Shown here piece by piece: positions 1 to 64,000 of a stretch of DNA of 64,000 nt. Origin of the DNA: Candidatus Nitrosymbiomonas proteolyticus (lineage in GTDB: Bacteria > Armatimonadota > Fimbriimonadia > Fimbriimonadales > Fimbriimonadaceae); NCBI GenBank assembly GCA_017347465.1, contig AP021858.1, positions 1,382,472-1,446,471 on the forward strand, read 5' to 3'. How positions within the stretch are numbered: position 1 is the stretch's first letter; each line of letters starts with the position of its first letter. The notes under the pieces are model-generated. The model saw only the letters and a program-made list of their open reading frames with translations. It made no database searches and was not told where the DNA came from. The translations under genes were made by a program, and so were the position numbers.

Positions 1-1063
1 CGATTCGTAGCGGGCGGTTGCCTCGAATGGGATTCGGAAGTCCCGATAACCGGACCTCAAACGGGACCGGCGGCGGGTCGGAATCCGGCTCCACTGCGGT
101 CGGGACGGGCGGCGAACTGCCCAACGGAACCTGAGAACGAGTCTCACCCCGGAGCGTCAGCGAATAGAGGCCCACCGAGCGCGCTGTGATTCGAAGCTGT
201 TTGCGAAACGACCCGTCCGACCCGACTTGGCTGGGTTCGATTTGGATGGGCACCAGGTCGCCGCCTTCGAGCTCGACAATGCTCGGATTGTGGTTGATCA
301 CCACGCACTTCACCGGATCGGAACCCATCTCGTCGAGGCCACCGATGCGGATCTGCGCGTTGGTCGATTGCCCGACTCGGATGACGGGGTCGGTGACCTG
401 AATGTTGAACGTTACGAGCCTGACATCCCCTGCGGTCGAGTGAGGGCCGTCCGAGCATCCGAATCGAGTCTTCCCAAGAAGGGTCGGCGGAGCGCAGATC
501 ATTTGTCCGGGGCTCTCCGCCAAGGGCTGGACGGGCAATCCACCGAAGGTCGTTTTAGTGTTGCCGAGGTCGCCATCGAACGGTCCGGGGACGGGGAACG
601 GCCGACCAAGTACGCCAAGGTCTGGAGGGACCATGTTCGAAGGAGAGGCAACGCGTGCAGGCTGCACTCTGGCGACCAACTCTCCCACGCCCTTTCCCTC
701 CGGAGAGACCATCTGGAACCTCAGCCCGGTCACTTGGGTGAACTTGGGCAACTGCCACTTGCGATACCCTCCGGCATCTGAGGAGGAGGTCTGCGGCGTC
801 GTTATGCTGTATTTCGCAAGGGCGGCGGCGTTTTTCTCTCGCTCTGGGTCCGTGGCGCCTTTGGGCTCGGCGATCACGGTTCCCGAAATCGTGTCGCCTG
901 CGCTAAGGTCTTCGGGTAGATAGACGCGGATCGTCCCTTCGGGCGCAGGGAACGAGAGGGTGAGCAAGCCCCCTTGTCGTTCGACGGTGGGGATGTCAGT
1001 CGGAGTCTGCAAAGGCGATAGGGCCGCCCCAACTGCCCACATCGCGAGCGCGCAATTCAACAT
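1..1063 (-). CDS. Exported hypothetical protein, 3' part beyond the window edge
   Basis: An open frame of 354 codons reads leftwards from an ATG at 1063 and leaves the window without a stop. The start is supported by a GAGGAG ribosome-binding site just upstream and by a hydrophobic N-terminus (MLNCALAMWAVGAALS) typical of a signal peptide. The rest is rich in Pro, Gly, Val and Thr and alternates short beta-like stretches, as in secreted Ig-like or surface proteins; no enzymatic motif is visible. The C-terminus is missing. I do not recognise the family, so only an exported or surface location is inferred. The smaller frames inside it on both strands are shadows. Confidence 0.6.
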   Translation of the reverse strand, partial: MLNCALAMWAVGAALSPLQTPTDIPTVERQGGLLTLSFPAPEGTIRVYLPEDLSAGDTISGTVIAEPKGATDPEREKNAAALAKYSITTPQTSSSDAGGYRKWQLPKFTQVTGLRFQMVSPEGKGVGELVARVQPARVASPSNMVPPDLGVLGRPFPVPGPFDGDLGNTKTTFGGLPVQPLAESPGQMICAPPTLLGKTRFGCSDGPHSTAGDVRLVTFNIQVTDPVIRVGQSTNAQIRIGGLDEMGSDPVKCVVINHNPSIVELEGGDLVPIQIEPSQVGSDGSFRKQLRITARSVGLYSLTLRGETRSQVPLGSSPPVPTAVEPDSDPPPVPFEVRLSGLPNPIRGNRPLRI

Positions 1064-1162
1064 AGCTTCTCCTCGATCCTTTCCAACCGGCCAGGTCAGT
1101 ACATAGATTACGACGGATCGTGAACGAAGGCAAGCCGCAGGTAAATCGCCAGGCCGCTGAAT

Positions 1163-2113
1163 CTAGGTCGTCGCTGCGGGCTCTTTGAACTGCTCGACGT
1201 ATCTAAGGCAACAGGCCCGGACCCTAGCTCGGATGCGCGTGATGTAGTCGGCTCGCGCCGTCGGCGAAATTGCGCCCCTCGCATCGAGAAGGTTGAAGGC
1301 GTGAGAGCACTTCAGCGCGAGGTCGTAGGCGGGGTACACCAAGGCGAGCCCCGCTTTGCGTTTGGCGAGCGGGTCTTGGTCATCCGCAGCCGCCGTCGTC
1401 AACACCCTCTTTTCCGATTCCCAATAAACGGGAGTCTCGATGACCCTCTTCGATTCGGACTCGTACATTTCGAAGAGCCGAAACAGCATTTCGACGTCGG
1501 CCACCTCGAAGTTGTATACATTGTGTTGCATTTCGAGTTGGTAGTCGGTTTGGAAGTAGGAGAGCGAGTCGTTCCACATCAGCCCCTCCCAAAAGGAGTG
1601 CCCCTTCGAGAGCATGAGGCAGAGCCGTTCGGGCCCATAGGTGATCTCCGCGCACACTGGGTTGCATTCGATGCCACCCATCTGCTGGAAAAACGTGAAC
1701 TGGGTGATCTCGGTCCCATCGAGCCAGACCTCCCAGCCGACTCCGCTCGCTCCGACCGAAGGAGACTCCCAGTCGTCCTCGACGAGCCTAACGTCGTTCT
1801 TGGTGACGTCGAACCCCAGCGCGTTGAGGGAGCCGAGATAGACGTCCACCACGTCCTCAGGGCTGGGTTTGAGCATGACCTGGTACTGGTAATACCGCTG
1901 GCTTCTCATGGGATTGCGCGTGTATCGCCCGTCCGCAGGTCGCCTCGAGGGCTGCACGTAGGCGACGTTCCAAGGTTCCGGCCCCAAAGCGCGAAGGGAA
2001 GTCGCGGGGTGCATGGTTCCTGCGCCCATTTCCACGTCGTAGGGCTGAAGGATCGCGCAGCCCTGCTCGGCCCAGTACTTGTTGAGTCGAAACACCAACT
2101 CTTGGAACGTCAT
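1163..2113 (-). CDS. glyQ: Glycyl-tRNA synthetase alpha subunit
   Basis: The 316-residue product is the alpha chain of the tetrameric bacterial glycyl-tRNA synthetase, which activates glycine and charges tRNA-Gly in the cytosol. The N-terminus ([14 protein letters not shown]) and the motif 2 area around [20 protein letters not shown], followed by [10 protein letters not shown] and the [12 protein letters not shown] block, are those of GlyQ, and the length is normal for GlyQ. A longer frame extends to 2245 but the conserved N-terminus and a TAAACT -10 hexamer (2121-2126) ending 7 nt before the ATG favour 2113, with a probably leaderless mRNA. The beta subunit gene glyS is not in this window. 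It diverges from the SPFH gene across 130 bp. Confidence 0.95.
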
Positions 2114-2120
2114 GCGGGAG

Positions 2121-2126
2121 AGTTTA
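2121..2126 (-). promoter_or_regulatory. Probable -10 box of glyQ (leaderless)
   Basis: The hexamer TAAACT on the minus strand ends 7 nt before the glyQ ATG, so transcription should begin at or next to the start codon. No convincing -35 was picked out. Confidence 0.45.
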
Positions 2127-2243
2127 CTTCGGGCAGCAGCGCCCCTCCCTGTGATGTCGGGTCCGCCGACAGATGGTTCGATAGTCCCAAACCGCCTCGT
2201 ATTCGCAAGTGTGATATCATAATGATTGCAAGGAGTTATCATC

Positions 2244-3125
2244 ATGTCGCACGAAAAGACAATTCATGTGCCCTCAGGCTGGCCGATGCTGTTCTTCGTC
2301 ATCGCCCTCTTGGGGCTCGGCATTTACGGCGTTTTCTTCTTGGTCGGGCTGGGCGAGAGCCACCCGATGCTCGGCTGGGCGATCGGGGGAGAGGTTCTGC
2401 TGTGGTTGTTTTGGGCGTTTCTAACGATCGGGTTCTTCATCGTAGAGCCCAATGGCAGCAAAGTAATGCTGCTGTTCGGAAGGTACGTCGGGACCGTCAA
2501 GGACTCGGGTTTCCATTGGGCCAACCCGCTCTACTTGAAGCGCCCGCTTTCGCTCCGAGTTCGCACTCTGAACGGCGAGAAGCTGAAGGTCAACGACCTT
2601 GCGGGCAACCCCGTCGAGATTGCGGCCATCATCGTTTGGCGCGTCACGGACACCTTCGACGCAAGCTTCGAGGTCGACGACTACGAAGAGTACGTCGCGC
2701 TGCAAAGCGAGACCGCCGTCCGGCACACGACTTCGAGCTACCCGTACGACGCCGAAGACGAGCAGCTTTCGCTTAGGCGAAATACGGACGAGGTGAGTCA
2801 GGACCTCCGGACGGAACTGCAGGAGCGGCTCGGGCGAGCGGGCGTCGAGGTCATCGAGGCTCGGCTTTCGCACCTTGCTTACGCGCCGGAGATCGCCGGA
2901 GCCATGCTCAGGCGGCAGCAAGCCTCCGCAGTGATCGCGGCCCGGCAGAGGATCGTCGAAGGCGCGGTGGGAATGGTCGAAATGGCCCTCAAGGAGCTTG
3001 AAAAGGGGCAGATTCTCACTCTCGACGACGAGCGGAGGGCCGCCATGGTCTCGAACCTCCTTGTGGTTCTTTGCGGCGAGCAGGCTGCATCCCCGGTCGT
3101 CAACGCAGGGACCCTCTATTCGTAG
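2244..3125 (+). CDS. SPFH/Band 7 domain membrane protein
   Basis: The 293-residue protein has two N-terminal membrane segments (about residues 14-36 and 48-70) followed by an SPFH domain that starts at [18 protein letters not shown] and a helical tail with [20 protein letters not shown], the usual C-terminal coiled part of stomatin/prohibitin relatives. Such proteins build membrane microdomain scaffolds; no substrate can be read from sequence. The ATG at 2244 has an AAGGAG ribosome-binding site; an in-frame TTG at 2226 is less likely. Its stop is 3 bp from the next gene, a ribbon-helix-helix protein, so the two are probably co-transcribed. This SPFH plus ribbon-helix-helix pairing recurs in bacteria as far as I recall. 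Confidence 0.85.
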
Positions 3126-3128
3126 GTT

Positions 3129-3317
3129 ATGGCAGAACGAAAATCCGTTCTATTACGGATCAGCCCGCAGCTTTGGGAGGAGTTGCAAAGGCTGGCCTCG
3201 CAAGAGTTGCGGAGCGTCAACGCGCAGATCGAGTATCTGTTGGTGGAGGCGCTCCGCAGGCGCGGCCGCTTGACTCAGGCCGAGAGTTCGGACGATTCGC
3301 AGCGGGGCGAAGAGTAG
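3129..3317 (+). CDS. Arc-like ribbon-helix-helix protein
   Basis: This 62-residue protein has the Arc/MetJ plan: a short beta strand (KSVLLRISPQLWEELQRLAS) then two helices with the SVNAQIEYLLVEALRRRG signature seen in Arc-family DNA-binding proteins. It begins 3 bp after the SPFH gene stop, so it is likely translated from the same mRNA. It could be an autoregulator of the pair or a cytoplasmic adaptor; there is no toxin gene beside it, so an antitoxin role is not supported. Confidence 0.75.
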   Translation: MAERKSVLLRISPQLWEELQRLASQELRSVNAQIEYLLVEALRRRGRLTQAESSDDSQRGEE

Positions 3318-3407
3318 GTCGACGGTCACGGTTGTTGGCGTCGAGCGCAACCCGGTATCCGACACTGCGTAGCGACTTTTGCGCGCACGCGCGAGGAGTT
3401 GGGCAAG

Positions 3408-4073
3408 GTGAAAGTTTTCGTTCTCTTTCTATCTGCGTGGGCCCTGGGGGGCTGCATGATCATCCAAAAGGGTTTGACGGGGCGTGACACCGTCCTTGGC
3501 TCCGGCAAGGCTTCTTCAGTCTCCCGCGAGGGTCTCGGCGAGTTTCGTTCGATCGAACTGAGTCTTCCGGCTGAGGTTTCGGTCAAGGTCGGCGACGCCT
3601 ATTCCGTGACCCTACATGGCGACGACAACCTGTTGGCGCGGGTTCGAACCGAGGTCGAAGGCGGGGAGCTTGAGATTGGGTCCGATGCCAACCTGAGATC
3701 CAAGACCGGCCTTCGCATCGAGATCACCGTTCCTCGATTGGAAGGGGCCTCGATCGCGGGTTCGGGCAGCATCGACGCCGAGATCGGCACCGTCGATGCC
3801 TTCCGAGCCTCCGTGGCAGGTTCGGGCGAGCTCCGCGCGGAGGGTATCGCGAAGTCAGTTGCGGTTTCGATTGCCGGGTCGGGCGATGTGAATCTCGATA
3901 ACGTCGCCTCGGAAGACGCCGAGGTCGAGATCGCGGGATCAGGTGACGTGACGGTCAAAGCCTCCAAGAACCTGAAGATCGAGATCGCCGGCAGCGGCTC
4001 GGTGAAGTATGTGGGCGATCCGAAGGTTCAATCGAGCGTAGCGGGCTCGGGCGACGTGGCCAAGATCGGGTAA
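3408..4073 (+). CDS. DUF2807 head-GIN domain lipoprotein
   Basis: A 221-residue exported protein with a lipobox near residue 16 (LSAWALGGC) indicating a lipid-anchored location. The mature part consists of parallel-beta-helix-like repeats, with the phrase AGSG recurring six times (IAGSGS, VAGSGE, IAGSGD, and so on), which is the hallmark of DUF2807 (putative autotransporter adhesin, head GIN domain). The GTG at 3408 is preferred because GAGGAG lies about 10 nt upstream; the TTG at 3399 would sit almost on that site. Function is not known for this family; a cell-envelope role is inferred. Confidence 0.8.
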   Translation: MKVFVLFLSAWALGGCMIIQKGLTGRDTVLGSGKASSVSREGLGEFRSIELSLPAEVSVKVGDAYSVTLHGDDNLLARVRTEVEGGELEIGSDANLRSKTGLRIEITVPRLEGASIAGSGSIDAEIGTVDAFRASVAGSGELRAEGIAKSVAVSIAGSGDVNLDNVASEDAEVEIAGSGDVTVKASKNLKIEIAGSGSVKYVGDPKVQSSVAGSGDVAKIG

Positions 4074-4114
4074 GGCAGGACCCTGCTCGGGTTCGCGCTC
4101 GGCTCACCGGGGAG

Positions 4115-4120
4115 TACACT
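4115..4120 (+). promoter_or_regulatory. Probable -10 box of the PAP2 gene (leaderless)
   Basis: TACACT ends 6 nt before the GTG start at 4127. There is no Shine-Dalgarno sequence in that gap. Confidence 0.45.
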
Positions 4121-4126
4121 CCGCCC

Positions 4127-4726
4127 GTGCAAGCCTTGCGCGACTGGGACTACGAAGGCTTTCGGCTGGTGCATCAGGGTTTGCACCAGCCCTTTCTCGA
4201 CCCGGTTTTTTGGGTGATCAGCAGCACGGGGCTCGGCTACGTGCAAGCGGCCTGCATCCTCGTTGCGGGGGTCTTCGCCCTTCGGAAGTCTGGGACTCCC
4301 GTCGGGCTGAGCTCGCTCTTCGGATTCCAGCGCGCAGTGTGGTGGGTGAGTCCTCTCCTCGTGTCGTTGGCGCTGTCAGGCATTGCTTCCAGCCTCGTCC
4401 TCAAGCGGCTGATCGTTCGCGATCGCCCCAGCCAACTCGAGTTCGCCGTCCCTCAGGAGGGCTTCTTTCACAACAGCTTCCCGTCGGGGCATGCGACGAC
4501 CTCGTTCGCCATCGCATGGACCCTTCTGTTTCTGACTTGGAAGACTCCGAATGCCAAGTGGGGCTGGGTCTTGATGGCGTGGGCCTCGCTGGTGGCCTTC
4601 AGCCGAGTATATCGGGGCGTGCATTGGCCGACCGACGTGCTCGGTGGAGCGGCGTTGGGGGCGGTCGTCGCCTCGCTGGTTTACGTGATCTTCGCGTCCC
4701 GAATCCCCGCGGGCGATCGAGGTTAG
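4127..4726 (+). CDS. PAP2-family membrane phosphatase
   Basis: The 199-residue integral membrane protein carries the three phosphatidic acid phosphatase type 2 motifs in order: KRLIVRDRPS (near residue 105), PSGHATTS (near 122) and SRVYRGVHWPTDV (near 160), so the catalytic His-Arg-His set is complete. Five or six hydrophobic helices surround them. Family members dephosphorylate lipid phosphates such as undecaprenyl pyrophosphate or phosphatidylglycerol phosphate; which one cannot be told here. The start is a GTG just downstream of a TACACT -10 hexamer. It converges on accA and the two stop codons overlap by 4 bp. Confidence 0.88.
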   Translation: MQALRDWDYEGFRLVHQGLHQPFLDPVFWVISSTGLGYVQAACILVAGVFALRKSGTPVGLSSLFGFQRAVWWVSPLLVSLALSGIASSLVLKRLIVRDRPSQLEFAVPQEGFFHNSFPSGHATTSFAIAWTLLFLTWKTPNAKWGWVLMAWASLVAFSRVYRGVHWPTDVLGGAALGAVVASLVYVIFASRIPAGDRG

Positions 4727-5715
4727 ACGTTCGCTACGGCGTTCGGACCCAAGGTTCGACCCATAGCGCGGAACTTCTCATACCTTTGGGCGCGGAGCTG
4801 TTCGGGCGCGAGGGGCAGGAGGTTGGCCAGCGACTCGGAAACCGCCCCGCGCACGACCTGAGCCGCTTCGGCCGGATCGCGGTGGGCCCCTCCTCGGGGT
4901 TCGGGGAGCACCTTATCGACGAGCCCAAGTTCGAGCGCGTTGTCCGCGGTGAGTTTGAGGGCAGCGGCAGCTTGGGGCGCCTTTTCAGGATCGCGCCAAA
5001 GGATCGCTGCGCAACCTTCCGGTGGGATCACGCTGTAAATGGAGTGTTCGAGCATCAGGACCGTATTCGCGCACGCGATGCCGATCGCTCCGCCCGACCC
5101 GCCTTCGCCGATGACGACGCTCACTACCGGAGTTTGGAGTTCGAACATCTTGAGCATGGACGCTGCGATGGCCTCCGAGATGCCGCGCGACTCGCTTTCG
5201 ACTCCGGGGTCGGCGGCAGGTGTGTCCACGAAGGTGACGACGGGCATTCGGAATCGGTCCGCCATGTCCATCAGGCGGATCGCTTTGCGGTATCCCTCCG
5301 GCTTAGCCATCCCAAAGTTCCTTAGGGCCCTTTCCTGGATGTTTCGGCCCTTTTGGTGTCCCAAGACCATCACCGGGCGGCCTTCGAATCGAGCGGGGCC
5401 GCCCACGATCGCTTTGTCGGCGCCGAACCTCCGGTCGCCTTCGAGTTCGACGAAATCGGTGAATAGGGCGTTGATGTAGTCGAGCGTGTACGGGCGCTTT
5501 TCAGCCCTGGCGACGAGAACCTTCTCCCACGGCCCGAGCCGACTGTACATCACGTTGATGTAGTTGTCTCGCCTGCGCTCGAGGTCTTCGATCTTCTCTT
5601 CGAGGGCAACTCTTTGCGGACCCGCGAGAGCCTCGACCTGCTGCTTGAGCTTCGCCAAGCCCGCCTCAAGCTCGATCAGCGGCTTTTCCCATTCCTTCCA
5701 GGTCTTAGCGGCCAT
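4723..5715 (-). CDS. accA: Acetyl-CoA carboxylase carboxyltransferase alpha subunit
   Basis: The 330-residue protein matches AccA over its length: an N-terminal helical region, the GDRRFGADKAIVGG block and the crotonase-like core with GHQKGR, MADRFRMPVVTFVDTPAADPG and GEGGSGGAIGIA. With AccD it transfers the carboxyl group from biotin to acetyl-CoA to form malonyl-CoA for fatty acid synthesis. Its ATG lies inside the 3' end of accD, an 11-bp overlap (ATGGCCGCTAA) that implies translational coupling and equal subunit synthesis. Biotin carrier and carboxylase genes (accB, accC) are not in the window. Confidence 0.95.
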   Translation of the reverse strand: MAAKTWKEWEKPLIELEAGLAKLKQQVEALAGPQRVALEEKIEDLERRRDNYINVMYSRLGPWEKVLVARAEKRPYTLDYINALFTDFVELEGDRRFGADKAIVGGPARFEGRPVMVLGHQKGRNIQERALRNFGMAKPEGYRKAIRLMDMADRFRMPVVTFVDTPAADPGVESESRGISEAIAASMLKMFELQTPVVSVVIGEGGSGGAIGIACANTVLMLEHSIYSVIPPEGCAAILWRDPEKAPQAAAALKLTADNALELGLVDKVLPEPRGGAHRDPAEAAQVVRGAVSESLANLLPLAPEQLRAQRYEKFRAMGRTLGPNAVANV

Positions 5716-6487
5716 GCGCGCCCCCCAAGAGTTGAAGGAGTAGCGAGAGCGTGTTGCGGAGGTTCTTTCGCGGAACGATCTTGTCGATCATCCCCGAGCG
5801 AAGGCAGAACTCGGCGGTTTGAAAGTCGTCCGGCACCTTGGAGACGCCGGCCTGCTTGCTCACTCTCGCCCCAGCAAACCCAACGAGCGCCCCCGGCTCG
5901 GCAAGGATCACGTCGGCCAAACTGGCGTAGCTAGCCAAGACCCCTGCCATCGTGGGGTCGGTAAAGACCGTTAGGAAGGGGTTGCGCGACCTTCGAAGCC
6001 TCTCGACCGCGGCCGTCGTCTTTGCCATTTGCATCAGCGAGAGCAAGCCTTCTTGCATTCGCGCTCCGCCCGAGGCGCAGAACACGAGCGCAGGTTCGTT
6101 GCGTTCGGCTGCCCGCTCGAGGGTGAGGGTGATTTTCTCGCCGGCAGCCGCCCCCATCGATCCCCCCATGAACGAAAAGTCGGAAAGCGAAACGCAAAGG
6201 GCGACGCCGTCGATCTTCGCCCTGCCGTTCAGGACGCTCTCCGTTTGCCCCGTTTTGCTCCGCGCGGATTCGATCTTCGCCTGGTAATCCGGGAACTCGA
6301 GCGCGTTGTCGGACCTCACGCCCTTATCCAGCTCCTCGAACGAGTTCGGATCGAACGTGGCGAGGATGCGCTGAGAAGCGGACAGCCTGTGGTGGAACCC
6401 GCAGTGGGGACAAACCCGAAGAGCCTGCTCGAATTCCTGCGTGAACAGAATCTTCTTGCAGGAGCCACAAGGCACAAACGCATCCAT
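5705..6487 (-). CDS. accD: Acetyl-CoA carboxylase carboxyltransferase beta subunit
   Basis: The 260-residue product begins with the AccD zinc ribbon (CGSCKKILF then CPHC) and continues with the carboxyltransferase core (GEKITLTLERAAER, SGGARMQEGLLSLMQMAKT, TDPTMAGVLASYA, GFAGARV). It pairs with AccA, encoded immediately downstream and overlapping by 11 bp. A longer open frame reaches 6712, but the family N-terminus and the zinc ribbon place the start at the ATG at 6487; the extra 75 codons look like noise. Confidence 0.94.
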   Translation of the reverse strand: MDAFVPCGSCKKILFTQEFEQALRVCPHCGFHHRLSASQRILATFDPNSFEELDKGVRSDNALEFPDYQAKIESARSKTGQTESVLNGRAKIDGVALCVSLSDFSFMGGSMGAAAGEKITLTLERAAERNEPALVFCASGGARMQEGLLSLMQMAKTTAAVERLRRSRNPFLTVFTDPTMAGVLASYASLADVILAEPGALVGFAGARVSKQAGVSKVPDDFQTAEFCLRSGMIDKIVPRKNLRNTLSLLLQLLGGAHGR

Positions 6488-6593
6488 AGACACTATCAGA
6501 ACCCGCCGACCCCCCAAGCTCGGCGTGGAACGAGGATACCCGCGCGAGGGACGCCCTGCCACGTTGGGCGCACCGGCAGGCGGGTCGTCTCCG

Positions 6594-6599
6594 TAGAAT
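6594..6599 (+). promoter_or_regulatory. Probable -10 box of pafA (leaderless)
   Basis: TAGAAT ends 6 nt before the ATG at 6606, supporting that ATG over the internal ATG at 6633. Confidence 0.45.
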
Positions 6600-6605
6600 G
6601 GTCTG

Positions 6606-8069
6606 ATGAGCGTACGCCGCGGGGAGAGGATCATGGGAGTCGAAACCGAATTCGGCTGCCTTGTCGCTGACAAGGCGATGGGAACCCCCGAATCTGCCGT
6701 GGAGCTTCTCAAGGACTACGTCTTCTACGATCTGAAGCTGGGAGCGATCGACCTTCACTCTCGCGACGACGTGTTTGAACCGGTGGGGTGCGGGGGCTTT
6801 CTCCTCAATGGCGGACGCCTCTACATCGACGCCGTGGGCTCGCACCTCGAATACGCGACCGCCGAATCGCGTTCCCTTCGCGACCTTGTTGCCAACGACC
6901 GGGCGGGGCAGAGAATCCTCGTCCGGGCGATCCGGGAGATGGGCTTATCGGCCGACGTGGACATTTACAACAACAGCGTCGATCATTTCGGCGGGCACAC
7001 GTTCGGCTGTCACGAGAACTACTCGATCTCCGCGGAAGGCGACGTTCTGGGTGAGAGCGTCGATCGGCTGCTGCCCTTTCTTGTCACTCGGCAGATCTAT
7101 GCGGGCGTCGGCCGGGTCGGTGGCCACATGCTGACCGGGGGAGTTCGACCCGACTACCAGGACGTGATGGAGCACCCCATCGACTACATTTGGGTCAGCC
7201 AAATCTACGGCGTCGTGCCGGACGATTCGGTTCGGTTCCAACTCAGTCAGCGCGCGGACCATATCCTCAAGGCGGTCGCAAGCAGGGTCAGGTTCAACCG
7301 CGCCCTCATCAACCCCAAGTGGGAGCACTTCTACTCGCATGAAGGAACCACGCGCCTCCACTTGCTCTTTGGCGAGTCGAATCAGATGGAGTACGCCTAC
7401 GCGTTGAAGGTGGGATCGACGCGGCTCATCCTTCAACTTCTCGAAGAAGGACGGATTCCGGAGCGGTGGGTCCTGAAGAACCCGCTTCGCGACCTTCGCG
7501 CCGTCAGCCGCGACCCGGACTTTCGATGGATCATCACCCTCGTCGACGGAACGAGCCTGTCCGCGGTCGACCTCCACCGGGAGTACCTCGCGCTCGCGCA
7601 AAGGTATGCAGGCGACTCCGAGGACGCCGACTGGACTCTCCGCGAGTGGGAAGCAACCCTCGACCAACTCGATTCGGACCCGCTGCAGCTATCCCGAAAG
7701 CTCGACTGGGTCGCCAAGCGGAAGGTGATCGAAAGCTATCTTCAGGAAACGGGCCTCGATTGGGGCGACGAGTCGCTCCACTCTGTGGACCTCGAATACC
7801 ACAACATCGACCCCTCCAAGGGCCTGTATCACGCGCTCGCCGAAATGGGTGAGGCCGAGAGATTCGTGTCCGAAGAGGATATCGTGGCGGCGATGACGGA
7901 GCCTCCTCCCGACACGCGGGCCAAAGGGAGGGGGGCGTTGGTCCGAAAGGTGCTGAGCCGACGAACTCCCAAGTACTATCTGTTCGACTGGAACGGAGCG
8001 GCGATCGATCAGGGACGGTACGTGGAAATGCCAGACCCCTTCGAGACGTACGAGGATGCCGCCCGGTAA
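6606..8069 (+). CDS. pafA: Pup-protein ligase (PafA-like)
   Basis: The 487-residue protein belongs to the PafA/Dop carboxylate-amine ligase family, which attaches the ubiquitin-like protein Pup to substrate lysines for proteasomal degradation. The N-terminus IMGVETEFG, the block RLYIDAVGSHLEYATAE, NDRAGQRIL, GGHTFGCHENY and LLPFLVTRQ are PafA signatures, and the C-terminal domain (TPPPDTRAKGR-like region near residue 440) is also of PafA type. LPFLVTRQ and the absence of an obvious Dop-loop favour PafA over the depupylase Dop. Start: ATG 6606 gives RRGERIMG, aligning with the usual arginine before IMG; ATG 6633 has a GGGGAGAGG before it and remains possible. No pup, dop, proteasome or Mpa gene is in the window. 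Confidence 0.85.
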   Translation: MSVRRGERIMGVETEFGCLVADKAMGTPESAVELLKDYVFYDLKLGAIDLHSRDDVFEPVGCGGFLLNGGRLYIDAVGSHLEYATAESRSLRDLVANDRAGQRILVRAIREMGLSADVDIYNNSVDHFGGHTFGCHENYSISAEGDVLGESVDRLLPFLVTRQIYAGVGRVGGHMLTGGVRPDYQDVMEHPIDYIWVSQIYGVVPDDSVRFQLSQRADHILKAVASRVRFNRALINPKWEHFYSHEGTTRLHLLFGESNQMEYAYALKVGSTRLILQLLEEGRIPERWVLKNPLRDLRAVSRDPDFRWIITLVDGTSLSAVDLHREYLALAQRYAGDSEDADWTLREWEATLDQLDSDPLQLSRKLDWVAKRKVIESYLQETGLDWGDESLHSVDLEYHNIDPSKGLYHALAEMGEAERFVSEEDIVAAMTEPPPDTRAKGRGALVRKVLSRRTPKYYLFDWNGAAIDQGRYVEMPDPFETYEDAAR

Positions 8070-8111
8070 TCGCTTCTAGGTTCGTTTGGCCTGCCGATCC
8101 CGTCCCGAAAG

Positions 8112-9500
8112 ATGGACATGTGGAATCTGCGTTTATTTGGGGTCCTCGTATGCGTTGGGCTGCTTGCGTGGGTGGCTTCGGGTCAGCAGGATGTCGGCCC
8201 TCGCCTGAAGCCGGGGGACACGATCGCCGTCGTCGTCCACGGTTACGATGGGTACAGCGGAGACTTCACGCTCTTTGCGGACGGCTCGATCAACGGCCGC
8301 GGCATCGGCAGACTTATCGTCGTCGGCATGACGGTCGAAGAAGCGCGGAAGGCCGTGCTCAAGAGACTGGAAGAAACGCTTCGCGAACCTATCGTGACGG
8401 CGTTCTTGCGACGTCAACGAGCCGACGTTGTGTATCTCATTGGCCCTGGCCAGGGTTCGGGGGTGATCGACCTCACGCCGCAGATGGACGTTCGCCAGTT
8501 GGTCGCGCGCATCTCCGTGCCTTCCGACCCGGATATGGTGGACGTGATTATCTACCGCCGGGGAGAGACTCCGATCAAGGTGGACCTGTGGGCGGTGTTG
8601 CAGGATAAGCCCGGCGCATGGAACGGGTTGCTTCAACCCGAAGACATCATCGCCTTCCTCCCCAAACCCTTCATCAGGGTCTGGTTTATCGGCCCCTTTG
8701 GTTCGACCGGCGAAGTCAAGGTGCGGCAAGGCTGGGATGTTTATGAGACTCTGGCTTCGATCGGGGGTGTGGACCCTGCGCCTATGACGCTCGATGAAGC
8801 TCAACTCCTGGTGAGGCGGGGGCCGGAGATGCTGCGGGTTCCTGCTAAGAAGCACCCTGAGCAACGCGGCCTCGTTTTGGAGCCGGGAGACGTGGTCATG
8901 CTCGACCAACCGAAGATGATCCGGGTGATCGTGACGGGGTTCGCGGGCGCTTCTGGTGAGTTCATCGTGCGTGAGGACCTGCCGCTCTCCCAACTCATGC
9001 TCAAGGCGCAGGGCGCGGGGCCTCAGGGCACCTTGCAGGGTGTCTTGCTCTTTCGGGGAGGGGAAATCCTGCGCGTGGACGCGACTGGGCCCCTGACAGG
9101 CCAACCTCCCAGTCAGTTTCGCTTGCAGGATGGGGACTTCTTCTATGTTCCAAAGAACGAACGGTTCCTCTATGCCTTCGGCGAAGTGAACACACCCGGG
9201 AAGTACGTGTTCCAAGACGGCGAACGGATTTTCGCCGCGGACCTTCTGGCTCAGGCAGGCGGAACGTCCGACCGTGGGAGTCTGCGGCGGGTCCTCCTTC
9301 TGAGGCCGGACGAAACGGGCCGATACCAGCCGACCCGCTTCAATTTAGACGAGTTCATCAAGGACGGCAACGTGAAAGCGAACCCCGAACTCAGGCCGGG
9401 CGACTTGGTCTTTTTCGGCGAGCCCAAGGGCCTCACGCTGCAGACGATCGCTCAGTTGATCGGAGGAATGTTCCTGTTCGACTCGATCGTTCGCAGGTAG
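8112..9500 (+). CDS. Polysaccharide export protein with several SLBB domains
   Basis: The 462-residue protein has a signal peptide (LRLFGVLVCVGLLAWVASG), a Wza-type poly-export domain beginning at LKPGDTIAVVVHGYDGYSGD, and then repeated SLBB-like units; the last includes FGEVNTPGKYVFQDGERIFA and AADLLAQAGGTSDRGSLRR. Such proteins sit in the periplasm or outer membrane and form the conduit for capsule or exopolysaccharide. It follows pafA by 42 bp on the same strand; no glycosyltransferase or Wzc-like gene is adjacent, so the polysaccharide is unknown. An in-frame ATG 6 bp downstream is an alternative start. Confidence 0.8.
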   Translation: MDMWNLRLFGVLVCVGLLAWVASGQQDVGPRLKPGDTIAVVVHGYDGYSGDFTLFADGSINGRGIGRLIVVGMTVEEARKAVLKRLEETLREPIVTAFLRRQRADVVYLIGPGQGSGVIDLTPQMDVRQLVARISVPSDPDMVDVIIYRRGETPIKVDLWAVLQDKPGAWNGLLQPEDIIAFLPKPFIRVWFIGPFGSTGEVKVRQGWDVYETLASIGGVDPAPMTLDEAQLLVRRGPEMLRVPAKKHPEQRGLVLEPGDVVMLDQPKMIRVIVTGFAGASGEFIVREDLPLSQLMLKAQGAGPQGTLQGVLLFRGGEILRVDATGPLTGQPPSQFRLQDGDFFYVPKNERFLYAFGEVNTPGKYVFQDGERIFAADLLAQAGGTSDRGSLRRVLLLRPDETGRYQPTRFNLDEFIKDGNVKANPELRPGDLVFFGEPKGLTLQTIAQLIGGMFLFDSIVRR

Positions 9501-9504
9501 GCCG

Positions 9505-11871
9505 TCACTCGCCCGAAGGCGCCCACACGTTCTTGACCTGAACCGAACGGCGAACGATCTCTCGGCAAAGCGCGCCGTTGGGGTCGGTCCAGTCGTAATC
9601 GCAATCCGGAACGGCCCAGGTTTGCTTCAGGTTGCCGGCGGAGAGTTCCAGACACCGCACAACCGACTCGGACGAACCGAAGTGCCATAGGGCGTCGATG
9701 TCGTCGTGCGCGGCCATGACCTCGGCCAATTCGCCTTCGAGCCCCGTGACCACGTTCCAGACTCCCGGCATCACGTCGGAAGCCTCGAGGACTTGAACGA
9801 ACTCGGCGGCAGGGATCGGGCCTCGCTCCGAGGGAACGAGGATTACGGCGTTGCCCAGAGCTACCGCCACAGCCCCCAGCGAAACGAAAGGCAAGAAGCT
9901 GGGAGAGGGCGGGCAGACCACAGCGATGACTCCCACCGGTTCGTTGAGCGTGTACGTGAGGCCCCGGAAGGGGGTGCTGTGGACCGCCCCGTCGTTCTTA
10001 TCGGCCCAGGCCGCCGCATCGAAAAGCCTCTTGATCGTTTCGTCTACCTGCTCCCCAGCGGCTCGAATCCCGTACCCCTCGCTCGCGGCGATAAGCTTCT
10101 CGATCGAATCGCGGCGCGAAGCGAGGTTCTCAGCGAGGTAGTAGAGAACCTGCGCGCGCAAGTGGGACGACGGGTTCTTCCCTCCTTCGTGCGCCTTGCG
10201 GGCCGATTCGACGGCGTTGCGAACATCCTTGCGGTTGCCTCGCGCCACCTCGCCCAGCCGCTCGCCCTGACTGGCCTTGACTTCGAGGGAGTACCCCTGG
10301 TCGGGACGCGCCTGTTTGCCGCCGATGTAGTGCTTGTAGGTTCGGTCGAGCTGGGCCGTGAAGCCCATCGGGCTGACCGGGTGGGGTTTGGGGGGCTTAG
10401 CCTTCGCAAGGGGCGGGATCACGTATTCGAGCAGCCCTTCGAATCCTCCCTCACGTCCGAAGCCGCTCTCCTTATATCCGCCGAAGCCCGAGGCGGCGTC
10501 GAAGAGGTTGGTCGAGTTGATCCATACGGTCCCCGCCTTCACCTGGGCCGCAACGTCGAGCGCGAGGCTGAGGTTCTCGGTCCAAACGCTCGCCGCCAAT
10601 CCGTACACCGTGTTGTTGGCGAGTTCGACCGCCTCCTTGGGCGTTCGGAAGGGCATCGCCACCAGAACGGGGCCGAAAATCTCGATCTGCGCGACCGTCG
10701 AGGCGGGCGCGACGTTCGTCATGAGCGTCGGCGGGTAGAACCAGCCCTCTTTCGGGCACGCTCCGGGGGGTTGGTACATCACCGCGCCCTCTTCGACTCC
10801 CGCCTTGACGAGGCTCTCGATCCGCTCCAACTGCACGGGCGCGACGATTGCGCCGATGTCGATCGATTTGTCGAGGGGATTGCCGACGCGCAAAGCGTCC
10901 ATCCTTCGCCGGAGCTTCTCGCAAAACCGTCCTTCGATGCTTTCTTGAACCAGCAAACGCGAGCCCGCGCAGCAAACCTGCCCCTGATTGAACCAGATCG
11001 CGTCCACGATGCCTTCGATGGCACTGTCCCAGTCTGCGTCCTCGAAGACGATGAACGGCGACTTGCCCCCCAATTCCAAGCTCAACCGCTTTCTCGTGCC
11101 GGCGGTGGCTTTGCGGAGGATTCGTCCCACTTCGGTCGATCCAGTGAAAGCGATCTTGTCGACGTCCGGGTGTTCGACGAGCAGTTTGCCGGTGTCGCCG
11201 TCTCCGGTGACCACGTTGACGACACCCTGCGGAACCTCGGCTGCTTGGCAGATTTCAGCGAACAAGAGCGCGGTGAGCGGGGTGAACTCTGCGGGCTTGA
11301 GGACCACGGTATTTCCCATCGCGATCGCCGGCGCGATCTTCCACGCGAGCATCAACAACGGGAAGTTCCACGGGATGATCTGCCCGCAAACGCCGACCGG
11401 CCGGTAACCGGGCAGCCTCGCAGGCATGAGCTGGGCCCAGCCGGCATGGTGGTAGAAGTGGCGCGCCACGAGCGGTACATCGAGGTCGCGCGTCTCGCGG
11501 ATGGGCTTGCCGTTGTCGAGCGTTTCGAGCACGGCAAAGAGCCTCGCGTGCTTCTGAACTTGGCGGGCCAGCGCGTAAAGAACTTTCGCTCGTTCATGCG
11601 GAGACGACTCTTGCCAATCGGGCTGCGCCTTTCTTGCCGCAGCCACCGCCCGCGCCACATCCTCTTCCGTGCCTTGCGACACTTGGGCGAGAACTTGCTT
11701 GTCCGCAGGGTTGATGCTATCGAAAACCGGGCTTCCTCCCGGTTGGGTGAACTTGCCGTTGATGAAGTGCCCGAGCGTCCCACCGTGCGATTCGATCCAT
11801 TGCCGAGCCAACTGCGCGTCCTCAGGCGCGGGACCGTAGGGCAATGGGTCATAAAGCGTGGCAAGGTCCAT
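9505..11871 (-). CDS. Two-domain aldehyde dehydrogenase (ALDH16-like)
   Basis: The 788-residue protein is a head-to-tail fusion of two aldehyde dehydrogenase modules. The first (about 1-480) is complete: NAD-binding region, LSLELGGKSPF with the general-base Glu, and NQGQVCCAGSR with the catalytic Cys near residue 300. The second (about 510-788) keeps the ALDH N-terminal fold (YIGGKQARPDQGYS) but ends before any catalytic Cys region. This arrangement is that of the ALDH16 family, in which the second module is structural. It should oxidise an aldehyde to an acid with NAD(P); the substrate is unknown. It shares a convergent end with the SLBB gene (4 bp apart) and diverges from a GNAT gene. Confidence 0.88.
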   Translation of the reverse strand: MDLATLYDPLPYGPAPEDAQLARQWIESHGGTLGHFINGKFTQPGGSPVFDSINPADKQVLAQVSQGTEEDVARAVAAARKAQPDWQESSPHERAKVLYALARQVQKHARLFAVLETLDNGKPIRETRDLDVPLVARHFYHHAGWAQLMPARLPGYRPVGVCGQIIPWNFPLLMLAWKIAPAIAMGNTVVLKPAEFTPLTALLFAEICQAAEVPQGVVNVVTGDGDTGKLLVEHPDVDKIAFTGSTEVGRILRKATAGTRKRLSLELGGKSPFIVFEDADWDSAIEGIVDAIWFNQGQVCCAGSRLLVQESIEGRFCEKLRRRMDALRVGNPLDKSIDIGAIVAPVQLERIESLVKAGVEEGAVMYQPPGACPKEGWFYPPTLMTNVAPASTVAQIEIFGPVLVAMPFRTPKEAVELANNTVYGLAASVWTENLSLALDVAAQVKAGTVWINSTNLFDAASGFGGYKESGFGREGGFEGLLEYVIPPLAKAKPPKPHPVSPMGFTAQLDRTYKHYIGGKQARPDQGYSLEVKASQGERLGEVARGNRKDVRNAVESARKAHEGGKNPSSHLRAQVLYYLAENLASRRDSIEKLIAASEGYGIRAAGEQVDETIKRLFDAAAWADKNDGAVHSTPFRGLTYTLNEPVGVIAVVCPPSPSFLPFVSLGAVAVALGNAVILVPSERGPIPAAEFVQVLEASDVMPGVWNVVTGLEGELAEVMAAHDDIDALWHFGSSESVVRCLELSAGNLKQTWAVPDCDYDWTDPNGALCREIVRRSVQVKNVWAPSGE

Positions 11872-11892
11872 GAGCAGAATCCCGTTCAGCGG

Positions 11893-11898
11893 TATTTT
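11893..11898 (+). promoter_or_regulatory. Probable -10 box of the GNAT gene (leaderless)
   Basis: TATTTT ends 6 nt before the ATG at 11905, in the 33-bp gap between divergent ALDH and GNAT genes. Confidence 0.4.
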
Positions 11899-11904
11899 AC
11901 GCTT

Positions 11905-12504
11905 ATGTCCCCCGAACTGCGCCTAGAACCGATCGTTCTTGCCGGAACGTACGTGCGCCTGGAGCCCCTCCGAGCCGATCATGCGCCCGCCCTCTTGGAG
12001 AGTTGCCGCGACCAGGAGATTTGGCGATGGATGCTCATCGAGCAGCCCACAACGCTCGAAGCGATGCAGGATTGGCTGAGTCGTGCCCTGCGCGATCAAG
12101 ACCAGGGACACGCTTTACCCTTTATACAAATCGATCCCCCGACAGGAGGGGTCATCGGCACGACCCGGTACATGGACGTCCGGCCGTACGATCGATCTCT
12201 GGAGATCGGCTGGACTTGGCTCGCGCCTACCTTTCGAAGGACCGCCGCCAACACCGAAAGCAAGTTCCTCTTGCTTGAACACGCGTTCGAGAGGCTGGGA
12301 GCGAAGAGAGTGCAACTCAAAACGGATGTCCGAAACGAGATGTCTCGAACGGCGATTGAGCGAGTCGGCGCGAAGTTTGAAGGCGTCTTGAGGAACTACC
12401 AGCGACGCTTCGATGGCACGGTTCGGGATACGGCGATGTACAGCATCATCGACGCGGACTGGCCCCAAGCGCGTGAGGCCCTTAGATCGAGGCTCAGTTC
12501 CTAG
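11905..12504 (+). CDS. GNAT N-acetyltransferase (RimJ/RimL type)
   Basis: A 199-residue acetyltransferase of the GNAT superfamily that probably uses acetyl-CoA. The protein starts with VRLEPLRADHAPALLE, typical of the RimJ/RimL or YdaF branch, and contains the beta4-alpha3 region EIGWTWLAPTFRRTAANTES and the motif B-like VGAKFEGVLRNYQ. The substrate (protein N-terminus, amino sugar or small molecule) cannot be deduced. The gene converges on deoC; the two stops share the palindrome CTAG. Confidence 0.82.
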   Translation: MSPELRLEPIVLAGTYVRLEPLRADHAPALLESCRDQEIWRWMLIEQPTTLEAMQDWLSRALRDQDQGHALPFIQIDPPTGGVIGTTRYMDVRPYDRSLEIGWTWLAPTFRRTAANTESKFLLLEHAFERLGAKRVQLKTDVRNEMSRTAIERVGAKFEGVLRNYQRRFDGTVRDTAMYSIIDADWPQAREALRSRLSS

Positions 12505-13475
12505 GGCATCGGGTGCCGGTGGTAAGCTGAGTAGCGTCCGGTCCAGGCCATTTCGAGTTGTCGTTCGATGTCGCTCAGGAGGCTGCTGGCGCCGATTCGG
12601 AAAAGATCGGGCCGCAGCCATGCGTCGCCCAACTCCTCTTTCATCAGGATCATCCAATCGAGCGCGGACTTCGCGGCACGGATTCCCCCTGCAGGCTTGA
12701 AACCGACCTGATACCCTGTGCGCTCCTGGTAGTCTCGGAGCGCTCGAACCATCGTCAGTCCCACGGGCAACGTGGCATTGACAGTTTCTTTGCCGGTTGA
12801 CGTTTTGATGAAGTCCGCGCCAGCCATCATGCATACAAGGCTTGCCTTGCCGACGTTTCGCAGCGTCCCCAAGTCGCCCGTTCCCAGAATCGTTTTGAGG
12901 TGGGCTTGCCCGCAAGCCTCTCGAAACGCCGCTACCTCGTCGAAGAGGCTCTCCCACTCGCCGCGAAGCACCAGGCTGCGATCGATTACGATGTCGATTT
13001 CCTCCGCTCCGAAGTCGATGGCCGCGCGAATCTCGTCGACGCGGGCAGCAAATGAACTCAAGCCATGGGGAAAACCCGCGGCGACCGCAGCCACCGGAAT
13101 CTTTGAGCCCTCAAGCGCATCGACGGCGTCTCGAACCCTCGCGGGGTAGACACAAACGGCGGCCACCTTGAGCTCGCGGTCGAATCCGAGACCCCGCAGG
13201 ACGTCTCCCCGAACGGGGCTTCGCGCCTTCCAGCAGAGTCGGCGCACGTTCGAAGCGGAGTCGTCACCGCTCAGCGTCGTCAGGTCGATCAGCCCGATCG
13301 CTCGGAGCAACCACGCCGTTTGCCAAGCCTTTTTGACCGTGCGCCTGCCCGGAAGCGTCGCCACCCTGCGTTCGATCGCGCTGGTGTTCGCGCGGACCTG
13401 CGACACCCAGTCGAGATCGAGGCTGCACCCCTGGTTGCGCCCCAGATTGGGCGTTTGCGTGAAAGGACTCGACAT
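12501..13475 (-). CDS. deoC: Deoxyribose-phosphate aldolase, eukaryote-like form
   Basis: The 324-residue enzyme cleaves 2-deoxyribose 5-phosphate to glyceraldehyde 3-phosphate and acetaldehyde in deoxynucleoside catabolism. The Schiff-base lysine lies in DFIKTSTGKETVNAT and the second active-site lysine in GFKPAGGIR. From memory it is much closer to animal DERA than to short bacterial DeoC: it shares the N-terminal LDLDWVSQV and RRTVKKAWQTAWLLRA, the IDLTTLSGDD block and the C-terminal TGRYSAYHRHPM. The ATG at 13475 gives the expected N-terminus; TACAAT ends 8 nt upstream and GGAGA directly precedes it. The open frame upstream to 13787 is not supported. Confidence 0.93.
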   Translation of the reverse strand: MSSPFTQTPNLGRNQGCSLDLDWVSQVRANTSAIERRVATLPGRRTVKKAWQTAWLLRAIGLIDLTTLSGDDSASNVRRLCWKARSPVRGDVLRGLGFDRELKVAAVCVYPARVRDAVDALEGSKIPVAAVAAGFPHGLSSFAARVDEIRAAIDFGAEEIDIVIDRSLVLRGEWESLFDEVAAFREACGQAHLKTILGTGDLGTLRNVGKASLVCMMAGADFIKTSTGKETVNATLPVGLTMVRALRDYQERTGYQVGFKPAGGIRAAKSALDWMILMKEELGDAWLRPDLFRIGASSLLSDIERQLEMAWTGRYSAYHRHPMP

Positions 13476-13526
13476 TCTCCAGCATTGTAGCGGATCGGCG
13501 GGCGGTCCGCAGCGCTTCGACCGAAG

Positions 13527-13532
13527 CATAAT
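13527..13532 (+). promoter_or_regulatory. Probable -10 box of the ATP-grasp-like pair (leaderless)
   Basis: CATAAT ends 6 nt before the GTG at 13539. Confidence 0.4.
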
Positions 13533-13538
13533 CGTCTC

Positions 13539-14528
13539 GTGATCTATTACCTGGCGACCGAGAAGGGCCGAGGCGCGATTCACCGGCATTACGAGAGATA
13601 CGCGCACTCTTTTTCGCGGGTCGTTCAGGAACTCACCTACGATGAGATTCTGAGAAGAGGGAAGGCGCCTGCGGGAACTTACATCTTTGCCGATTACGGG
13701 GCGATGAATCCCGTTCAGTGGAGGCTGGTGGGGCAGCTCTGGGAGGCGATCCGGCAGGGTTCGCCGGAGTCGCTCCTGATCAACCACCCTGCGCGGGTCC
13801 TGACACGCAAGCAGCTCTTAAAGGGCCTTTTCGAGCAAGGGCTCAACAGGTTCAACGTATACGGCCTCGACGAGCCCCTCGCCGGGGTTCGGTTTCCGGT
13901 CTTCGTGCGAACGGGCGTAGGGCACTCTGGGGCGCTTTCGGGACTTCTCAACAGCCTCGAAGAGGTTCGAACTCACGCCGACCGCCTGATCTTGGCGGGG
14001 ATCGATCCCAAGAATCTGCTCATTGTCGAGTTCGAGGACACGTCGGACGGCCAGGGGCGGTATCGCAAGTACGGAGCGTTTCGAATCGGAGGATCGATCT
14101 TGCCTCGGCACCTTTTCGTTTCGCGCCATTGGGAGGTGCGCTTGGGCGTTGCGGAGGACTCGGAGTCCGTTCACGAGGAGGAGCGCCGGTACCTCGATTC
14201 GGAGGAGCACCTTGGGAAGATCATGTCGCTTTTCGAGTTCGCGGGGATCGAATATGGGAGGATCGACTACTCGCTCCTCGGAGATTCGATTCAGACTTGG
14301 GAGATCAACGACAACCCCAACCTGTTGCCAGAACGAAACTCGGTCTCGCCCGGAGCTTGGCGGAACTGCATCGAGTTCGGCGAACGTTATGAGCGGGCTA
14401 TGCGCGGATTGGATCGGCCTGCGAGCGGACCTGCAACAGCTCTCGCGGCCGAGGGGTTCGGCGAGGTCGCGTGGGCGGCTCTCCACGAGTACTTTTCCGG
14501 TCGACCTATAGGGGAGGCGAGAGGGTGA
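13539..14528 (+). CDS. ATP-grasp-like protein, first of two tandem paralogues
   Basis: The 329-residue cytosolic protein ends its conserved core with IEYGRIDYSLLGDSIQTWEINDNPNLLP; the E-I-N-D-N-P segment resembles the metal-binding strand of ATP-grasp enzymes, and IVEFEDTSD plus KYGAFRIGGSILPRHLF resemble the nucleotide-binding strands. ATP-grasp enzymes ligate a carboxylate to an amine or thiol through an acylphosphate. The substrate is unknown. It overlaps the following paralogue by 4 bp (GTGA), so both are made from one mRNA. Start: GTG with a CATAAT -10 hexamer 6 nt upstream. I regard the fold call as probable and the function as unknown. Confidence 0.6.
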   Translation: MIYYLATEKGRGAIHRHYERYAHSFSRVVQELTYDEILRRGKAPAGTYIFADYGAMNPVQWRLVGQLWEAIRQGSPESLLINHPARVLTRKQLLKGLFEQGLNRFNVYGLDEPLAGVRFPVFVRTGVGHSGALSGLLNSLEEVRTHADRLILAGIDPKNLLIVEFEDTSDGQGRYRKYGAFRIGGSILPRHLFVSRHWEVRLGVAEDSESVHEEERRYLDSEEHLGKIMSLFEFAGIEYGRIDYSLLGDSIQTWEINDNPNLLPERNSVSPGAWRNCIEFGERYERAMRGLDRPASGPATALAAEGFGEVAWAALHEYFSGRPIGEARG

Positions 14529-15409
14529 TTCTGTATATTGCCACGCCGAACAACCTGAATACTATCGGTCATTTGGTCGAGGAGTGGGTTCCCGACCTTG
14601 CGGGTCTGATTCGAACGTTGCGATACGATCAATTAGTTGAGGTGGAGAGCCTTCCGGATGCAACATATCTGTTCGCCGATCTTGCCCGCCTGATGGACCC
14701 CGCGCGAGAGGTTGTCAAGAGCTTTGCGGATCGGGTCGCCCTTGCGGGACACAGGATCGTCAACGAACCGAGGGTCGCAAAGGGCCGCTACGAACTTCTC
14801 AGGGGCCTTTTTGAGTCCGGGCGCAACCCGTTCAACGCGTATCGGCTGAGCGAGTTTCCAAGGGAAGTGCGCTTCCCAGTGTTCGTTCGTCTTGGACGGG
14901 ATCACAGCACGTCGGAGAGCCCGCTCCTCGAGAACCGAGCGGACTTGGATGAGTATTTGGTCCTTGCGCTCCTTCATGGCCTCGACCCCAACGATCTCCT
15001 CGTGATCGAGTTCGAGGACGTTGCGGATGAGCGCCGCGAGGTTTCGAAGTTCGGCGCGTTTCGCGTGGGGGGCCAAGTGCTTCCGCGCCACTTGCTTCGA
15101 GGCTCGCACTGGGCGCAACGGGTGGCTCTTCGGAGCCCAAGTTTTCGGCTGATCGAGGATGAACGCGCATATTGCGAATCCAACCCTCATCAACAGGAGA
15201 TTCTCGACATATTCAACTTTGCTGGGTTGGAATATGGACGAATCGACTACTCGATCAAGGGCGGGAAGGTCGTCACATGGGAAATCAACGACAACCCGAT
15301 GCCCATGTCGGCGCGGTCGGTTTACACCCCCGAGCACCTCCCCCACCAAGAGCGGTTTGCGGAGGCATTGGCCGCCGCGCTCCGCTCGTTGGATGAAGGA
15401 TCAGCATAG
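14525..15409 (+). CDS. ATP-grasp-like protein, second of two tandem paralogues
   Basis: The 294-residue product aligns with its upstream neighbour throughout: RYELLRGLFESGRNPFNAYR against QLLKGLFEQGLNRFNVYG, VSKFGAFRVGGQVLPRHLL, and LEYGRIDYSIKGGKVVTWEINDNP. The GTG start overlaps the preceding stop (GTGA) and has a purine-rich GGGGAGGCGAGAGGG before it, so it is translationally coupled. A longer frame from 14471 exists but adds nothing conserved. Two diverged copies in one operon suggest a heterodimer or two related substrates; neither is proven. Confidence 0.6.
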   Translation: MILYIATPNNLNTIGHLVEEWVPDLAGLIRTLRYDQLVEVESLPDATYLFADLARLMDPAREVVKSFADRVALAGHRIVNEPRVAKGRYELLRGLFESGRNPFNAYRLSEFPREVRFPVFVRLGRDHSTSESPLLENRADLDEYLVLALLHGLDPNDLLVIEFEDVADERREVSKFGAFRVGGQVLPRHLLRGSHWAQRVALRSPSFRLIEDERAYCESNPHQQEILDIFNFAGLEYGRIDYSIKGGKVVTWEINDNPMPMSARSVYTPEHLPHQERFAEALAAALRSLDEGSA

Positions 15410-15447
15410 CTTTTAGGCAAAACACTATATTCATAAGCGACGAATCG

Positions 15448-17451
15448 TTAGCGGATTGCGCTCTCCGGCGTCAGGAGCGATTCGGCCTTGCGGGCGATGG
15501 ACTCGGGTTCGATACCGAGTTCTCGCATGACCACGTCGCCTGGCGCGGACGCCCCAAACCGATCGATCCCCACGTGCGCCTGCGCATACTTCGACCAGCC
15601 CCAGGTGGCTCCGGCTTCGACGGAAAGAGTCGGAATCTCAGGCGGCAGCACGCTCTCCTTGTACTCCTGGTCTTGCTCCTCGAAAAGCTCGCAGCAAGGC
15701 ATGCTGACGACCCTTGCTCCACGTCCGCGTTCCCCGAGGATGCGGGCGGCCTCGAGGCAAGGGGCCACTTCGCTTCCCGTCGCGAGGAGCGTGACCTTAG
15801 CAGGCTGTTCCGGCTCATGCAGGACGTACGCGCCCCTTCGCGCGGGGTGGCGCTCGATGTCTTCGCTCGAAACAGCAGGAACGCCTTGCCGCGTAAGGAC
15901 CAGGCACGAAGGCCCCGCGCTTCGTCGCAACGCTTCCAGCCAGCACGCTGCGGTCTCGTTGCCATCCGCGGGCCTAAAGACAAACAGGTTGGGCATCGCC
16001 CGCAGACTCGAAAGTTGCTCGATGGGCTGGTGGGTCGGCCCGTCCTCGCCAAGACCGACAGAATCGTGCGTGAAGACGAACAGGCTGGGGCAATGCATAA
16101 GTGCCGCAAGCCGGATCGCCGGGCGGCAGTAGTCGCTGAAGATGAGGAAGGTCGCCCCGTACGCGCGCAGGCCCCCGTGCAAGTTCATGCCGTTGACCGC
16201 GCATGCCATTGCGTGTTCACGAACGCCGAAGCAAAGGTTGCGGCCTTCGGGCGACGTCGGCTGAAACGCCGGGCTCTGCGCAATCCACGTGTTGTTGCTC
16301 TCGGCGAGATCCGCGCTTCCGCCGAGGAGTTCAGGAATCGGCCCCGCAACGGCCTGAATGACCTTGCCGCTGGCGGCACGAGTGGCAATTTTGGAGTCAA
16401 ACTCGGGCAAATCGACTGCAAGTCCGACAGGAAGCTCCCTTCGGAGGGTACGAGCTAGTTCCTGGGCTTCCCTCGGGAAAGCTTGCCCGTAGGCGTCGAG
16501 AGCTTCGGTCCATTCGCGCTCCCACGTTTCTCCCCGGCCGAGGCTCGCGCGGAAGTGATCGAGGACGGATTCTGGGACCCAAAAGGCGGTGTCTTCCGGG
16601 AGGCCGAGCGCGCGCTTGGTGAGTCGAACTTCTTCTTCCCCAAGCGGGGCGCCGTGCGACGCTGACTTGCCCGCCTTGTTGGGGCTCCCGAAACCGATCT
16701 GGGTCGGGCACACGATTAAGGAGGGCCGGGCGGTCTCTCCGATGGCCTCATCGAGGGCCCTGCTCACCCGGTCGACGTTCATGCCGTCTTCGAGGCGGAT
16801 CACCTGCCAATTCAGCGCCTCGAACCTCCCTCCGACCTCTTCGGTAAAGGTGATATCGGTCGAGCCGTCGATCGAGATTTCGTTGTCGTCATAAAGACAA
16901 ATCAGCTTGCCGAGCCGCAGGTGCCCAGCAAGCGAAGCGGCCTCGTTGGTGACGCCCTCCATGAGATCGCCATCCGAGCAGATCACATAGGTTCGGTGGT
17001 CGACGATCTCATGGCCCGGCCGGTTCCACACCGCGGCGAGATGCTTCTCCGCGATGGCCATCCCCACCGCCGTCGAAAAGCCCTGGCCGAGCGGCCCTGT
17101 AGCCATCTCCACTCCCGGCGTGAGCGTGTTTTCTGGGTGCCCGGGGGTCCTGCTCCCCCATTGCCGAAAGGCCCGCAGGTCGTCGAGGCTAAGGTCGTAG
17201 CCGGTCAGGTGCAAGAGAGCGTAGAGGAGCATCGAGCCGTGCCCTGCGGACAGCACGAACCGGTCTCGGTTGAACCAAGACGGGTTGCGGGGGTTGTGCC
17301 GCAGGTGCCGGGTCCAGAGAGCGTAGGCCATCGGCGCAGCTCCGAGGGGCATTCCCGGATGGCCGCTGGCGGCTTTCTGCACGGCGTCGATCGCGAGCCC
17401 TCGGACAGTATTGACGGCGAGCGCGGCGAGTTCGGTCGAGGGGTCATGCAC
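15448..17451 (-). CDS. tkt: Transketolase
   Basis: The 667-residue enzyme moves two-carbon ketol units between sugar phosphates in the non-oxidative pentose phosphate pathway, using thiamine diphosphate. Visible landmarks are [39 protein letters not shown], the ThDP motif [20 protein letters not shown] ending with DDNEISIDG, and the pyrimidine domain [15 protein letters not shown]. Length is standard. The start is a GTG at 17451; TAGATT ends 7 nt before it and no Shine-Dalgarno site is present, so a leaderless mRNA is likely. It diverges from the large secreted protein gene at 17518. Confidence 0.96.
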
Positions 17452-17458
17452 GTCGTTG

Positions 17459-17464
17459 AATCTA
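17459..17464 (-). promoter_or_regulatory. Probable -10 box of tkt (leaderless)
   Basis: On the minus strand TAGATT ends 7 nt before the GTG start of tkt. The facing gene has TAGTCT at 17505-17510, so two leaderless-type promoters lie back to back within 66 bp. Confidence 0.45.
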
Positions 17465-17517
17465 CCTGAGCGGCGGGTTGTTCGTTACGCGGGCGGAGGT
17501 GAGGTAGTCTGAAGTTC

Positions 17518-19899
17518 GTGCTTGGCCTCCCGTTGTTGCTGGCTTCGGTTCTTTGCCTCCCGGACCCTTCGCAAGGGAGAAGCGGCGTTTACGTCGCCCC
17601 CGGAGCGGAGGCTCAGTCTTGGGCGATCAATTCCAATCGAACTGTGATCTGGCAGGGCCAGCAGTACGTGCCTTTAGGTGCGGTCCTACCGGGTTCACCG
17701 GTCGAAATCGCTCAGGCCGCTGCGTCGGGGATCAAGGACGTCGCGGTCGAGCTTCCGGCGGGCGGGATGGGTTGGGAAGCGGCGTTTCAGTCTTTGGAAG
17801 CTGGAGGGCTGCGCTATATGCTGACCCTCTCCTCGCTCGCGCCCGGCCCTTATGGCGTCGCTGTCGAACCTCAGGGCTACCGATTCACCGGAATCACGAA
17901 CGACCGCCACATCGAATTCACGGTCCCCGGCGCTGATCGCGCGCTGGCCTTCTTGGTGACGCAACGGGATGGCGCGGTGCAGGAGCGATACAGTGTCGCG
18001 ACCCCCGAAGGGAGGTTCTCGCTCGACGTAAAGCCCCGAACGGAGTTGGAGCACGTCCTCATCGTTTACCCGGTGCTTCAGAGCCACAAGCTGATCGATT
18101 GCTGGGATCGCTTCGACGAACACCGCGACGAACTGCTCCAATCGCTTCGCAGCCACCCTCCCGGCCCTGGGCTGAGGGGAATTGTGAACCCACTGGGCCG
18201 CGTGATTCGGATGCGGGCGCAGCGGACGTTTGTCCCGACGAGCGGCTTCTTCCGAATGGAGCTTCGGGCTTATTTGGAGTTGCGATACCGGACGGTTGAG
18301 ACCGTTCAACGGGCATGGTCGATGAGCGCCTCTGGCCTTTCTTCGTTCGAGGACCTCGCGAAGCTGGTTCCTCTTTGGTCCGGCTCGCGGGGCCTGTCGC
18401 TGCTTCTCGATCCCGATTCGGGGAAGACCTACCCTTGCGAGTCCCGGCGCAGCGCGATCTGGGACGACCTCGAAACGGTGATCAACGATGCGATGGTCAA
18501 GCGGTTTTCTCGGTTGACGCAAGCGATCAAGAAGGTGTGCAACGTCCCGGTGATTCAGGATTGGGAAGGATGGGCTTCGCCCTATGAGTCGGGCCGGGTC
18601 GCTATGGACGGGCTGGGCGCGCGGGTCGATGGCCTCTCGCCTTCCCTGATTGCGGCGAGCGCGGGACCTGTGGCGAGTTCGACTTCGAGGTGGTCGGAAT
18701 CGGGTCTGATGGTCGCGACTGAAGTGGACGGATTGGGAAGCGCTCCCGATACGAACTCGCTGCTGGGCGCGGTGGAGGACCTGCTCTCCCTGGGGTTCAG
18801 GGGTTTCTACTTCCGGGCTAGCGGGCGGAGCGTCCTCGAAGCGATCGTTCAGATCGCCGAGCGCGTTCAAAGCGACACGAGCCTATCGCTCCGGACGTTT
18901 CAGGCGCTGTATTATCCCGAAAGCGCCGCTTATCCGGCCGTAACGATGAAGCTTCCTGGAGGTTACTGGTGGCTCCCCTCGCCCGCACCTGGGGACCGCA
19001 TCGACCTGGGGCGCAGCTTCTTCGCCTACAGGTTCGCGGAACCGGGCAATGAGTTTGTGGCGCTTTGGACGCGCGGACCCGCCGGAAGGATCAAGTTGCG
19101 GTTCCTCGATTCGAAAAACCTCACGTTTCAGGCCGTCGACGGCACGGACCCCAACCCGAAGAACGTTCGCGGCGGGGTCGAAGTCAACGTCGGGCCGCTG
19201 CCGCTCGTGATCCGGGGGACCCAAGAGATCCCGATCCCAGAGCCGGCGTACCAAGAGGCCGTTGCGCGGTTTGATGCGCTGCTGCTCGCCGCCGAAGAAC
19301 GAAGGATCGACGACACGGAATTCCGCTTCCTCTTCCGCGACGCCTTGAATGGGTTTGAGCGCAATCCAGGCGGGAGCTTTGGGATCATGCGGCAACAGGT
19401 GATCGCTCTCGGCTCGAGGCTGGGCGGGTGGAATTGGATCGAGGCTGAAAACGTGCGTGATACCTCGTTCAGCGAGATCGTCGAAGCTCCCGGAACCAGC
19501 GGCCGAGGCGCCCTCTCGCTTTCGACTCCGTTCGACAACCGAGGCGAGCGCTACTTCGCCGAGTACTCATTCTTGCCGAGGAGCAACGCCGACCTCGAGG
19601 TCTGGATCGCTGCAAGGATCGAGCCCATCTATCGCAAGGCGGTGACCTTGGAGATCGGAGGACAGATTCTTCGGATACAAGGCGATCCGATCAGCTACTA
19701 CGGGCGGCAGTTTGGGTGGTACCGATTGGGGCTCACGCGCCTCGAATCCGGACAGACCAAGCTCACGCTTTGGGTCGATGGCCTCGAAGGGATCGACGTG
19801 CAGATCGACGCGATCGTGCTGTATCCGGGGCAGTTCTCGCCCATCGGACCGATGCCCCCCGATTTCGCGGTGGGCCCGAGCCTACTTTCGGTTCGGTGA
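17518..19899 (+). CDS. Large secreted protein, glycoside-hydrolase-like
   Basis: A 793-residue exported protein with a signal peptide (LGLPLLLASVLCLPDPSQG). The central part (about 190-470) resembles TIM-barrel beta-galactosidase-like hydrolases: FRMELRAYLELRYRTVETVQ is the kind of segment seen where GH42-type enzymes describe a chain of the form 'YGTVEALNRAW', followed by WDDLETVINDAMVKRFSRL. The C-terminal 200 residues look like a carbohydrate-binding beta-sandwich (WIEAENVRDTSFSEIVEAPG, then RYFAEYSFLPRSNADLEVWI). Catalytic acids are not assignable. Carbohydrate binding or hydrolysis outside the cytosol is inferred. GTG start with TAGTCT ending 7 nt upstream. Confidence 0.6.
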   Translation: MLGLPLLLASVLCLPDPSQGRSGVYVAPGAEAQSWAINSNRTVIWQGQQYVPLGAVLPGSPVEIAQAAASGIKDVAVELPAGGMGWEAAFQSLEAGGLRYMLTLSSLAPGPYGVAVEPQGYRFTGITNDRHIEFTVPGADRALAFLVTQRDGAVQERYSVATPEGRFSLDVKPRTELEHVLIVYPVLQSHKLIDCWDRFDEHRDELLQSLRSHPPGPGLRGIVNPLGRVIRMRAQRTFVPTSGFFRMELRAYLELRYRTVETVQRAWSMSASGLSSFEDLAKLVPLWSGSRGLSLLLDPDSGKTYPCESRRSAIWDDLETVINDAMVKRFSRLTQAIKKVCNVPVIQDWEGWASPYESGRVAMDGLGARVDGLSPSLIAASAGPVASSTSRWSESGLMVATEVDGLGSAPDTNSLLGAVEDLLSLGFRGFYFRASGRSVLEAIVQIAERVQSDTSLSLRTFQALYYPESAAYPAVTMKLPGGYWWLPSPAPGDRIDLGRSFFAYRFAEPGNEFVALWTRGPAGRIKLRFLDSKNLTFQAVDGTDPNPKNVRGGVEVNVGPLPLVIRGTQEIPIPEPAYQEAVARFDALLLAAEERRIDDTEFRFLFRDALNGFERNPGGSFGIMRQQVIALGSRLGGWNWIEAENVRDTSFSEIVEAPGTSGRGALSLSTPFDNRGERYFAEYSFLPRSNADLEVWIAARIEPIYRKAVTLEIGGQILRIQGDPISYYGRQFGWYRLGLTRLESGQTKLTLWVDGLEGIDVQIDAIVLYPGQFSPIGPMPPDFAVGPSLLSVR

Positions 19900-20795
19900 A
19901 ATCTCTACCTTCGAGACGGCGCAGGGCACGCCCTCGCTGGCCGTGATCAGCCACTTGCCGTCGAGCGAGTAGGCGATGGCCTCGCCCTGAGCTTCGATGG
20001 CGATGGCGATGCGCTGGGGGCTGCCCGCGGTCCAATCGCGCGATTCGGGCACGGGGAACTCGTGAGCCGAGAAGTAGCCTCGAAGGGAGACCCAGTCGCC
20101 GTCAGGGGAGAAGTCGCCGCCGGTCAAGAGCAGAGGCTGGCCCAACGCGGTGAGGCTCTTGAGTTCGGCGACGAACTCCATCTTGATCGTCGTCCCCGGC
20201 GTTTGGTTGGCGCTCCGAACTCGATAGGCGCGCGACGGACTCTTTGAGGACTTGCTGACGACCCACCAGTCTCCAGACCTCGGGTCGACGAGAAAAGCCT
20301 CTGCGTCTCTCGCGCCGTCGGGGTACTCGAGAACGAAACTCTCGAACCTCGTAATCTTGTCGGGGAGGTCTTTCGATTCCTCGACGCGATGGACCGTGAC
20401 GGACTTCCTCACTGCGAGGTTGTCGCCGATGTCCGCAAAGAAGAGGTACGGCTTGCCCCCGACTTCGGCGCTTGAGCAGTCCTCCCAATCGAAGGCTTGG
20501 GCGCCCTCGAGCTCGAAAGGACCTGCTACGTTACCTCCGAGGTCGATCCGCCAGAATCTGGGAGGGTCGCCGGAGTCGTTATGGACGTAGTAGCTCCCTT
20601 CTCGGAGGAGGCTGCGCGCAAGGCCCGAGCACTCGTCGACCTCCTTGACGGCGGTAAGCTTAACTGCCAAGGTCGGTTGTCCGAACGACCGCTGAGACTG
20701 AGAGTCGGAGTCTACGTGGGAGAACTCGGAGCACGCAGCGCCCAGCAGCAGACTCAATGCTGGGACGACAAAGCCAATGGAGCGCATCAGGTTCA

Positions 20796-20796
<1 letters not shown>
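19882..20796 (-). CDS. Lipoprotein with beta-propeller-like body, hypothetical
   Basis: A 304-residue protein with a lipobox after the signal sequence (SIGFVVPALSLLLGAACSEF), so it is exported and lipid-anchored. The body has propeller-like phrases (GSYYVHNDSGDPPRFWRIDL, FADIGDNLAVRKSVTVHRVE, DAEAFLVDPRSGDWWVVSKS) found in proteins that compare recorded values. Function unknown. Its ATG overlaps the stop of the upstream OGG1-like gene (TAATG), making it the third gene of the ligA cluster by coupling. The 57 codons upstream in the same frame belong to the neighbouring gene's territory. Its 3' end overlaps that of the secreted glycosidase-like gene by 18 bp, tail to tail. Confidence 0.65.
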
Positions 20797-24154
<3,358 letters not shown>

Positions 24155-24197
24155 TTCTGGAGCGCTCCGAGGCGACGGATGAGTCCTCTTCAAGGAC

Positions 24198-25046
24198 CTA
24201 CCCTTTGCCGTTCCAGTAGCGGTTGACTTCGTCTTCCGTCGTTCCAGAGGCGCGAAGCTGGGAGACGTGGGGGAAGGACACGTGCCCGTCGACCCACATC
24301 GCCGCCACTCGCTTCGGATCGAATCGTCCCCAAAGCTGGCCCTGCGAGCGGGCGTCGGGAAAGGCCCCCGACCAACCGTTGTAAGGGGGCAGTCCCGGAG
24401 GCACAGGAACTGCGAACGGAGGCTGGATTCGCGAATACCCGACCGCGTTTCGCACGGTAACGGGAGGTCCGCCATAAGCGGGCGGAACTTGGAGGTCCTT
24501 CATCGTCGCCTCTGCGAACATGATCGTGTTTGCGACGTTATCCAAGGAAGTCGTCGAGATTCCCGAATACCAAGGGAATGGAGTTCCATACAGCGAACCA
24601 ACGGTGACGGTATTGAGATACCTGAAGTTGAATCCGTAGCTCGGATTGGCGCCCACAAGGTAGTGATGGTAGCTGTTATTCGGGTCGAAGCGCCCGCGGC
24701 CTTGAGAATCACTTTGCACGGGATCTTGCTCGACGTCTTGAGGACAAAGGAACATCTGCTCGTTCTTCGTGTAGGGAAGCAGAAGGATAGGGTAGTAATG
24801 GAACCCATACGAGGTCGGATACGAGTTGTCGCTCGGGTTGTAAGTGAAGAGCGGCATCGCCTTGTCGTCGTTGTCGCCCATATAGAGGAGCGACGCCACG
24901 GAGACTTGCCGCAGATTTGAGAACGTGACGGATTTCTTCGCTGCGATTTTCGCCTGAGCGAACACGGGAAAGAGGATGGCTGCCAAGATCGCGATGATCG
25001 CGATCACAACCAGCAATTCGATGAGGGTAAAGGCGCGACGTAGCAT
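24198..25046 (-). CDS. Prepilin-like DUF1559 protein (H-x9-DG type)
   Basis: The 282-residue protein opens with the type IV prepilin/type II pseudopilin signal [20 protein letters not shown], cleaved before Phe by prepilin peptidase, followed by a long hydrophobic helix. The C-terminal end contains [14 protein letters not shown], the H-x9-DG-like tail of DUF1559 proteins abundant in planctomycetes, Lentisphaerae and Armatimonadota. It is likely a minor pilin-like or cell-surface protein. Between its start and the DUF1579 gene lie 124 bp with a partial inverted repeat (GATCGTCCTAACGAACGATC), whose role is unknown. Confidence 0.85.
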
Positions 25047-25170
25047 GAAGCCATTGTTTCGCCCTTACCCCTTGTCGCGCAGCCCCAAATGACGGAGACT
25101 TGATCGTCCTAACGAACGATCCGACGGTCCGTTATGTGGGTCAAGGGATCGTTATCCGGCGCAAATGACC

Positions 25171-25674
25171 CTATACGCGCGTATAGGTCGCCTTCATGAA
25201 CTCCATCCACTCGCCGTTCTCCTGCTCGCCATACGAAGTGAGCGTGCGATGGTTGTCGTCGACGATCTCGATGACGTCCTTATAGTTGGCCGTCTCGCCA
25301 TCGACCATCATGTTCGGGCCGACGCATCGCAGCGTCATGACTCGCCCGTCGTCGCTGATCTCGCCTTCGTACTTCCAGAGGTGCGAGGAGACGTCGGCCA
25401 TCCAGAACCCCCTGTAGCCTCGAAAGGTGACGTCGAAGCCCAGACCGGTCTTGTAGCTCATGGTGTCGCCGCCAGGCATAGTTCCCGATCCTTCCCCGTG
25501 AACCCACAGGGGGCCAAACTCGACGACCGATTCGAATCCCGTCCCGGTGGCGGTGCTGCCGTCGGGCATCATCATGGTGCTTTCTACCTTCCAGTTGCCC
25601 ACGAGCTTCTTCAGCCAGCCGTGCTCCGGCAGTGGCTGCGTCCCGCTGGGCATTTCTTGTGTGTCCGTGCTCAT
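25171..25674 (-). CDS. DUF1579 family protein
   Basis: A 167-residue protein of the DUF1579 family: HGWLKKLVGNWKVESTMMMP is the usual 'L.G.W' opening, and the rest is an up-and-down beta-barrel pattern ending MEFMKATYTR. No catalytic residues or signal peptide are visible; function is unknown. The ATG at 25674 has CATAAT (25681-25686) ending 6 nt before it, with no Shine-Dalgarno sequence. Confidence 0.8.
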   Translation of the reverse strand: MSTDTQEMPSGTQPLPEHGWLKKLVGNWKVESTMMMPDGSTATGTGFESVVEFGPLWVHGEGSGTMPGGDTMSYKTGLGFDVTFRGYRGFWMADVSSHLWKYEGEISDDGRVMTLRCVGPNMMVDGETANYKDVIEIVDDNHRTLTSYGEQENGEWMEFMKATYTRV

Positions 25675-25749
25675 GGGTCAATTATGACGCGGCAGTAAAG
25701 AATGATGCTGAGAGGGTGTCCGAGACCAAGCGGCATCTCCGGCAAGCGT

Positions 25750-25840
25750 TGCGCCTGCGTCCCGCAATTGTAGCGCCCGCGTCCCGCAGGCATCCGGTAG
25801 TCCACAAACGTAGCGCATATGTCCCGCAGGCATCCGGTAG
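25750..25840. repeat. Imperfect direct repeats (TAGCGC…GTCCCGCAGGCATCCGGTAG)
   Basis: Two copies of a 30-bp unit of the form TAGCGC-n4-GTCCCGCAGG-CATCCGGTAG (25771-25800 and 25811-25840) follow a partial third copy that reads GCGCCTGCGTCCCGC at 25751-25765. They lie in a non-coding stretch of almost 400 bp between DUF1579 and the truncated exported protein, next to an Rhs relic. Confidence 0.6.
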
Positions 25841-25904
25841 CCCTGCTGAGTCACGCCGACGCGGACTACGCTGAGAACAGCGTCACACCATAGCCCCGCC
25901 GAGC

Positions 25905-26055
25905 CGTAAACTGCCAGCTCACCAGCATCACGCAAGGCGGGAATACGGTGAAGAGCTTCACCAACGATGACGCCGGGCGAAGAACGAGCATGGACGTGGG
26001 CGGGGTGGGGGTGACCTCGTACAACTACGCCGCCGCTGGGCGGCTGTGTTTGCAG
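25905..26055 (+). pseudogene. Decayed fragment of an Rhs (YD-repeat) gene
   Basis: Translation gives DDAGRRTSMDVGGVGVTSYN and AAAGRL, which matches residues of the full-length Rhs protein encoded near 35220-35300 (GAGRRTGMDVDGVGVTSYTY, DDAGRL). At DNA level the string ATGGACGTGGGCGGGG and its neighbours are nearly the same as in that gene. No start, no core and early stops: a relic showing that Rhs sequence once extended, or recombined, to this side of the island. Confidence 0.7.
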
Positions 26056-26065
26056 CTCGACCCTT

Positions 26066-27114
26066 CTACCTGTGCGCATGGCGGAACGCCCAGATCGCCC
26101 CGGCAACTACCAGAAGGGCAGCCGCGGAACATAGAACGACGGTCATTGGATTCCCGCGCGTGCCTTTCCTAGGCGCTGAGCCGGCGTTAGCTGCGCTCAC
26201 TTTATCTGAGGCAACACGCCCTGTGGGAGGCTGCGTGGTAGCCGCATTTGCTGCCGAGTCTGGCTCTTCGCCTCCTGTTGCGTTGGCATAGTGATTCAGG
26301 ATTTCGCCGGTGTCGGAAGCTACGACAGCGTCTTCCTTCAGCCCATGTATCCAGTATCCCAGGGGCATTGTCTTGGACCGATACAGAGCCCTACCGCGCT
26401 CGGACAACGGCCCCCACTCATTCAGGTACTGGTAGGCTGGACCCAATACGGTCGGAGAAGGCCCCACGTCGATCACTTCTCTAGCTGCTTGCACCGCCTG
26501 TTCCGACGTGATGTTCACCGTAGGCGGGGCATAGGTGTAACCGATGAAGCGTTGAAGCTCCACGATCTCACCTGTCAGAGAGTCCAGGCCGATAATCGCC
26601 TTGTTTCCAGCCCCCAGCGTCGAGTAGCCGTTGGGACGATCATGAAACTTTAGATATATGAGTGCCTTTCCTATATTTCCGTGGGCATCCGGTACGGGGA
26701 TCGGGCGGTGGCTGACGTCTGGACCGAAAGCCCAACCGATGGCCTCCAGCTTGCGTTTTGCCTTTGTGATCAAATCCGCCTCGTCCCTGTAGAAGGGAGG
26801 GCCGGATTTCGGCAAACGCAACCCATCGGGTCCGTTCACCGCAGAATAGAGCTTTGAATTGGAGTAAGCTTTAATGGCTCCCGTTTCTTCGTCGAGACTG
26901 ACGATCCTGTCGCCGCCGCCCACACTCCATCGGGCGACTGTCAAGTCAAGACGATGCCCGACAACGCGGCGAGCGCTCAATAGTGAAAGATCGCCGGGCG
27001 AGATTTCCGGTTCTACACGCTGAAGGAATGTCCGAGCGACTTGGACGGCAGCGCTCTCGCTCGTAACCTGGCCATTGACCTCGGCGCCCCAGCAACTGAC
27101 GATGATGAAACAAA
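26066..27114 (-). pseudogene. Exported protein with YcdB/PepSY-like repeats, 5' end cut off by an ISL3 element
   Basis: The reading frame is open from the stop at 26066 up to the edge of the ISL3 remnant. The annotated-looking TTG at 26980 is not a credible start because the protein continues upstream in frame: FIIVSCWGAEVNGQVTSE looks like the end of a signal peptide and the mature N-terminus. No ATG/GTG/TTG is left upstream before the IS, so the first few codons were lost. The body has two repeats of a PepSY/YcdB-like unit (IVSLDEETGAIKAYSNSK; IGLDSLTGEIVELQRFIGYT) and a C-terminal membrane helix (VVLCSAAALLVVAGAIWAF). Probably non-functional or poorly expressed now. Confidence 0.6.
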
Positions 27115-28235
27115 GGGCTCCTCGCTGTTTGGTGTGGGTTGGCGTAATCTGATGGGATGCAACCGACCGAGTTATTTGCTCTTGGCCTTGGGCTGACGCC
27201 CCCTTGGAAGATCGTGGACATCGAGTTCATTGACGGTGAGGTTCACATCAAGGTGGACTTTGAGCGCGGGGCCAGGTTTGGCGGGCTTGAGGTTCACGCC
27301 ACTTCCGAGCGGAAGTGGCGGCACCTGAACTTCTTCAAGTATCCGTGCTTCATTCATGCCAGGGTGCCTCGGGTCATCGGCAAGGACGGGAAGGTGGCCA
27401 CGGTTCAGGTTCCCTGGGCCCATGCGGGCAGCGGCTTCACGATGGACTTTGAAGCGCACGCGATCGAGCTCGTTTCCCAGATGCCTGTGGCGCTGGCGGC
27501 CAGGCTCCTGAGACTGTCGGACACCCGGCTCTGGCGGCTCATCCATCAATACGTGAAGCGAACCCGAGACGCCCTGGGCATCGGCCAGCCGACAAGGATC
27601 GGGGTGGACGAGACGGCGGCAAGGCGCGGCCACGACTACATCACGGTCTTCGTGGACTTAGATGCCCGGCGCGTTCTGTATGCTTGCCAGGGGAGAAGCG
27701 GCGCTGCCCTTTTCGAGTTCAAAGCGTTCCTGAAGGCCAAAGGCGCGGACCCCGCCAAGGTGCAGGCCTTCACCTGCGACATGGGACCGGCGTTCCTTGG
27801 CGGCATCGCGCAGGCCTTCCCCCAAGCAAGCGTGACGCTCGACCGCTACCACCTTGTGGCCCTTCTGACAAGGGCGGTCGATGTAACGAGAAAAGCCGAA
27901 ACCAAGAAGGCGACGAAGTTCAAACGAACCCGCTGGCTCTGGCTCAAGAACCCAACCAACCTCTCAGAGAAAGAAAAGCTGAGCCTCCAAGAGCTTCTGG
28001 AAGAGAACGCCTTTCCCCTCACCGGAAAAGCCTACGGCCTCAGACTGGCTTTCCAGGAACTCTTCAAAGTCCCCAGATGCCAGGCGCAGACCGCATTCTA
28101 CGAGTGGATCGGCATGGCCCTCGCCTCAGAGATCCACGCCGTCGTCGAGGTCGCCGTCACCTTCTTCAATGCGGCGGACAAGATATTGAGGTGGTTCGAA
28201 ACCCGCATCTCCAACGGATTCCTGGAAGGCCTCCT
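27115..28235 (+). mobile_element. ISL3-family insertion sequence, right end missing
   Basis: The left end GGGCTCCTCGCTGTTTGGTG at 27115-27134 resembles ISL3 terminal repeats (from memory) and lies directly against the truncated exported gene. The transposase homology stops at 28235, where family members normally continue about 40 residues; no right inverted repeat could be found, so the expected 8-bp target duplication cannot be tested. Confidence 0.65.
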
Positions 28236-28461
28236 TGCGGGCTGCCGGTGGGGCAGCCGTGCATCGCCAGGCTTTCAGAGGTGGGAGCCAGGCGCAAATA
28301 CCGTTGGGTTCGTGAAACAAAGCGGTTGCGGGATTGGGCGGAGACCGAGCGCCGATCAGCGGAGCCATAGTCTCTGGACCAGCCAGAGACCGGTAAGCAC
28401 AAGCAGAAGGAGGCCCAGCACGGTCAGCAACCACTTCAGCCTTGCTTCAGGCGAGCGGTAG
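27157..28461 (+). pseudogene. ISL3-family transposase, C-terminus replaced
   Basis: The open frame (434 codons) encodes an ISL3 DDE transposase up to about residue 360: N-terminal zinc-ribbon/HTH region in degenerate form, IGVDETAARRGHDYITVFVD (first Asp), FTCDMGPAFLGGIAQAFPQA (second Asp) and TRISNGFLEGL (Glu). After this the residues (LAGCRWGSRASPGFQRWEPG) no longer resemble the family; the normal C-terminal tail with 'ARGYR' is gone. The catalytic triad is present but the protein is unlikely to be active. The frame continues through 225 bp of unrelated DNA and overlaps a small gene on the other strand. Confidence 0.75.
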
Positions 28462-28649
28462 ACGCCTCGTCCCCAGTCGAGTTTGGCGGCGCAGGCGGCG
28501 CAGACGATCCGCATGCCATAGTGGGTTCGATGGCTGCGCTGGCGGCGCCGGGCGTAGAGCGTCCAGAAGGACTCGCCGACGTAAACCTGCCGGCGCTGCC
28601 TCAGTTCGGAACCGGTGATGGGCTTTCCGCAACGGTAGCAGCTTGCCAT
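28356..28649 (-). CDS. Small zinc-ribbon membrane protein, hypothetical
   Basis: A 97-residue protein with two CxxC pairs (CYRCGKPI near residue 4 and VCAACAAKL near residue 48) that would form one zinc ribbon, then a C-terminal membrane helix (LLTVLGLLLLVLTGLWLV). ATG 28649 places the first CxxC at the N-terminus; an upstream GTG-type extension of six residues is possible. Function unknown. It lies between the ISL3 remnant and the chimeric toxin-like gene. The next 200 bp (28650-28856) hold nothing I can recognise. Confidence 0.55.
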   Translation of the reverse strand: MASCYRCGKPITGSELRQRRQVYVGESFWTLYARRRQRSHRTHYGMRIVCAACAAKLDWGRGVYRSPEARLKWLLTVLGLLLLVLTGLWLVQRLWLR

Positions 28650-28856
28650 GGGTCTGGCGTGGCACAAGTGACCGACTTCGTCAACTTGCGTGGCGTTCTC
28701 TGGACGGCTCAGCTTTTGGCCGACCTTCTCGGCAGCCTAGAGCGCCCTTCATGCAACCCGGGGACTTGTCTACTCCAGAAGCAAAGCGAATGTGAACGTC
28801 CACCGGTACAAGAAATCCTAGTCTCACTCCAAGCAAATCTGCTGTAGAATGCTTGT

Positions 28857-30980
28857 ATGTCCCTCACGCAGTTCGAACGAGGAGACAGTAGGGCGGCCAG
28901 TCGAGAAGCCGTGCCCTGGCACACGCAGGCCTTTTCGCGCGAATTCCACAGGATCGACGATCCCGAACTGGCGATCGAAGCGGCCTGCCGCGCCGAGCGG
29001 AACAACTTAGCCGCAGCAAGAATCGGCCTGCCGACGATAGGGCAGGAACTTGAGAACCAGCACGGTTTGCGCTTTAGAGTTCGAGAGCACCTGTATCTGC
29101 CGAACGTCAATACGGCTCACCGGTGGAGCATCGGCGAGATGGGCCTGCCGGAAGACCTGTATCCGGTCATCGAGCCGCTGAACATGTCGAAGCGGTTCAT
29201 GGACTTCATTGGGAAGGTGGACCGGTGCACGACCAAGGTCTTCGTGCCCGTTGACACGATGCCCGGTTTCAGAAGGGACGCGGCACCCCGGCACAATTCG
29301 CTTCACAGCGCAGACCCTCGCGGACTGCTGATGTTTCTCGACGCAGCGACGCTGCACGAGACGATCTTCGCACACGAGGTCGGACATGCCTGGGTGCAGT
29401 ATGTTGACCGTTGCGAGGATGAGAGGACACTCGCGGACCTTACCGATCCTGCAAGGCTGAACCAGTTCAACTTCATTCAGTCCTACGTTCTGGACCTCAA
29501 AGTCAACGAGCTGCTTCGGCGCAGAGGCTTCGACATGGAGCCCATCGACGGCGATCATGCGATCGCCATGAACAACATCGCCAAGCTCTTGGATTCGGGC
29601 TTCTCTCCGCCGACAAGGCGCGAGGCCGTTTTTGGCGCGTTGCAGTTCGCCGAACAGATCGTCGAGCGGGAGCGGGGCAACCGGCCGGCTCTCGTGCGCT
29701 TCGATGATGCCCTTGCCAAGCTGAAGGGGTACGAACCGGGGATTCACAGGCTGGCGTCCGGGATGGCTGAGGCGGTGTTCGAGTTCGGGATCGACAGTAA
29801 GGAAGCGATCAGCAACGCCGTCGACAAGTGCCTCACTCTTGCTTTCGAGTTCACTGGCGACCCGCTCGACTTCGAGAATGACGTGGTGGTTCCGCCGAGT
29901 GAAGAGCCGGACTTCGACAAGTGGCCGGATTGGATTTCGGGCGCGTCTCCGAGGGTGAAGTGCCAGATTGGCCGGGTGATGGCATTGAATGACATACCCG
30001 ACGAGAGCACTTGGTCGCTCTCCTGCCACCGGATCACAGGCGCGGATGTGTCATTCCAACTGGCTGATGGCACTCTTCTCGGGCCCTATCGGATTTCGAC
30101 GCCTTATAGCGTTTGGCACCTTCACCAGATGAAGGAACTCGACAAAATGAACAAAGAGGCTAGTGGGCGTCACACCAAGCTCATGGAGGAAGTGATGCAG
30201 AGGAACAAAGAGAATCGAGAGAAGCAAGAAGCGGCGCATACACTGGCGATAGGGCGACCGGTCGTACCTCATCCGAACGTGCCTGGTCAATTGCAGCATC
30301 CCCAGCCGCCGGGCATGCCGACCATGCCCGCTCCGGGGCTACCGTTCCCAGGCCGCATACCCGGGAGAAGGCCGTACATGGCGGGGCTGGGGCGGTTCTT
30401 AACCGAGGCACGCCTTGCCGAGAGGTTGGCTGGGGAGCATCCCTATGCTTACGCGTTGAACAATCCGACGACCTATATTGATCCGGAAGGACTTCAGCCG
30501 CAAGGGAGGCCCGGCCCGCCGTTCAATCCCGGATTCTGGAACAAACCGGGGGTAATTGAAGAGAATAACTGCTACAACTACGCGTGCAATGATCCTGGCG
30601 GCGACTTTCGACAGCCGGGAGGCATCTCCGGAGGTCGCTTTAATAACTTTCCTGGGGGGAAGCCGTCCTGTAACAACATTCTTGCAAACGCGAAGCGAGA
30701 TGGGCTAATTGACATTAACCCGCGCTACCGCAGAGGCTGTCCTCGAGGGTGGCACAAAGTTTGCGTTTACGTAACCACGGACGCTAGCGGATTCGTTGAC
30801 TTTCACTGGTATCGGCAAGATAATAACGGTTATTGGTCCGACAAGCCGGGAGAAACACCCGCTGTGAATTGCTATCCTGGCACTAATGAACCGATAACGA
30901 ATCCAGATCAAGACGCTCACCAGAGAGGTTACTACCGAAAGTGTGGATGTCTGTGTGCGAAAACAAAGCCTTGGTCGTAG
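28857..30980 (+). CDS. Chimeric toxin-like protein: zincin domain, Rhs-tip motif, Cys/His C-terminal domain
   Basis: A 707-residue protein without a signal peptide. Residues 1-430 form a metallopeptidase-like region with HEVGH at 173-177. A Pro-rich linker (about 490-520) follows. At about 526 comes the motif HPYAYALNNPTTYIDPEGL, the sequence that ends the core of Rhs proteins and precedes their toxin tip, although there are no YD repeats here. The last 140 residues hold ENNCYNYACNDPGG (Cys 572), HKVCVYV, DFHWYRQDNNGYWSDKPGET and a Cys-rich end; this recurs (from memory) as a small stand-alone family and its Cys and His residues suggest a papain-like fold, by inference only. A lipoprotein gene overlapping its 3' end is the candidate immunity gene. 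Confidence 0.6.
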   Translation: MSLTQFERGDSRAASREAVPWHTQAFSREFHRIDDPELAIEAACRAERNNLAAARIGLPTIGQELENQHGLRFRVREHLYLPNVNTAHRWSIGEMGLPEDLYPVIEPLNMSKRFMDFIGKVDRCTTKVFVPVDTMPGFRRDAAPRHNSLHSADPRGLLMFLDAATLHETIFAHEVGHAWVQYVDRCEDERTLADLTDPARLNQFNFIQSYVLDLKVNELLRRRGFDMEPIDGDHAIAMNNIAKLLDSGFSPPTRREAVFGALQFAEQIVERERGNRPALVRFDDALAKLKGYEPGIHRLASGMAEAVFEFGIDSKEAISNAVDKCLTLAFEFTGDPLDFENDVVVPPSEEPDFDKWPDWISGASPRVKCQIGRVMALNDIPDESTWSLSCHRITGADVSFQLADGTLLGPYRISTPYSVWHLHQMKELDKMNKEASGRHTKLMEEVMQRNKENREKQEAAHTLAIGRPVVPHPNVPGQLQHPQPPGMPTMPAPGLPFPGRIPGRRPYMAGLGRFLTEARLAERLAGEHPYAYALNNPTTYIDPEGLQPQGRPGPPFNPGFWNKPGVIEENNCYNYACNDPGGDFRQPGGISGGRFNNFPGGKPSCNNILANAKRDGLIDINPRYRRGCPRGWHKVCVYVTTDASGFVDFHWYRQDNNGYWSDKPGETPAVNCYPGTNEPITNPDQDAHQRGYYRKCGCLCAKTKPWS

Positions 30981-31507
30981 TACTGCTTCTGGTGAGCCTT
31001 TATGGGTGTTCAAAGCCCGTTTCTAAGGGTACGATTATAGGCGATGAGTTCCGGTCGCGTGGTGAAACAAGCGAAATGAAGGCAAAGCAATTGGATTCGG
31101 GCTCTTTCTTTCCTGATGTGCCAGCCGCGATCCGGAGCCCACTACTTACTGCTCCCCTGCCTAGCCGTTTTGATTCTTATCGTGATCTAATGAATTGGGC
31201 AGGTGCCTTGCCGATCCGGGCCCGCATCTTTGGGCTTAAGTGGGCAGAATCCGAGCTCGATGCTATAGCCATTCCGGCATTTAGCGGAAGGCGCGCCATA
31301 GTTCTTGTCGTCTTTGCGTCCAGGAATCAGGATCGCCGGCTAATTTATTTAAACTCAGGGGTGGATTTGACGCGGACGTTGCAGGACCCCTTCACTGTGC
31401 AACTTGACGCGAGAGATCGCCTGCAGCTCTTGTCCGGTGGTGAAATGGCCGGGTACGTTGAGTTTCGTCAAGGGCGGGAGGCTATCGAACTTGCGTTCAA
31501 AAGGTAG
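30947..31507 (+). CDS. Lipoprotein, candidate immunity protein of the chimeric toxin
   Basis: A 186-residue protein with a lipobox (ALVVVLLLVSLYGCSKP), so it is exported and lipid-anchored. Its start lies inside the last codons of the preceding toxin-like gene in another frame, the tight arrangement expected of a toxin/immunity pair. A periplasmic immunity protein would fit a toxin acting outside the cytosol. Base composition is more AT-rich than the housekeeping flanks. GTG 30941 and ATG 30947 are both possible; neither has a good ribosome-binding site. No known family recognised. Confidence 0.5.
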   Translation: MSVCENKALVVVLLLVSLYGCSKPVSKGTIIGDEFRSRGETSEMKAKQLDSGSFFPDVPAAIRSPLLTAPLPSRFDSYRDLMNWAGALPIRARIFGLKWAESELDAIAIPAFSGRRAIVLVVFASRNQDRRLIYLNSGVDLTRTLQDPFTVQLDARDRLQLLSGGEMAGYVEFRQGREAIELAFKR

Positions 31508-31601
31508 TTACGTCCCCACGTTTTTCGGTGGCGCTCCTCTGCTCGCAGGCTTCGCTGGGCATGTACTTTATCCATGAGCGTTCGGTCGCCATCCTAGAGA
31601 A

Positions 31602-32030
31602 ATGAGAGCCAATCATCGACATTGGACAGTCTTCGCATCTATATGCCTCCTTCTACTTCTTGTCGAATTGCAGTTTTCCTGCGGCTCAGCGCCGCACGAC
31701 TTGGTGAATCGTGTCCCAATTGGAAGCAAGCTTTCCGAATTGGACCGATACCTCAATAGAGGAAGCGGGAGTTACGGCGAGGTCATTGAATGGGCTAGGG
31801 CCGATAAGCTGGCCGATCGCAGTGCAGTCCAGATCCAGAATGAATTCGGACTGTTCATCAAGAAGGACAAGGGTTTCTACGATCAGTGGCAGGCATCAAA
31901 GCAAGAGCGGGACCGGTTCTCGGGAGAGATTAGGTTTATCCATCATGGGACCACAAGTTCGGACGTAAACAGCTTCATTTACATAGACGGAAAGCTCCAA
32001 AGGGCGGAGTGGGGATTCCTACCCGGTTGA
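31602..32030 (+). CDS. Small lipoprotein, hypothetical
   Basis: A 142-residue protein with a signal sequence and lipobox ([20 protein letters not shown]). The mature part is hydrophilic, with no recognised domain ([20 protein letters not shown] is reminiscent of the 'G.s..dv...l...G' start of small secreted lipoproteins). It is AT-richer than its surroundings and sits 94 bp after the previous lipoprotein, so it may be another displaced immunity gene; this is inference. Confidence 0.5.
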
Positions 32031-32035
32031 GAGAT

Positions 32036-32275
32036 GATCTGGAACACCTCGGCGATGTTCCTGCCCTTATAGCGCACCTCCAGCGTCTCGCGGTTGTAGC
32101 GCCGGCCTTTGCAGACCTCGCACGGCATCCCGATAGATCGGGATAAACTCCGACGTCCGGCAGGAAGTGCATCTCGATCTTGATGATGCCGTCGCCCTTG
32201 CTCGCCTCGCACCGCCCGCCTTTGACGTCGAAGCTGAAGCGTCCGTTCTTGTAGCCGCGCATCTTTGCGTCTGTC
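32036..32275 (-). pseudogene. uvrA: uvrA internal fragment, frameshifted
   Basis: Reading leftwards, [18 protein letters not shown] and [13 protein letters not shown], then in another frame [20 protein letters not shown] and [12 protein letters not shown], match the second zinc-binding region of the excinuclease subunit UvrA. Two defects: the second Cys of the usual 'RCEAC' is Ser (CEAS), and about 26 bp containing the palindrome ATCCCGATCTATCGGGAT are inserted between FLPDV and the next conserved block, shifting the frame. Only some 75 codons remain, so it is a relic. Confidence 0.85.
32134..32152. repeat. Short palindrome inserted in the uvrA relic
   Basis: The palindrome TCCCGATAGATCGGGA with flanking AT bases interrupts the uvrA relic. 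It occurs once in the window; similar TCCCGAT…ATCGGGA palindromes are common dispersed repeats in some bacterial genomes, which is from memory. Confidence 0.5.
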
Positions 32276-32314
32276 GCTAGCCCTGGCCTGATTTGAGAAG
32301 CGCGCCCGTAGCAG

Positions 32315-32482
32315 TGGTCTGCCCCCCAAAACTGAAGACGTCAGAAAAGTAGTCCTCTGGTTCAAACTGGAGGCAATCATGAAGAGATCGAAGTTCACCG
32401 AGGAGCAGATCGTGAGGATTCTGCAGGAGGCAGCATCGGGCCAGAAGACGCAGGCCCAGCTTTGCCGCGACCACGGAGCCAG
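32315..32482 (+). mobile_element. IS3-family (IS407-like) left-end fragment
   Basis: The first 168 bp are nearly identical to the left end of the two full IS copies downstream, beginning with TGGTCTGCCCCCCAAAA and including the first 34 codons of orfA from ATG 32379 ([20 protein letters not shown]). Homology stops after CCACGGAG; what follows is the dispersed repeat at 32525. About 1.06 kb of the element is missing. Confidence 0.85.
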
Positions 32483-32524
32483 TCCGGGCGGGTGGCCGTC
32501 CCATGAGATGGGTCTACAACTTAC

Positions 32525-32651
32525 GGGTGGCACCCAGATTGGGTCTCCCAGGGCCCAGCCAAGGAGAGTGCCTGTCCCCTTCTGCCGCGCTCCTTGGGGT
32601 GCTCGTGTTACTTGGCCCGCGAGACGCGGGCGCTCCCAGAGCCGTGGGCAG
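32525..32651 (+). repeat. Dispersed repeat, copy 1 (GGTGGCACCCAGATTGGGTC type)
   Basis: About 125 bp shared with 44876-45020 and 46261-46530: it begins with a small hairpin (ACCCAGATTGGGT), runs through GCGCTCCTTGGGGTGCTCGT and ends with GAGACGCGGGCGCTCCCA and GAGCCGTGGG, the unit of the tandem array at 46.4 kb. The remaining 32.65-32.87 kb contains no gene I can support. Confidence 0.75.
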
Positions 32652-32872
32652 CGGTCTGGAAGATCGCGACAGAGACATAGAAGGGCATCCATTCAGACCT
32701 GATCATGGGCTCAGATAGCCAGATCAGCGGTGAAGCAGATGCTCGGCGGGTGTCGCCGGGCGGCAAGGGCGATGCTGCAAAAGGCGACTTTCGACTTGTT
32801 CTCCGCGTGTTCGTGTAGGGCGCGAGGGGTGCTCCCGTTAAGGGCTCCAAAAAGGCACTCCCAACTTTGGTC

Positions 32873-32901
32873 TTGACGTTTTGGAGAATGTGTTGTATAA
32901 G
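32873..32901 (+). promoter_or_regulatory. Strong sigma-70-type promoter of the Rhs gene
   Basis: TTGACG at 32873-32878 and TATAAG at 32896-32901 are 17 bp apart. The -10 ends 7 nt before the ATG at 32909, so the mRNA would start at or near the start codon; AAGG at 32903 is the only ribosome-binding-like sequence and would lie at the very 5' end. Confidence 0.65.
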
Positions 32902-32908
32902 TAAGGGC

Positions 32909-35900
32909 ATGTGGGGGCGTGCGAGGAAGGGGGTTTTCGGCAGGCTCGTCTCGATCACGCTCGTTTTGAGCCTTGCCTACAGTTCGGGTTCGGCGGGGAT
33001 CAACGGCGCTCTTCTGGCTGCGGCGGACTTCGCGCAGAGGGCGCTGCAATCACGGGTGGGTCCTTTCACCGACCGGCCACTGCCTGCCTACCGGGGGGTG
33101 AACCCCAGCCGCGATCCGGCCACTCGCGGGGGGCTCTGGAACGCCCGCACCAAGGCCGCCGCCGCGCAGAGCCGCATGGCAAGGCTCCTGGCCTCCACAA
33201 GCGGCGCGCTACCGCCTCCCACCCACACGCTCGCCTGCGAAGAGGCCCCAGGAGCGGGATTGCCCTGGGAGGGACAGGTCAACTCCCCCGGCGGACAGGT
33301 CAACAGCGGCAACGGCAACAAGCTCACCCGGGTTCCCCTGGTGTCCTGGGAGGACCGGGGCGGCATGGCCGTGGATTTCACGCTGTTTCACAACAGCCAG
33401 TCGGACTACAACGACGAACTCGGCCACGGCTGGACCTGGACCTATGACATCTACATCTACGAGTCCATGGGCACCGCCATCGTTCACTGGGGCGACGGCA
33501 CGGCGATCCCGTTCTCGCAGTCGATGGGCGGGGGAGGCGGAGAGGTTGGGGACCTTTCGAAGCTCTTTGCCTCGCTCGCTTTCCCTTCGACCGCTTTCGA
33601 CACCGACTACGACCCGCCCGCGGGCATCTACGATAAGCTCGTCAAGCACACCGACGGCACCTGGACCCTGACCCAAAAGGACCAGACCGAGTACCGGTTC
33701 AACGACGACGGGTTCTGCCAGGAGATCGAGGATCGCAACGGCAACACGGTCACCCTGACGCTCAACCAGTACAACTACGTCACCGAGGTCACCGGCCCCA
33801 GCGGGCGCAGCCTCACGATCTCGCTCGATCAGAATAACAACTTCACCTCCGTCGAGGACCCTTTGGGCAGGGTCTGGACCTTCGACCTCAACTCCCAGAC
33901 GGATGAGCTCGACGCCGTGGAGTGGCCGGACCTCGACCAGACCACCTATACCGACGCGTTCGAATACGACGCCTCTCACCGGATCACCACCCACACCGAC
34001 CGGCGGGGCAAGGAGTGGGACTACAGCTACAACTCCGACGGGAGCCTGGCAAGCGCCACCAACCCGCTCAGCCACACCACCGGCTATACCTACACCGCCA
34101 GCGCCACCACGATCACCCTGCCCGGCAGCCAAACGATCGTTCACAACTACTCCTCGGGCAAGCTCGTCAGCATCACCGACCAGGCGTCCTTCAGCGAAAG
34201 CTACTCCTACAACGGCAGCAACCAGGTCACGGGCAAGACCGACCGCCGGGGCGAATCCTGGAGCTATACCTATGACTCCAGGGGCAACGTGCTGACGGTC
34301 ACCAACCCGCTCTCCAAGACCTGGACCTTCACCTACAGCGCAGAAAACGACCTTCTGAGCGCCGAAGACCCGCTGGAGAACCTCACCACCTATGACTACG
34401 ACGCTTACGGGAACCTGGAGACCGTCACGGACCCCTTGGAGCGCGTCGTCCAAACCAACACCTACGACTCGTACGGGCAGGTTCTGACCACCACCAACGG
34501 CGAGGAAGAGACCACCACGCTGGGGTACGACACCAGCGGCAACCTGACCGACATCACCGACCCCGAGGACGGGCTGACCGAGATCGCCTACAACTCCCTG
34601 GGGTGGGTCACGAGCGTCACAGACCCGAACGGCATCACCGAGTCGTTCGCCTACGACGAATGGGGGCGGCTGTCGGTGATCACCCACGACGACGAGGAGG
34701 AGGTTCTTCGCTCCTACAACGAGGTGGGGAGGATCACCAGCGTCACCAATGAGCGGGGCAAGGTCACCTCGTATGCCTACGACGATGCGGGGCGGCTCAC
34801 CCAGGTCACGAACGCCGAGGAGGAGTCTGAGACCTGCGCCTACAACTCGAACGGGTGGCTCACCAGCGTCACCAACGGGCGCGGCAAGACCCGCAATTAC
34901 GCCTACACCGCAAGGGGCGAGGTCTACACCCTCACGCTGGCAGATAGCTCGGTCGAGACCTGGAGCTACAACGGCAACGGGCAGGTGTCGGGCTACACCA
35001 ACCCGCTCTCGCAGACCGTCGCCTACGCCTACGACGACGCGGGGCGCATGACCGGGGTGGACTACCCCACCGGAACCGACACCGCCTTCAGCTACGACTT
35101 CGCCGGGCGGCGCACCCAGATGACGGACGCCACGGGCACGACCGCCTGGACCTACGATGCGGCCTCGCAGCTCACGCTCCTTACCACCCCCGAGGGGGAG
35201 ATCGCCTACGCCTACGACGGCGCCGGGCGCCGAACGGGCATGGACGTGGACGGGGTGGGGGTGACCTCGTACACCTACGACGACGCCGGGCGGCTGGTGA
35301 GCCTGGAGAACCCGTTCGAAGAGGTCACGGCCTTCGCGTACGACGCCGGGGGGCGGGTCACCCAAAGGACGCTGGACAGCGGGATGTACGAGGCGGTTTC
35401 CTACGACTCGCGAAGCCGCGTGACGCAGGTCCTTCTGAAGAACTCCTCGAACCAGACGGTCCGCACGCAGACCTGGACCTACGACGCCGCTTCGAACGTG
35501 CTGACCCACACCACGGGCGGGGCGCAGACCAGCTACGGCTACGACGACATCGACCAGCTCGTTTCCGAGTCCAGGAACGGATACTCGGCTTCGTACACCT
35601 ACGATGCCAACGGCAACCGCCTGACGAGGACGGTGAATTCGGTCACCGAGGATTACGTCTACGACGACGCCGACAAGCTGCTGGAGGTCAAGGTCGGGCA
35701 GCAGGCGGTCAAGGAGTTCACCTACGATTCTGCGGGCAGGACGACCGCGGTCGAGACCTCCGCCGGGACTACGTCGCTCAGCTACGACTACGAAAGCCGG
35801 GTGACGGGGATCACCTACCCCAACCAATCGACGAACTCGTTTAGCTACAACGGACTGGATACCAGGGTGGGGATGTCGGACTCGGGCGGGTCGAAGAGCT

Positions 35901-36700
35901 TCCTGAGGGATGGAGTGTCGGTGACGTCACCCGTGCTCTCGGATGGAAGCGCAACCTACACCCCCGCGATCTCGGAGCGCAGGTCGAGCACGACGACCTT
36001 CTACCATGCCGGGATCAAGAACGGGGATTCTCAGTCGAACACCTCTGAGAGCGTCACCGCTTCAATCCAATACGACGCGTTCGGCAACGTGACCTCGTCC
36101 TCAGGAACCTGGCAAGGCCCCTTCGCCTATGGAGGACCCTACGGCTACCAATCCGACCCGGATTCCGGCCTCAAGCTCCTGGGGCATAGGTACTACGATC
36201 CTTCGACTGGGAGGTTTCTTACTCGGGATCCGGTGAAGGATGGGCGGAACTGGTATGGGTATTGTGGAAATGCTCCCATTAGCCTTGCAGACCCGACCGG
36301 AACCATTGCTTGGGTGCCGATCATTATCGCGATCATCGTGATAATTGACATCATCGATACTGCGAATGATATCAAGGACATCATTGAAGACCCGACGGAC
36401 CCTTGCCGCTACATCTCCCCCGCGCTGGGGGTGATTGACCCGACGCCCGGCAACGTCGGGAAGCGGATAGTCAAGCGATTTCAACCCAAAAAGCTACGTA
36501 AGCTATGGGAGGGGGCCAACGATGCAACATGGCCGAAGACGGAAGCGGGCCGCAACTATGACGTTTCCCACAAGAAGGCACGAGCGGACGGTGGAGACGA
36601 CTCTCTTGACAATATCGAACCTCTCCCTCACGATGAACATATGCGCCGTCATATCGAATCTGGTGACTTTAAGCGATGGGGAGGAAGGCGGTATCCATAA
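32909..36700 (+). CDS. Full-length Rhs/YD-repeat protein with HNH nuclease tip
   Basis: A 1263-residue polymorphic toxin. The N-terminus has a hydrophobic export segment (VFGRLVSITLVLSLAYSSGS) and no PAAR domain. Residues about 130-200 resemble DUF6531 (GGQVNSGNGNKLTRVPLVSW, FHNSQSDYNDELGHGWTWTY). Some 40 YD repeats follow (for example TYDDAGRLVSLENPF) that should form the Rhs cocoon. The core ends with GLKLLGHRYYDPSTGRFLTR and LADPTG near 1131. The 132-residue tip has a hydrophobic stretch, then DVSHKKARADGGDDSLDNIE and EHMRRH, an HNH endonuclease signature. It should cut DNA of a competitor. The ATG at 32909 is chosen from the promoter and export signal; the frame extends 14 codons upstream. 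Confidence 0.85.
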   Translation: MWGRARKGVFGRLVSITLVLSLAYSSGSAGINGALLAAADFAQRALQSRVGPFTDRPLPAYRGVNPSRDPATRGGLWNARTKAAAAQSRMARLLASTSGALPPPTHTLACEEAPGAGLPWEGQVNSPGGQVNSGNGNKLTRVPLVSWEDRGGMAVDFTLFHNSQSDYNDELGHGWTWTYDIYIYESMGTAIVHWGDGTAIPFSQSMGGGGGEVGDLSKLFASLAFPSTAFDTDYDPPAGIYDKLVKHTDGTWTLTQKDQTEYRFNDDGFCQEIEDRNGNTVTLTLNQYNYVTEVTGPSGRSLTISLDQNNNFTSVEDPLGRVWTFDLNSQTDELDAVEWPDLDQTTYTDAFEYDASHRITTHTDRRGKEWDYSYNSDGSLASATNPLSHTTGYTYTASATTITLPGSQTIVHNYSSGKLVSITDQASFSESYSYNGSNQVTGKTDRRGESWSYTYDSRGNVLTVTNPLSKTWTFTYSAENDLLSAEDPLENLTTYDYDAYGNLETVTDPLERVVQTNTYDSYGQVLTTTNGEEETTTLGYDTSGNLTDITDPEDGLTEIAYNSLGWVTSVTDPNGITESFAYDEWGRLSVITHDDEEEVLRSYNEVGRITSVTNERGKVTSYAYDDAGRLTQVTNAEEESETCAYNSNGWLTSVTNGRGKTRNYAYTARGEVYTLTLADSSVETWSYNGNGQVSGYTNPLSQTVAYAYDDAGRMTGVDYPTGTDTAFSYDFAGRRTQMTDATGTTAWTYDAASQLTLLTTPEGEIAYAYDGAGRRTGMDVDGVGVTSYTYDDAGRLVSLENPFEEVTAFAYDAGGRVTQRTLDSGMYEAVSYDSRSRVTQVLLKNSSNQTVRTQTWTYDAASNVLTHTTGGAQTSYGYDDIDQLVSESRNGYSASYTYDANGNRLTRTVNSVTEDYVYDDADKLLEVKVGQQAVKEFTYDSAGRTTAVETSAGTTSLSYDYESRVTGITYPNQSTNSFSYNGLDTRVGMSDSGGSKSFLRDGVSVTSPVLSDGSATYTPAISERRSSTTTFYHAGIKNGDSQSNTSESVTASIQYDAFGNVTSSSGTWQGPFAYGGPYGYQSDPDSGLKLLGHRYYDPSTGRFLTRDPVKDGRNWYGYCGNAPISLADPTGTIAWVPIIIAIIVIIDIIDTANDIKDIIEDPTDPCRYISPALGVIDPTPGNVGKRIVKRFQPKKLRKLWEGANDATWPKTEAGRNYDVSHKKARADGGDDSLDNIEPLPHDEHMRRHIESGDFKRWGGRRYP

Positions 36701-37217
36701 TTTCCGGTTTTCATTGCCGCCGCTGGTAGCGGACATCCCTCCTATTGCGCAAGAAGAGGCACTGCAACTCGCTGCGCAGTTCTTAGGGGCAGTAGGACTG
36801 CGTGAACCGCATCTGACACTCGAACTGCACGCACACTTTGTAGCTGTGTTTCGATTTTGTGCCACACAGGTGAATAACCTGAGCTCCGCATCCGGCTGGG
36901 TGGTTGGGGGGAGCATGCCACACCTAGAGCTTAACGATCAGGAGATCCAAACCCCAATCGAAGCGCTCGCCATATATGCACTTTACGAAAGAACGTGGCT
37001 CAACGCGAAAGGGATGCCTGCGCCAGATGGTAGTGGGCCGATATATCGTGTACCTCCCGATTGGGCACCACTGACTTTTACGCCCGGATTCGAGGATTGG
37101 CGGATGGGAGCCCGCGTATCCTTCATTGCATGGAACATAGTGCGCAAGAATCCGGAGTTTCTATTGCATGCAGACATCAGGGCAGCGTGTTGCAAGAGAG
37201 GTTGGATTGCAGCTTGA
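36633..37217 (+). CDS. Candidate immunity protein for the HNH Rhs tip
   Basis: A soluble protein of about 194 residues (FRFSLPPLVADIPPIAQEEA, HAHFVAVFRFCATQVNNLSS, PIYRVPPDWAPLTFTPGFED) with no signal peptide. It begins inside the 3' end of the Rhs gene in another frame and ends before an IS fragment. Position directly after the toxin tip, and a cytosolic location matching a nuclease target, support an immunity role. The start is uncertain: ATG 36633, GTG 36663 or a later non-ATG codon after GGGGAGGAAGG near 36685 are all possible. No family recognised. Confidence 0.55.
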   Translation: MNICAVISNLVTLSDGEEGGIHNFRFSLPPLVADIPPIAQEEALQLAAQFLGAVGLREPHLTLELHAHFVAVFRFCATQVNNLSSASGWVVGGSMPHLELNDQEIQTPIEALAIYALYERTWLNAKGMPAPDGSGPIYRVPPDWAPLTFTPGFEDWRMGARVSFIAWNIVRKNPEFLLHADIRAACCKRGWIAA

Positions 37218-37288
37218 CGGTTGTGAGTAGGAGACATAGTGGATCCCGGGCAAGTAGACGCCGCACCATTGCCTGGCTCCCCAAGAAC

Positions 37289-37464
37289 TGACCAGCCTCG
37301 AGTTTGACTTTTCCGTCTCCAACCTAAGGAGACACTCATGAGCAGAGGAAAACGTTACAGCGAGGACCAGATCATCAAGGTCCTCCAAGAGATCGATGCG
37401 GGCGCCAGCATCGCGAGCGTGGCCCGGTCCCACGGGATCACGGAGCAGACGCAGTACCGCTGGC
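37289..37464 (+). mobile_element. Fragment of a second IS3-family element (orfA start)
   Basis: From TGACCAGCCTCGAGTTTGAC, a ribosome-binding site TAAGGAGA and ATG 37338 lead into MSRGKRYSEDQIIKVLQEID and ASIASVARSHGITEQTQYRW, the helix-turn-helix of an IS3 OrfA unlike the one in the other copies. It is cut at about 37464, where Rhs sequence starts without any gap. Confidence 0.75.
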
Positions 37465-38460
37465 GGCAGCGACACCACCACGCTCGCCTACGATTATGAA
37501 TCCCGGATCACTCGGATCACGTATCCAGATCAAAGCACGAACACGTTTAGCTACAATGGACAGGGCACCAGGGTGAGCAAGGTGGATTCGACCGGAACCA
37601 GGACCTATCTCAGGGACGGGGCGTATGTGACCGACCCTGTTCTGACGGACGGGGCCGCCACCTACACCCCGTGGATCTCGGAGCGCAGGTCGAGCGTAAC
37701 CAAGTTCTACCACCCCGACCGCCTGGGCACGACCGAGAGGCTCACCGACACCAACCAGTCCACGACCGACACCCGTCAGTACGACGCGTTCGGGTTGCTA
37801 ACGTCTTCCTCCGGTAGCACGCCTACTCCCTTTGGCTTCGCAGGGGCCTGGGGCTACCAAGAGGACCCCGACTCCGGCCTGAAGCTCCTGGGGCATAGGT
37901 ATTGCGATCCCTCGACTGGGCGGTTTCTGACGCGTGACCCAGTGAAGGATGGGAGAAACTGGTATGGGTATTGTGCTGGGAATCCAGCTTCGAGGCTTGA
38001 CCCGGACGGTCGCCGGTGGTGGTGGTGGCCTTGGCAAGGGGATGTGAACAATTGGTTTAATGAGCCAGTCCTGGTTATTGGCGAGCCTGCTTGGGGATCA
38101 GGCCAAATCGCCATGTACTTGCAGCCCGGGTGGCGGGATCCCGTTGGTTTCGATGCTGATGACGTCGGTGTACCTACGCCAGATGGACGTTATCGATGGT
38201 ACCATTTGGAAATCCACTTTCCTTACTCCAGTTCAGCGGATGTAATCGTCAACTCTGATGGTATTTCAAGGGTCCAGAATCCACATACTGGTCGCCTCGT
38301 TCCACGCGAGGAGGGTTCCGCCGAGTACGAGCGCCTAGAACGCATTCGCAAAGGAATCAAGGATCCTCCGAAGCCAAGCCCACGTTCGAGTCCTCCGATC
38401 GAACGAATTCCACCGGCTGGAAGTCACTACGGTAGTGGAGGAAGCTTGATATGGCACTAG
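37465..38460 (+). CDS. Displaced Rhs C-terminal module 1: core end plus unknown tip
   Basis: The first 180 codons repeat the end of the Rhs core (TLAYDYESRITRITYPDQST, GLKLLGHRYCDPSTGRFLTR) and end at LDPDG near 38010. The 149-residue tip (WWWWPWQGDVNNWFNEP, RYRWYHLEIHFPYSSSADVI, Pro-rich C-terminus) has no recognised nuclease or peptidase motif. There is no proper start: the frame opens inside the IS fragment (ATG 37396), so it is either silent storage or translated weakly from there. Its stop overlaps the ATG of the following membrane protein by 10 bp. A toxin role is inferred from position; a membrane target is suggested by the neighbour. Confidence 0.7.
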   Translation, partial: GSDTTTLAYDYESRITRITYPDQSTNTFSYNGQGTRVSKVDSTGTRTYLRDGAYVTDPVLTDGAATYTPWISERRSSVTKFYHPDRLGTTERLTDTNQSTTDTRQYDAFGLLTSSSGSTPTPFGFAGAWGYQEDPDSGLKLLGHRYCDPSTGRFLTRDPVKDGRNWYGYCAGNPASRLDPDGRRWWWWPWQGDVNNWFNEPVLVIGEPAWGSGQIAMYLQPGWRDPVGFDADDVGVPTPDGRYRWYHLEIHFPYSSSADVIVNSDGISRVQNPHTGRLVPREEGSAEYERLERIRKGIKDPPKPSPRSSPPIERIPPAGSHYGSGGSLIWH

Positions 38461-38897
38461 AGACAGGGTACTGCTTCACTTCATTGTGTTATGTGCGCCC
38501 TCCCTCTATTCCCGATCTCTGGATACTTCAGGTCGCACTTGCCGTGTTCGTTGCTTCGTATGCGATTTGCGCTTGTTGGGCAGTACTGAGATTGTCTGAT
38601 TCGTTGTCGTTGCGTTTGTTTCTTTCATTGACGGTCCTTCTGTACTCATTGCCAGGCGCACTATTACTGTGCATCTCTACGAACCCGGAGGACTTTGTCG
38701 ATTCGACACACTACGTCTGGTGGGGGTCCCTAGTACCCTCGGTCGTGTTGGGACCGCTATCCTGGTGGATCGCCAAAGACGTACGTCGGACCATAGGTGA
38801 CCTGGCGACTCAGGCAAAAGTGCTAAAGAGGTTGTGGTTGGCCGCCGGGATATTGTGGGTTGCGACCATCGGCGGGCTTGTCAGTGGTATAGTGTAG
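38451..38897 (+). CDS. Four-helix membrane protein, candidate immunity to module 1
   Basis: A 148-residue integral membrane protein with about four helices (LQVALAVFVASYAICACWAV, SLRLFLSLTVLLYSLPGALL, VPSVVLGPLSWWIA, LWLAAGILWVATIGGLVSGI). Its ATG overlaps the stop of the toxin module by 10 bp (ATGGCACTAG), so the two are translationally coupled. Membrane immunity proteins commonly protect from pore-forming or envelope-acting toxins. Family not recognised. The next 100 bp contain nothing identifiable. Confidence 0.6.
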   Translation: MALETGYCFTSLCYVRPPSIPDLWILQVALAVFVASYAICACWAVLRLSDSLSLRLFLSLTVLLYSLPGALLLCISTNPEDFVDSTHYVWWGSLVPSVVLGPLSWWIAKDVRRTIGDLATQAKVLKRLWLAAGILWVATIGGLVSGIV

Positions 38898-38998
38898 CTC
38901 GGCGTTAGGCAGTTATGACTGGGCATTGTGGCGCTGTGGGCTTTCAGGGCCTCGTAAATTGACAATCGCATAGCATCGCCACCGCAGTTCTCGGATAG

Positions 38999-40147
38999 TC
39001 GCACGTCAAGGTCGGGCAGCAGACGGTCAAGGAGTTCACCTACGATTCTGCGCGCAGGACGACCGCCGTCGAGACTTCGGCCGGGACCACCTCGCTGACC
39101 TACGATTATGAGAGCCGGGTGACGGGGATCACCTACCCGAACCAGTCGACCAACGCGTTTACGTACAACGGGCTCGACACCAGGGTGGGGATGTCGGACT
39201 CCGGTGGGTCGAAGAGCTTCCTTCGGGATGGGGTGTCGGTGACCTCGCCGGTGCTTTCGGACGGCAGCGCCACTTACACCCCCGCGATTTCGGAGCGTAG
39301 ATCGAGCACGACCACCTTCTACCACGCCGGGATCAAGAACGGGGATTCCCAGACCAACACCTCTGAGAGCGTCACCGCTTCGATCCAGTACGACGCCTTT
39401 GGCAACGTGACCTCGTCCTCGGGCACGTGGTCCGGCCCCTTCGCCTATGGAGGACCCTACGGCTACCAATCCGACTCCGACTCCGGCCTCAAGCTCCTGG
39501 GGCATAGGTACTACGATTCTTCTACCGGGCGGTTCCTTACCCGGGATCCGGCGAAATCCGGTCGCAATTGGTTCGGCTATTGCGACAATAACCCGCTCCG
39601 GACGGCCGACCCGACCGGTCTTTTCAACCTTGGCGAGTGGATCGATGAGAATCTCCTCGGAGGCGCAGTCAGGGACTTTGGCGATGCTTGGGGCCGGTGG
39701 GAGATCGGCGAGGCCTCGGGGTGGGAGGTCGCTGGTCGAGGGGTCGTAGCGGCCTATGAGGTCGCCGATCTGGCGGTCGACATCGTCACGGTCGGCAAGG
39801 GAGGGCTTGGCGCAGGCAAGCGTCTCACCAAGCTAGGTCTCCATAAAGGCGGAAAGGAGATCGGTGAGGAGGCAGGTGAGCGCGCTGGGCGGGCGGGCGT
39901 GTATCATCTGATCGATCAGGACGGCGTAGTTAGGTATGTTGGAAGTACGAATGATTTCGTACGGAGAAAACGGGAGCATAAGAAGCTTAGAAGCAAGTTG
40001 GGCCTTCACTTCGAGCCCCTTTACTCGAGCGATGATGCGTTCGAGCGAGTGTTTCGCGAGCAGGAGTACATAGACATGTTCGGAGGAATCACTGGAGGCC
40101 AGTTGTTCAACAAGCGAAACGCCCTGAAGTGGCGACAGCTACGATAG
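38999..40147 (+). CDS. Displaced Rhs C-terminal module 2: core end plus GIY-YIG nuclease tip
   Basis: From 39005 the sequence repeats the Rhs core (VKVGQQTVKEFTYDS, RVTGITYPNQSTNAFTYNGL, GLKLLGHRYYDSSTGRFLTR) to TADPTGL at about 39622. The tip of about 174 residues has a Gly/Ala-rich linker and then AGVYHLIDQDGVVRYVGSTN, FVRRKREH and FREQEYID, a GIY-YIG endonuclease with the Arg and the metal-binding Glu in place. In-frame stops lie just upstream (38996) and there is no ribosome-binding site before the first possible start (GTG 39119), so it is a stored or weakly expressed module. Downstream is an Imm26-like gene. Confidence 0.8.
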   Translation, partial: SHVKVGQQTVKEFTYDSARRTTAVETSAGTTSLTYDYESRVTGITYPNQSTNAFTYNGLDTRVGMSDSGGSKSFLRDGVSVTSPVLSDGSATYTPAISERRSSTTTFYHAGIKNGDSQTNTSESVTASIQYDAFGNVTSSSGTWSGPFAYGGPYGYQSDSDSGLKLLGHRYYDSSTGRFLTRDPAKSGRNWFGYCDNNPLRTADPTGLFNLGEWIDENLLGGAVRDFGDAWGRWEIGEASGWEVAGRGVVAAYEVADLAVDIVTVGKGGLGAGKRLTKLGLHKGGKEIGEEAGERAGRAGVYHLIDQDGVVRYVGSTNDFVRRKREHKKLRSKLGLHFEPLYSSDDAFERVFREQEYIDMFGGITGGQLFNKRNALKWRQLR

Positions 40148-40179
40148 CCAAAACCAAGAACTCTGCGGCTACAAAAGCG

Positions 40180-41085
40180 ATGAGTATGCAACGAGCAAAG
40201 AAAGGCTCTATTTGGTCGATCCCCCTGTCCAACGACACGTACGCTCTTGGGCATTTCGTCTTGACTGCAAAAAGACGACATATTGGTCTCTTGCGAGTGT
40301 TTCCAGAAAGACTGCTTGCCTTGCCTACCATGGAACATTACTGTAGCATGAAGGACAGGGACGTTGAACGCGTGTTTCTGTTTCGCGTTGATTCCGATGG
40401 AATGGAAGACAGAGGTTGGACGCTAGTAGGAATTGACATGCAATTTGAAGACTCCAAGTGGCTTCAGATCAAGGTTGTTGGTGGGCGAACGGGTGGAGTA
40501 TATCAGCTTGATTCGAAGTCTCTGGAATGTCGCTGGATTCGAATGGCAAGTTGGGGAGAAACGGGCCTGACCGATGGCTTTTCCTCAATAGGTTACGTAC
40601 AAGGATGGGTCGACCTTAACATCGACACAAAGGAAAACAACCTCGTTACCTTCCCAGAACGGGACCAGTTTGGCAACCTTCCCCTTGCGGCTGAATCTGT
40701 CGAGCAGAAGGCGGCCTTCCAGGAGAGGTTCCAAGCGTGGAAAGGAGAATTCATCAAGACAAGGCTGGGAAAAGCAATGCTTCGTGCAGAGGAAGTCGGC
40801 GCTAAGGAATCTGCGGATGCCGACGATTGGACTCATGCAGTCAGAGTACATTTGCCGATGGCCAGTCCCGCAGAGTTACTGCAGTGTCAAGATATTGAAG
40901 CAGAGCTGCTCGATTTGTGCCTTAATCGTGGCAATGCTGAAGTGGACGGTCACTCGACCGGCAATGGTGAGTATGTGATTTACATCTACTGTCGTGACGG
41001 TAAGAGTGTCGCGAGTGCTGTACGCGCACTCTTGCGTACAACACTTCCCAATGTGACCGTGTCGCTTAACTGGGCCGAACTATGA
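40180..41085 (+). CDS. Imm26-like immunity protein with extra C-terminal domain
   Basis: A protein of about 301 residues. The N-terminal half begins KKGSIWSIPLSNDTYALGHF, matching the 'G.i..iPL.dg.yg.g' opening of Imm26 immunity proteins. The C-terminal part (VRVHLPMASPAELLQCQDIE, YVIYIYCRDGKSVASAVRAL) looks like a separate small alpha/beta domain. It follows the GIY-YIG module; the open frame actually begins with a GTG inside that gene (40129), but ATG 40180 agrees better with the family. It is AT-richer than the core genome. Its TGA overlaps the ATG that opens module 3 (ATGA). Confidence 0.65.
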   Translation: MSMQRAKKGSIWSIPLSNDTYALGHFVLTAKRRHIGLLRVFPERLLALPTMEHYCSMKDRDVERVFLFRVDSDGMEDRGWTLVGIDMQFEDSKWLQIKVVGGRTGGVYQLDSKSLECRWIRMASWGETGLTDGFSSIGYVQGWVDLNIDTKENNLVTFPERDQFGNLPLAAESVEQKAAFQERFQAWKGEFIKTRLGKAMLRAEEVGAKESADADDWTHAVRVHLPMASPAELLQCQDIEAELLDLCLNRGNAEVDGHSTGNGEYVIYIYCRDGKSVASAVRALLRTTLPNVTVSLNWAEL

Positions 41086-41790
41086 AACTTGATAGGCTAA
41101 GGATCCAAATGTCGGGGTGCCTGTCAATACGGGGCGCAGGTACGCTCAATGGGGTGATTGGGTGGACCACCTTCTACCACGGCGGGATCAAGAACGGGGA
41201 CTCTCAGTCGAACACCTCTGAGAGCGTCACGGGATCAATCCAATACGACGCCTTCGGCAATGTCACTTCGTCCTCGGGTACCTGGTCCGGCCCCTTCGCC
41301 TACGGAGGACCTTACGGCTACCAATCCGACCCGGATTCCGGCCTGAAGCTCCTGGGGCATAGGTATTACGACTCGAGCACGGGGAGGTTCCTGACTAGGG
41401 ATCCGATCGAGGATGGGCGGAATTGGTATGGGTATTGTCGAAATAACGGCCCATCATTGGCGGACCCCACTGGACTCGGCTTCCTATCTGACCTCTGGGA
41501 GGGAGCAAAGGACTGGTATTTTGGCATCGACGTCATTGGACCGGGGGGTGAGCCCGTTAGGGTAGGCGGCTGGCCAGCCCTCTTCAATCGCAAGCAGAAC
41601 GCGATGACGGTGAACGAGACCGTTCACTTGAATGACCCTGACGACTACGTAGACTATCTCAACGACTCTCACTGGTCCCGCCACGAGAAAATGCACATTT
41701 ACCAAGAGGAGACTTACCACGACGGAAATGCTATATCTTTCGTCGCCACTGTAATAGTACAGTATCTGCTGGCATTAAGTCACGATGGTG

Positions 41791-41794
41791 CCCC
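41791..41794 (+). repeat. Left target-site duplication of IS copy A
   Basis: CCCC precedes the terminal TGG of the element; the matching CCCC is at 43022-43025 after the terminal CCA. A 4-bp duplication is usual for the IS407 group of IS3. Confidence 0.8.
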
Positions 41795-41858
41795 TGGTCT
41801 GCCCCCCAAAATTGAAGACGTCAGAAAAGTAGTTCTCTGGTTCAAACTGGAGGCAATC

Positions 41859-42164
41859 ATGAAGAGATCGAAGTTCACCGAGGAGCAGATCGTGAGGATT
41901 CTGCAGGAGGCCGCATCGGGCCAGAAGACGCAGGCCCAGCTTTGCCGCGACCACGGAGTCAGCGCGAACACGTTCTACGTGTGGAAGCGCAAGTACGCGG
42001 GGATGCAGACAGACGATGTGCGGCATCTGCGCGAGCTCGAGCGGGAGAACGCTCAGCTCAAGCGTCTTCTTGCCGAAAGAGACCTTGAGATCGACGCGGT
42101 ACGGGCGCTGTTCCGAAAAAACGGACTCGCGCTCCCGAACCCGTCGCGGGGGCGCGATTCCTGA
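41859..42164 (+). CDS. IS3-family OrfA, copy A
   Basis: A 101-residue DNA-binding protein: helix-turn-helix [20 protein letters not shown] and [20 protein letters not shown], then a leucine-zipper-like helix (LRELERENAQLKRLLAERDL). It is the first part of the transposase and recognises the IS ends. Its stop TGA overlaps the ATG of orfB, from which the fusion OrfAB would arise by a -1 frameshift in related elements. By chance the frame is open upstream into the interrupted toxin, so a fused 360-codon frame exists. Confidence 0.9.
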   Translation: MKRSKFTEEQIVRILQEAASGQKTQAQLCRDHGVSANTFYVWKRKYAGMQTDDVRHLRELERENAQLKRLLAERDLEIDAVRALFRKNGLALPNPSRGRDS

Positions 42165-42994
42165 TGGAGCGGAACATGACGGTCCGCAGGGCTTGCTGGA
42201 TGACCGGGATCTCGACTCGCGCTGTTTATGAGGAGCTAGGGCCGGACCGGGACGCTGCGCTCAGGGAAGCACTCAGGAGGGTCTGGCGGCCCAACATGGG
42301 CTACCGGATGGCGCACGCCCTGGTGAAGGAAGAGTTCGCTCCCCTGAACCTCAAGCGGGTGCATCGAATCTGGAAACACGAGCGGCTCGGCCGCAAGACG
42401 CGATATCGCAAGAAGCGGACCGGGAACCCGGTTCCCCTGTCGGCGGAGCATCCCAACCACGTGTGGACGGTGGACTTTATCCATGATTCCTGCCTGAGCG
42501 GAACGAAGCTCAAGGTGCTTTCGGTGGAGGATGAGTTCACTCGGGAGTGCCTAGCTCTGGAGGTGGCGACGCGGATCAATGCTCGCAAGGTGCGCGACGT
42601 ATTGGCTCCGCTCTTTGCCGATCGCGGGGCTCCCCGGTTCGTTCGGAGCGATAACGGCGGCGAGTTCGTTGCCCGGCTGCTCGCGGTGTTTCTCTCTGAA
42701 TCCGGTTCGAACAGCCGCTTCATCGATCCGGGCAAACCCTGGCAGAACGGGTTCGTGGAGTCGTTCCACTCGACCCTGCGCCGGGATCACCTCGACGTCG
42801 AGGTCTTTGTCAATCTGGCCGACGCTCAGATGAAGACGGCGATCTACCGTCGCTACTACAACGAGGTTCGGCCGCATTCGTCGCTTGGCTATCGCCCCCC
42901 GGCGGTGGCCGCGCAGAGTCTGGAGTTCAGTCGGGCTACGCCCTGCCTGCCCCCCAACCCTGCTGGGATATCATCAGCGGAGGTCTACTCTTAA
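42164..42994 (+). CDS. IS3-family OrfB transposase (integrase fold), copy A
   Basis: A 276-residue DDE recombinase. Triad regions: HVWTVDFIHDS (Asp), RFVRSDNGGEF (Asp) and WQNGFVESFHSTLRRD (Glu), ending with the family's NEVRPHSSLGYRPPA. It differs from copy B by few residues (ELG versus EPG near residue 25, KHER versus KDER and GRKT versus GRKK near 65-72). Intact and presumably active. Confidence 0.92.
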   Translation: MERNMTVRRACWMTGISTRAVYEELGPDRDAALREALRRVWRPNMGYRMAHALVKEEFAPLNLKRVHRIWKHERLGRKTRYRKKRTGNPVPLSAEHPNHVWTVDFIHDSCLSGTKLKVLSVEDEFTRECLALEVATRINARKVRDVLAPLFADRGAPRFVRSDNGGEFVARLLAVFLSESGSNSRFIDPGKPWQNGFVESFHSTLRRDHLDVEVFVNLADAQMKTAIYRRYYNEVRPHSSLGYRPPAVAAQSLEFSRATPCLPPNPAGISSAEVYS

Positions 42995-43021
42995 GATGTC
43001 TTCAACAATGGGGGCTGGCCA

Positions 43022-43025
43022 CCCC
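43022..43025 (+). repeat. Right target-site duplication of IS copy A
   Basis: CCCC directly after the element end; see the left copy at 41791-41794. Confidence 0.8.
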
Positions 43026-43119
43026 CTATGAAGTCGAAGCCGAGCTTGCGACAACTAGACGATGGCGACCTGACATGACTGGATACTATGAGTGGTACCT
43101 TGGGACTCAGTAGTGTCCA

Positions 43120-43449
43120 ATGAGCAAACGCATTGCCAAACGACTGCTTTTTACGATAGGGATCATTATCGCTGTATATTGGGCTCTGATCGTCTTTTGG
43201 CTTCCTCCAGATCTCATTCCATTGAAAGTAGTCAATTCGCTTCCCTTTGAGATTGTCGTTGAATACTGTCATTGCAAGGCGGACTCCGTTACCGAATGCG
43301 GGAACATATATAGACCCAGCGTCAGTTCGCTAAAAGGTTATCGTGCGACCGACGGTAGACGGAAGAACCCCATTGAGCCTAAGAAGGTCCGAATTGACGA
43401 GCGCTATACTCTAACTGGACGTGTTATGGAGGCCATTATTGAGTTCTAG
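43120..43449 (+). CDS. Small membrane-anchored protein, candidate immunity to module 3
   Basis: A 109-residue protein with one N-terminal membrane helix (RLLFTIGIIIAVYWALIVFW) and an extracytoplasmic domain containing two close cysteines (VVEYCHCKADSVTECGNIY). It begins 6 bp after the stop of the interrupted metallopeptidase tip, in the position occupied by the immunity gene in the other modules. The location fits protection from a peptidase acting outside the cytosol. It now lies between two inverted IS copies. The following 43450-43543 shows no gene. Confidence 0.55.
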   Translation: MSKRIAKRLLFTIGIIIAVYWALIVFWLPPDLIPLKVVNSLPFEIVVEYCHCKADSVTECGNIYRPSVSSLKGYRATDGRRKNPIEPKKVRIDERYTLTGRVMEAIIEF

Positions 43450-43570
43450 TAGGGAGCCGGATGCTGAAAGCGCATTTAGTAGCCAAACCGACGCTGCATT
43501 TTCAAAGCCAAGTGGAGGCAATGTCAAGGTTGACTCAGAGAAATGGCCAGCCCCCATTGTTGAAGACATC

Positions 43571-44401
43571 TTAAGAGTAGACCTCCGCTGATGATATCCC
43601 AGCAGGGTTGGGGGGCAGGCAGGGCGTAGCCCGACTGAACTCCAGACTCTGCGCGGCCACCGCCGGGGGGCGATAGCCAAGCGACGAATGCGGCCGAACC
43701 TCGTTGTAGTAGCGACGGTAGATCGCCGTCTTCATCTGAGCGTCGGCCAGATTGACAAAGACCTCGACGTCGAGGTGATCCCGGCGCAGGGTCGAGTGGA
43801 ACGACTCCACGAACCCGTTCTGCCAGGGTTTGCCCGGATCGATGAAGCGGCTGTTCGAACCGGATTCAGAGAGAAACACCGCGAGCAGCCGGGCAACGAA
43901 CTCGCCGCCGTTGTCGCTCCGAACGAACCGGGGAGCCCCGCGATCGGCAAAGAGCGGAGCCAATACGTCGCGCACCTTGCGAGCATTGATCCGCGTCGCC
44001 ACCTCCAGAGCCAGGCACTCCCGAGTGAACTCATCCTCCACCGAAAGCACCTTCAGCTTCGTTCCGCTCAGGCAGGAATCATGGATAAAGTCCACCGTCC
44101 ACACGTGGTTGGGATGCTCCGCCGACAGGGGAACCGGGTTCCCGGTCCGCTTCTTGCGATATCGCTTCTTGCGGCCGAGCCGCTCGTCCTTCCAGATTCG
44201 ATGCACCCGCTTGAGGTTCAAGGGAGCGAACTCCTCCTTCACCAGGGCGTGCGCCATCCGGTAGCCCATGTTGGGCCGCCAGACCCTCCTGAGTGCTTCC
44301 CTGAGCGCAGCGTCCCGGTCCGGCCCTGGCTCCTCATAAACAGCGCGAGTCGAGATCCCGGTCATCCAGCAAGCCCTGCGGACCGTCATGTTCCGCTCCA
44401 T
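43571..44401 (-). CDS. IS3-family OrfB transposase, copy B
   Basis: A 276-residue DDE transposase almost identical to that of copy A, with the same triad regions (WTVDFIHD, RSDNGGEF, NGFVESFHS). Intact, with the ATG overlapping the orfA stop in TGATG. Confidence 0.92.
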   Translation of the reverse strand: MERNMTVRRACWMTGISTRAVYEEPGPDRDAALREALRRVWRPNMGYRMAHALVKEEFAPLNLKRVHRIWKDERLGRKKRYRKKRTGNPVPLSAEHPNHVWTVDFIHDSCLSGTKLKVLSVEDEFTRECLALEVATRINARKVRDVLAPLFADRGAPRFVRSDNGGEFVARLLAVFLSESGSNSRFIDPGKPWQNGFVESFHSTLRRDHLDVEVFVNLADAQMKTAIYRRYYNEVRPHSSLGYRPPAVAAQSLEFSRATPCLPPNPAGISSAEVYS

Positions 44402-44706
44402 CAGGAATCGCGCCCCCGCGACGGGTTCGGGAGCGCGAGTCCGTTTTTTCGGAACAGCGCCCGTACCGCGTCGATCTCAAGGTCTCTTTCGGCAAGAAGA
44501 CGCTTGAGCTGAGCGTTCTCCCGCTCGAGCTCGCGCAGATGCCGCACATCGTCTGTCTGCATCCCCGCGTACTTGCGCTTCCACACGTAGAACGTGTTCG
44601 CGCTGACTCCGTGGTCGCGGCAAAGCTGGGCCTGCGTCTTCTGGCCCGATGCGGCCTCCTGCAGAATCCTCACGATCTGCTCCTCGGTGAACTTCGATCT
44701 CTTCAT
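44401..44706 (-). CDS. IS3-family OrfA, copy B
   Basis: The 101-residue helix-turn-helix protein of the IS, from [10 protein letters not shown] to ALPNPSRGRDS, the same as copy A. The open frame continues upstream to 45129 through the IS end and repeat DNA; that extension is not a gene. Confidence 0.9.
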   Translation of the reverse strand: MKRSKFTEEQIVRILQEAASGQKTQAQLCRDHGVSANTFYVWKRKYAGMQTDDVRHLRELERENAQLKRLLAERDLEIDAVRALFRKNGLALPNPSRGRDS

Positions 44707-44774
44707 GATTGCCTCCAGTTTGAACCAGAGGACTACTTTTTTGACGTCTTCAATTTCGGGGGGCAGACCAGCCC

Positions 44775-45020
44775 GGTCTGCCCTTCGTGTCCGACGGGGC
44801 CACCCGGCACTGAGGGAAGGGCGCTCGCCGCGGGATTGCGCAAGGGGGCGGTGAGCTGCACCCCAAAGCAAGTTTGGGGTGGCACCCAGATTGGGTCTCC
44901 CAGGGCCCAGCCAAGGAGAGTGCCTGTCCCCTTTTGCCGCGCTCCTTGGGGTGCTCGTGTTACTTGGCCCGCGAGACGCGGGCGCTCCCAGAGCCGTGGG
45001 CGCTCCCAGAGCCGTGGGGC
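44775..45020. repeat. Dispersed composite repeat, copy 2
   Basis: Two parts in order. Part alpha (44775-44880) runs from GGTCTGCCCTTCGTGTCC to a hairpin ACCCCAAA-GCAAG-TTTGGGGT and recurs at 46750-46855. Part beta (44876-45020) runs from GGTGGCACCCAGATTGGGTC to GAGCCGTGGGCGCTCCCA and recurs at 32525 and 46261. The stretch 44771-45224 holds only this repeat and unassigned sequence; frames that cross it on both strands are spurious. Confidence 0.75.
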
Positions 45021-45224
45021 ATCCAGCGTCCTTCCCACGGCTCCGACGATGGGATTCAGAACCTTTTCGGGCAAACGGCACGAACCTTCCGCGTGTGCGA
45101 GCCACCGCGCTGGGGACGCTTCTCAGCAAGCTCCCAGGCTCTGAGAGCGATCGACGATCGACAATGGCTAGATGATGATAGAATCAACGATTCACCCGCC
45201 TGAAGTGACAAACTCTTTTGCAGG

Positions 45225-46202
45225 GTGACAAATCTCAGGAACGAGGTATTTGAGGGGCGAGGGCAGTCCGTTCTCGATGCGTTTGTGGGGCGGCCGCCCG
45301 AAGAACTGACTTTCCAGGAAGCCGATGCCGTTTGCTATGCCTTCATTTCATTGGGCTTGAATTATCAAGCAGTGGACTTTGCTCAGCAAAGGGTCGATGC
45401 AACTTATCGCGACGAAGACCGGTTGCAGCTAGCATGGGCTCTGAAAGCGTCATCCTCATTTCGGGAGGCGGAAGCGCTCCTGGAGGTCATTTGCGACCCT
45501 TCCTTAATCGGGCAGACCAAAGCCCTTAAGGCTGTTCTCCGTGCCGATCTTGGAGACTGCGAAAACGCTATGCGAATGGCGTTAGGAGTGCGCCCGTCGG
45601 TCGACAACAACCTATCGCTTTACGTCCAATTATCAGTATCAAATGCGTGCAGAGATATAGAGGCATTAAGCGAGGTCATTCTTGAGATATTGGAGACAAA
45701 GGACATCGACAGTGCGCTGCTTACTGCGGCTTGTTACGGCGCACTACATACCAAGGACTTCGAGCTTGTGCGCAGAGCCCTTGCGCTCATCCCCAGAGGG
45801 AATCGATCACCGGAGGTCCTCTGCGCAAGGCTGCATGCTGCGATGAAGGACCGAAAGTACGGCGAAGCCGATATTGTGGCTGGATTGCTTTCGGAGTGCC
45901 TCGAAGCCGGATCGTTTCTCGTGGCCTTTCATTTGGGCTACTACCACATGAGGTTCCTTCGGTATAAGCGCGCCGAGGGCTTCTTGAGGACCGCGCTTGA
46001 AAAAACGAATGACCGGGGCCCTGTCCTTCAGCTACTCGCCGAGGTGCTCATGATGCGGGGAAAGCTTCGAGAGGCGGCATCCCTAGCTCGCGAAGCGACC
46101 ACGCTGGGACAAAGGAGTCGTCGGTTGCGCCGGACCTTCGTATTTAGCTGTACCTTGTCCGGGCGTTGGAGGACGGCCTGGAGAGCGCTTCAAAAATGGT
46201 AG
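45225..46202 (+). CDS. TPR-like helical repeat protein, hypothetical
   Basis: A 325-residue all-helical protein with TPR-like pairs (LTFQEADAVCYAFISLGLNY, LLSECLEAGSFLVAFHLGYY, AEGFLRTALEKTNDRGPVLQ, LLAEVLMMRGKLREAASLAR). No signal peptide or catalytic domain. Such proteins serve as protein-interaction scaffolds; partner unknown. The start is a GTG at 45225; ACTCTTTTGCAGGG upstream gives a weak AGGG. It stands alone between repeat clusters on an island margin and may be cargo. Confidence 0.6.
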   Translation: MTNLRNEVFEGRGQSVLDAFVGRPPEELTFQEADAVCYAFISLGLNYQAVDFAQQRVDATYRDEDRLQLAWALKASSSFREAEALLEVICDPSLIGQTKALKAVLRADLGDCENAMRMALGVRPSVDNNLSLYVQLSVSNACRDIEALSEVILEILETKDIDSALLTAACYGALHTKDFELVRRALALIPRGNRSPEVLCARLHAAMKDRKYGEADIVAGLLSECLEAGSFLVAFHLGYYHMRFLRYKRAEGFLRTALEKTNDRGPVLQLLAEVLMMRGKLREAASLAREATTLGQRSRRLRRTFVFSCTLSGRWRTAWRALQKW

Positions 46203-46260
46203 CGGGAAGCAATGAACTGCAGAGCGGCGGTGGTCATACTATGAGATAGCTCTACATCCC

Positions 46261-46530
46261 CCGGGTGGCACCCAGATTGGGTCTCCCAGGGCCCTGCCGA
46301 GGAGAGTGCCTGCCTCCTTCTGGTACTCCTTCCAGGGTGCTCGTGTTACCCTGCCCGCGAGACGCGGGCGCTCCCAGAGCCGTGGGCGCTCCCAGAGACG
46401 CGGGCGCTCCCAGAGACGCGGGCGCTCCCAGAGCCGTGGGCGCTCCCAGAGACGCGGGCGCTCCCAGAGACGCGGGCGCTCCCAGAGACGCGGGCGCTCC
46501 CAGAGACGCGGGCGCTCCCAGGGCCGAGGT
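46261..46530. repeat. Dispersed repeat copy 3 containing an 18-bp tandem array
   Basis: Begins with the same GGTGGCACCCAGATTGGGTC hairpin segment as copies 1 and 2. From 46359 to 46520 nine consecutive 18-bp units occur: seven GAGACGCGGGCGCTCCCA and two GAGCCGTGGGCGCTCCCA variants (units 2 and 5). Because 18 is a multiple of 3, every frame is open, which makes repetitive spurious peptides on both strands. Confidence 0.9.
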
Positions 46531-46589
46531 CGCTTCCTGCGTTCGACCCTCGGATAGCGATCTGCGCACAATATTCAGGTAGCTCCTAG

Positions 46590-46735
46590 ACTTCCTCGGT
46601 CTGCTTTACGATTCAGACCGGGCCACCAGACCTCAAAGTCCCCGGTGTCGTCTACGAGTCAGACCGGGCCACCAGACCTCAAAGTCCCCGGTGTCGTCTA
46701 CGAGTCAGACCGGGCCACCCGGCGCTGAAGGAAGC
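46590..46735. repeat. 46-bp tandem repeat, about three units
   Basis: The segment CCTCAAAGTCCCCGGTGTCG recurs exactly 46 bp apart (46631 and 46677), within units that contain TACGAGTCAGACCGGGCCAC; a diverged first unit starts near 46597 with GGTCTGC…CAGACCGG. Each unit holds an imperfect inverted repeat GGTGTC/GGTCTG…CAGACC. Confidence 0.75.
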
Positions 46736-46749
46736 GCGTTCGTTTCCCC

Positions 46750-46905
46750 GGTCTGCCCTTCGTGTCCGACGGGGCCACCCGGCACTGAGGGAAGGGCGCC
46801 CGCCGCGGGATCGCGCAAGGGGGCGGTGAACTGCACCCCAAAGCAAGTTTGGGGTGGCACCCAGATTGGGTCTCACAGGGCCCTGCCGGGGAGAGTGCCT
46901 TGTCC
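46750..46905. repeat. Dispersed composite repeat, copy 4
   Basis: Part alpha (46750-46855), nearly identical to 44775-44880 with the same ACCCCAAA…TTTGGGGT hairpin, followed by the first 50 bp of part beta. From there to the tRNA (46906-47056) no gene is supported. The whole stretch 46203-47056 is repeat-dominated and non-coding. Confidence 0.75.
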
Positions 46906-47056
46906 GCTTCTGCCGCGTCTCAGCCGAAGCTGGAGCGGTGGCTCGGGCAACTGGGACCAGGCTGGCGCGCCGACGGCGCTCGCTGCTCGTCGTTGAATGG
47001 CTCGATGGGCCCGCCCTTGCGTATTGCAGGCTCACGAGCCATAATCTAACCTGTTT

Positions 47057-47131
47057 GCCGACGTAGCTCAGTGGTAGAGCAGCGGTTTCGTAAACCGCAG
47101 GTCGTCGGTTCGAATCCGACCGTCGGCTCCA
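47057..47131 (+). tRNA. tRNA-Thr (anticodon CGU)
   Basis: A complete cloverleaf: acceptor GCCGACG pairing with CGTCGGC, D arm TAGCTCAGTGGTAGAGCA, anticodon stem GCGGT/ACCGC with loop TTCGTAA giving anticodon CGT for threonine ACG codons, and T arm GTCGG-TTCGAAT-CCGAC. The 3' CCA is encoded. It marks the right edge of the accessory island, and tRNA genes are common integration sites, though no attachment repeat was found. Confidence 0.95.
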
Positions 47132-47153
47132 CTGGTTCGAACCCACTCCGCCC

Positions 47154-48656
47154 TTACTCGATCCCCAGGCCCTTCGCGGCCCGGGCCACCGCTTCGATGA
47201 TCTCAGGGTCTTCGCGCAGTCTCCTTTGTTCCGCGATGAGCTTGCGCACCAACTCAGAGCGAACCTGAGAGGCCCTCGGCTCCGCCCATAGGTTCTTCTG
47301 CTCGAGCGGGTCGGACAACACGTCGAAGAGTTCCCATTCGCCGAGGTCGTAGTAGTAGATCAACTTATGGCGTTCGGTCGCGATCGCCACGTACCGGGGC
47401 GCCTTGTGGTCAGGATCGTCGTTCTCGTAGAAGTGCCCATAGACGGCGTTCTGGATTGGCGAGCGGTCGTTCCCCAACAGGAACCGAGCGAACGAACGGC
47501 CATGGAGATCAGCGGGAACGGGCAGGCGCGCGAGTTCGAGAAAGGTGGGCGCCAGGTCGACGTTCGAGGTGAGGATGTCTGCCGTGCGGGCGCGTCGGCC
47601 AAGCGACTCGGGCATTCGGACGATGAGCGGAGTTCCCGCAGAAGGCTCGTAGAACCACCTCTTGTCGTACCATGCGTTCTCGCCGAGAAAGAAACCCTGG
47701 TCCGAACTGTAGACCACGAGGGTGTTTTTCGAGAGCCCTGAGCGGTCGAGATGGTCGAGGACGCGGCGGACGCTTGCATCGACCGATGCCACGCACCGCA
47801 GGTAGTTTTGCAGGTATCGCTGGAAGTTTACGCCGAGGAGATCGTTGGTGGCGGCGAGTCGGCGCTTGTACTCCTCAGACTGCGGAATCATGAAAGACCG
47901 CCAGCGCTCGGCCGTTGCGCCTTCGATTCGAGGAGGCACGAAGTCGATGAGCAGATCGACGTCGGTTCTCATGTGCTGGTCGATCCGCATTCGAACGTTC
48001 TTCGCGGCAGATACCAGGCCGTCGTATTCGGTGCGGAGCGTCGGAGGTTCGGGGAAGTCCCACCTCCTGAAGTTCGGCAGTTGCCGGAAATCCGGCACCC
48101 AATTGCGATGGGGGGCCTTGTGTCCGATCATCAGAAAGAACGGCTTGTCATGGGCGCCGTTCAACCACTTGAGGGCTTTGTCGGTGACCAAGTCCGTTAC
48201 ATAGCCTTCTTCTCTGTGGCGGCCTTTCGGGGTCAGGAAGTCCGGGTTGTGGTAAAGGCCCTGGCCTGGCAGTATCTCCCAGTGATCGAATCCCGTGGGG
48301 TCGGAGACGAGGTGCCACTTACCGATGGCCGCGGTCTCATAGCCGCCTTGCTGCAGGAGCTTCGGAAAGGTCTGTTGCGTCCCGTCGAAGGTGGAGACGT
48401 TGTCTTTGTGCCCATTCGCATGGCTGTGCTTGCCGGTAAGGAGCGAGGCTCGGCTTGGCGCGCAAATGGGGTTGGCCGTGTAGTGCCTATCGAAACGGAA
48501 CCCCTCGCTGGCCAATCGGTCGATCCCCGGCGTATCAATGATCCGCGATCCATAGGCCGAGATCGCTTGCCGGGCATGATCGTCCGAAAGGATCAGAATG
48601 ATGTTCGGACGTTCTACGACGGGCGCGATGGCCGCCGCCGCCAACAACCAGAGCAT
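47154..48656 (-). CDS. Sulfatase (arylsulfatase-like)
   Basis: A 500-residue type I sulfatase. An N-terminal hydrophobic segment (LWLLAAAAIAPVV) suggests export. The formylglycine motif is CAPSRASLLTGK with Cys at 65 (C-x-P-S-R), and metal-binding residues are seen in IILILSDDHA (Asp-Asp) and VVYSSDQGFFLGENAWYDKR. KAPHRNWVPD supplies the usual His. It would hydrolyse sulfate esters on carbohydrate or mucin-like substrates after Cys is converted to formylglycine by an activating enzyme, which is not in the window. It lies 9 bp downstream of mobA on the same strand. Confidence 0.92.
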   Translation of the reverse strand: MLWLLAAAAIAPVVERPNIILILSDDHARQAISAYGSRIIDTPGIDRLASEGFRFDRHYTANPICAPSRASLLTGKHSHANGHKDNVSTFDGTQQTFPKLLQQGGYETAAIGKWHLVSDPTGFDHWEILPGQGLYHNPDFLTPKGRHREEGYVTDLVTDKALKWLNGAHDKPFFLMIGHKAPHRNWVPDFRQLPNFRRWDFPEPPTLRTEYDGLVSAAKNVRMRIDQHMRTDVDLLIDFVPPRIEGATAERWRSFMIPQSEEYKRRLAATNDLLGVNFQRYLQNYLRCVASVDASVRRVLDHLDRSGLSKNTLVVYSSDQGFFLGENAWYDKRWFYEPSAGTPLIVRMPESLGRRARTADILTSNVDLAPTFLELARLPVPADLHGRSFARFLLGNDRSPIQNAVYGHFYENDDPDHKAPRYVAIATERHKLIYYYDLGEWELFDVLSDPLEQKNLWAEPRASQVRSELVRKLIAEQRRLREDPEIIEAVARAAKGLGIE

Positions 48657-48665
48657 GGCGCAACG

Positions 48666-49247
48666 TTACCCCAAGTCTTGCGTGGCGTCTGCCTTCTCAA
48701 GGAGCGCGCGTAGCTGTTCCGGCGTGTTCGCGCCTCGCGCCCAGTCCGGATCCATTCCGAGTTCTCGTAGCCGCGCCTCGTCGATCCATCGAGCCTTCAG
48801 CAGACCCAACCACTCCTCCATTCGCTGGAGCCCAGGGTTCGCACGAAGGACTTCGAAGCATGTTGATCGGTAAGCGGAGCAGAGGTACTGGGGCCGGCCG
48901 CCGATCACGGGAACGGCAGCGTCAGCTTCGAGCAGCGATTGGGAGAGCGCCTCGGCCACCGAACTCCGGAAGAGGGGGATATCGCACGAGACGACGAATA
49001 CGATCTTGCCCTCGGGCGCGAACTCCCGTAAGGCAGCGAGCGGTCCTCGGTGCAGTTCGGCGTCGGCCTGGAACGGGAACTCTTCGAGCGGCTGATTGCC
49101 CAGGACGAGGACGGGCCAATCCGCTGCGGACAGTTCTCGAGCGATGCGAAGCCCCATCGGCACCCCGCGCACTTCGATGTTTGCCTTATCGGCAGCCATG
49201 CGGCGACTTGCGCCCCCGGTGAGAACGACGGCTTGACGTTCGTTCAA
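48666..49247 (-). CDS. mobA: Molybdenum cofactor guanylyltransferase
   Basis: A 193-residue nucleotidyltransferase of the MobA family, which joins GMP to molybdopterin to make the MGD cofactor. The nucleotide-binding loop LTGGASRRMAADKAN and the metal site FVVSCDIPLF are clear. The TTG start at 49247 has GGGGGAAGG before it. No molybdoenzyme or other moa/moe gene is nearby. It is 9 bp from the sulfatase, probably one transcript. Confidence 0.85.
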   Translation of the reverse strand: MNERQAVVLTGGASRRMAADKANIEVRGVPMGLRIARELSAADWPVLVLGNQPLEEFPFQADAELHRGPLAALREFAPEGKIVFVVSCDIPLFRSSVAEALSQSLLEADAAVPVIGGRPQYLCSAYRSTCFEVLRANPGLQRMEEWLGLLKARWIDEARLRELGMDPDWARGANTPEQLRALLEKADATQDLG

Positions 49248-49295
49248 TGCCGGCCTTCCCCCAGGCGCTTTCGGACGTGACTGTTGAAGTTGTTT

Positions 49296-51788
49296 CTACT
49301 CCTCGAGTTCTTCAGAACCCTCGTCGGCCCCTTCAGGTTCCTCGATGTCGTCGAACTCCCCTTCGTCTGCCGACCGGATGAGCCGAGCGATCGACCTTAC
49401 GGAGTCGCCTTGTGCGAGGTTGATCAGCTTGACCCCCTGGGCGACGCGGCCCACGAGCCGGATGTCCTTCACCGGAGTTCGGATCGCCTTGCCTTGCGTG
49501 GTCATAATCAGCAGCCGGTCGTCGGGCGCGACCACCTCGGCGCTGACGATCTCGCCCGTCTTGCTGGTCACGTTCATCGTAAGGATGCCGGAGCCGCCCC
49601 GACCCTGGACTCTATATTCGGACAGCGCTGTGCGCTTGCCGTAGCCGTTTTCGCCAACGACCAAGAGGGTGTTGTCGTCCGAGATGATGTCGGCGGAGAC
49701 GATGTAGTCTTTGGGCTTGAGCCGCATGGCGCGAACTCCTCCGGCCGCCCGTGATCGGCTGGTGATGCCCTTTTCGCTGAAGCGGATAGATTGACCTCGA
49801 CGGGTCACGATGATCACGTCGTCGTCTCCACGTGAGCGGAGCACCCAACAGAGATCGTCGCCTTCTTCGATGTCAAAGGCAATCAGGCCGTTCGATCGGA
49901 TGTTGGCGAACTTCGAGATGGCGGTTCTCTTGACCTCGCCTTGCCTCGTGATCATGATGAGGAATCCGGGGTCCTTGAGATTCTTTATGCTGATCGTCGC
50001 CGTGACGCGCTCGTCGCTTTCGATGGCCACGTAGTTGATCACGGGCATTCCCTTGGCGTACCGACCGGTTTCGGGGATTTCGAACGCGCGGAGCTTGTAC
50101 ACGCGGCCTCGATCGGTGAAGAAGAGGATGTAGTGGTGCGTGTTCACCTGGAAGAGGTGAGCGGGCTCATCGTCCGTCTTGTGGACGTTGCTGACGCCCT
50201 TGCCGCCCCTCTTTTGAACTCGATAGGCGTCCTTGCTCACGCGCTTGATGTACCCGTCGCGCGAGATCGAGATGATCGCGTCTTCTTCGGGCACGAGGTC
50301 TTCGTCGCTGAAATCCCGCGCTTCGCGGGCGACGATCTTGGTTCGCCTTTCGTCGCCGAACTTGTCCCGAAGCGCCACGATCTCGTCCTTCATGACTTTC
50401 GTCAGCCGAATCGGATCGCTCAGGATGTCCATGAGGTCGTGTACGCGAAGGAGCGCAGCCTTGTAGTCCTCTTCGAGCTTGGTCTGTTCCAGTTTGGTGA
50501 GTCGCCTAAGGGCCATGTTGAGGATGGCGTTGGCTTGGAATGGGCTCAGTTCGAATTGCCGGACCATCGCCGCGCGGGCCTTCGCCGGGTCATCTGAGTT
50601 TCGGATCAGCGCGATGATCTCGTCGAGGAACCTGCGGGCGATCTGGAACCCTTCGTTGAGGTGGACCTCTTCGAGAGCGCGGTACAACTCATACCTTGTC
50701 CTGCGCTCGATGACTTCGCGGCGGTGATCGATGTATTCGTCGAGCAGAACGAGCAGCGGAGAAACTCGCGGGGCCCCGTCGACCAGGGAGAGCATGATGG
50801 CTCCGAAAGTGGTCCGGAGTTGGGAGTGCTTGAGAAGGAAGTTGAGCGCCTTATTGGGGTTGATGTCCCTGCGGAGTTCGATCTCCATCCTCATTCCGCG
50901 CTTGTCGGAGTAGTCCTGGACGCTCAGGATGCCGTCGAACTTCTTGTCCTTCACGAGCTGGCCGATCGTACGCTTGAGGTTCTCCTTGTTGACCTGGTAC
51001 GGGATCTCGGTGACGATGATCTTGGACTTGCCCATTTCCGAGGGCTCGATCATCGTCTTCGCTTGCATGATGATGGAGCCTCGGCCCGTCTCGTAGGCGC
51101 TTCGGATGCCGCTGGCGCCCATGATGATCCCGTAGGTCGGGAAGTCGGGGCCGGGCATCACCTCCATGACGTCGTCCAGGGTGCAATCTGGGCTGTCGAT
51201 CCGCATCAGAATCGCGTTGCAGACTTCGGTCAGGTTGTGCGGGGGCATATTTGTCGCCATGCCGACGGCGATTCCCGACACGCCATTGCAGAGCAGATTC
51301 GGAAACTTCGCGGGCAAGACGGTGGGCTCGTTCAGGGTCTGGAGGTAGTTGGGGATCCAATCGACGGTTTCTCGGTCGAGGTCCTCGAGCATCTCCATCG
51401 CGATAGCGGTAAGGCGGCATTCCGTATATCGCTTTGCGGCGGGCGGGTCGCCGTCGACGTTGCCAAAGTTGCCTTGGCCGTCAACGAGCGGATACCTCAT
51501 ATTGAAGGGCTGCGCCATCCTGACGAGCGTCGGGTAGATGATGTCGTCGCCGTGCGGGTGATAGTTTCCCGAGGTGTCGCCCGTGACCTTGGCGCTCTTG
51601 GTGTAGGCGTTGTCCGGCGTGAGATTGAGCTCGCGCATCGTATAGAGCACTCGCCGTTGCACTGGCTTCAGGCCGTCCCTCACGTCGGGGAGCGCCCGAG
51701 CGATGATGACGGACATCGCGTAGTTCACATACGAACGACCAAGCTCTTCTTGAACGTCGATGACTTCGATCGGGGTGGGTTCTTCCAA
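49296..51788 (-). CDS. gyrA: DNA gyrase subunit A
   Basis: An 830-residue type IIA topoisomerase subunit that breaks and rejoins DNA to add negative supercoils. Active-site Tyr is Y121 ([14 protein letters not shown]). The domain order is standard: winged helix, tower, coiled coil, then a C-terminal beta-pinwheel including the GyrA box-like QGRGGSGI segment. The region corresponding to the E. coli quinolone pocket reads [17 protein letters not shown], with Asp at the Ser83 position and Pro at the Asp87 position. The start is TTG 51788. gyrB is not nearby. Confidence 0.96.
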
Positions 51789-51919
51789 GGGCTTTCTCTT
51801 CGGACGCCGAGGCGATGCGACGCACTGGGCGGAGGGTCAGGAACGAAGGGAATTGTACCTGAAACGCCGCCCTTATTGAGTCTGTGAAAGCCTCGACGGG
51901 CGAAGAGGTCGGCGCGCGG

Positions 51920-52975
51920 CTATCGAAACCGCTCTTGCAGCCGGGCTAGCTCCTCGCTTCCTGGGCAGAGGTCGCTGTAGGGCACGCTTATGAGCGGCTC
52001 GGGGACTGCCCCCAGTTGCTCCATCATGTCGCGAGATTCGGTCGAGAGATACAGCATCCCTGTGACCAGTTCCCCTGCCCGTTGCTTCGAACGCACGTAA
52101 TTGTAGGCCCGGTCTCGGTCGGAGGGGTCGTAATCTTCGGCCACCTTGTGGAGCCTGACCGTGCTTCCATCGTGCATCGTGACTCGGTTCTCGGAGCCCG
52201 GCTCATAATCGGCGGTGATCTCTTCTTTGGGAAGGATCAGGTCCGCATGGACGACCTCGACGGCGTGCTCGCGGGTGTAAGCATAGCTCTTCGTCGAACC
52301 AACGTGGTCGTTGAAGGTCACGCAGGGCGAAACCACATCGACGAAGGCAAAGCCCTGGTGGAGGAGGCCGGCTTTCAGAATGGGAACGAGCTGGTCCTTG
52401 TCGCCGGAAAAGCTCCTGGCGACGAAGGTCGCGCCCAGGCTAAGGGCCAGCAACACGCCGTCGATGGCCTCCATCGTATTCGGTGTGCCTTGCTTGTTGG
52501 TTGAGCCGGGGTCGGCTGAGGCGGAGAACTGGCCCTTGGTGAGTCCGTAGACCCCGTTGTTCTCCACGATATAGAGGGCGTTGATGTTCCTTCGGATCGC
52601 GTGGCAAAGCTGCCCAAGGCCGATCGAGAGCGAATCCCCGTCGCCGGAGACCCCGATCAGCTTCAGTTCCCGATTGGCCGCGGAGACCCCGGTCGCGACC
52701 GCAGGCATTCGGCCGTGGACGCCGTTGAACCCGTGCGCTTGTTTGAGGAAGTAAGCCGGAGTCTTGGACGAGCATCCGATCCCTGAAAGCTTGGCCACTT
52801 TGTGGGGCTCGATTTCGAGTTCCCAAAACGCCTGGATGATCGCTGCCGTGATGGAGTCGTGTCCACAACCCGCGCAAAGCGTCGAGAACGCGCCTTCGTA
52901 ATCGCGGCGCGTCAAGCCCACGGAATTGGCCCGGAGGGCCGGCGTGCGGACTTGGGGTTTAGGGATGTAGCTCAT
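51920..52975 (-). CDS. korB: 2-oxoacid:ferredoxin oxidoreductase, beta subunit
   Basis: A 351-residue ThDP-binding subunit. Landmarks: STLCAGCGHDSITAAIIQAF, IGCSSKTPAYFLK, and the ThDP motif VSGDGDSLSIGLGQLCHAIR ending in VENNGVYGLTKGQ. With KorA it oxidatively decarboxylates a 2-oxoacid (2-oxoglutarate is most likely from overall similarity) to acyl-CoA, passing electrons to ferredoxin, or runs in reverse. Start ATG 52975 overlaps the korA stop (ATGA). The 14 extra upstream codons of the open frame are not needed. Confidence 0.9.
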   Translation of the reverse strand: MSYIPKPQVRTPALRANSVGLTRRDYEGAFSTLCAGCGHDSITAAIIQAFWELEIEPHKVAKLSGIGCSSKTPAYFLKQAHGFNGVHGRMPAVATGVSAANRELKLIGVSGDGDSLSIGLGQLCHAIRRNINALYIVENNGVYGLTKGQFSASADPGSTNKQGTPNTMEAIDGVLLALSLGATFVARSFSGDKDQLVPILKAGLLHQGFAFVDVVSPCVTFNDHVGSTKSYAYTREHAVEVVHADLILPKEEITADYEPGSENRVTMHDGSTVRLHKVAEDYDPSDRDRAYNYVRSKQRAGELVTGMLYLSTESRDMMEQLGAVPEPLISVPYSDLCPGSEELARLQERFR

Positions 52976-54768
52976 GCCGGTACCCCCGAAAAGGCCTGAA
53001 CGCCTTCGACGACGCACTCCGCGCAGAGCGGCATCCCCGCATAGTACAGGACCGAACGCAGCCGGTCCGCCGGAACTTCAGTCTCGATCATGAGCAGCCG
53101 CCTCAGTTGCCCGTCGCGGTTTTGTTCGACGATGTAATTCACCTCGTGCGCTAAAAGGAACTCCTTGACCTCCGGACCGAACGGAAAGCCCCGGATCCTC
53201 ATGTAGTCCATACCGTCCCCGCGTTCTTTCATCAGGTCAACGGCCTCCGAGCAAGCCGCGTGGCCGCTTCCGAGCGTGACAAGACCCGTTCGGGCGCCGC
53301 TACCGTGGATGAGCGCTTCTGGAACGGCTTTTGACGCCGTCTCGAACTTGCGCGTGATCCGGTCCATGACCTCGCGGTATTCGTCGGAGTCCTCCGTATA
53401 GAACCCGAATCGGTTGTGGCCCGAGCCGCGGGTGAAGTAGGAGCCTTTGGGATGGACGCCAGGAAGGGTCCGGTAGGGCACTCCGTCTTCGTCGATATCC
53501 ATGTAGCGATAGAAACGCTCGATCCGCTCCAACTCCTCGGCAGAGAGCACCTTTCCCCGATTGGGCCGGTAGTTGTCGTCCCATTGCAGCTTGGGCGTCA
53601 TCCAGTCGTTCATCCCAATGTCGAGGTCGGAGAGGACGATGACGGGTGTTTGAAACTGTTCGGCGAGATCGAACGCTTTCACGGCCATATCGAACGCCTC
53701 CTTGGGGTCTGCCGGGTAGAGGCAGATGTGCTTGGTGTCGCCGTGAGAGGCGTAAGCACAGGTCAGGAGGTCGGCCTGTTGCGTGCGGGTGGGCATTCCG
53801 GTCGAGGGGCCCGTTCGCTGCACGTCAAAGAGGACTGCCGGAATTTCCGCGTAATAGGCGAGCCCCAGAAACTCGTTCATGAGCGAAACGCCTGGGCCTG
53901 AGGTCGAAGTGAACGCCCGTGCCCCCGCCCAGGAAGCGCCGATAACCATGCCGATTGCGGAGAGTTCGTCTTCCGCTTGGACGATCGCAAACCGGTTCTT
54001 GCCTGATTTCGGGTTCTTCCGATATCGCTGGCAAAACGCCGAAAAAGCCTCCATGAGCGAAGTCGCAGGAGTGATGGGATACCACGCCCCGACGGTGGCC
54101 CCCGCGTAGAGACACCCCAGGGCGGCGGACGTGTTGCCGTCAATCAAAATGTGCTCCCGCGTGGAGTCCATCTTCGTGAGGCGGATCGGCAAGGGGCACT
54201 CGAAGTGTTTCTTCGTGTAGGAGTAGCCGAGTTCGATCGCCTTTTGGTTCGACTTGAGGAGAGCCGGTTTCTTTTTGAACTTCTCCGCCGTGAGCGCCGC
54301 GAGGGTGTCCTTGTCGATATCGAGCAGCGCGCCAACGGCCCCGACGTACGCGATGTTTTTCATCAGAATCCGCTCGCGTACCCCTTCGAAGTTCGAATTG
54401 CAGAGTCTGGCGAAAGGGACTCCGATAAAGTGAAGATCGTCGCGTCCGAGCTTCTTATCGAGCGGCCTTGACGAGTCGAAAAGGACCCAGCCGCCGCTCT
54501 TCATGCCGGCAATGTCCTGGGCCATCGTGGCGGCGTTGAGTGCGGCGAGCAAATCGAAGTCCTTCGGACGCGCCGTGTAGCCTTTGTTGCTGACTCGAAT
54601 CTCGTACCAAGTGGGCAACCCTTGAATGTTCGAAGGGAACAGGTTCTTTCCGCTGACAGGGATGCCCATGCGGAAGATCGCCTGCATCAAGAGGTTGTTG
54701 GCGCTCGCTGAACCGGTTCCGTTGGCTGTGGCGATGCGCAGGGCAAAGTCGTTAACAGGGTCGTTCAT
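52972..54768 (-). CDS. korA: 2-oxoacid:ferredoxin oxidoreductase, fused gamma-alpha subunit
   Basis: A 598-residue protein in which the gamma domain (residues 1-195; ATANGTGSASANNLLMQAIF, LPTWYEIRVSNKGYTARPKD) is fused to the alpha domain (from about 205; DGNTSAALGCLYAGATVGAW, YPITPATSLMEA, TSTSGPGVSLMNEFLGLAYY). This is the KorA arrangement. It forms the pyruvate/2-oxoglutarate:ferredoxin reductase with KorB. The ATG overlaps the stop of the upstream FAD protein by 4 bp, so three genes are coupled in the order oxidoreductase-korA-korB. Confidence 0.9.
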   Translation of the reverse strand: MNDPVNDFALRIATANGTGSASANNLLMQAIFRMGIPVSGKNLFPSNIQGLPTWYEIRVSNKGYTARPKDFDLLAALNAATMAQDIAGMKSGGWVLFDSSRPLDKKLGRDDLHFIGVPFARLCNSNFEGVRERILMKNIAYVGAVGALLDIDKDTLAALTAEKFKKKPALLKSNQKAIELGYSYTKKHFECPLPIRLTKMDSTREHILIDGNTSAALGCLYAGATVGAWYPITPATSLMEAFSAFCQRYRKNPKSGKNRFAIVQAEDELSAIGMVIGASWAGARAFTSTSGPGVSLMNEFLGLAYYAEIPAVLFDVQRTGPSTGMPTRTQQADLLTCAYASHGDTKHICLYPADPKEAFDMAVKAFDLAEQFQTPVIVLSDLDIGMNDWMTPKLQWDDNYRPNRGKVLSAEELERIERFYRYMDIDEDGVPYRTLPGVHPKGSYFTRGSGHNRFGFYTEDSDEYREVMDRITRKFETASKAVPEALIHGSGARTGLVTLGSGHAACSEAVDLMKERGDGMDYMRIRGFPFGPEVKEFLLAHEVNYIVEQNRDGQLRRLLMIETEVPADRLRSVLYYAGMPLCAECVVEGVQAFSGVPA

Positions 54769-56579
54769 GGCGTGGCTGTCGCCTCAATCATCTTTATTGT
54801 CGGCTTCATGGCTGGCCGTCCAGCGTAGGGAAGCTTCAAGACAAATCGCTTCATGTCCCATGCGGCGGTGGGGCACCGTTCGGCACAGAGCCCGCAGTGC
54901 AAGCACAGGTTTTCGTCCTTGATCATCAACCGGCCCGTCTGTTTGAGGGGGCTTGAGGCGAACAGCGGCTGACTTGGTTCGATCCGAGGGGCGGTGAGGT
55001 CGGCCAGGACTTCAGATTCCTCGCCCGCGCGCGTGATCGTAAGGCAGTCGGTCGGACAGACGTCGATGCAGGCGTCGCACTCAATGCAGAGCGGGCCGGT
55101 GAAGTGCGTCTGCACGTCGCAGTTGAGGCACCGCTCGACTTCGGCCAAGGTTTGTTCTTCGGTGAAGCCTTCTTCGACCTCGATCTTCATCGCCGAGAAC
55201 CTGAGTCCCATCTCGACGTGCCGCATCTTTTGCCTCGCTGCGGGATCGTAGTTGTTGCTGTAGGACCACTCGTGCAAGCCCATTTTGGTGCTCGTCAAGG
55301 TTTGTCCCGAAGCCGGCCGCTCGTCGACTGGGAGCCCTTCGCAGAATTGGTGGATCGAGATTGCGGCCTGGTGTCCGTGTTCGACCGCCCAGATGATGTT
55401 TTGGGGGCCCCAAGCCGCATCGCCGCCGAAGAAAACGCCTTCGCGAGTGGACATGAACGTTTTGCGGTCGACGACCGGCATATCCCATTGCCCAAACTCG
55501 AGGCCGATGTCCCGCTCGATCCACGGAAACGCGTTCTCCTGGCCGATCGCAAGGATCACGGTGTCGCAAGGGACGATTTGCCTGCCCTCCAACTCCTGGA
55601 CGAGTTTGCCGTCGATCTCCTGCGAGTGGTACTTCTCAAACTCCATCCCGACGAGCTTGCCGTTCTCGACGAGGAACTGAACCGGCGACAGGCTTTCGAG
55701 GATTTCGATCTGTTCTTCCTCGGCGTCCTCCAACTCCCAGGGTGACGCCTTGAAGTACTTGCGGGTCTTCCGGGCGATGACCTTGACTTCCTTCGCCCCC
55801 AGACGCTTGGCCGACCGGCAGCAGTCCATCGCTGTGTTGCCTACGCCGATGACGAGCACCCGGTCGCCGACGGATTCGATATGTCCGAAGTGAATCGAGG
55901 CCAACCACTCGATCCCGATGAAGACCTGGTCGGAGTCGAACCGTCCGGGTAGGTCCAGTTCTTTGCCCTTCGGCGCGCCGCTTCCCACAAACACCGCGTC
56001 GAACTCCTTGGAATCGAGAAGAGCCTTGAGGCTCGTGATCGGGGTGTTGTAGCGGATATCGACGCCCATGTCGAGGATGTATCCGGTTTCTTCGTCGAGA
56101 ACCTCGGCGGGCAGTCGAAAGGCGGGGATGTTGATTCTCATGAGCCCGCCCGCGCTGGGACCGGCTTCAAAAACGGTGCACTCATAACCCAGCGGCATGA
56201 GGTCGTTGGCGACGGTCAGGGAGGCTGGCCCCGCGCCGATCAGGGCGATCCGCTTCCCGTTCTTCTTTTTGGGGACCTTCGGAAGCCTTGGGCGGATGTT
56301 GCTCTTGTGGTCCGCGGCCACGCGTTTCAGCCGGCAAATGGCGACCGGCTTGCCGTCGATGCGGGTCCTTCGACAGGCAGGCTCACAGGGTCGGTCGCAA
56401 GTCCTACCCAAGATTCCGGGAAAGACGTTCGACTCCCTGTTAACCATGTAGGCGTCGTCGAACCTTCCTTGAGCGATAAGTCGAATGTACTCAGGGACAT
56501 TAGTGTGGGCCGGGCAAGCCCACTGGCAATCGACGACCCGATGGTAATAACTAGGGTCGTCAACGTCCGTGCGTTGCAT
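54765..56579 (-). CDS. FAD/NAD-dependent oxidoreductase with ferredoxin-type Fe-S domain (GltD-like)
   Basis: A 604-residue protein of the glutamate-synthase small-subunit type. N-terminal Fe-S region with VDCQWACPAHTNVPEYIRLI and GRTCDRPCEPACRR; FAD site RIALIGAGPASLTVANDL; NAD(P) site VLVIGVGNTAMDCCRSAKRL; a C-terminal domain with two [4Fe-4S] motifs (CIECDACIDVCPTDCL, CLHCGLCAERCPTAAW). Encoded directly upstream of, and overlapping, korA, it probably passes electrons between NAD(P)H, ferredoxin and the oxidoreductase. CATAAT (56588-56593) ends 8 nt before the ATG. Confidence 0.88.
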   Translation of the reverse strand: MQRTDVDDPSYYHRVVDCQWACPAHTNVPEYIRLIAQGRFDDAYMVNRESNVFPGILGRTCDRPCEPACRRTRIDGKPVAICRLKRVAADHKSNIRPRLPKVPKKKNGKRIALIGAGPASLTVANDLMPLGYECTVFEAGPSAGGLMRINIPAFRLPAEVLDEETGYILDMGVDIRYNTPITSLKALLDSKEFDAVFVGSGAPKGKELDLPGRFDSDQVFIGIEWLASIHFGHIESVGDRVLVIGVGNTAMDCCRSAKRLGAKEVKVIARKTRKYFKASPWELEDAEEEQIEILESLSPVQFLVENGKLVGMEFEKYHSQEIDGKLVQELEGRQIVPCDTVILAIGQENAFPWIERDIGLEFGQWDMPVVDRKTFMSTREGVFFGGDAAWGPQNIIWAVEHGHQAAISIHQFCEGLPVDERPASGQTLTSTKMGLHEWSYSNNYDPAARQKMRHVEMGLRFSAMKIEVEEGFTEEQTLAEVERCLNCDVQTHFTGPLCIECDACIDVCPTDCLTITRAGEESEVLADLTAPRIEPSQPLFASSPLKQTGRLMIKDENLCLHCGLCAERCPTAAWDMKRFVLKLPYAGRPAMKPTIKMIEATATP

Positions 56580-56587
56580 ATAGGAGA

Positions 56588-56593
56588 ATTATG
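56588..56593 (-). promoter_or_regulatory. Probable -10 box of the kor operon
   Basis: CATAAT on the minus strand ends 8 nt before the ATG of the FAD oxidoreductase gene. A plus-strand gene begins 160 bp away in the opposite direction. Confidence 0.4.
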
Positions 56594-56754
56594 GCTGAAT
56601 CCAGCCAGAAATCCGCACCCGATTTCCGGGATTCGCCCGCGAACTCAATACTCTACGCAATTTCCTACTTTGGAGCAGGCTCCGGCCCACATCGGCACGG
56701 GTGGCGCGCGAGATCTCACAGGAGATCGGAACCGTAGCCGCGAACTCACAACCG

Positions 56755-58032
56755 ATGATCACACGAAGAGAATTGCTCGCGGGGGTTGCGGGACTCGCGG
56801 CCCTTCGCAACGACGCGCTCGATACGCTAGATCGCTGGATCGGCAACGAGCGTTTAGGGAGTGGGGCGCAAGCGGCCGCTGACGAGGGGTTCTGGGCTCA
56901 GATTCAGCAGGCGTTCACGCTCGACCGCACGATGATCAACCTAAACAACGGCGGCGTCTGCCCCTCCCCGAGGGTCGTTCAGGACGCGCTCAGGCGGTAT
57001 ATCGAGTACTCGAACCAAGCGCCCAGCTACTACATGTGGCGGCACTTGGAGACCGAGGTGGAGTCCGTCAGAAGGCGGTTGGCCGAGGCGTTTGGCTGCG
57101 GGGCGGAGGAGATCGCCATCACGCGCAACGCAAGCGAGGCCCTGGAGAACTGCCTGTTCGGCTTCGACCTCCAACGAGAGGACGAGGTTTTGACGACGAC
57201 GCTCGATTACCCAAGAATGATCACCACGATCCGCCAGCGCGAGCGGCGCGAGGGGATTCGGATGGTGCAGGTCAGAGTCCCGCCGGTCGTCGATTCGATG
57301 GAGGAGATCGTTCGCCGCATCGAAGAAGGGATTACGCCGCGAACCAAGCTCATCCTCTTCTGCCACGTTGTCTTCCTCAACGGCCAGATATTCCCTGCTC
57401 AGGCCATTTGCGCCTTGGGCGAGCGGCGGGGCATTCCCGTGGTCGTCGATGGAGCGCACGCCTTTGCGCACTTGCCCTTCAAGCAGTCCGACCTTGGGTG
57501 CGAGTTCTATGGAACCTCACTCCACAAGTGGCTTACCGCGCCCATTGGGACGGGTTTTCTCTACGTCCGCAAGCGAAGCATCGGAAAATTGTGGCCCCTG
57601 ATGGCCGCCACCGCCGAGCAGAACGAGGACATTCGGAAGTTCGAGGAGATCGGCACCCACCCCGCCGCAAACCACAACGCCATTGCCGAAGCCCTTACCT
57701 TCTACGAAATGATCGGCCCCGAGCGAAAGGCCGCGAGGCTGCGGTACCTGAGGTCGCTTTGGGTCGATCGTCTGCGGGACGTTGGCAACGTGACGTTCCA
57801 CACGAACCTCGACCCCGCTCACTCTTGCGGGCTCACGACCGTCGAAATCGTCGGAACCGAACCCGCCAAGCTCGCCGGTTGGCTGTGGGACCGCCACCGC
57901 ATCTTCGTGACCTCGATTGGGCACGACGACTTTCAGGGGATTCGCGTGACCCCCAACGTCTATACGACCGTCGAGGAGATGCGGAGGTTTGGCGACGCCA
58001 TGCTGACGGCCGCGAGGTCCGGGATCGAGTGA
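56755..58032 (+). CDS. Class V aminotransferase-like PLP enzyme with Tat signal
   Basis: A 425-residue PLP-dependent enzyme resembling isopenicillin-N epimerase and cysteine-desulfurase relatives. It starts MITRRELLAGVAGLAAL, a twin-arginine-type signal, so it may be exported folded with its cofactor. The PLP region is seen as ITRNASEALENCLFGFD, VVDGAHAFAHLPF (Asp for the pyridine nitrogen) and GTSLHKWLTAPIGTGFLYVR with the Schiff-base Lys. Substrate unknown. ATG 56755 is chosen because the RR motif must be near the N-terminus. It is followed by coaD 13 bp downstream. Confidence 0.8.
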   Translation: MITRRELLAGVAGLAALRNDALDTLDRWIGNERLGSGAQAAADEGFWAQIQQAFTLDRTMINLNNGGVCPSPRVVQDALRRYIEYSNQAPSYYMWRHLETEVESVRRRLAEAFGCGAEEIAITRNASEALENCLFGFDLQREDEVLTTTLDYPRMITTIRQRERREGIRMVQVRVPPVVDSMEEIVRRIEEGITPRTKLILFCHVVFLNGQIFPAQAICALGERRGIPVVVDGAHAFAHLPFKQSDLGCEFYGTSLHKWLTAPIGTGFLYVRKRSIGKLWPLMAATAEQNEDIRKFEEIGTHPAANHNAIAEALTFYEMIGPERKAARLRYLRSLWVDRLRDVGNVTFHTNLDPAHSCGLTTVEIVGTEPAKLAGWLWDRHRIFVTSIGHDDFQGIRVTPNVYTTVEEMRRFGDAMLTAARSGIE

Positions 58033-58045
58033 CCTGGGAGCGTGT

Positions 58046-58546
58046 ATGATCGGGTCTATGGTTCGCCGCGCCGTGTACCCCGGATCGTTCGATCCACCCA
58101 CTCTTGGGCACCTCGACATCATGGAGCGAGCTTCGAGGCTGTTCGACGAGGTGATCGTGTCGGTGGGCGTGAACTTGGCCAAGACGCCTCTGCTGACCGC
58201 CGAGCAGCGCCTCGAATGCTTGGAGGAGATCGCAAAGCCCCTCTCGAACGTGAGGATCGCCCGATTCGAAGGGCTGCTCGTCGAGCACGCCCGGTCGCTG
58301 GGGGCATATGCGGTAGTCAGGGGATTGCGGGCGACTTCCGACTTCGAGTACGAGTTTCAAATGGCGATGGTGAATCGCCGCCTGGCGCCGGACGTCGAGA
58401 CGGTGTTCTTTATGACCAAGTGGGAACACAGCTACCTGAGCAGCAGCATGGTGCGTGAGGTGGCCCTCTTGGGGGGCGACTATTCCGAGATGGTTCCGGG
58501 GCCGGTCGGGCAGGTGCTAGCGCGGGCGATCTCGAATCGAACCTAG
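58046..58546 (+). CDS. coaD: Phosphopantetheine adenylyltransferase
   Basis: A 166-residue enzyme for the penultimate step of coenzyme A synthesis (4'-phosphopantetheine plus ATP to dephospho-CoA). Nucleotidyltransferase motifs: VYPGSFDPPTLGHLDIMERA (T-x-G-H), VVRGLRATSDFEYEFQMAMV and HSYLSSSMVREVALLGGDYS (S-S-x-x-R). ATG 58046 has GGGAG five bases upstream; an internal ATG four codons later is the alternative. Likely co-transcribed with the PLP enzyme gene. Confidence 0.94.
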   Translation: MIGSMVRRAVYPGSFDPPTLGHLDIMERASRLFDEVIVSVGVNLAKTPLLTAEQRLECLEEIAKPLSNVRIARFEGLLVEHARSLGAYAVVRGLRATSDFEYEFQMAMVNRRLAPDVETVFFMTKWEHSYLSSSMVREVALLGGDYSEMVPGPVGQVLARAISNRT

Positions 58547-58620
58547 GTATTTCTCCGAGTGTGAAAAAATCGGGGCGCAACCGGGGGCTGGAACGGTCAC
58601 AATAGTTGGGGACTTGCGCC

Positions 58621-59202
58621 ATGGAGCTAGGGATGACGACGGTAGATATCCTCCGAATGCTAGACGAGTTGCACGCGTTGGTCGTCGAGCGGCCCACGAC
58701 TTTGGTGGGGAAGCTGACTTGGGGACTCAACGCCGACGAAGCCTCGATGCAGATCCACAAGATTCGCGCCTCGCTCCCCAACGAGCTCAAGCAGGCCTCG
58801 GCGCGGGTCAGGGAATCGGAGAAGATCGCGGTATCGGCGAAGGAAGATGCTCATCAAGTCCTCGAATCCGCGCGAAAGGACGCCGAGAGGATCATCCTCG
58901 ACGGACGCAAGGAAGCTGAGAAGATCATCGAACAGGCGAAGCTCCAGCAAGAGCGCATGGTTAGCGACCACGAAATCCTCAAGATTGCCAAAGCTCAGGC
59001 GGAAGAGCTTCGTAAGGCGGGCGAGCGTGAAGCGACTCAGATTCGTCGGGGGGCGGACTCGTATGCCCTCGATGTGCTGGATCAGCTTGAAACGATCACT
59101 GGCAAACTCGTCGCCGCTATTGACAAAGGCAAGCAGGAGATTTCCCGCACAAGCGAAGCTTCCGGAACGGCTCTTCCGCGCGAGAAGGCGACCCTGAAGT
59201 AA
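58621..59202 (+). CDS. Coiled-coil protein resembling DivIVA or ATP-synthase b, hypothetical
   Basis: A 193-residue cytosolic protein. The N-terminus (VDILRMLDELHALVVERPTT, IHKIRASLPNELKQASARVR) recalls a small family found upstream of coiled-coil regions, and residues about 75-140 are a long coiled coil (ARKDAERIILDGRKEAEKII). Seen beside coaD in several bacterial groups, from memory; function unknown. Start: ATG 58621 or ATG 58633; the latter has GGAG six bases before it. Confidence 0.6.
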   Translation: MELGMTTVDILRMLDELHALVVERPTTLVGKLTWGLNADEASMQIHKIRASLPNELKQASARVRESEKIAVSAKEDAHQVLESARKDAERIILDGRKEAEKIIEQAKLQQERMVSDHEILKIAKAQAEELRKAGEREATQIRRGADSYALDVLDQLETITGKLVAAIDKGKQEISRTSEASGTALPREKATLK

Positions 59203-59772
59203 TCAGGGAGCGTCGGTAGCTGGGCCATCGGGGGTTGGCCGAAACAGCCGCAGAGTTTGTTCGAACGCCTCGTCGGTCGCCAGCGCGTGCTCATAGATCA
59301 GGTCGAGAGTTCGAAACACGTCCAGGAGGTCGTTGAGCCGTTCTTTGAGGATTTGCGCGCCTTCGGACTGCGCGTGGGCCGGGAGTTTTCCCAAGCACTC
59401 GCGGATGGCCTCGGCCGTGGGGTCGAGTTCTCGTCGTTTCTTGGCACGAGCCACTCGGAGGAACATCCTCCAGGCGTCACTGTCGCTGACGTAGGTGTCT
59501 TTGCGGTCGCCCGGCTTACGAAACCTCCGAACGATCCCCCAATCCATGAGTTCGCGCAGGTTCATCGAGGCGTTTCCGCGACTGATTTGGAGCGCGGACA
59601 TGATTTCGTCGACGCCCAACGCGCGCCCGGTCACAAAGAGCAGAGCGTGAATTTGCGCCATCGTACGATTGATGCCCCAACTCGAACTCATCCTCCCCCA
59701 CTCGAGGATGAAGAGGCTCTGCGCGGCGCCTATGCTCTCGGTTTCATTCGAGTTTTCAAAATTCTTGGACAT
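59203..59772 (-). CDS. GbsR/MarR-family transcriptional regulator
   Basis: A 189-residue regulator of the GbsR type: an N-terminal helix, a winged helix-turn-helix with RTMAQIHALLFVTGRALGVD, ISRGNASMNLRELMDWGIVR and the wing RRFRKPGDRKDTYVS, then a helical dimerisation tail. Regulatory target unknown. Start ATG 59772 gives the usual N-terminus; the open frame upstream is not supported. It converges with the coiled-coil gene (stops adjacent). Confidence 0.82.
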   Translation of the reverse strand: MSKNFENSNETESIGAAQSLFILEWGRMSSSWGINRTMAQIHALLFVTGRALGVDEIMSALQISRGNASMNLRELMDWGIVRRFRKPGDRKDTYVSDSDAWRMFLRVARAKKRRELDPTAEAIRECLGKLPAHAQSEGAQILKERLNDLLDVFRTLDLIYEHALATDEAFEQTLRLFRPTPDGPATDAP

Positions 59773-59926
59773 CTGACCAGTTCGAAGGTACCCGAAGCCG
59801 TGTTCCGAAATCGGTCCTGGAACCGGCCGAGAATCGCGCAAGAATACGGGTCGCCTGGAGGTGAGTCGCGGGAACGATGCGCCCGATACTTCTCAAGGGG
59901 AGACTGTTCCTCGGTTGAGGGCAGAG

Positions 59927-60550
59927 ATGGCCATGGTGGGTCAAACACAAGCGGCGAAATCGAAGGAAGACTTGGCGATGCAGCGATTTGTTCGAATGCG
60001 GGCGCGGATGCAGCGGCTCTCAGATTCGAGGTTTTTTGCCGGCTGGGTGTGCGAGATGTCGCCCCAGCGGGCGGTGATCGACTGTACCGATGAGTCGCCT
60101 TGCGTATCGTCCGACGACCTTTTCGTCACGGTTATGGGGCCTCAGCAGGGCCTGGCGTTTCGAGGGCGGGTCGCGCTGGTCCACAACTCGCGCATCTACA
60201 TCGATCTCCACGGACCATTGCGCACGGTCCCAGGCACGGAGGAGTCGCGGATCCGAGTGACCGACCTCAACGCTCTCGTCCTTGTGGGGGACACCGAGAT
60301 CGAAGCCACTGCGATGGACGTCTCGCCGAAGGGCATAGGGCTGCGCTCTCCGATTTCGGTCGAGAACGGCGCCAGCGTGAGCGTCTCCATTTTGAGCCCC
60401 GGCCATACGATCCAAGCGACCGGCGAAGTGCGGTATTGCAAGCCCGACGCCGAGGCGCCTGGGAGCTTCCGGCTGGGCGTTCAGCTCAACGACATGGATC
60501 GGGTGAGTCGGGCGCGTTGGACTCAGATGTTGAGCCTTCAAGCCGCCTGA
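59927..60550 (+). CDS. PilZ-domain protein
   Basis: A 207-residue cytosolic protein. The C-terminal half has a PilZ beta-barrel pattern with EATAMDVSPKGIGLRSPISV (the D/N-x-S-x-x-G motif) and IQATGEVRYCKPD, SFRLGVQL. PilZ domains bind cyclic di-GMP, but the upstream RxxxR motif is not clear here, so binding is uncertain. The ATG at 59927 has GAGGGCAGAG before it. It diverges from the GbsR-like gene. Confidence 0.7.
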   Translation: MAMVGQTQAAKSKEDLAMQRFVRMRARMQRLSDSRFFAGWVCEMSPQRAVIDCTDESPCVSSDDLFVTVMGPQQGLAFRGRVALVHNSRIYIDLHGPLRTVPGTEESRIRVTDLNALVLVGDTEIEATAMDVSPKGIGLRSPISVENGASVSVSILSPGHTIQATGEVRYCKPDAEAPGSFRLGVQLNDMDRVSRARWTQMLSLQAA

Positions 60551-60559
60551 CGCGAGCGC

Positions 60560-60814
60560 CTACTTTCCAGCTTGCGAGAGCCTTGTGCCTTCCTTGCGGT
60601 TCAATTCGATGTACTCGACCCAGTTGGAGGGCACGTCGGTATCCACGAAGATCGCCGTCACGGGGCACTCCGGCTCGCAGAGCCCACAATCGATGCACTC
60701 ATCGGGGTGGATGTACACCATGTCGTCTCCCTCGTAGATGCAATCGACGGGGCAAACTTCCATGCAAGACTTGTCTTTGACACCAATGCAAGGTTCGGTA
60801 ATTACGTAGGGCAA
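60560..60814 (-). CDS. fdxA: 7Fe/8Fe-type ferredoxin
   Basis: An 84-residue ferredoxin with two cluster motifs: [19 protein letters not shown] (Cys-x7-Cys-x3-Cys, [3Fe-4S] type) and [16 protein letters not shown] ([4Fe-4S]). It starts MPYVITEPC like FdxA from many bacteria. It is a likely electron partner for the KorAB system, by inference. The start is a TTG with AGGAGA five bases upstream. Confidence 0.93.
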
Positions 60815-60870
60815 GGCGGTCTCCTGAACACTCGGAGTTTACTCCGGCAAGGTTCGAGTTCGCGGGGGGG

Positions 60871-61434
60871 TCACCTCGCTGCAAACGCGCGAACGAACGT
60901 CTCAGCCCACCAATCGGAGGGCGCTCTGCCCGCCAGGTCCGACCTTCCCGAGCAGAGTTGGAGCGCGCCGGACTGAAACAGAACCACCAAGCGGCCCGCA
61001 GGCTCCCTCTTCATCTCGCCCCGGTCCATCGCGCTTTGCAGCAACGAGGCGATCGGTTCGAAGACATTGCGAACATAGGACTCCTGAATCCTCTCTTGAT
61101 GGGAGGGTTTGCGCATCTTCCTTCCGGCTTCGAGAGCGCCCTCGAGGTCGACCGCGGTGAACTCGGCCAGAGCCGAAGCGAGGTCGGCGAGGGCGGCTTG
61201 AAGGGAGTTATGGGTTTGGGCGAGCAGCCGCAAATGGGCTCCGAGACTGCCGAGTTCTTGCTCGACGTGCGCCACGAAGAGACCTTCCTTATCGCCAAAG
61301 TGATAGTAGAGGGTCGGCGCCTTCACCCCCGCCTCTTCGAGGAGTTGGGCGACGCCCACCTCGGCGTAGCTCGACCGCGGGAACAGGTTCCTCGCCGCTG
61401 CGAGCAGCTTTTCACGGCCGCCTGCGTCGCTCAA
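60871..61434 (-). CDS. TetR-family transcriptional regulator
   Basis: A 187-residue TetR-type regulator: N-terminal helix-turn-helix KLLAAARNLFPRSSYAEVGV and LEEAGVKAPTLYYHFGDKEG, then a variable ligand-binding domain. Ligand and target unknown. The start is a TTG at 61434 with GGAGACGG upstream. Confidence 0.85.
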   Translation of the reverse strand: MSDAGGREKLLAAARNLFPRSSYAEVGVAQLLEEAGVKAPTLYYHFGDKEGLFVAHVEQELGSLGAHLRLLAQTHNSLQAALADLASALAEFTAVDLEGALEAGRKMRKPSHQERIQESYVRNVFEPIASLLQSAMDRGEMKREPAGRLVVLFQSGALQLCSGRSDLAGRAPSDWWAETFVRAFAAR

Positions 61435-61576
61435 GGCAACCGTCTCCGTTGCGGCGGCTCAATTCTGGGGCGAAGGTCCATCGACTCGTAAGTTTAGCGG
61501 AACTCGGGTGAGGCAATTCAGGATCGAGCCGCCGTACGTCATAATAAGAAGTAGATATTCTGGAGGCATATCAAGA

Positions 61577-61951
61577 TTGGCCATCACTCTGACTGAACGC
61601 GCTATTACCGAACTGAAGGACCTCATGGCGTCCCAAGACAAATCGTCCGCTGCCCTTCGCGTATGGGTGGCTGGAGGCGGATGCTCCGGGTTCCAATACG
61701 GAATGGCCCTCGACGACGGCGAGCCAGAGGACGGCGATCAGACGTTTGTTCAGGACGGAATCAACATCCGGATCGACGACCTAAGCCTCAACTACATGGA
61801 CGGTAGCTCGGTGGATTATGTGGATGACCCTATGGGGGGCGGCTTCAAGATCGACAATCCGATGGCGGTCCGAAGTTGTGGCTGCGGCAACTCGTTCCAG
61901 ACGGAAGGCTCCGAGGCGCCGAGCGGCTGCGGCGGTTGCGGCGGCGGGTAG
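61577..61951 (+). CDS. erpA: Iron-sulfur carrier of the IscA/ErpA (HesB) family
   Basis: A 124-residue A-type carrier that receives and delivers Fe-S clusters. Three cluster cysteines lie in WVAGGGCSGFQYGM and VRSCGCGNSF. The C-terminus adds a Gly/Cys-rich tail (APSGCGGCGGG) not seen in standard ErpA. The start is TTG 61577 with GGAGG about ten bases before; a longer frame from 61508 lacks family similarity. ErpA versus IscA cannot be decided here. Confidence 0.88.
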   Translation: MAITLTERAITELKDLMASQDKSSAALRVWVAGGGCSGFQYGMALDDGEPEDGDQTFVQDGINIRIDDLSLNYMDGSSVDYVDDPMGGGFKIDNPMAVRSCGCGNSFQTEGSEAPSGCGGCGGG

Positions 61952-61997
61952 TTCGGTAGCGTCTCCAATCTCGGATTGGAGGATTCCTCAACCCTTC

Positions 61998-62044
61998 GTC
62001 CCGGCTTCCTCAGAGAGTGAGGAAGCCGGGACGATTCGTTTTTT
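61998..62044 (+). terminator. Rho-independent terminator after the IscA/ErpA gene
   Basis: A perfect 15-bp stem GTCCCGGCTTCCTCA with its complement TGAGGAAGCCGGGAC, loop GAGAG, then CGATTCG-like sequence and TTTTTT at 62039-62044. Orientation fits the plus-strand gene; the superoxide dismutase gene ends 16 bp further on the other strand. Confidence 0.9.
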
Positions 62045-62059
62045 GCGCTTCTCGCGGGC

Positions 62060-62851
62060 TTACCGGCTGAGCGAGACGGCCAAGCGAGCGTTGACCGCAT
62101 CCCAGTCGATGACCTGCAAGTAGGCGTCGATGTACTTTGCGCGCGCGGTCTGAAAGTCCAGATAGTACGCGTGCTCATACACGTCCATGGCGAGAAGCAG
62201 CGAGTTGTTCCACGTGGGGAAGGTGTCCTGCGCGTCGCCGATGTAGTTGTGAACGCGTCCCTCCATGTGATCGTAGGCGAGGAAAGCCCATCCGCGCCCC
62301 GCGATTCCGGTCGCTTTCCAATCCGCCACCCACCTTTCGAAGCTTCCGTAGGCCTCGTCGATGAGCGACGCCACGTTGCCGGCCGCGGGTCCGCCCGAAC
62401 CCCCCAGCGTGTCGAAGTACACGGCGTGGTTGATGTATCCGCCATAGGCGAAGGCGTAATTCCCCTTGAGCGCGCGCATCTGGCTGTAGACCTGATTGGC
62501 CTTCGCGGGGTCGATCTCCATCTCAGCCAAGGCTTTCCGGATTTCGTTGGTCTTGTTGGCGTAACCCTGCCAGAGCTTGAGATGCTCGTCGTGCGTAGCG
62601 CGAGAGATGCCGACGCGCGAGGTCGAAAACACCTTCTCGGGCAGAGCTTGGGGAACTTCGACGAGCTTGGGTGCGATTGCAGTACTTTCCATATTCGCTT
62701 CCTCCATTGGAGACGTTGGTCCTGGGGCCTGTTTGTCCGCTCGGGCTGATGTCCCTGCGGTCAGAACTGCGCCGACGACGAGCTTGAGGGCGCCTCGCCG
62801 GCTGAGCAAGACATTTGTCGGCCCGGCGTCCTCCTGTTGGGTTGAGTCCAT
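62060..62851 (-). CDS. sod: Superoxide dismutase (Fe/Mn), Tat-exported
   Basis: A 263-residue enzyme that converts superoxide to oxygen and peroxide. The N-terminal 40 residues are a Tat signal (LSRRGALKLVVGAVLTAG), so the protein acts outside the cytosol. The metal site is visible: FAYGGYINHAVYFDTLGG, GWAFLAYD and MDVYEHAYYLDF (Asp and His ligands), with the first His probably in ATHDEHLKLW. The N-terminal helical pair is shorter than in standard cytosolic forms. TAGGTT ends 6 nt before the ATG. Confidence 0.88.
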   Translation of the reverse strand: MDSTQQEDAGPTNVLLSRRGALKLVVGAVLTAGTSARADKQAPGPTSPMEEANMESTAIAPKLVEVPQALPEKVFSTSRVGISRATHDEHLKLWQGYANKTNEIRKALAEMEIDPAKANQVYSQMRALKGNYAFAYGGYINHAVYFDTLGGSGGPAAGNVASLIDEAYGSFERWVADWKATGIAGRGWAFLAYDHMEGRVHNYIGDAQDTFPTWNNSLLLAMDVYEHAYYLDFQTARAKYIDAYLQVIDWDAVNARLAVSLSR

Positions 62852-62962
62852 AGTCTAAACCTACGCAGCGTTCTACGCGGCTCGCCGAGGATCGTCCGCA
62901 GCAGATGGGAAAGGCGGCAGTTAGGACGTAGAACGCTCCCAAGGTATCGTAGAAGAAAGCCG

Positions 62963-63436
62963 ATGAACCCTTACTTGATCACCGCGCTTCCCGTGGGGCC
63001 TGGCGTTTTGGCAAAACTGATTCGGATGATCCCGATCCAATCCCTCGATCGACCCACGCATCCGGGGCGGTTCAGCCCCCGCGAGGTTCTCGCGCACCTT
63101 TCCGACTGGGAGCCGATTCTCCTCGAGCGCATGAAGCGAACGGTGGCCGATCCCGGTTGCTTGATTCTCGGGGTCGACGAAGAGGAGCGGGCCCGGGAGC
63201 AAAGGTACGAGGAGAAAGACCCTCTCTTCGAGGCCGATCGCTTTGCGGCGTTGCGTTTCGAGACGATGGAGTGGCTCAGCGAGCTGAGCGACGACGACTG
63301 GCAGAAGTCGTCGGTTCACAGCGAGCGCGGCGAGATGTCAGTTTCCGACCAGGCGAACCTACTTCTCGGACACGACTTGTATCACATTCAGCAACTTTGC
63401 GACGCGCTCACGCCCTCTTCAGTGGGCACCTGGTAG
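62963..63436 (+). CDS. DinB-like four-helix protein
   Basis: A 157-residue DinB/YfiT-family protein. Metal-binding histidines are at VLAHLSDWEP and LLGHDLYHIQQLC, the usual positions of the DinB metal site. These proteins act as thiol-dependent transferases in some cases; the substrate here is unknown. TAGAAG ends 7 nt before the ATG, and no Shine-Dalgarno sequence is near. Confidence 0.8.
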   Translation: MNPYLITALPVGPGVLAKLIRMIPIQSLDRPTHPGRFSPREVLAHLSDWEPILLERMKRTVADPGCLILGVDEEERAREQRYEEKDPLFEADRFAALRFETMEWLSELSDDDWQKSSVHSERGEMSVSDQANLLLGHDLYHIQQLCDALTPSSVGTW

Positions 63437-63587
63437 CGGATTCTAAGGGTGGGGTCCGGGATTCTGGTGTTTCTTGGGATAGGTCGAGCGAACCCGCGAG
63501 CCGATAGAAACGTCAACCGTAAACCCCAACTGGATTCAGCCACCCGTGGGGTTCGGGTCGGAATCGTCCGAAGGAAGTCCAATCAGA

Positions 63588-64000
63588 ATGCCCCTTGCCG
63601 CAGTCCTCGGAGCTCTCGCGATCGGCTCTACCGCAGCCAACGGCGCGTTGGGTTATGACGTGCTCAAAACGAACTCGGTGACGTACCACGTCGTGACCGC
63701 CGACCTGGCCAGCCGTAAGCTTTCGCCGAGGACAGTGGCTTCGGAACGTCTGACTTCCGTTTGGAACTTGATCTCAAAGTCAGAGGCGTCTGCCGCAATC
63801 ACCGGGACCTTCTTTGCCCCCAAGGCGCAGCGTCCGGTGGCCGACGTTCTCATCGACGGTTTGCTCGTGTCGAAGGGCTCGTTAGGCACGGCTGTCGGAG
63901 TGACTTGGAACGGCGACGTGGAGATTTTCGACCGCCCCACCGGGCAGCCCGTCGATTGGGGCAACTACCGCTATGGGTTGCGAGGGACGGTTCGTCTCAT
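63588..64000 (+). CDS. Phosphodiester-glycosidase-like (NAGPA/DUF2233) exported protein, 3' part beyond the window
   Basis: The frame opens at ATG 63588, after GAAGGAAG, and runs off the right edge (137 codons). A signal peptide (AAVLGALAIGSTAANGALG) is followed by VTYHVVTADL and ITGTFFAPKAQRPVADVLID, LLVSKGSLGTAVGV, which resemble the start of the NAGPA/DUF2233 family (N-acetylglucosamine-1-phosphodiester alpha-N-acetylglucosaminidase-like). The catalytic part would lie beyond the window, so the assignment is tentative. Confidence 0.6.
   Translation, partial: MPLAAVLGALAIGSTAANGALGYDVLKTNSVTYHVVTADLASRKLSPRTVASERLTSVWNLISKSEASAAITGTFFAPKAQRPVADVLIDGLLVSKGSLGTAVGVTWNGDVEIFDRPTGQPVDWGNYRYGLRGTVRL

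Follow-up and report, generated by a model that had tools for sequence, protein, structure and literature searches.

A tandem pair of predicted ATP-grasp proteins of the RimK/LysX structural class in Candidatus Nitrosymbiomonas proteolyticus

The gene pair and its surroundings

The window, that is, the whole stretch of 64,000 nucleotides analysed here, corresponds to positions 1382472-1446471 of a single 2.81-Mb contig. It contains two overlapping genes, named A and B, whose limits were taken from the list of open reading frames (ORFs). The features of the pair, in window positions, are the following.

13476-13538, no strand: gap of 63 bases between gene A and the divergent DeoC-family gene, as set by the ORF limits
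13539-14528, plus strand: gene A, predicted RimK/LysX-like ATP-grasp protein of 329 aa, GTG start
about residues 293-329 of A: extra C-terminal tail, its last part of low confidence in the model
14301-14318, plus strand: EINDNP segment of A, in which Glu255 and Asn257 align with the RimK-type metal-site Glu and Asn (alignments and profile alignment)
14525-14528, plus strand: GTGA overlap of the A stop and the B start, read from the sequence
14525-15409, plus strand: gene B, predicted RimK/LysX-like ATP-grasp protein of 294 aa, GTG start at 14525
15281-15298, plus strand: EINDNP segment of B, with Glu253 and Asn255 (alignments and profile alignment)

Gene B was taken to start with the GTG of 14525; its longest possible frame opens at 14471, upstream of the conserved N-terminus. 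BLASTP aligned A and B with 112 identical residues in 292 aligned positions (38%, E 3e-67). Together with the overlap at 14525-14528 and the EINDNP segment, which both proteins carry close to the C-terminus, this agrees with the original prediction, which described two diverged copies sharing these features. The GTGA overlap suggests that A and B are translationally coupled. An identical overlap occurs in the pair of a second assembly of the same species (G119, CP054189.1) and in a second tandem pair of the source genome. Since the same pair is kept in G119, with A 95% and B 96% identical, it is not a product of chance.

The first neighbours of the pair are genes for a DeoC-family aldolase (divergent, 324 aa) and a transketolase (convergent, 667 aa), so the earlier statement that no pathway gene is adjacent holds for the window. 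No ORF of at least 20 aa is present in the gaps of 63 and 38 bases that flank the pair. The 63-base gap at 13476-13538 would have to contain the promoter of the pair, unless transcription begins inside the DeoC-family gene. A reading of the two flanking genes as conserved neighbours was rejected, because their homologues are located on different contigs in the congener G001. In another relative (G018, locus L050), a transketolase gene is found 3 kb from the family member in otherwise different surroundings, which was taken as chance. A Poly_export/SLBB gene lies 4 kb from the window pair, beyond two genes of the opposite strand. The G+C content is 0.61 for A, 0.58 for B and 0.61 for the window, and at third positions 0.74 for A and 0.68 for B; neither gene is clearly marked as foreign by its base composition, B being slightly lower.

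Other genes recorded on this side of the window were a GNAT acetyltransferase near the pair (11905-12504, plus strand; PF13302, E 4.1e-23), a 788-aa protein with two aldehyde dehydrogenase stretches adjoining the DeoC-family gene (9505-11871), and a protein of the Pup-ligase family (6606-8069; PF03136, E 9.6e-125), here in an Armatimonadota genome.

Predicted fold, active site and sequence family

AlphaFold2 models of A and B were built from alignments of window and related-locus sequences only (15 rows). The mean pLDDT was 89.1 for B and 85.3 for A, whose residues 319-329 fall below 50. In Foldseek searches of the PDB, the top rows for B were D-Ala ligases, ArgX, LysX and RimK (best E 3.7e-10), and those for A were ArgX, Ddl and RimK (best E 3.2e-9). 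VIA-align gave LysX (3vpd_A) as the best match of both models, with Z 16.8 and rmsd 4.2 over 260 residues for B and Z 16.6 and rmsd 4.3 over 263 residues for A; RimK (Z 16.1 to 16.6) and ArgX were tied with LysX in both cases. Scores were lower for glutathione synthetase and D-Ala ligases (Z 14 to 15) and for inositol phosphate kinases with an ATP-grasp fold (Z 13 to 14.4). Global TM-scores were moderate, about 0.45-0.57.

The models support an ATP-grasp fold for A and B over nearly their full length, with pre-ATP-grasp, central and C-terminal lobes, and the solved fold closest to both predictions is that of the RimK/LysX structural class. The guess of an ATP-grasp fold, made from the sequence, was thus supported by structure prediction and structural search, in which both models matched ATP-grasp enzymes over about 260 residues, and not an unrelated fold. 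The accompanying suggestion of an unknown ligation step still looks reasonable: carboxylate-amine ligases head the structural matches, although ATP-grasp kinases reach Z 13-14 as well.

Neither A nor B matched any Pfam or NCBIfam family even at E 10, the RimK family PF08443 included, and nothing significant was found for them among PDB sequences, where the best E-values of the single-sequence searches were 0.5 and 1.4. The profile of the family likewise gave nothing significant against PDB sequences (best E 0.097, with antibody chains among the matches). Against RimK-type proteins of the relatives it gave E 0.0011, with a low hhalign probability of 21%, and against Ddl E 0.0049, with a low probability of 7%; five profile controls (a MurC-like half, SDF, two reversed profiles and the reversed family) fell between E 0.41 and 0.86. 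The distant member at locus L015 is the sole one to clear the Pfam cut-off for RimK (28.8 vs 21 bits). One of 16 family members weakly matches the NCBIfam graspetide model TIGR04187 (E 0.004), which neither A nor B does. Weak matches to ATPgrasp_ST and to YheC/D-like ATP-grasp came from two of the 16 members each, other than A and B (best E 0.058 and 0.017, respectively), all of them under the Pfam cut-offs where shown.

As conserved we counted the 38 alignment columns whose residue is shared by at least 85% of 24 other core rows. Of these, 35 are retained in A and 33 in B, the putative ATP and metal positions among them. B retains Arg122, Glu162, Lys175, Asp241, Glu253 and Asn255, A has the equivalents, and B is off the consensus at Gly129, Gly171 and Gln250. 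By alignment, we take Asp241, Glu253 and Asn255 of B to be the metal site and Arg122 to hold the position of the phosphate-binding Lys; in the profile alignment, Arg122 of B and Arg124 of A stand where RimK-type proteins have that Lys.

At the loci L084-L094, D-Ala-D-Ala ligase domains end long frames (558 to 705 aa as read). Many of these frames begin with a MurC-like GTHGK segment, which we take to suggest MurC-Ddl fusions.

Distribution, evolution and gene context of the family

The family is sporadic in Armatimonadota. A single-sequence search matched 8 of 101 near relatives, and matches are present in 11 of the 113 genomes from the order and 13 of the 291 from the phylum. Two of these 13 (G113 and G175) have partial matches only (50-60 bits) and one (G036) a distant member only. 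The source genome has five copies: the window pair, the second tandem pair (1628493-1630300) and a single distant copy (at about 2705589). A member is also carried by two of 72,556 plasmids, from Deinococcus sp. QL22 and Paracoccus sp. MC1862, and by nine distinct predicted viral contigs (IMG/VR). On viral contig L062 a virion structural protein was recognised by PHROG matches, and on L078 likewise, with a major head protein and a tail fibre. In the viral group L061/L074-L078, the ATP-grasp gene is on the strand opposite to the virion structural gene. Tblastn with three members (the L008, L078 and L080 proteins) found no match in 50,697 GenBank phages, and no PHROG matched the ATP-grasp proteins among the members and neighbours tried. 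The occurrence in phages is therefore argued from the predicted viral contigs and from the phage-structural genes of L062 and L078.

A family tree was made from 35 rows, leaving out the weak matches of G113, G175 and G001 (C11) and the degenerate second gene of L052. This tree joins A and B, each with its G119 counterpart, as sister groups (support 97/96) about 1.8 changes per site apart. Their sequences point to an old duplication within the source lineage, and at this distance A and B may have parted in function. Between the two assemblies, A has 33 synonymous and 19 non-synonymous changes (dN/dS 0.17) and B has 16 and 14, respectively (dN/dS 0.27); the ratio is 0.13 for the neighbouring transketolase and 0.44 for the DeoC-family gene, the latter from only 14 changes. 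By these counts, A and B look constrained.

Tandem pairs are found in four settings: in the window, at the second pair of the source genome (together with related pairs in G119 and G051), in G034 and on viral contig L074. Several other members of the family are single-copy genes. The G051 pair has a TGATG overlap. In the tree the two G034 copies do not group as sisters (supports 86/39 and 84/60), so this pair need not come from a local duplication. On L074 the DNA of the two ATP-grasp copies is 84% identical, and 198 bases at the start of their spacer (5825-6061) are a 97% match to the 5′ part of the glycosyltransferase segment downstream, which is the trace of a duplication of the ATP-grasp gene plus the start of the GT2 gene.

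The second pair of the source genome belongs to a clade in which a symporter gene of the SDF family is located directly upstream of the first ATP-grasp copy (source genome, G119, G001 and G051); in G013 the symporter gene is convergent to the ATP-grasp gene, and no SDF transporter adjoins the window pair. The first copy is intact, keeping 36 of the 38 conserved positions in the source genome and in G051, and it is the only copy in G001. The downstream copy keeps 12 in the source genome and 9 in G051, where its alignment is uncertain; Arg replaces the metal-site Glu, and Glu or Ala the Asn. The genes concerned are listed by locus.

L043, 7111-8451: divergent SDF symporter gene
L043, 9459-10349: degenerate downstream tandem copy, most conserved ATP-grasp positions lost
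L045, 7063-8253: divergent SDF symporter gene
L048, 7660-8928: divergent SDF symporter gene
L052, 5378-6175: degenerate downstream tandem copy, most conserved ATP-grasp positions lost
L052, 7114-8325: divergent SDF symporter gene
L070, 6308-7693: divergent SDF symporter gene
L073, 7319-8659: divergent SDF symporter gene

An alignment of 91 residues (E 2e-8) relates the two degenerate copies. The one in the source genome differs from its G119 counterpart by 6 synonymous and 2 non-synonymous changes (dN/dS 0.11, from few changes), and the copy of these two assemblies has a long branch whose placement in the tree is unsure. It appears that a pseudo-ATP-grasp partner is kept in at least part of the SDF-linked clade, and a pseudo-enzyme role is likely. 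The divergent type of SDF symporter is present in 6 of 21 genomes searched for PF00375, and an ATP-grasp gene is adjacent in five of the six, the exception being G034. As four of the five come from one clade (100/99), the adjacency amounts to about two independent cases. The N-x-x-G-T motif is absent from all six divergent symporters and present in six of seven ordinary copies, the seventh being read in a wrong frame; in the M-x-R-T segment, the divergent type has Lys or Asn where ordinary copies have Arg. This comparison of the two types rests on motifs, since the SDF tree left nearly all forks open.

Neighbourhood analysis revealed no pathway gene adjoining the window pair; among the relatives, it revealed glycosyltransferase, exopolysaccharide, SnoaL-like and 2OG-oxygenase genes. 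On viral contigs L063 and L064, and likewise in G140, the gene that immediately precedes the ATP-grasp gene is SnoaL-like; that of L064 is under the Pfam cut-offs and is 47% identical to that of L063. The SnoaL-like genes are located as follows.

L063, 4600-5004: SnoaL-like gene
L064, 4699-5004: SnoaL-like gene
L067, 8640-9113: SnoaL-like gene, Armatimonadota genome

A GT2 gene is close to the ATP-grasp gene on viral contigs L061, L074 and L077; it is not in the examined part of L078, and L075 and L076 end too soon to show the neighbour. On viral contig L080 a 2OG-Fe(II) oxygenase gene follows the ATP-grasp gene. The Paracoccus sp. MC1862 plasmid member lies in an exopolysaccharide cluster, between oligosaccharide flippase and O-antigen ligase genes, and the Deinococcus sp. 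QL22 plasmid member has no glycan genes as neighbours. The distant members in the source genome and in G051 follow a Methyltransf_24 gene, and a GNAT gene adjoins the G034 tandem pair. These contexts name no single pathway, and outside Fimbriimonadaceae-type genomes glycan genes are the most frequent company of the family.

Interpretation and comparison with known systems

A and B show a tandem duplication with overlap, a predicted ATP-grasp fold, retained residues and signs of constraint, and it is probable that both are enzymatically active. We propose, with modest confidence, that they form one coupled unit of duplicated, active carboxylate-amine (or similar C-N) ligases of the RimK/LysX class, paired on one pathway. 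In the proposed mechanism, a carboxylate of the substrate would be phosphorylated by ATP in the cleft that separates the central from the C-terminal ATP-grasp lobe, Mg2+ would be bound by Asp241/Glu253/Asn255 of B and Asp243/Glu255/Asn257 of A, Arg122 of B and Arg124 of A would stand in for the Lys that usually binds phosphate, and the acyl-phosphate would then be attacked by an amine. A and B would work as a heteromer or as two consecutive ligases. That they act as a functional pair at all is, in our estimate, slightly favoured. An A-B heteromer is plausible but held with less than even confidence: the translational overlap, the recurrence of tandem pairs and the retention of a degenerate downstream copy in one setting argue for it, while the several single-copy members and the active-site residues kept by both window copies are against it or neutral. 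By analogy with the relatives, the best lead to the substrate would be a cell-surface glycan or amino-acid conjugate, a lead drawn from the Paracoccus member between flippase and O-antigen ligase genes and from the GT2 gene near the family member on three viral contigs. No glycan gene is a first neighbour of the window pair, and we regard a glycan-linked substrate as somewhat unlikely.

The most serious alternative, rated about the same as the heteromer, is that A and B are two independent homomeric enzymes of different substrates which arose by local duplication. The relatives LysX and RimK are homo-oligomers, single-copy members exist, A and B lie far apart in the tree (path length about 1.8) and both keep their active-site residues, all of which fits this view; against it, both assemblies have the overlap, the second pair of the source genome repeats it, tandem pairs recur, and the SDF-linked loci hold on to a degenerate partner. 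The SDF-linked setting also bears on the idea that one of the two window copies is a non-catalytic regulatory or scaffold pseudo-enzyme, since the two SDF-linked downstream copies, with 12 and 9 of the 38 positions, have neither the Glu nor the Asn of the metal site. B differs from the consensus at three positions (Gly129, Gly171 and Gln250) but still has its putative Arg122, Glu162, Lys175, Asp241, Glu253 and Asn255, which makes a pseudo-enzyme in the window improbable.

The fold itself would also be compatible with a small-molecule kinase of the ITPK/PPIP5K type instead of a ligase. Both models match inositol phosphate kinases (Z 13 to 14.4). They match LysX and RimK at least 2 Z units better, yet glutathione synthetase and Ddl tie with the kinases; we consider a kinase very unlikely. 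Slightly less probable still is a graspetide (microviridin-like) system, in which two ATP-grasp ligases would cyclise a ribosomal precursor peptide. GNAT genes, which also occur in microviridin clusters, are found near the window pair (11905-12504) and adjoining the G034 pair. Some microviridin-like loci contain two ATP-grasp genes (PMC8939145), and one of the structures that B matches is that of the graspetide ligase PsnB (Z 13.5). However, a precursor has no room beside the pair, whose gaps of 63 and 38 bases are without an ORF of at least 20 aa and whose neighbours are enzymes of 324 and 667 aa; LysX and RimK stand about 3 Z units above PsnB for the B model; and no NCBIfam graspetide family matched A or B, the weak TIGR04187 match (E 0.004) belonging to one other member of 16. 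The short-ORF scan covered the gaps beside the pair and, among the second neighbours, only the GNAT gene at 11905-12504 was considered. The graspetide reading was rejected on the absence of a precursor ORF from these gaps.

A broader extension of the proposed coupled ligase pair is doubtful. Heteromeric ligases from duplicated subunits would be common to Armatimonadota, plasmids and phages, with both subunits catalytic, as in the window, or with one of them turned into an obligate pseudo-ATP-grasp partner and linked to the altered SDF symporter. Phages, whose copies are next to glycosyltransferase, SnoaL-like or 2OG-oxygenase genes, would employ this ligation to modify the host surface or the virion. 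If the phage copies do modify a surface glycan, amide-bond formation would join the host-surface modification chemistries of phages. The degenerate-partner setting may come as a surprise to specialists. A genome that has both intact and degenerate partners offers a natural test of the passage from a homomeric ATP-grasp ligase to a heteromer with a pseudo-enzyme subunit. A model-less ATP-grasp family in phages and scattered Armatimonadota is in any case a defined target for enzymology.

Among the matches listed, no description of the family was found in the literature on ATP-grasp ligases, pseudoenzymes, glycans and gene neighbourhoods. The family has no model in Pfam, NCBIfam or PHROGs, and its fold class is well known. 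A phage R2K ATP-grasp family is described in PMC7824862. ATPgrasp_ST and YheC/D-like proteins are weakly matched by two of 16 members each and, for some relatives, keep similar glycan-gene company, but neither is matched by A or B. Microviridin has a ligase pair, MdnB/MdnC. Graspetide pairs of this kind are of the same fold class and may have adjacent ATP-grasp genes (PMC8939145), but the window pair differs from them in having no precursor ORF and a lower structural score with PsnB (13.5). D-alanine-D-alanine ligase, glutathione synthetase and the D-cycloserine synthetase DcsG are ATP-grasp ligases matched at Z about 14 to 15, below LysX and RimK, with a profile E of only 0.0049 against Ddl. 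RimK, the poly-alpha-glutamate and ribosomal protein S6 ligase, is closer (Z 16.1 to 16.6), and a distant member (L015) clears its Pfam model; A and B do not match PF08443 and have Arg for the phosphate-binding Lys. Finally, A and B differ from the LysW ligases LysX and ArgX in an identity of 11-16% in the structural alignments, in the lack of a Pfam or NCBIfam match and in that no LysW-like carrier was seen beside the pair, but they share with them the predicted fold over the whole length, as the top match, and the same Asp/Glu/Asn metal-site pattern by RimK-type alignment.
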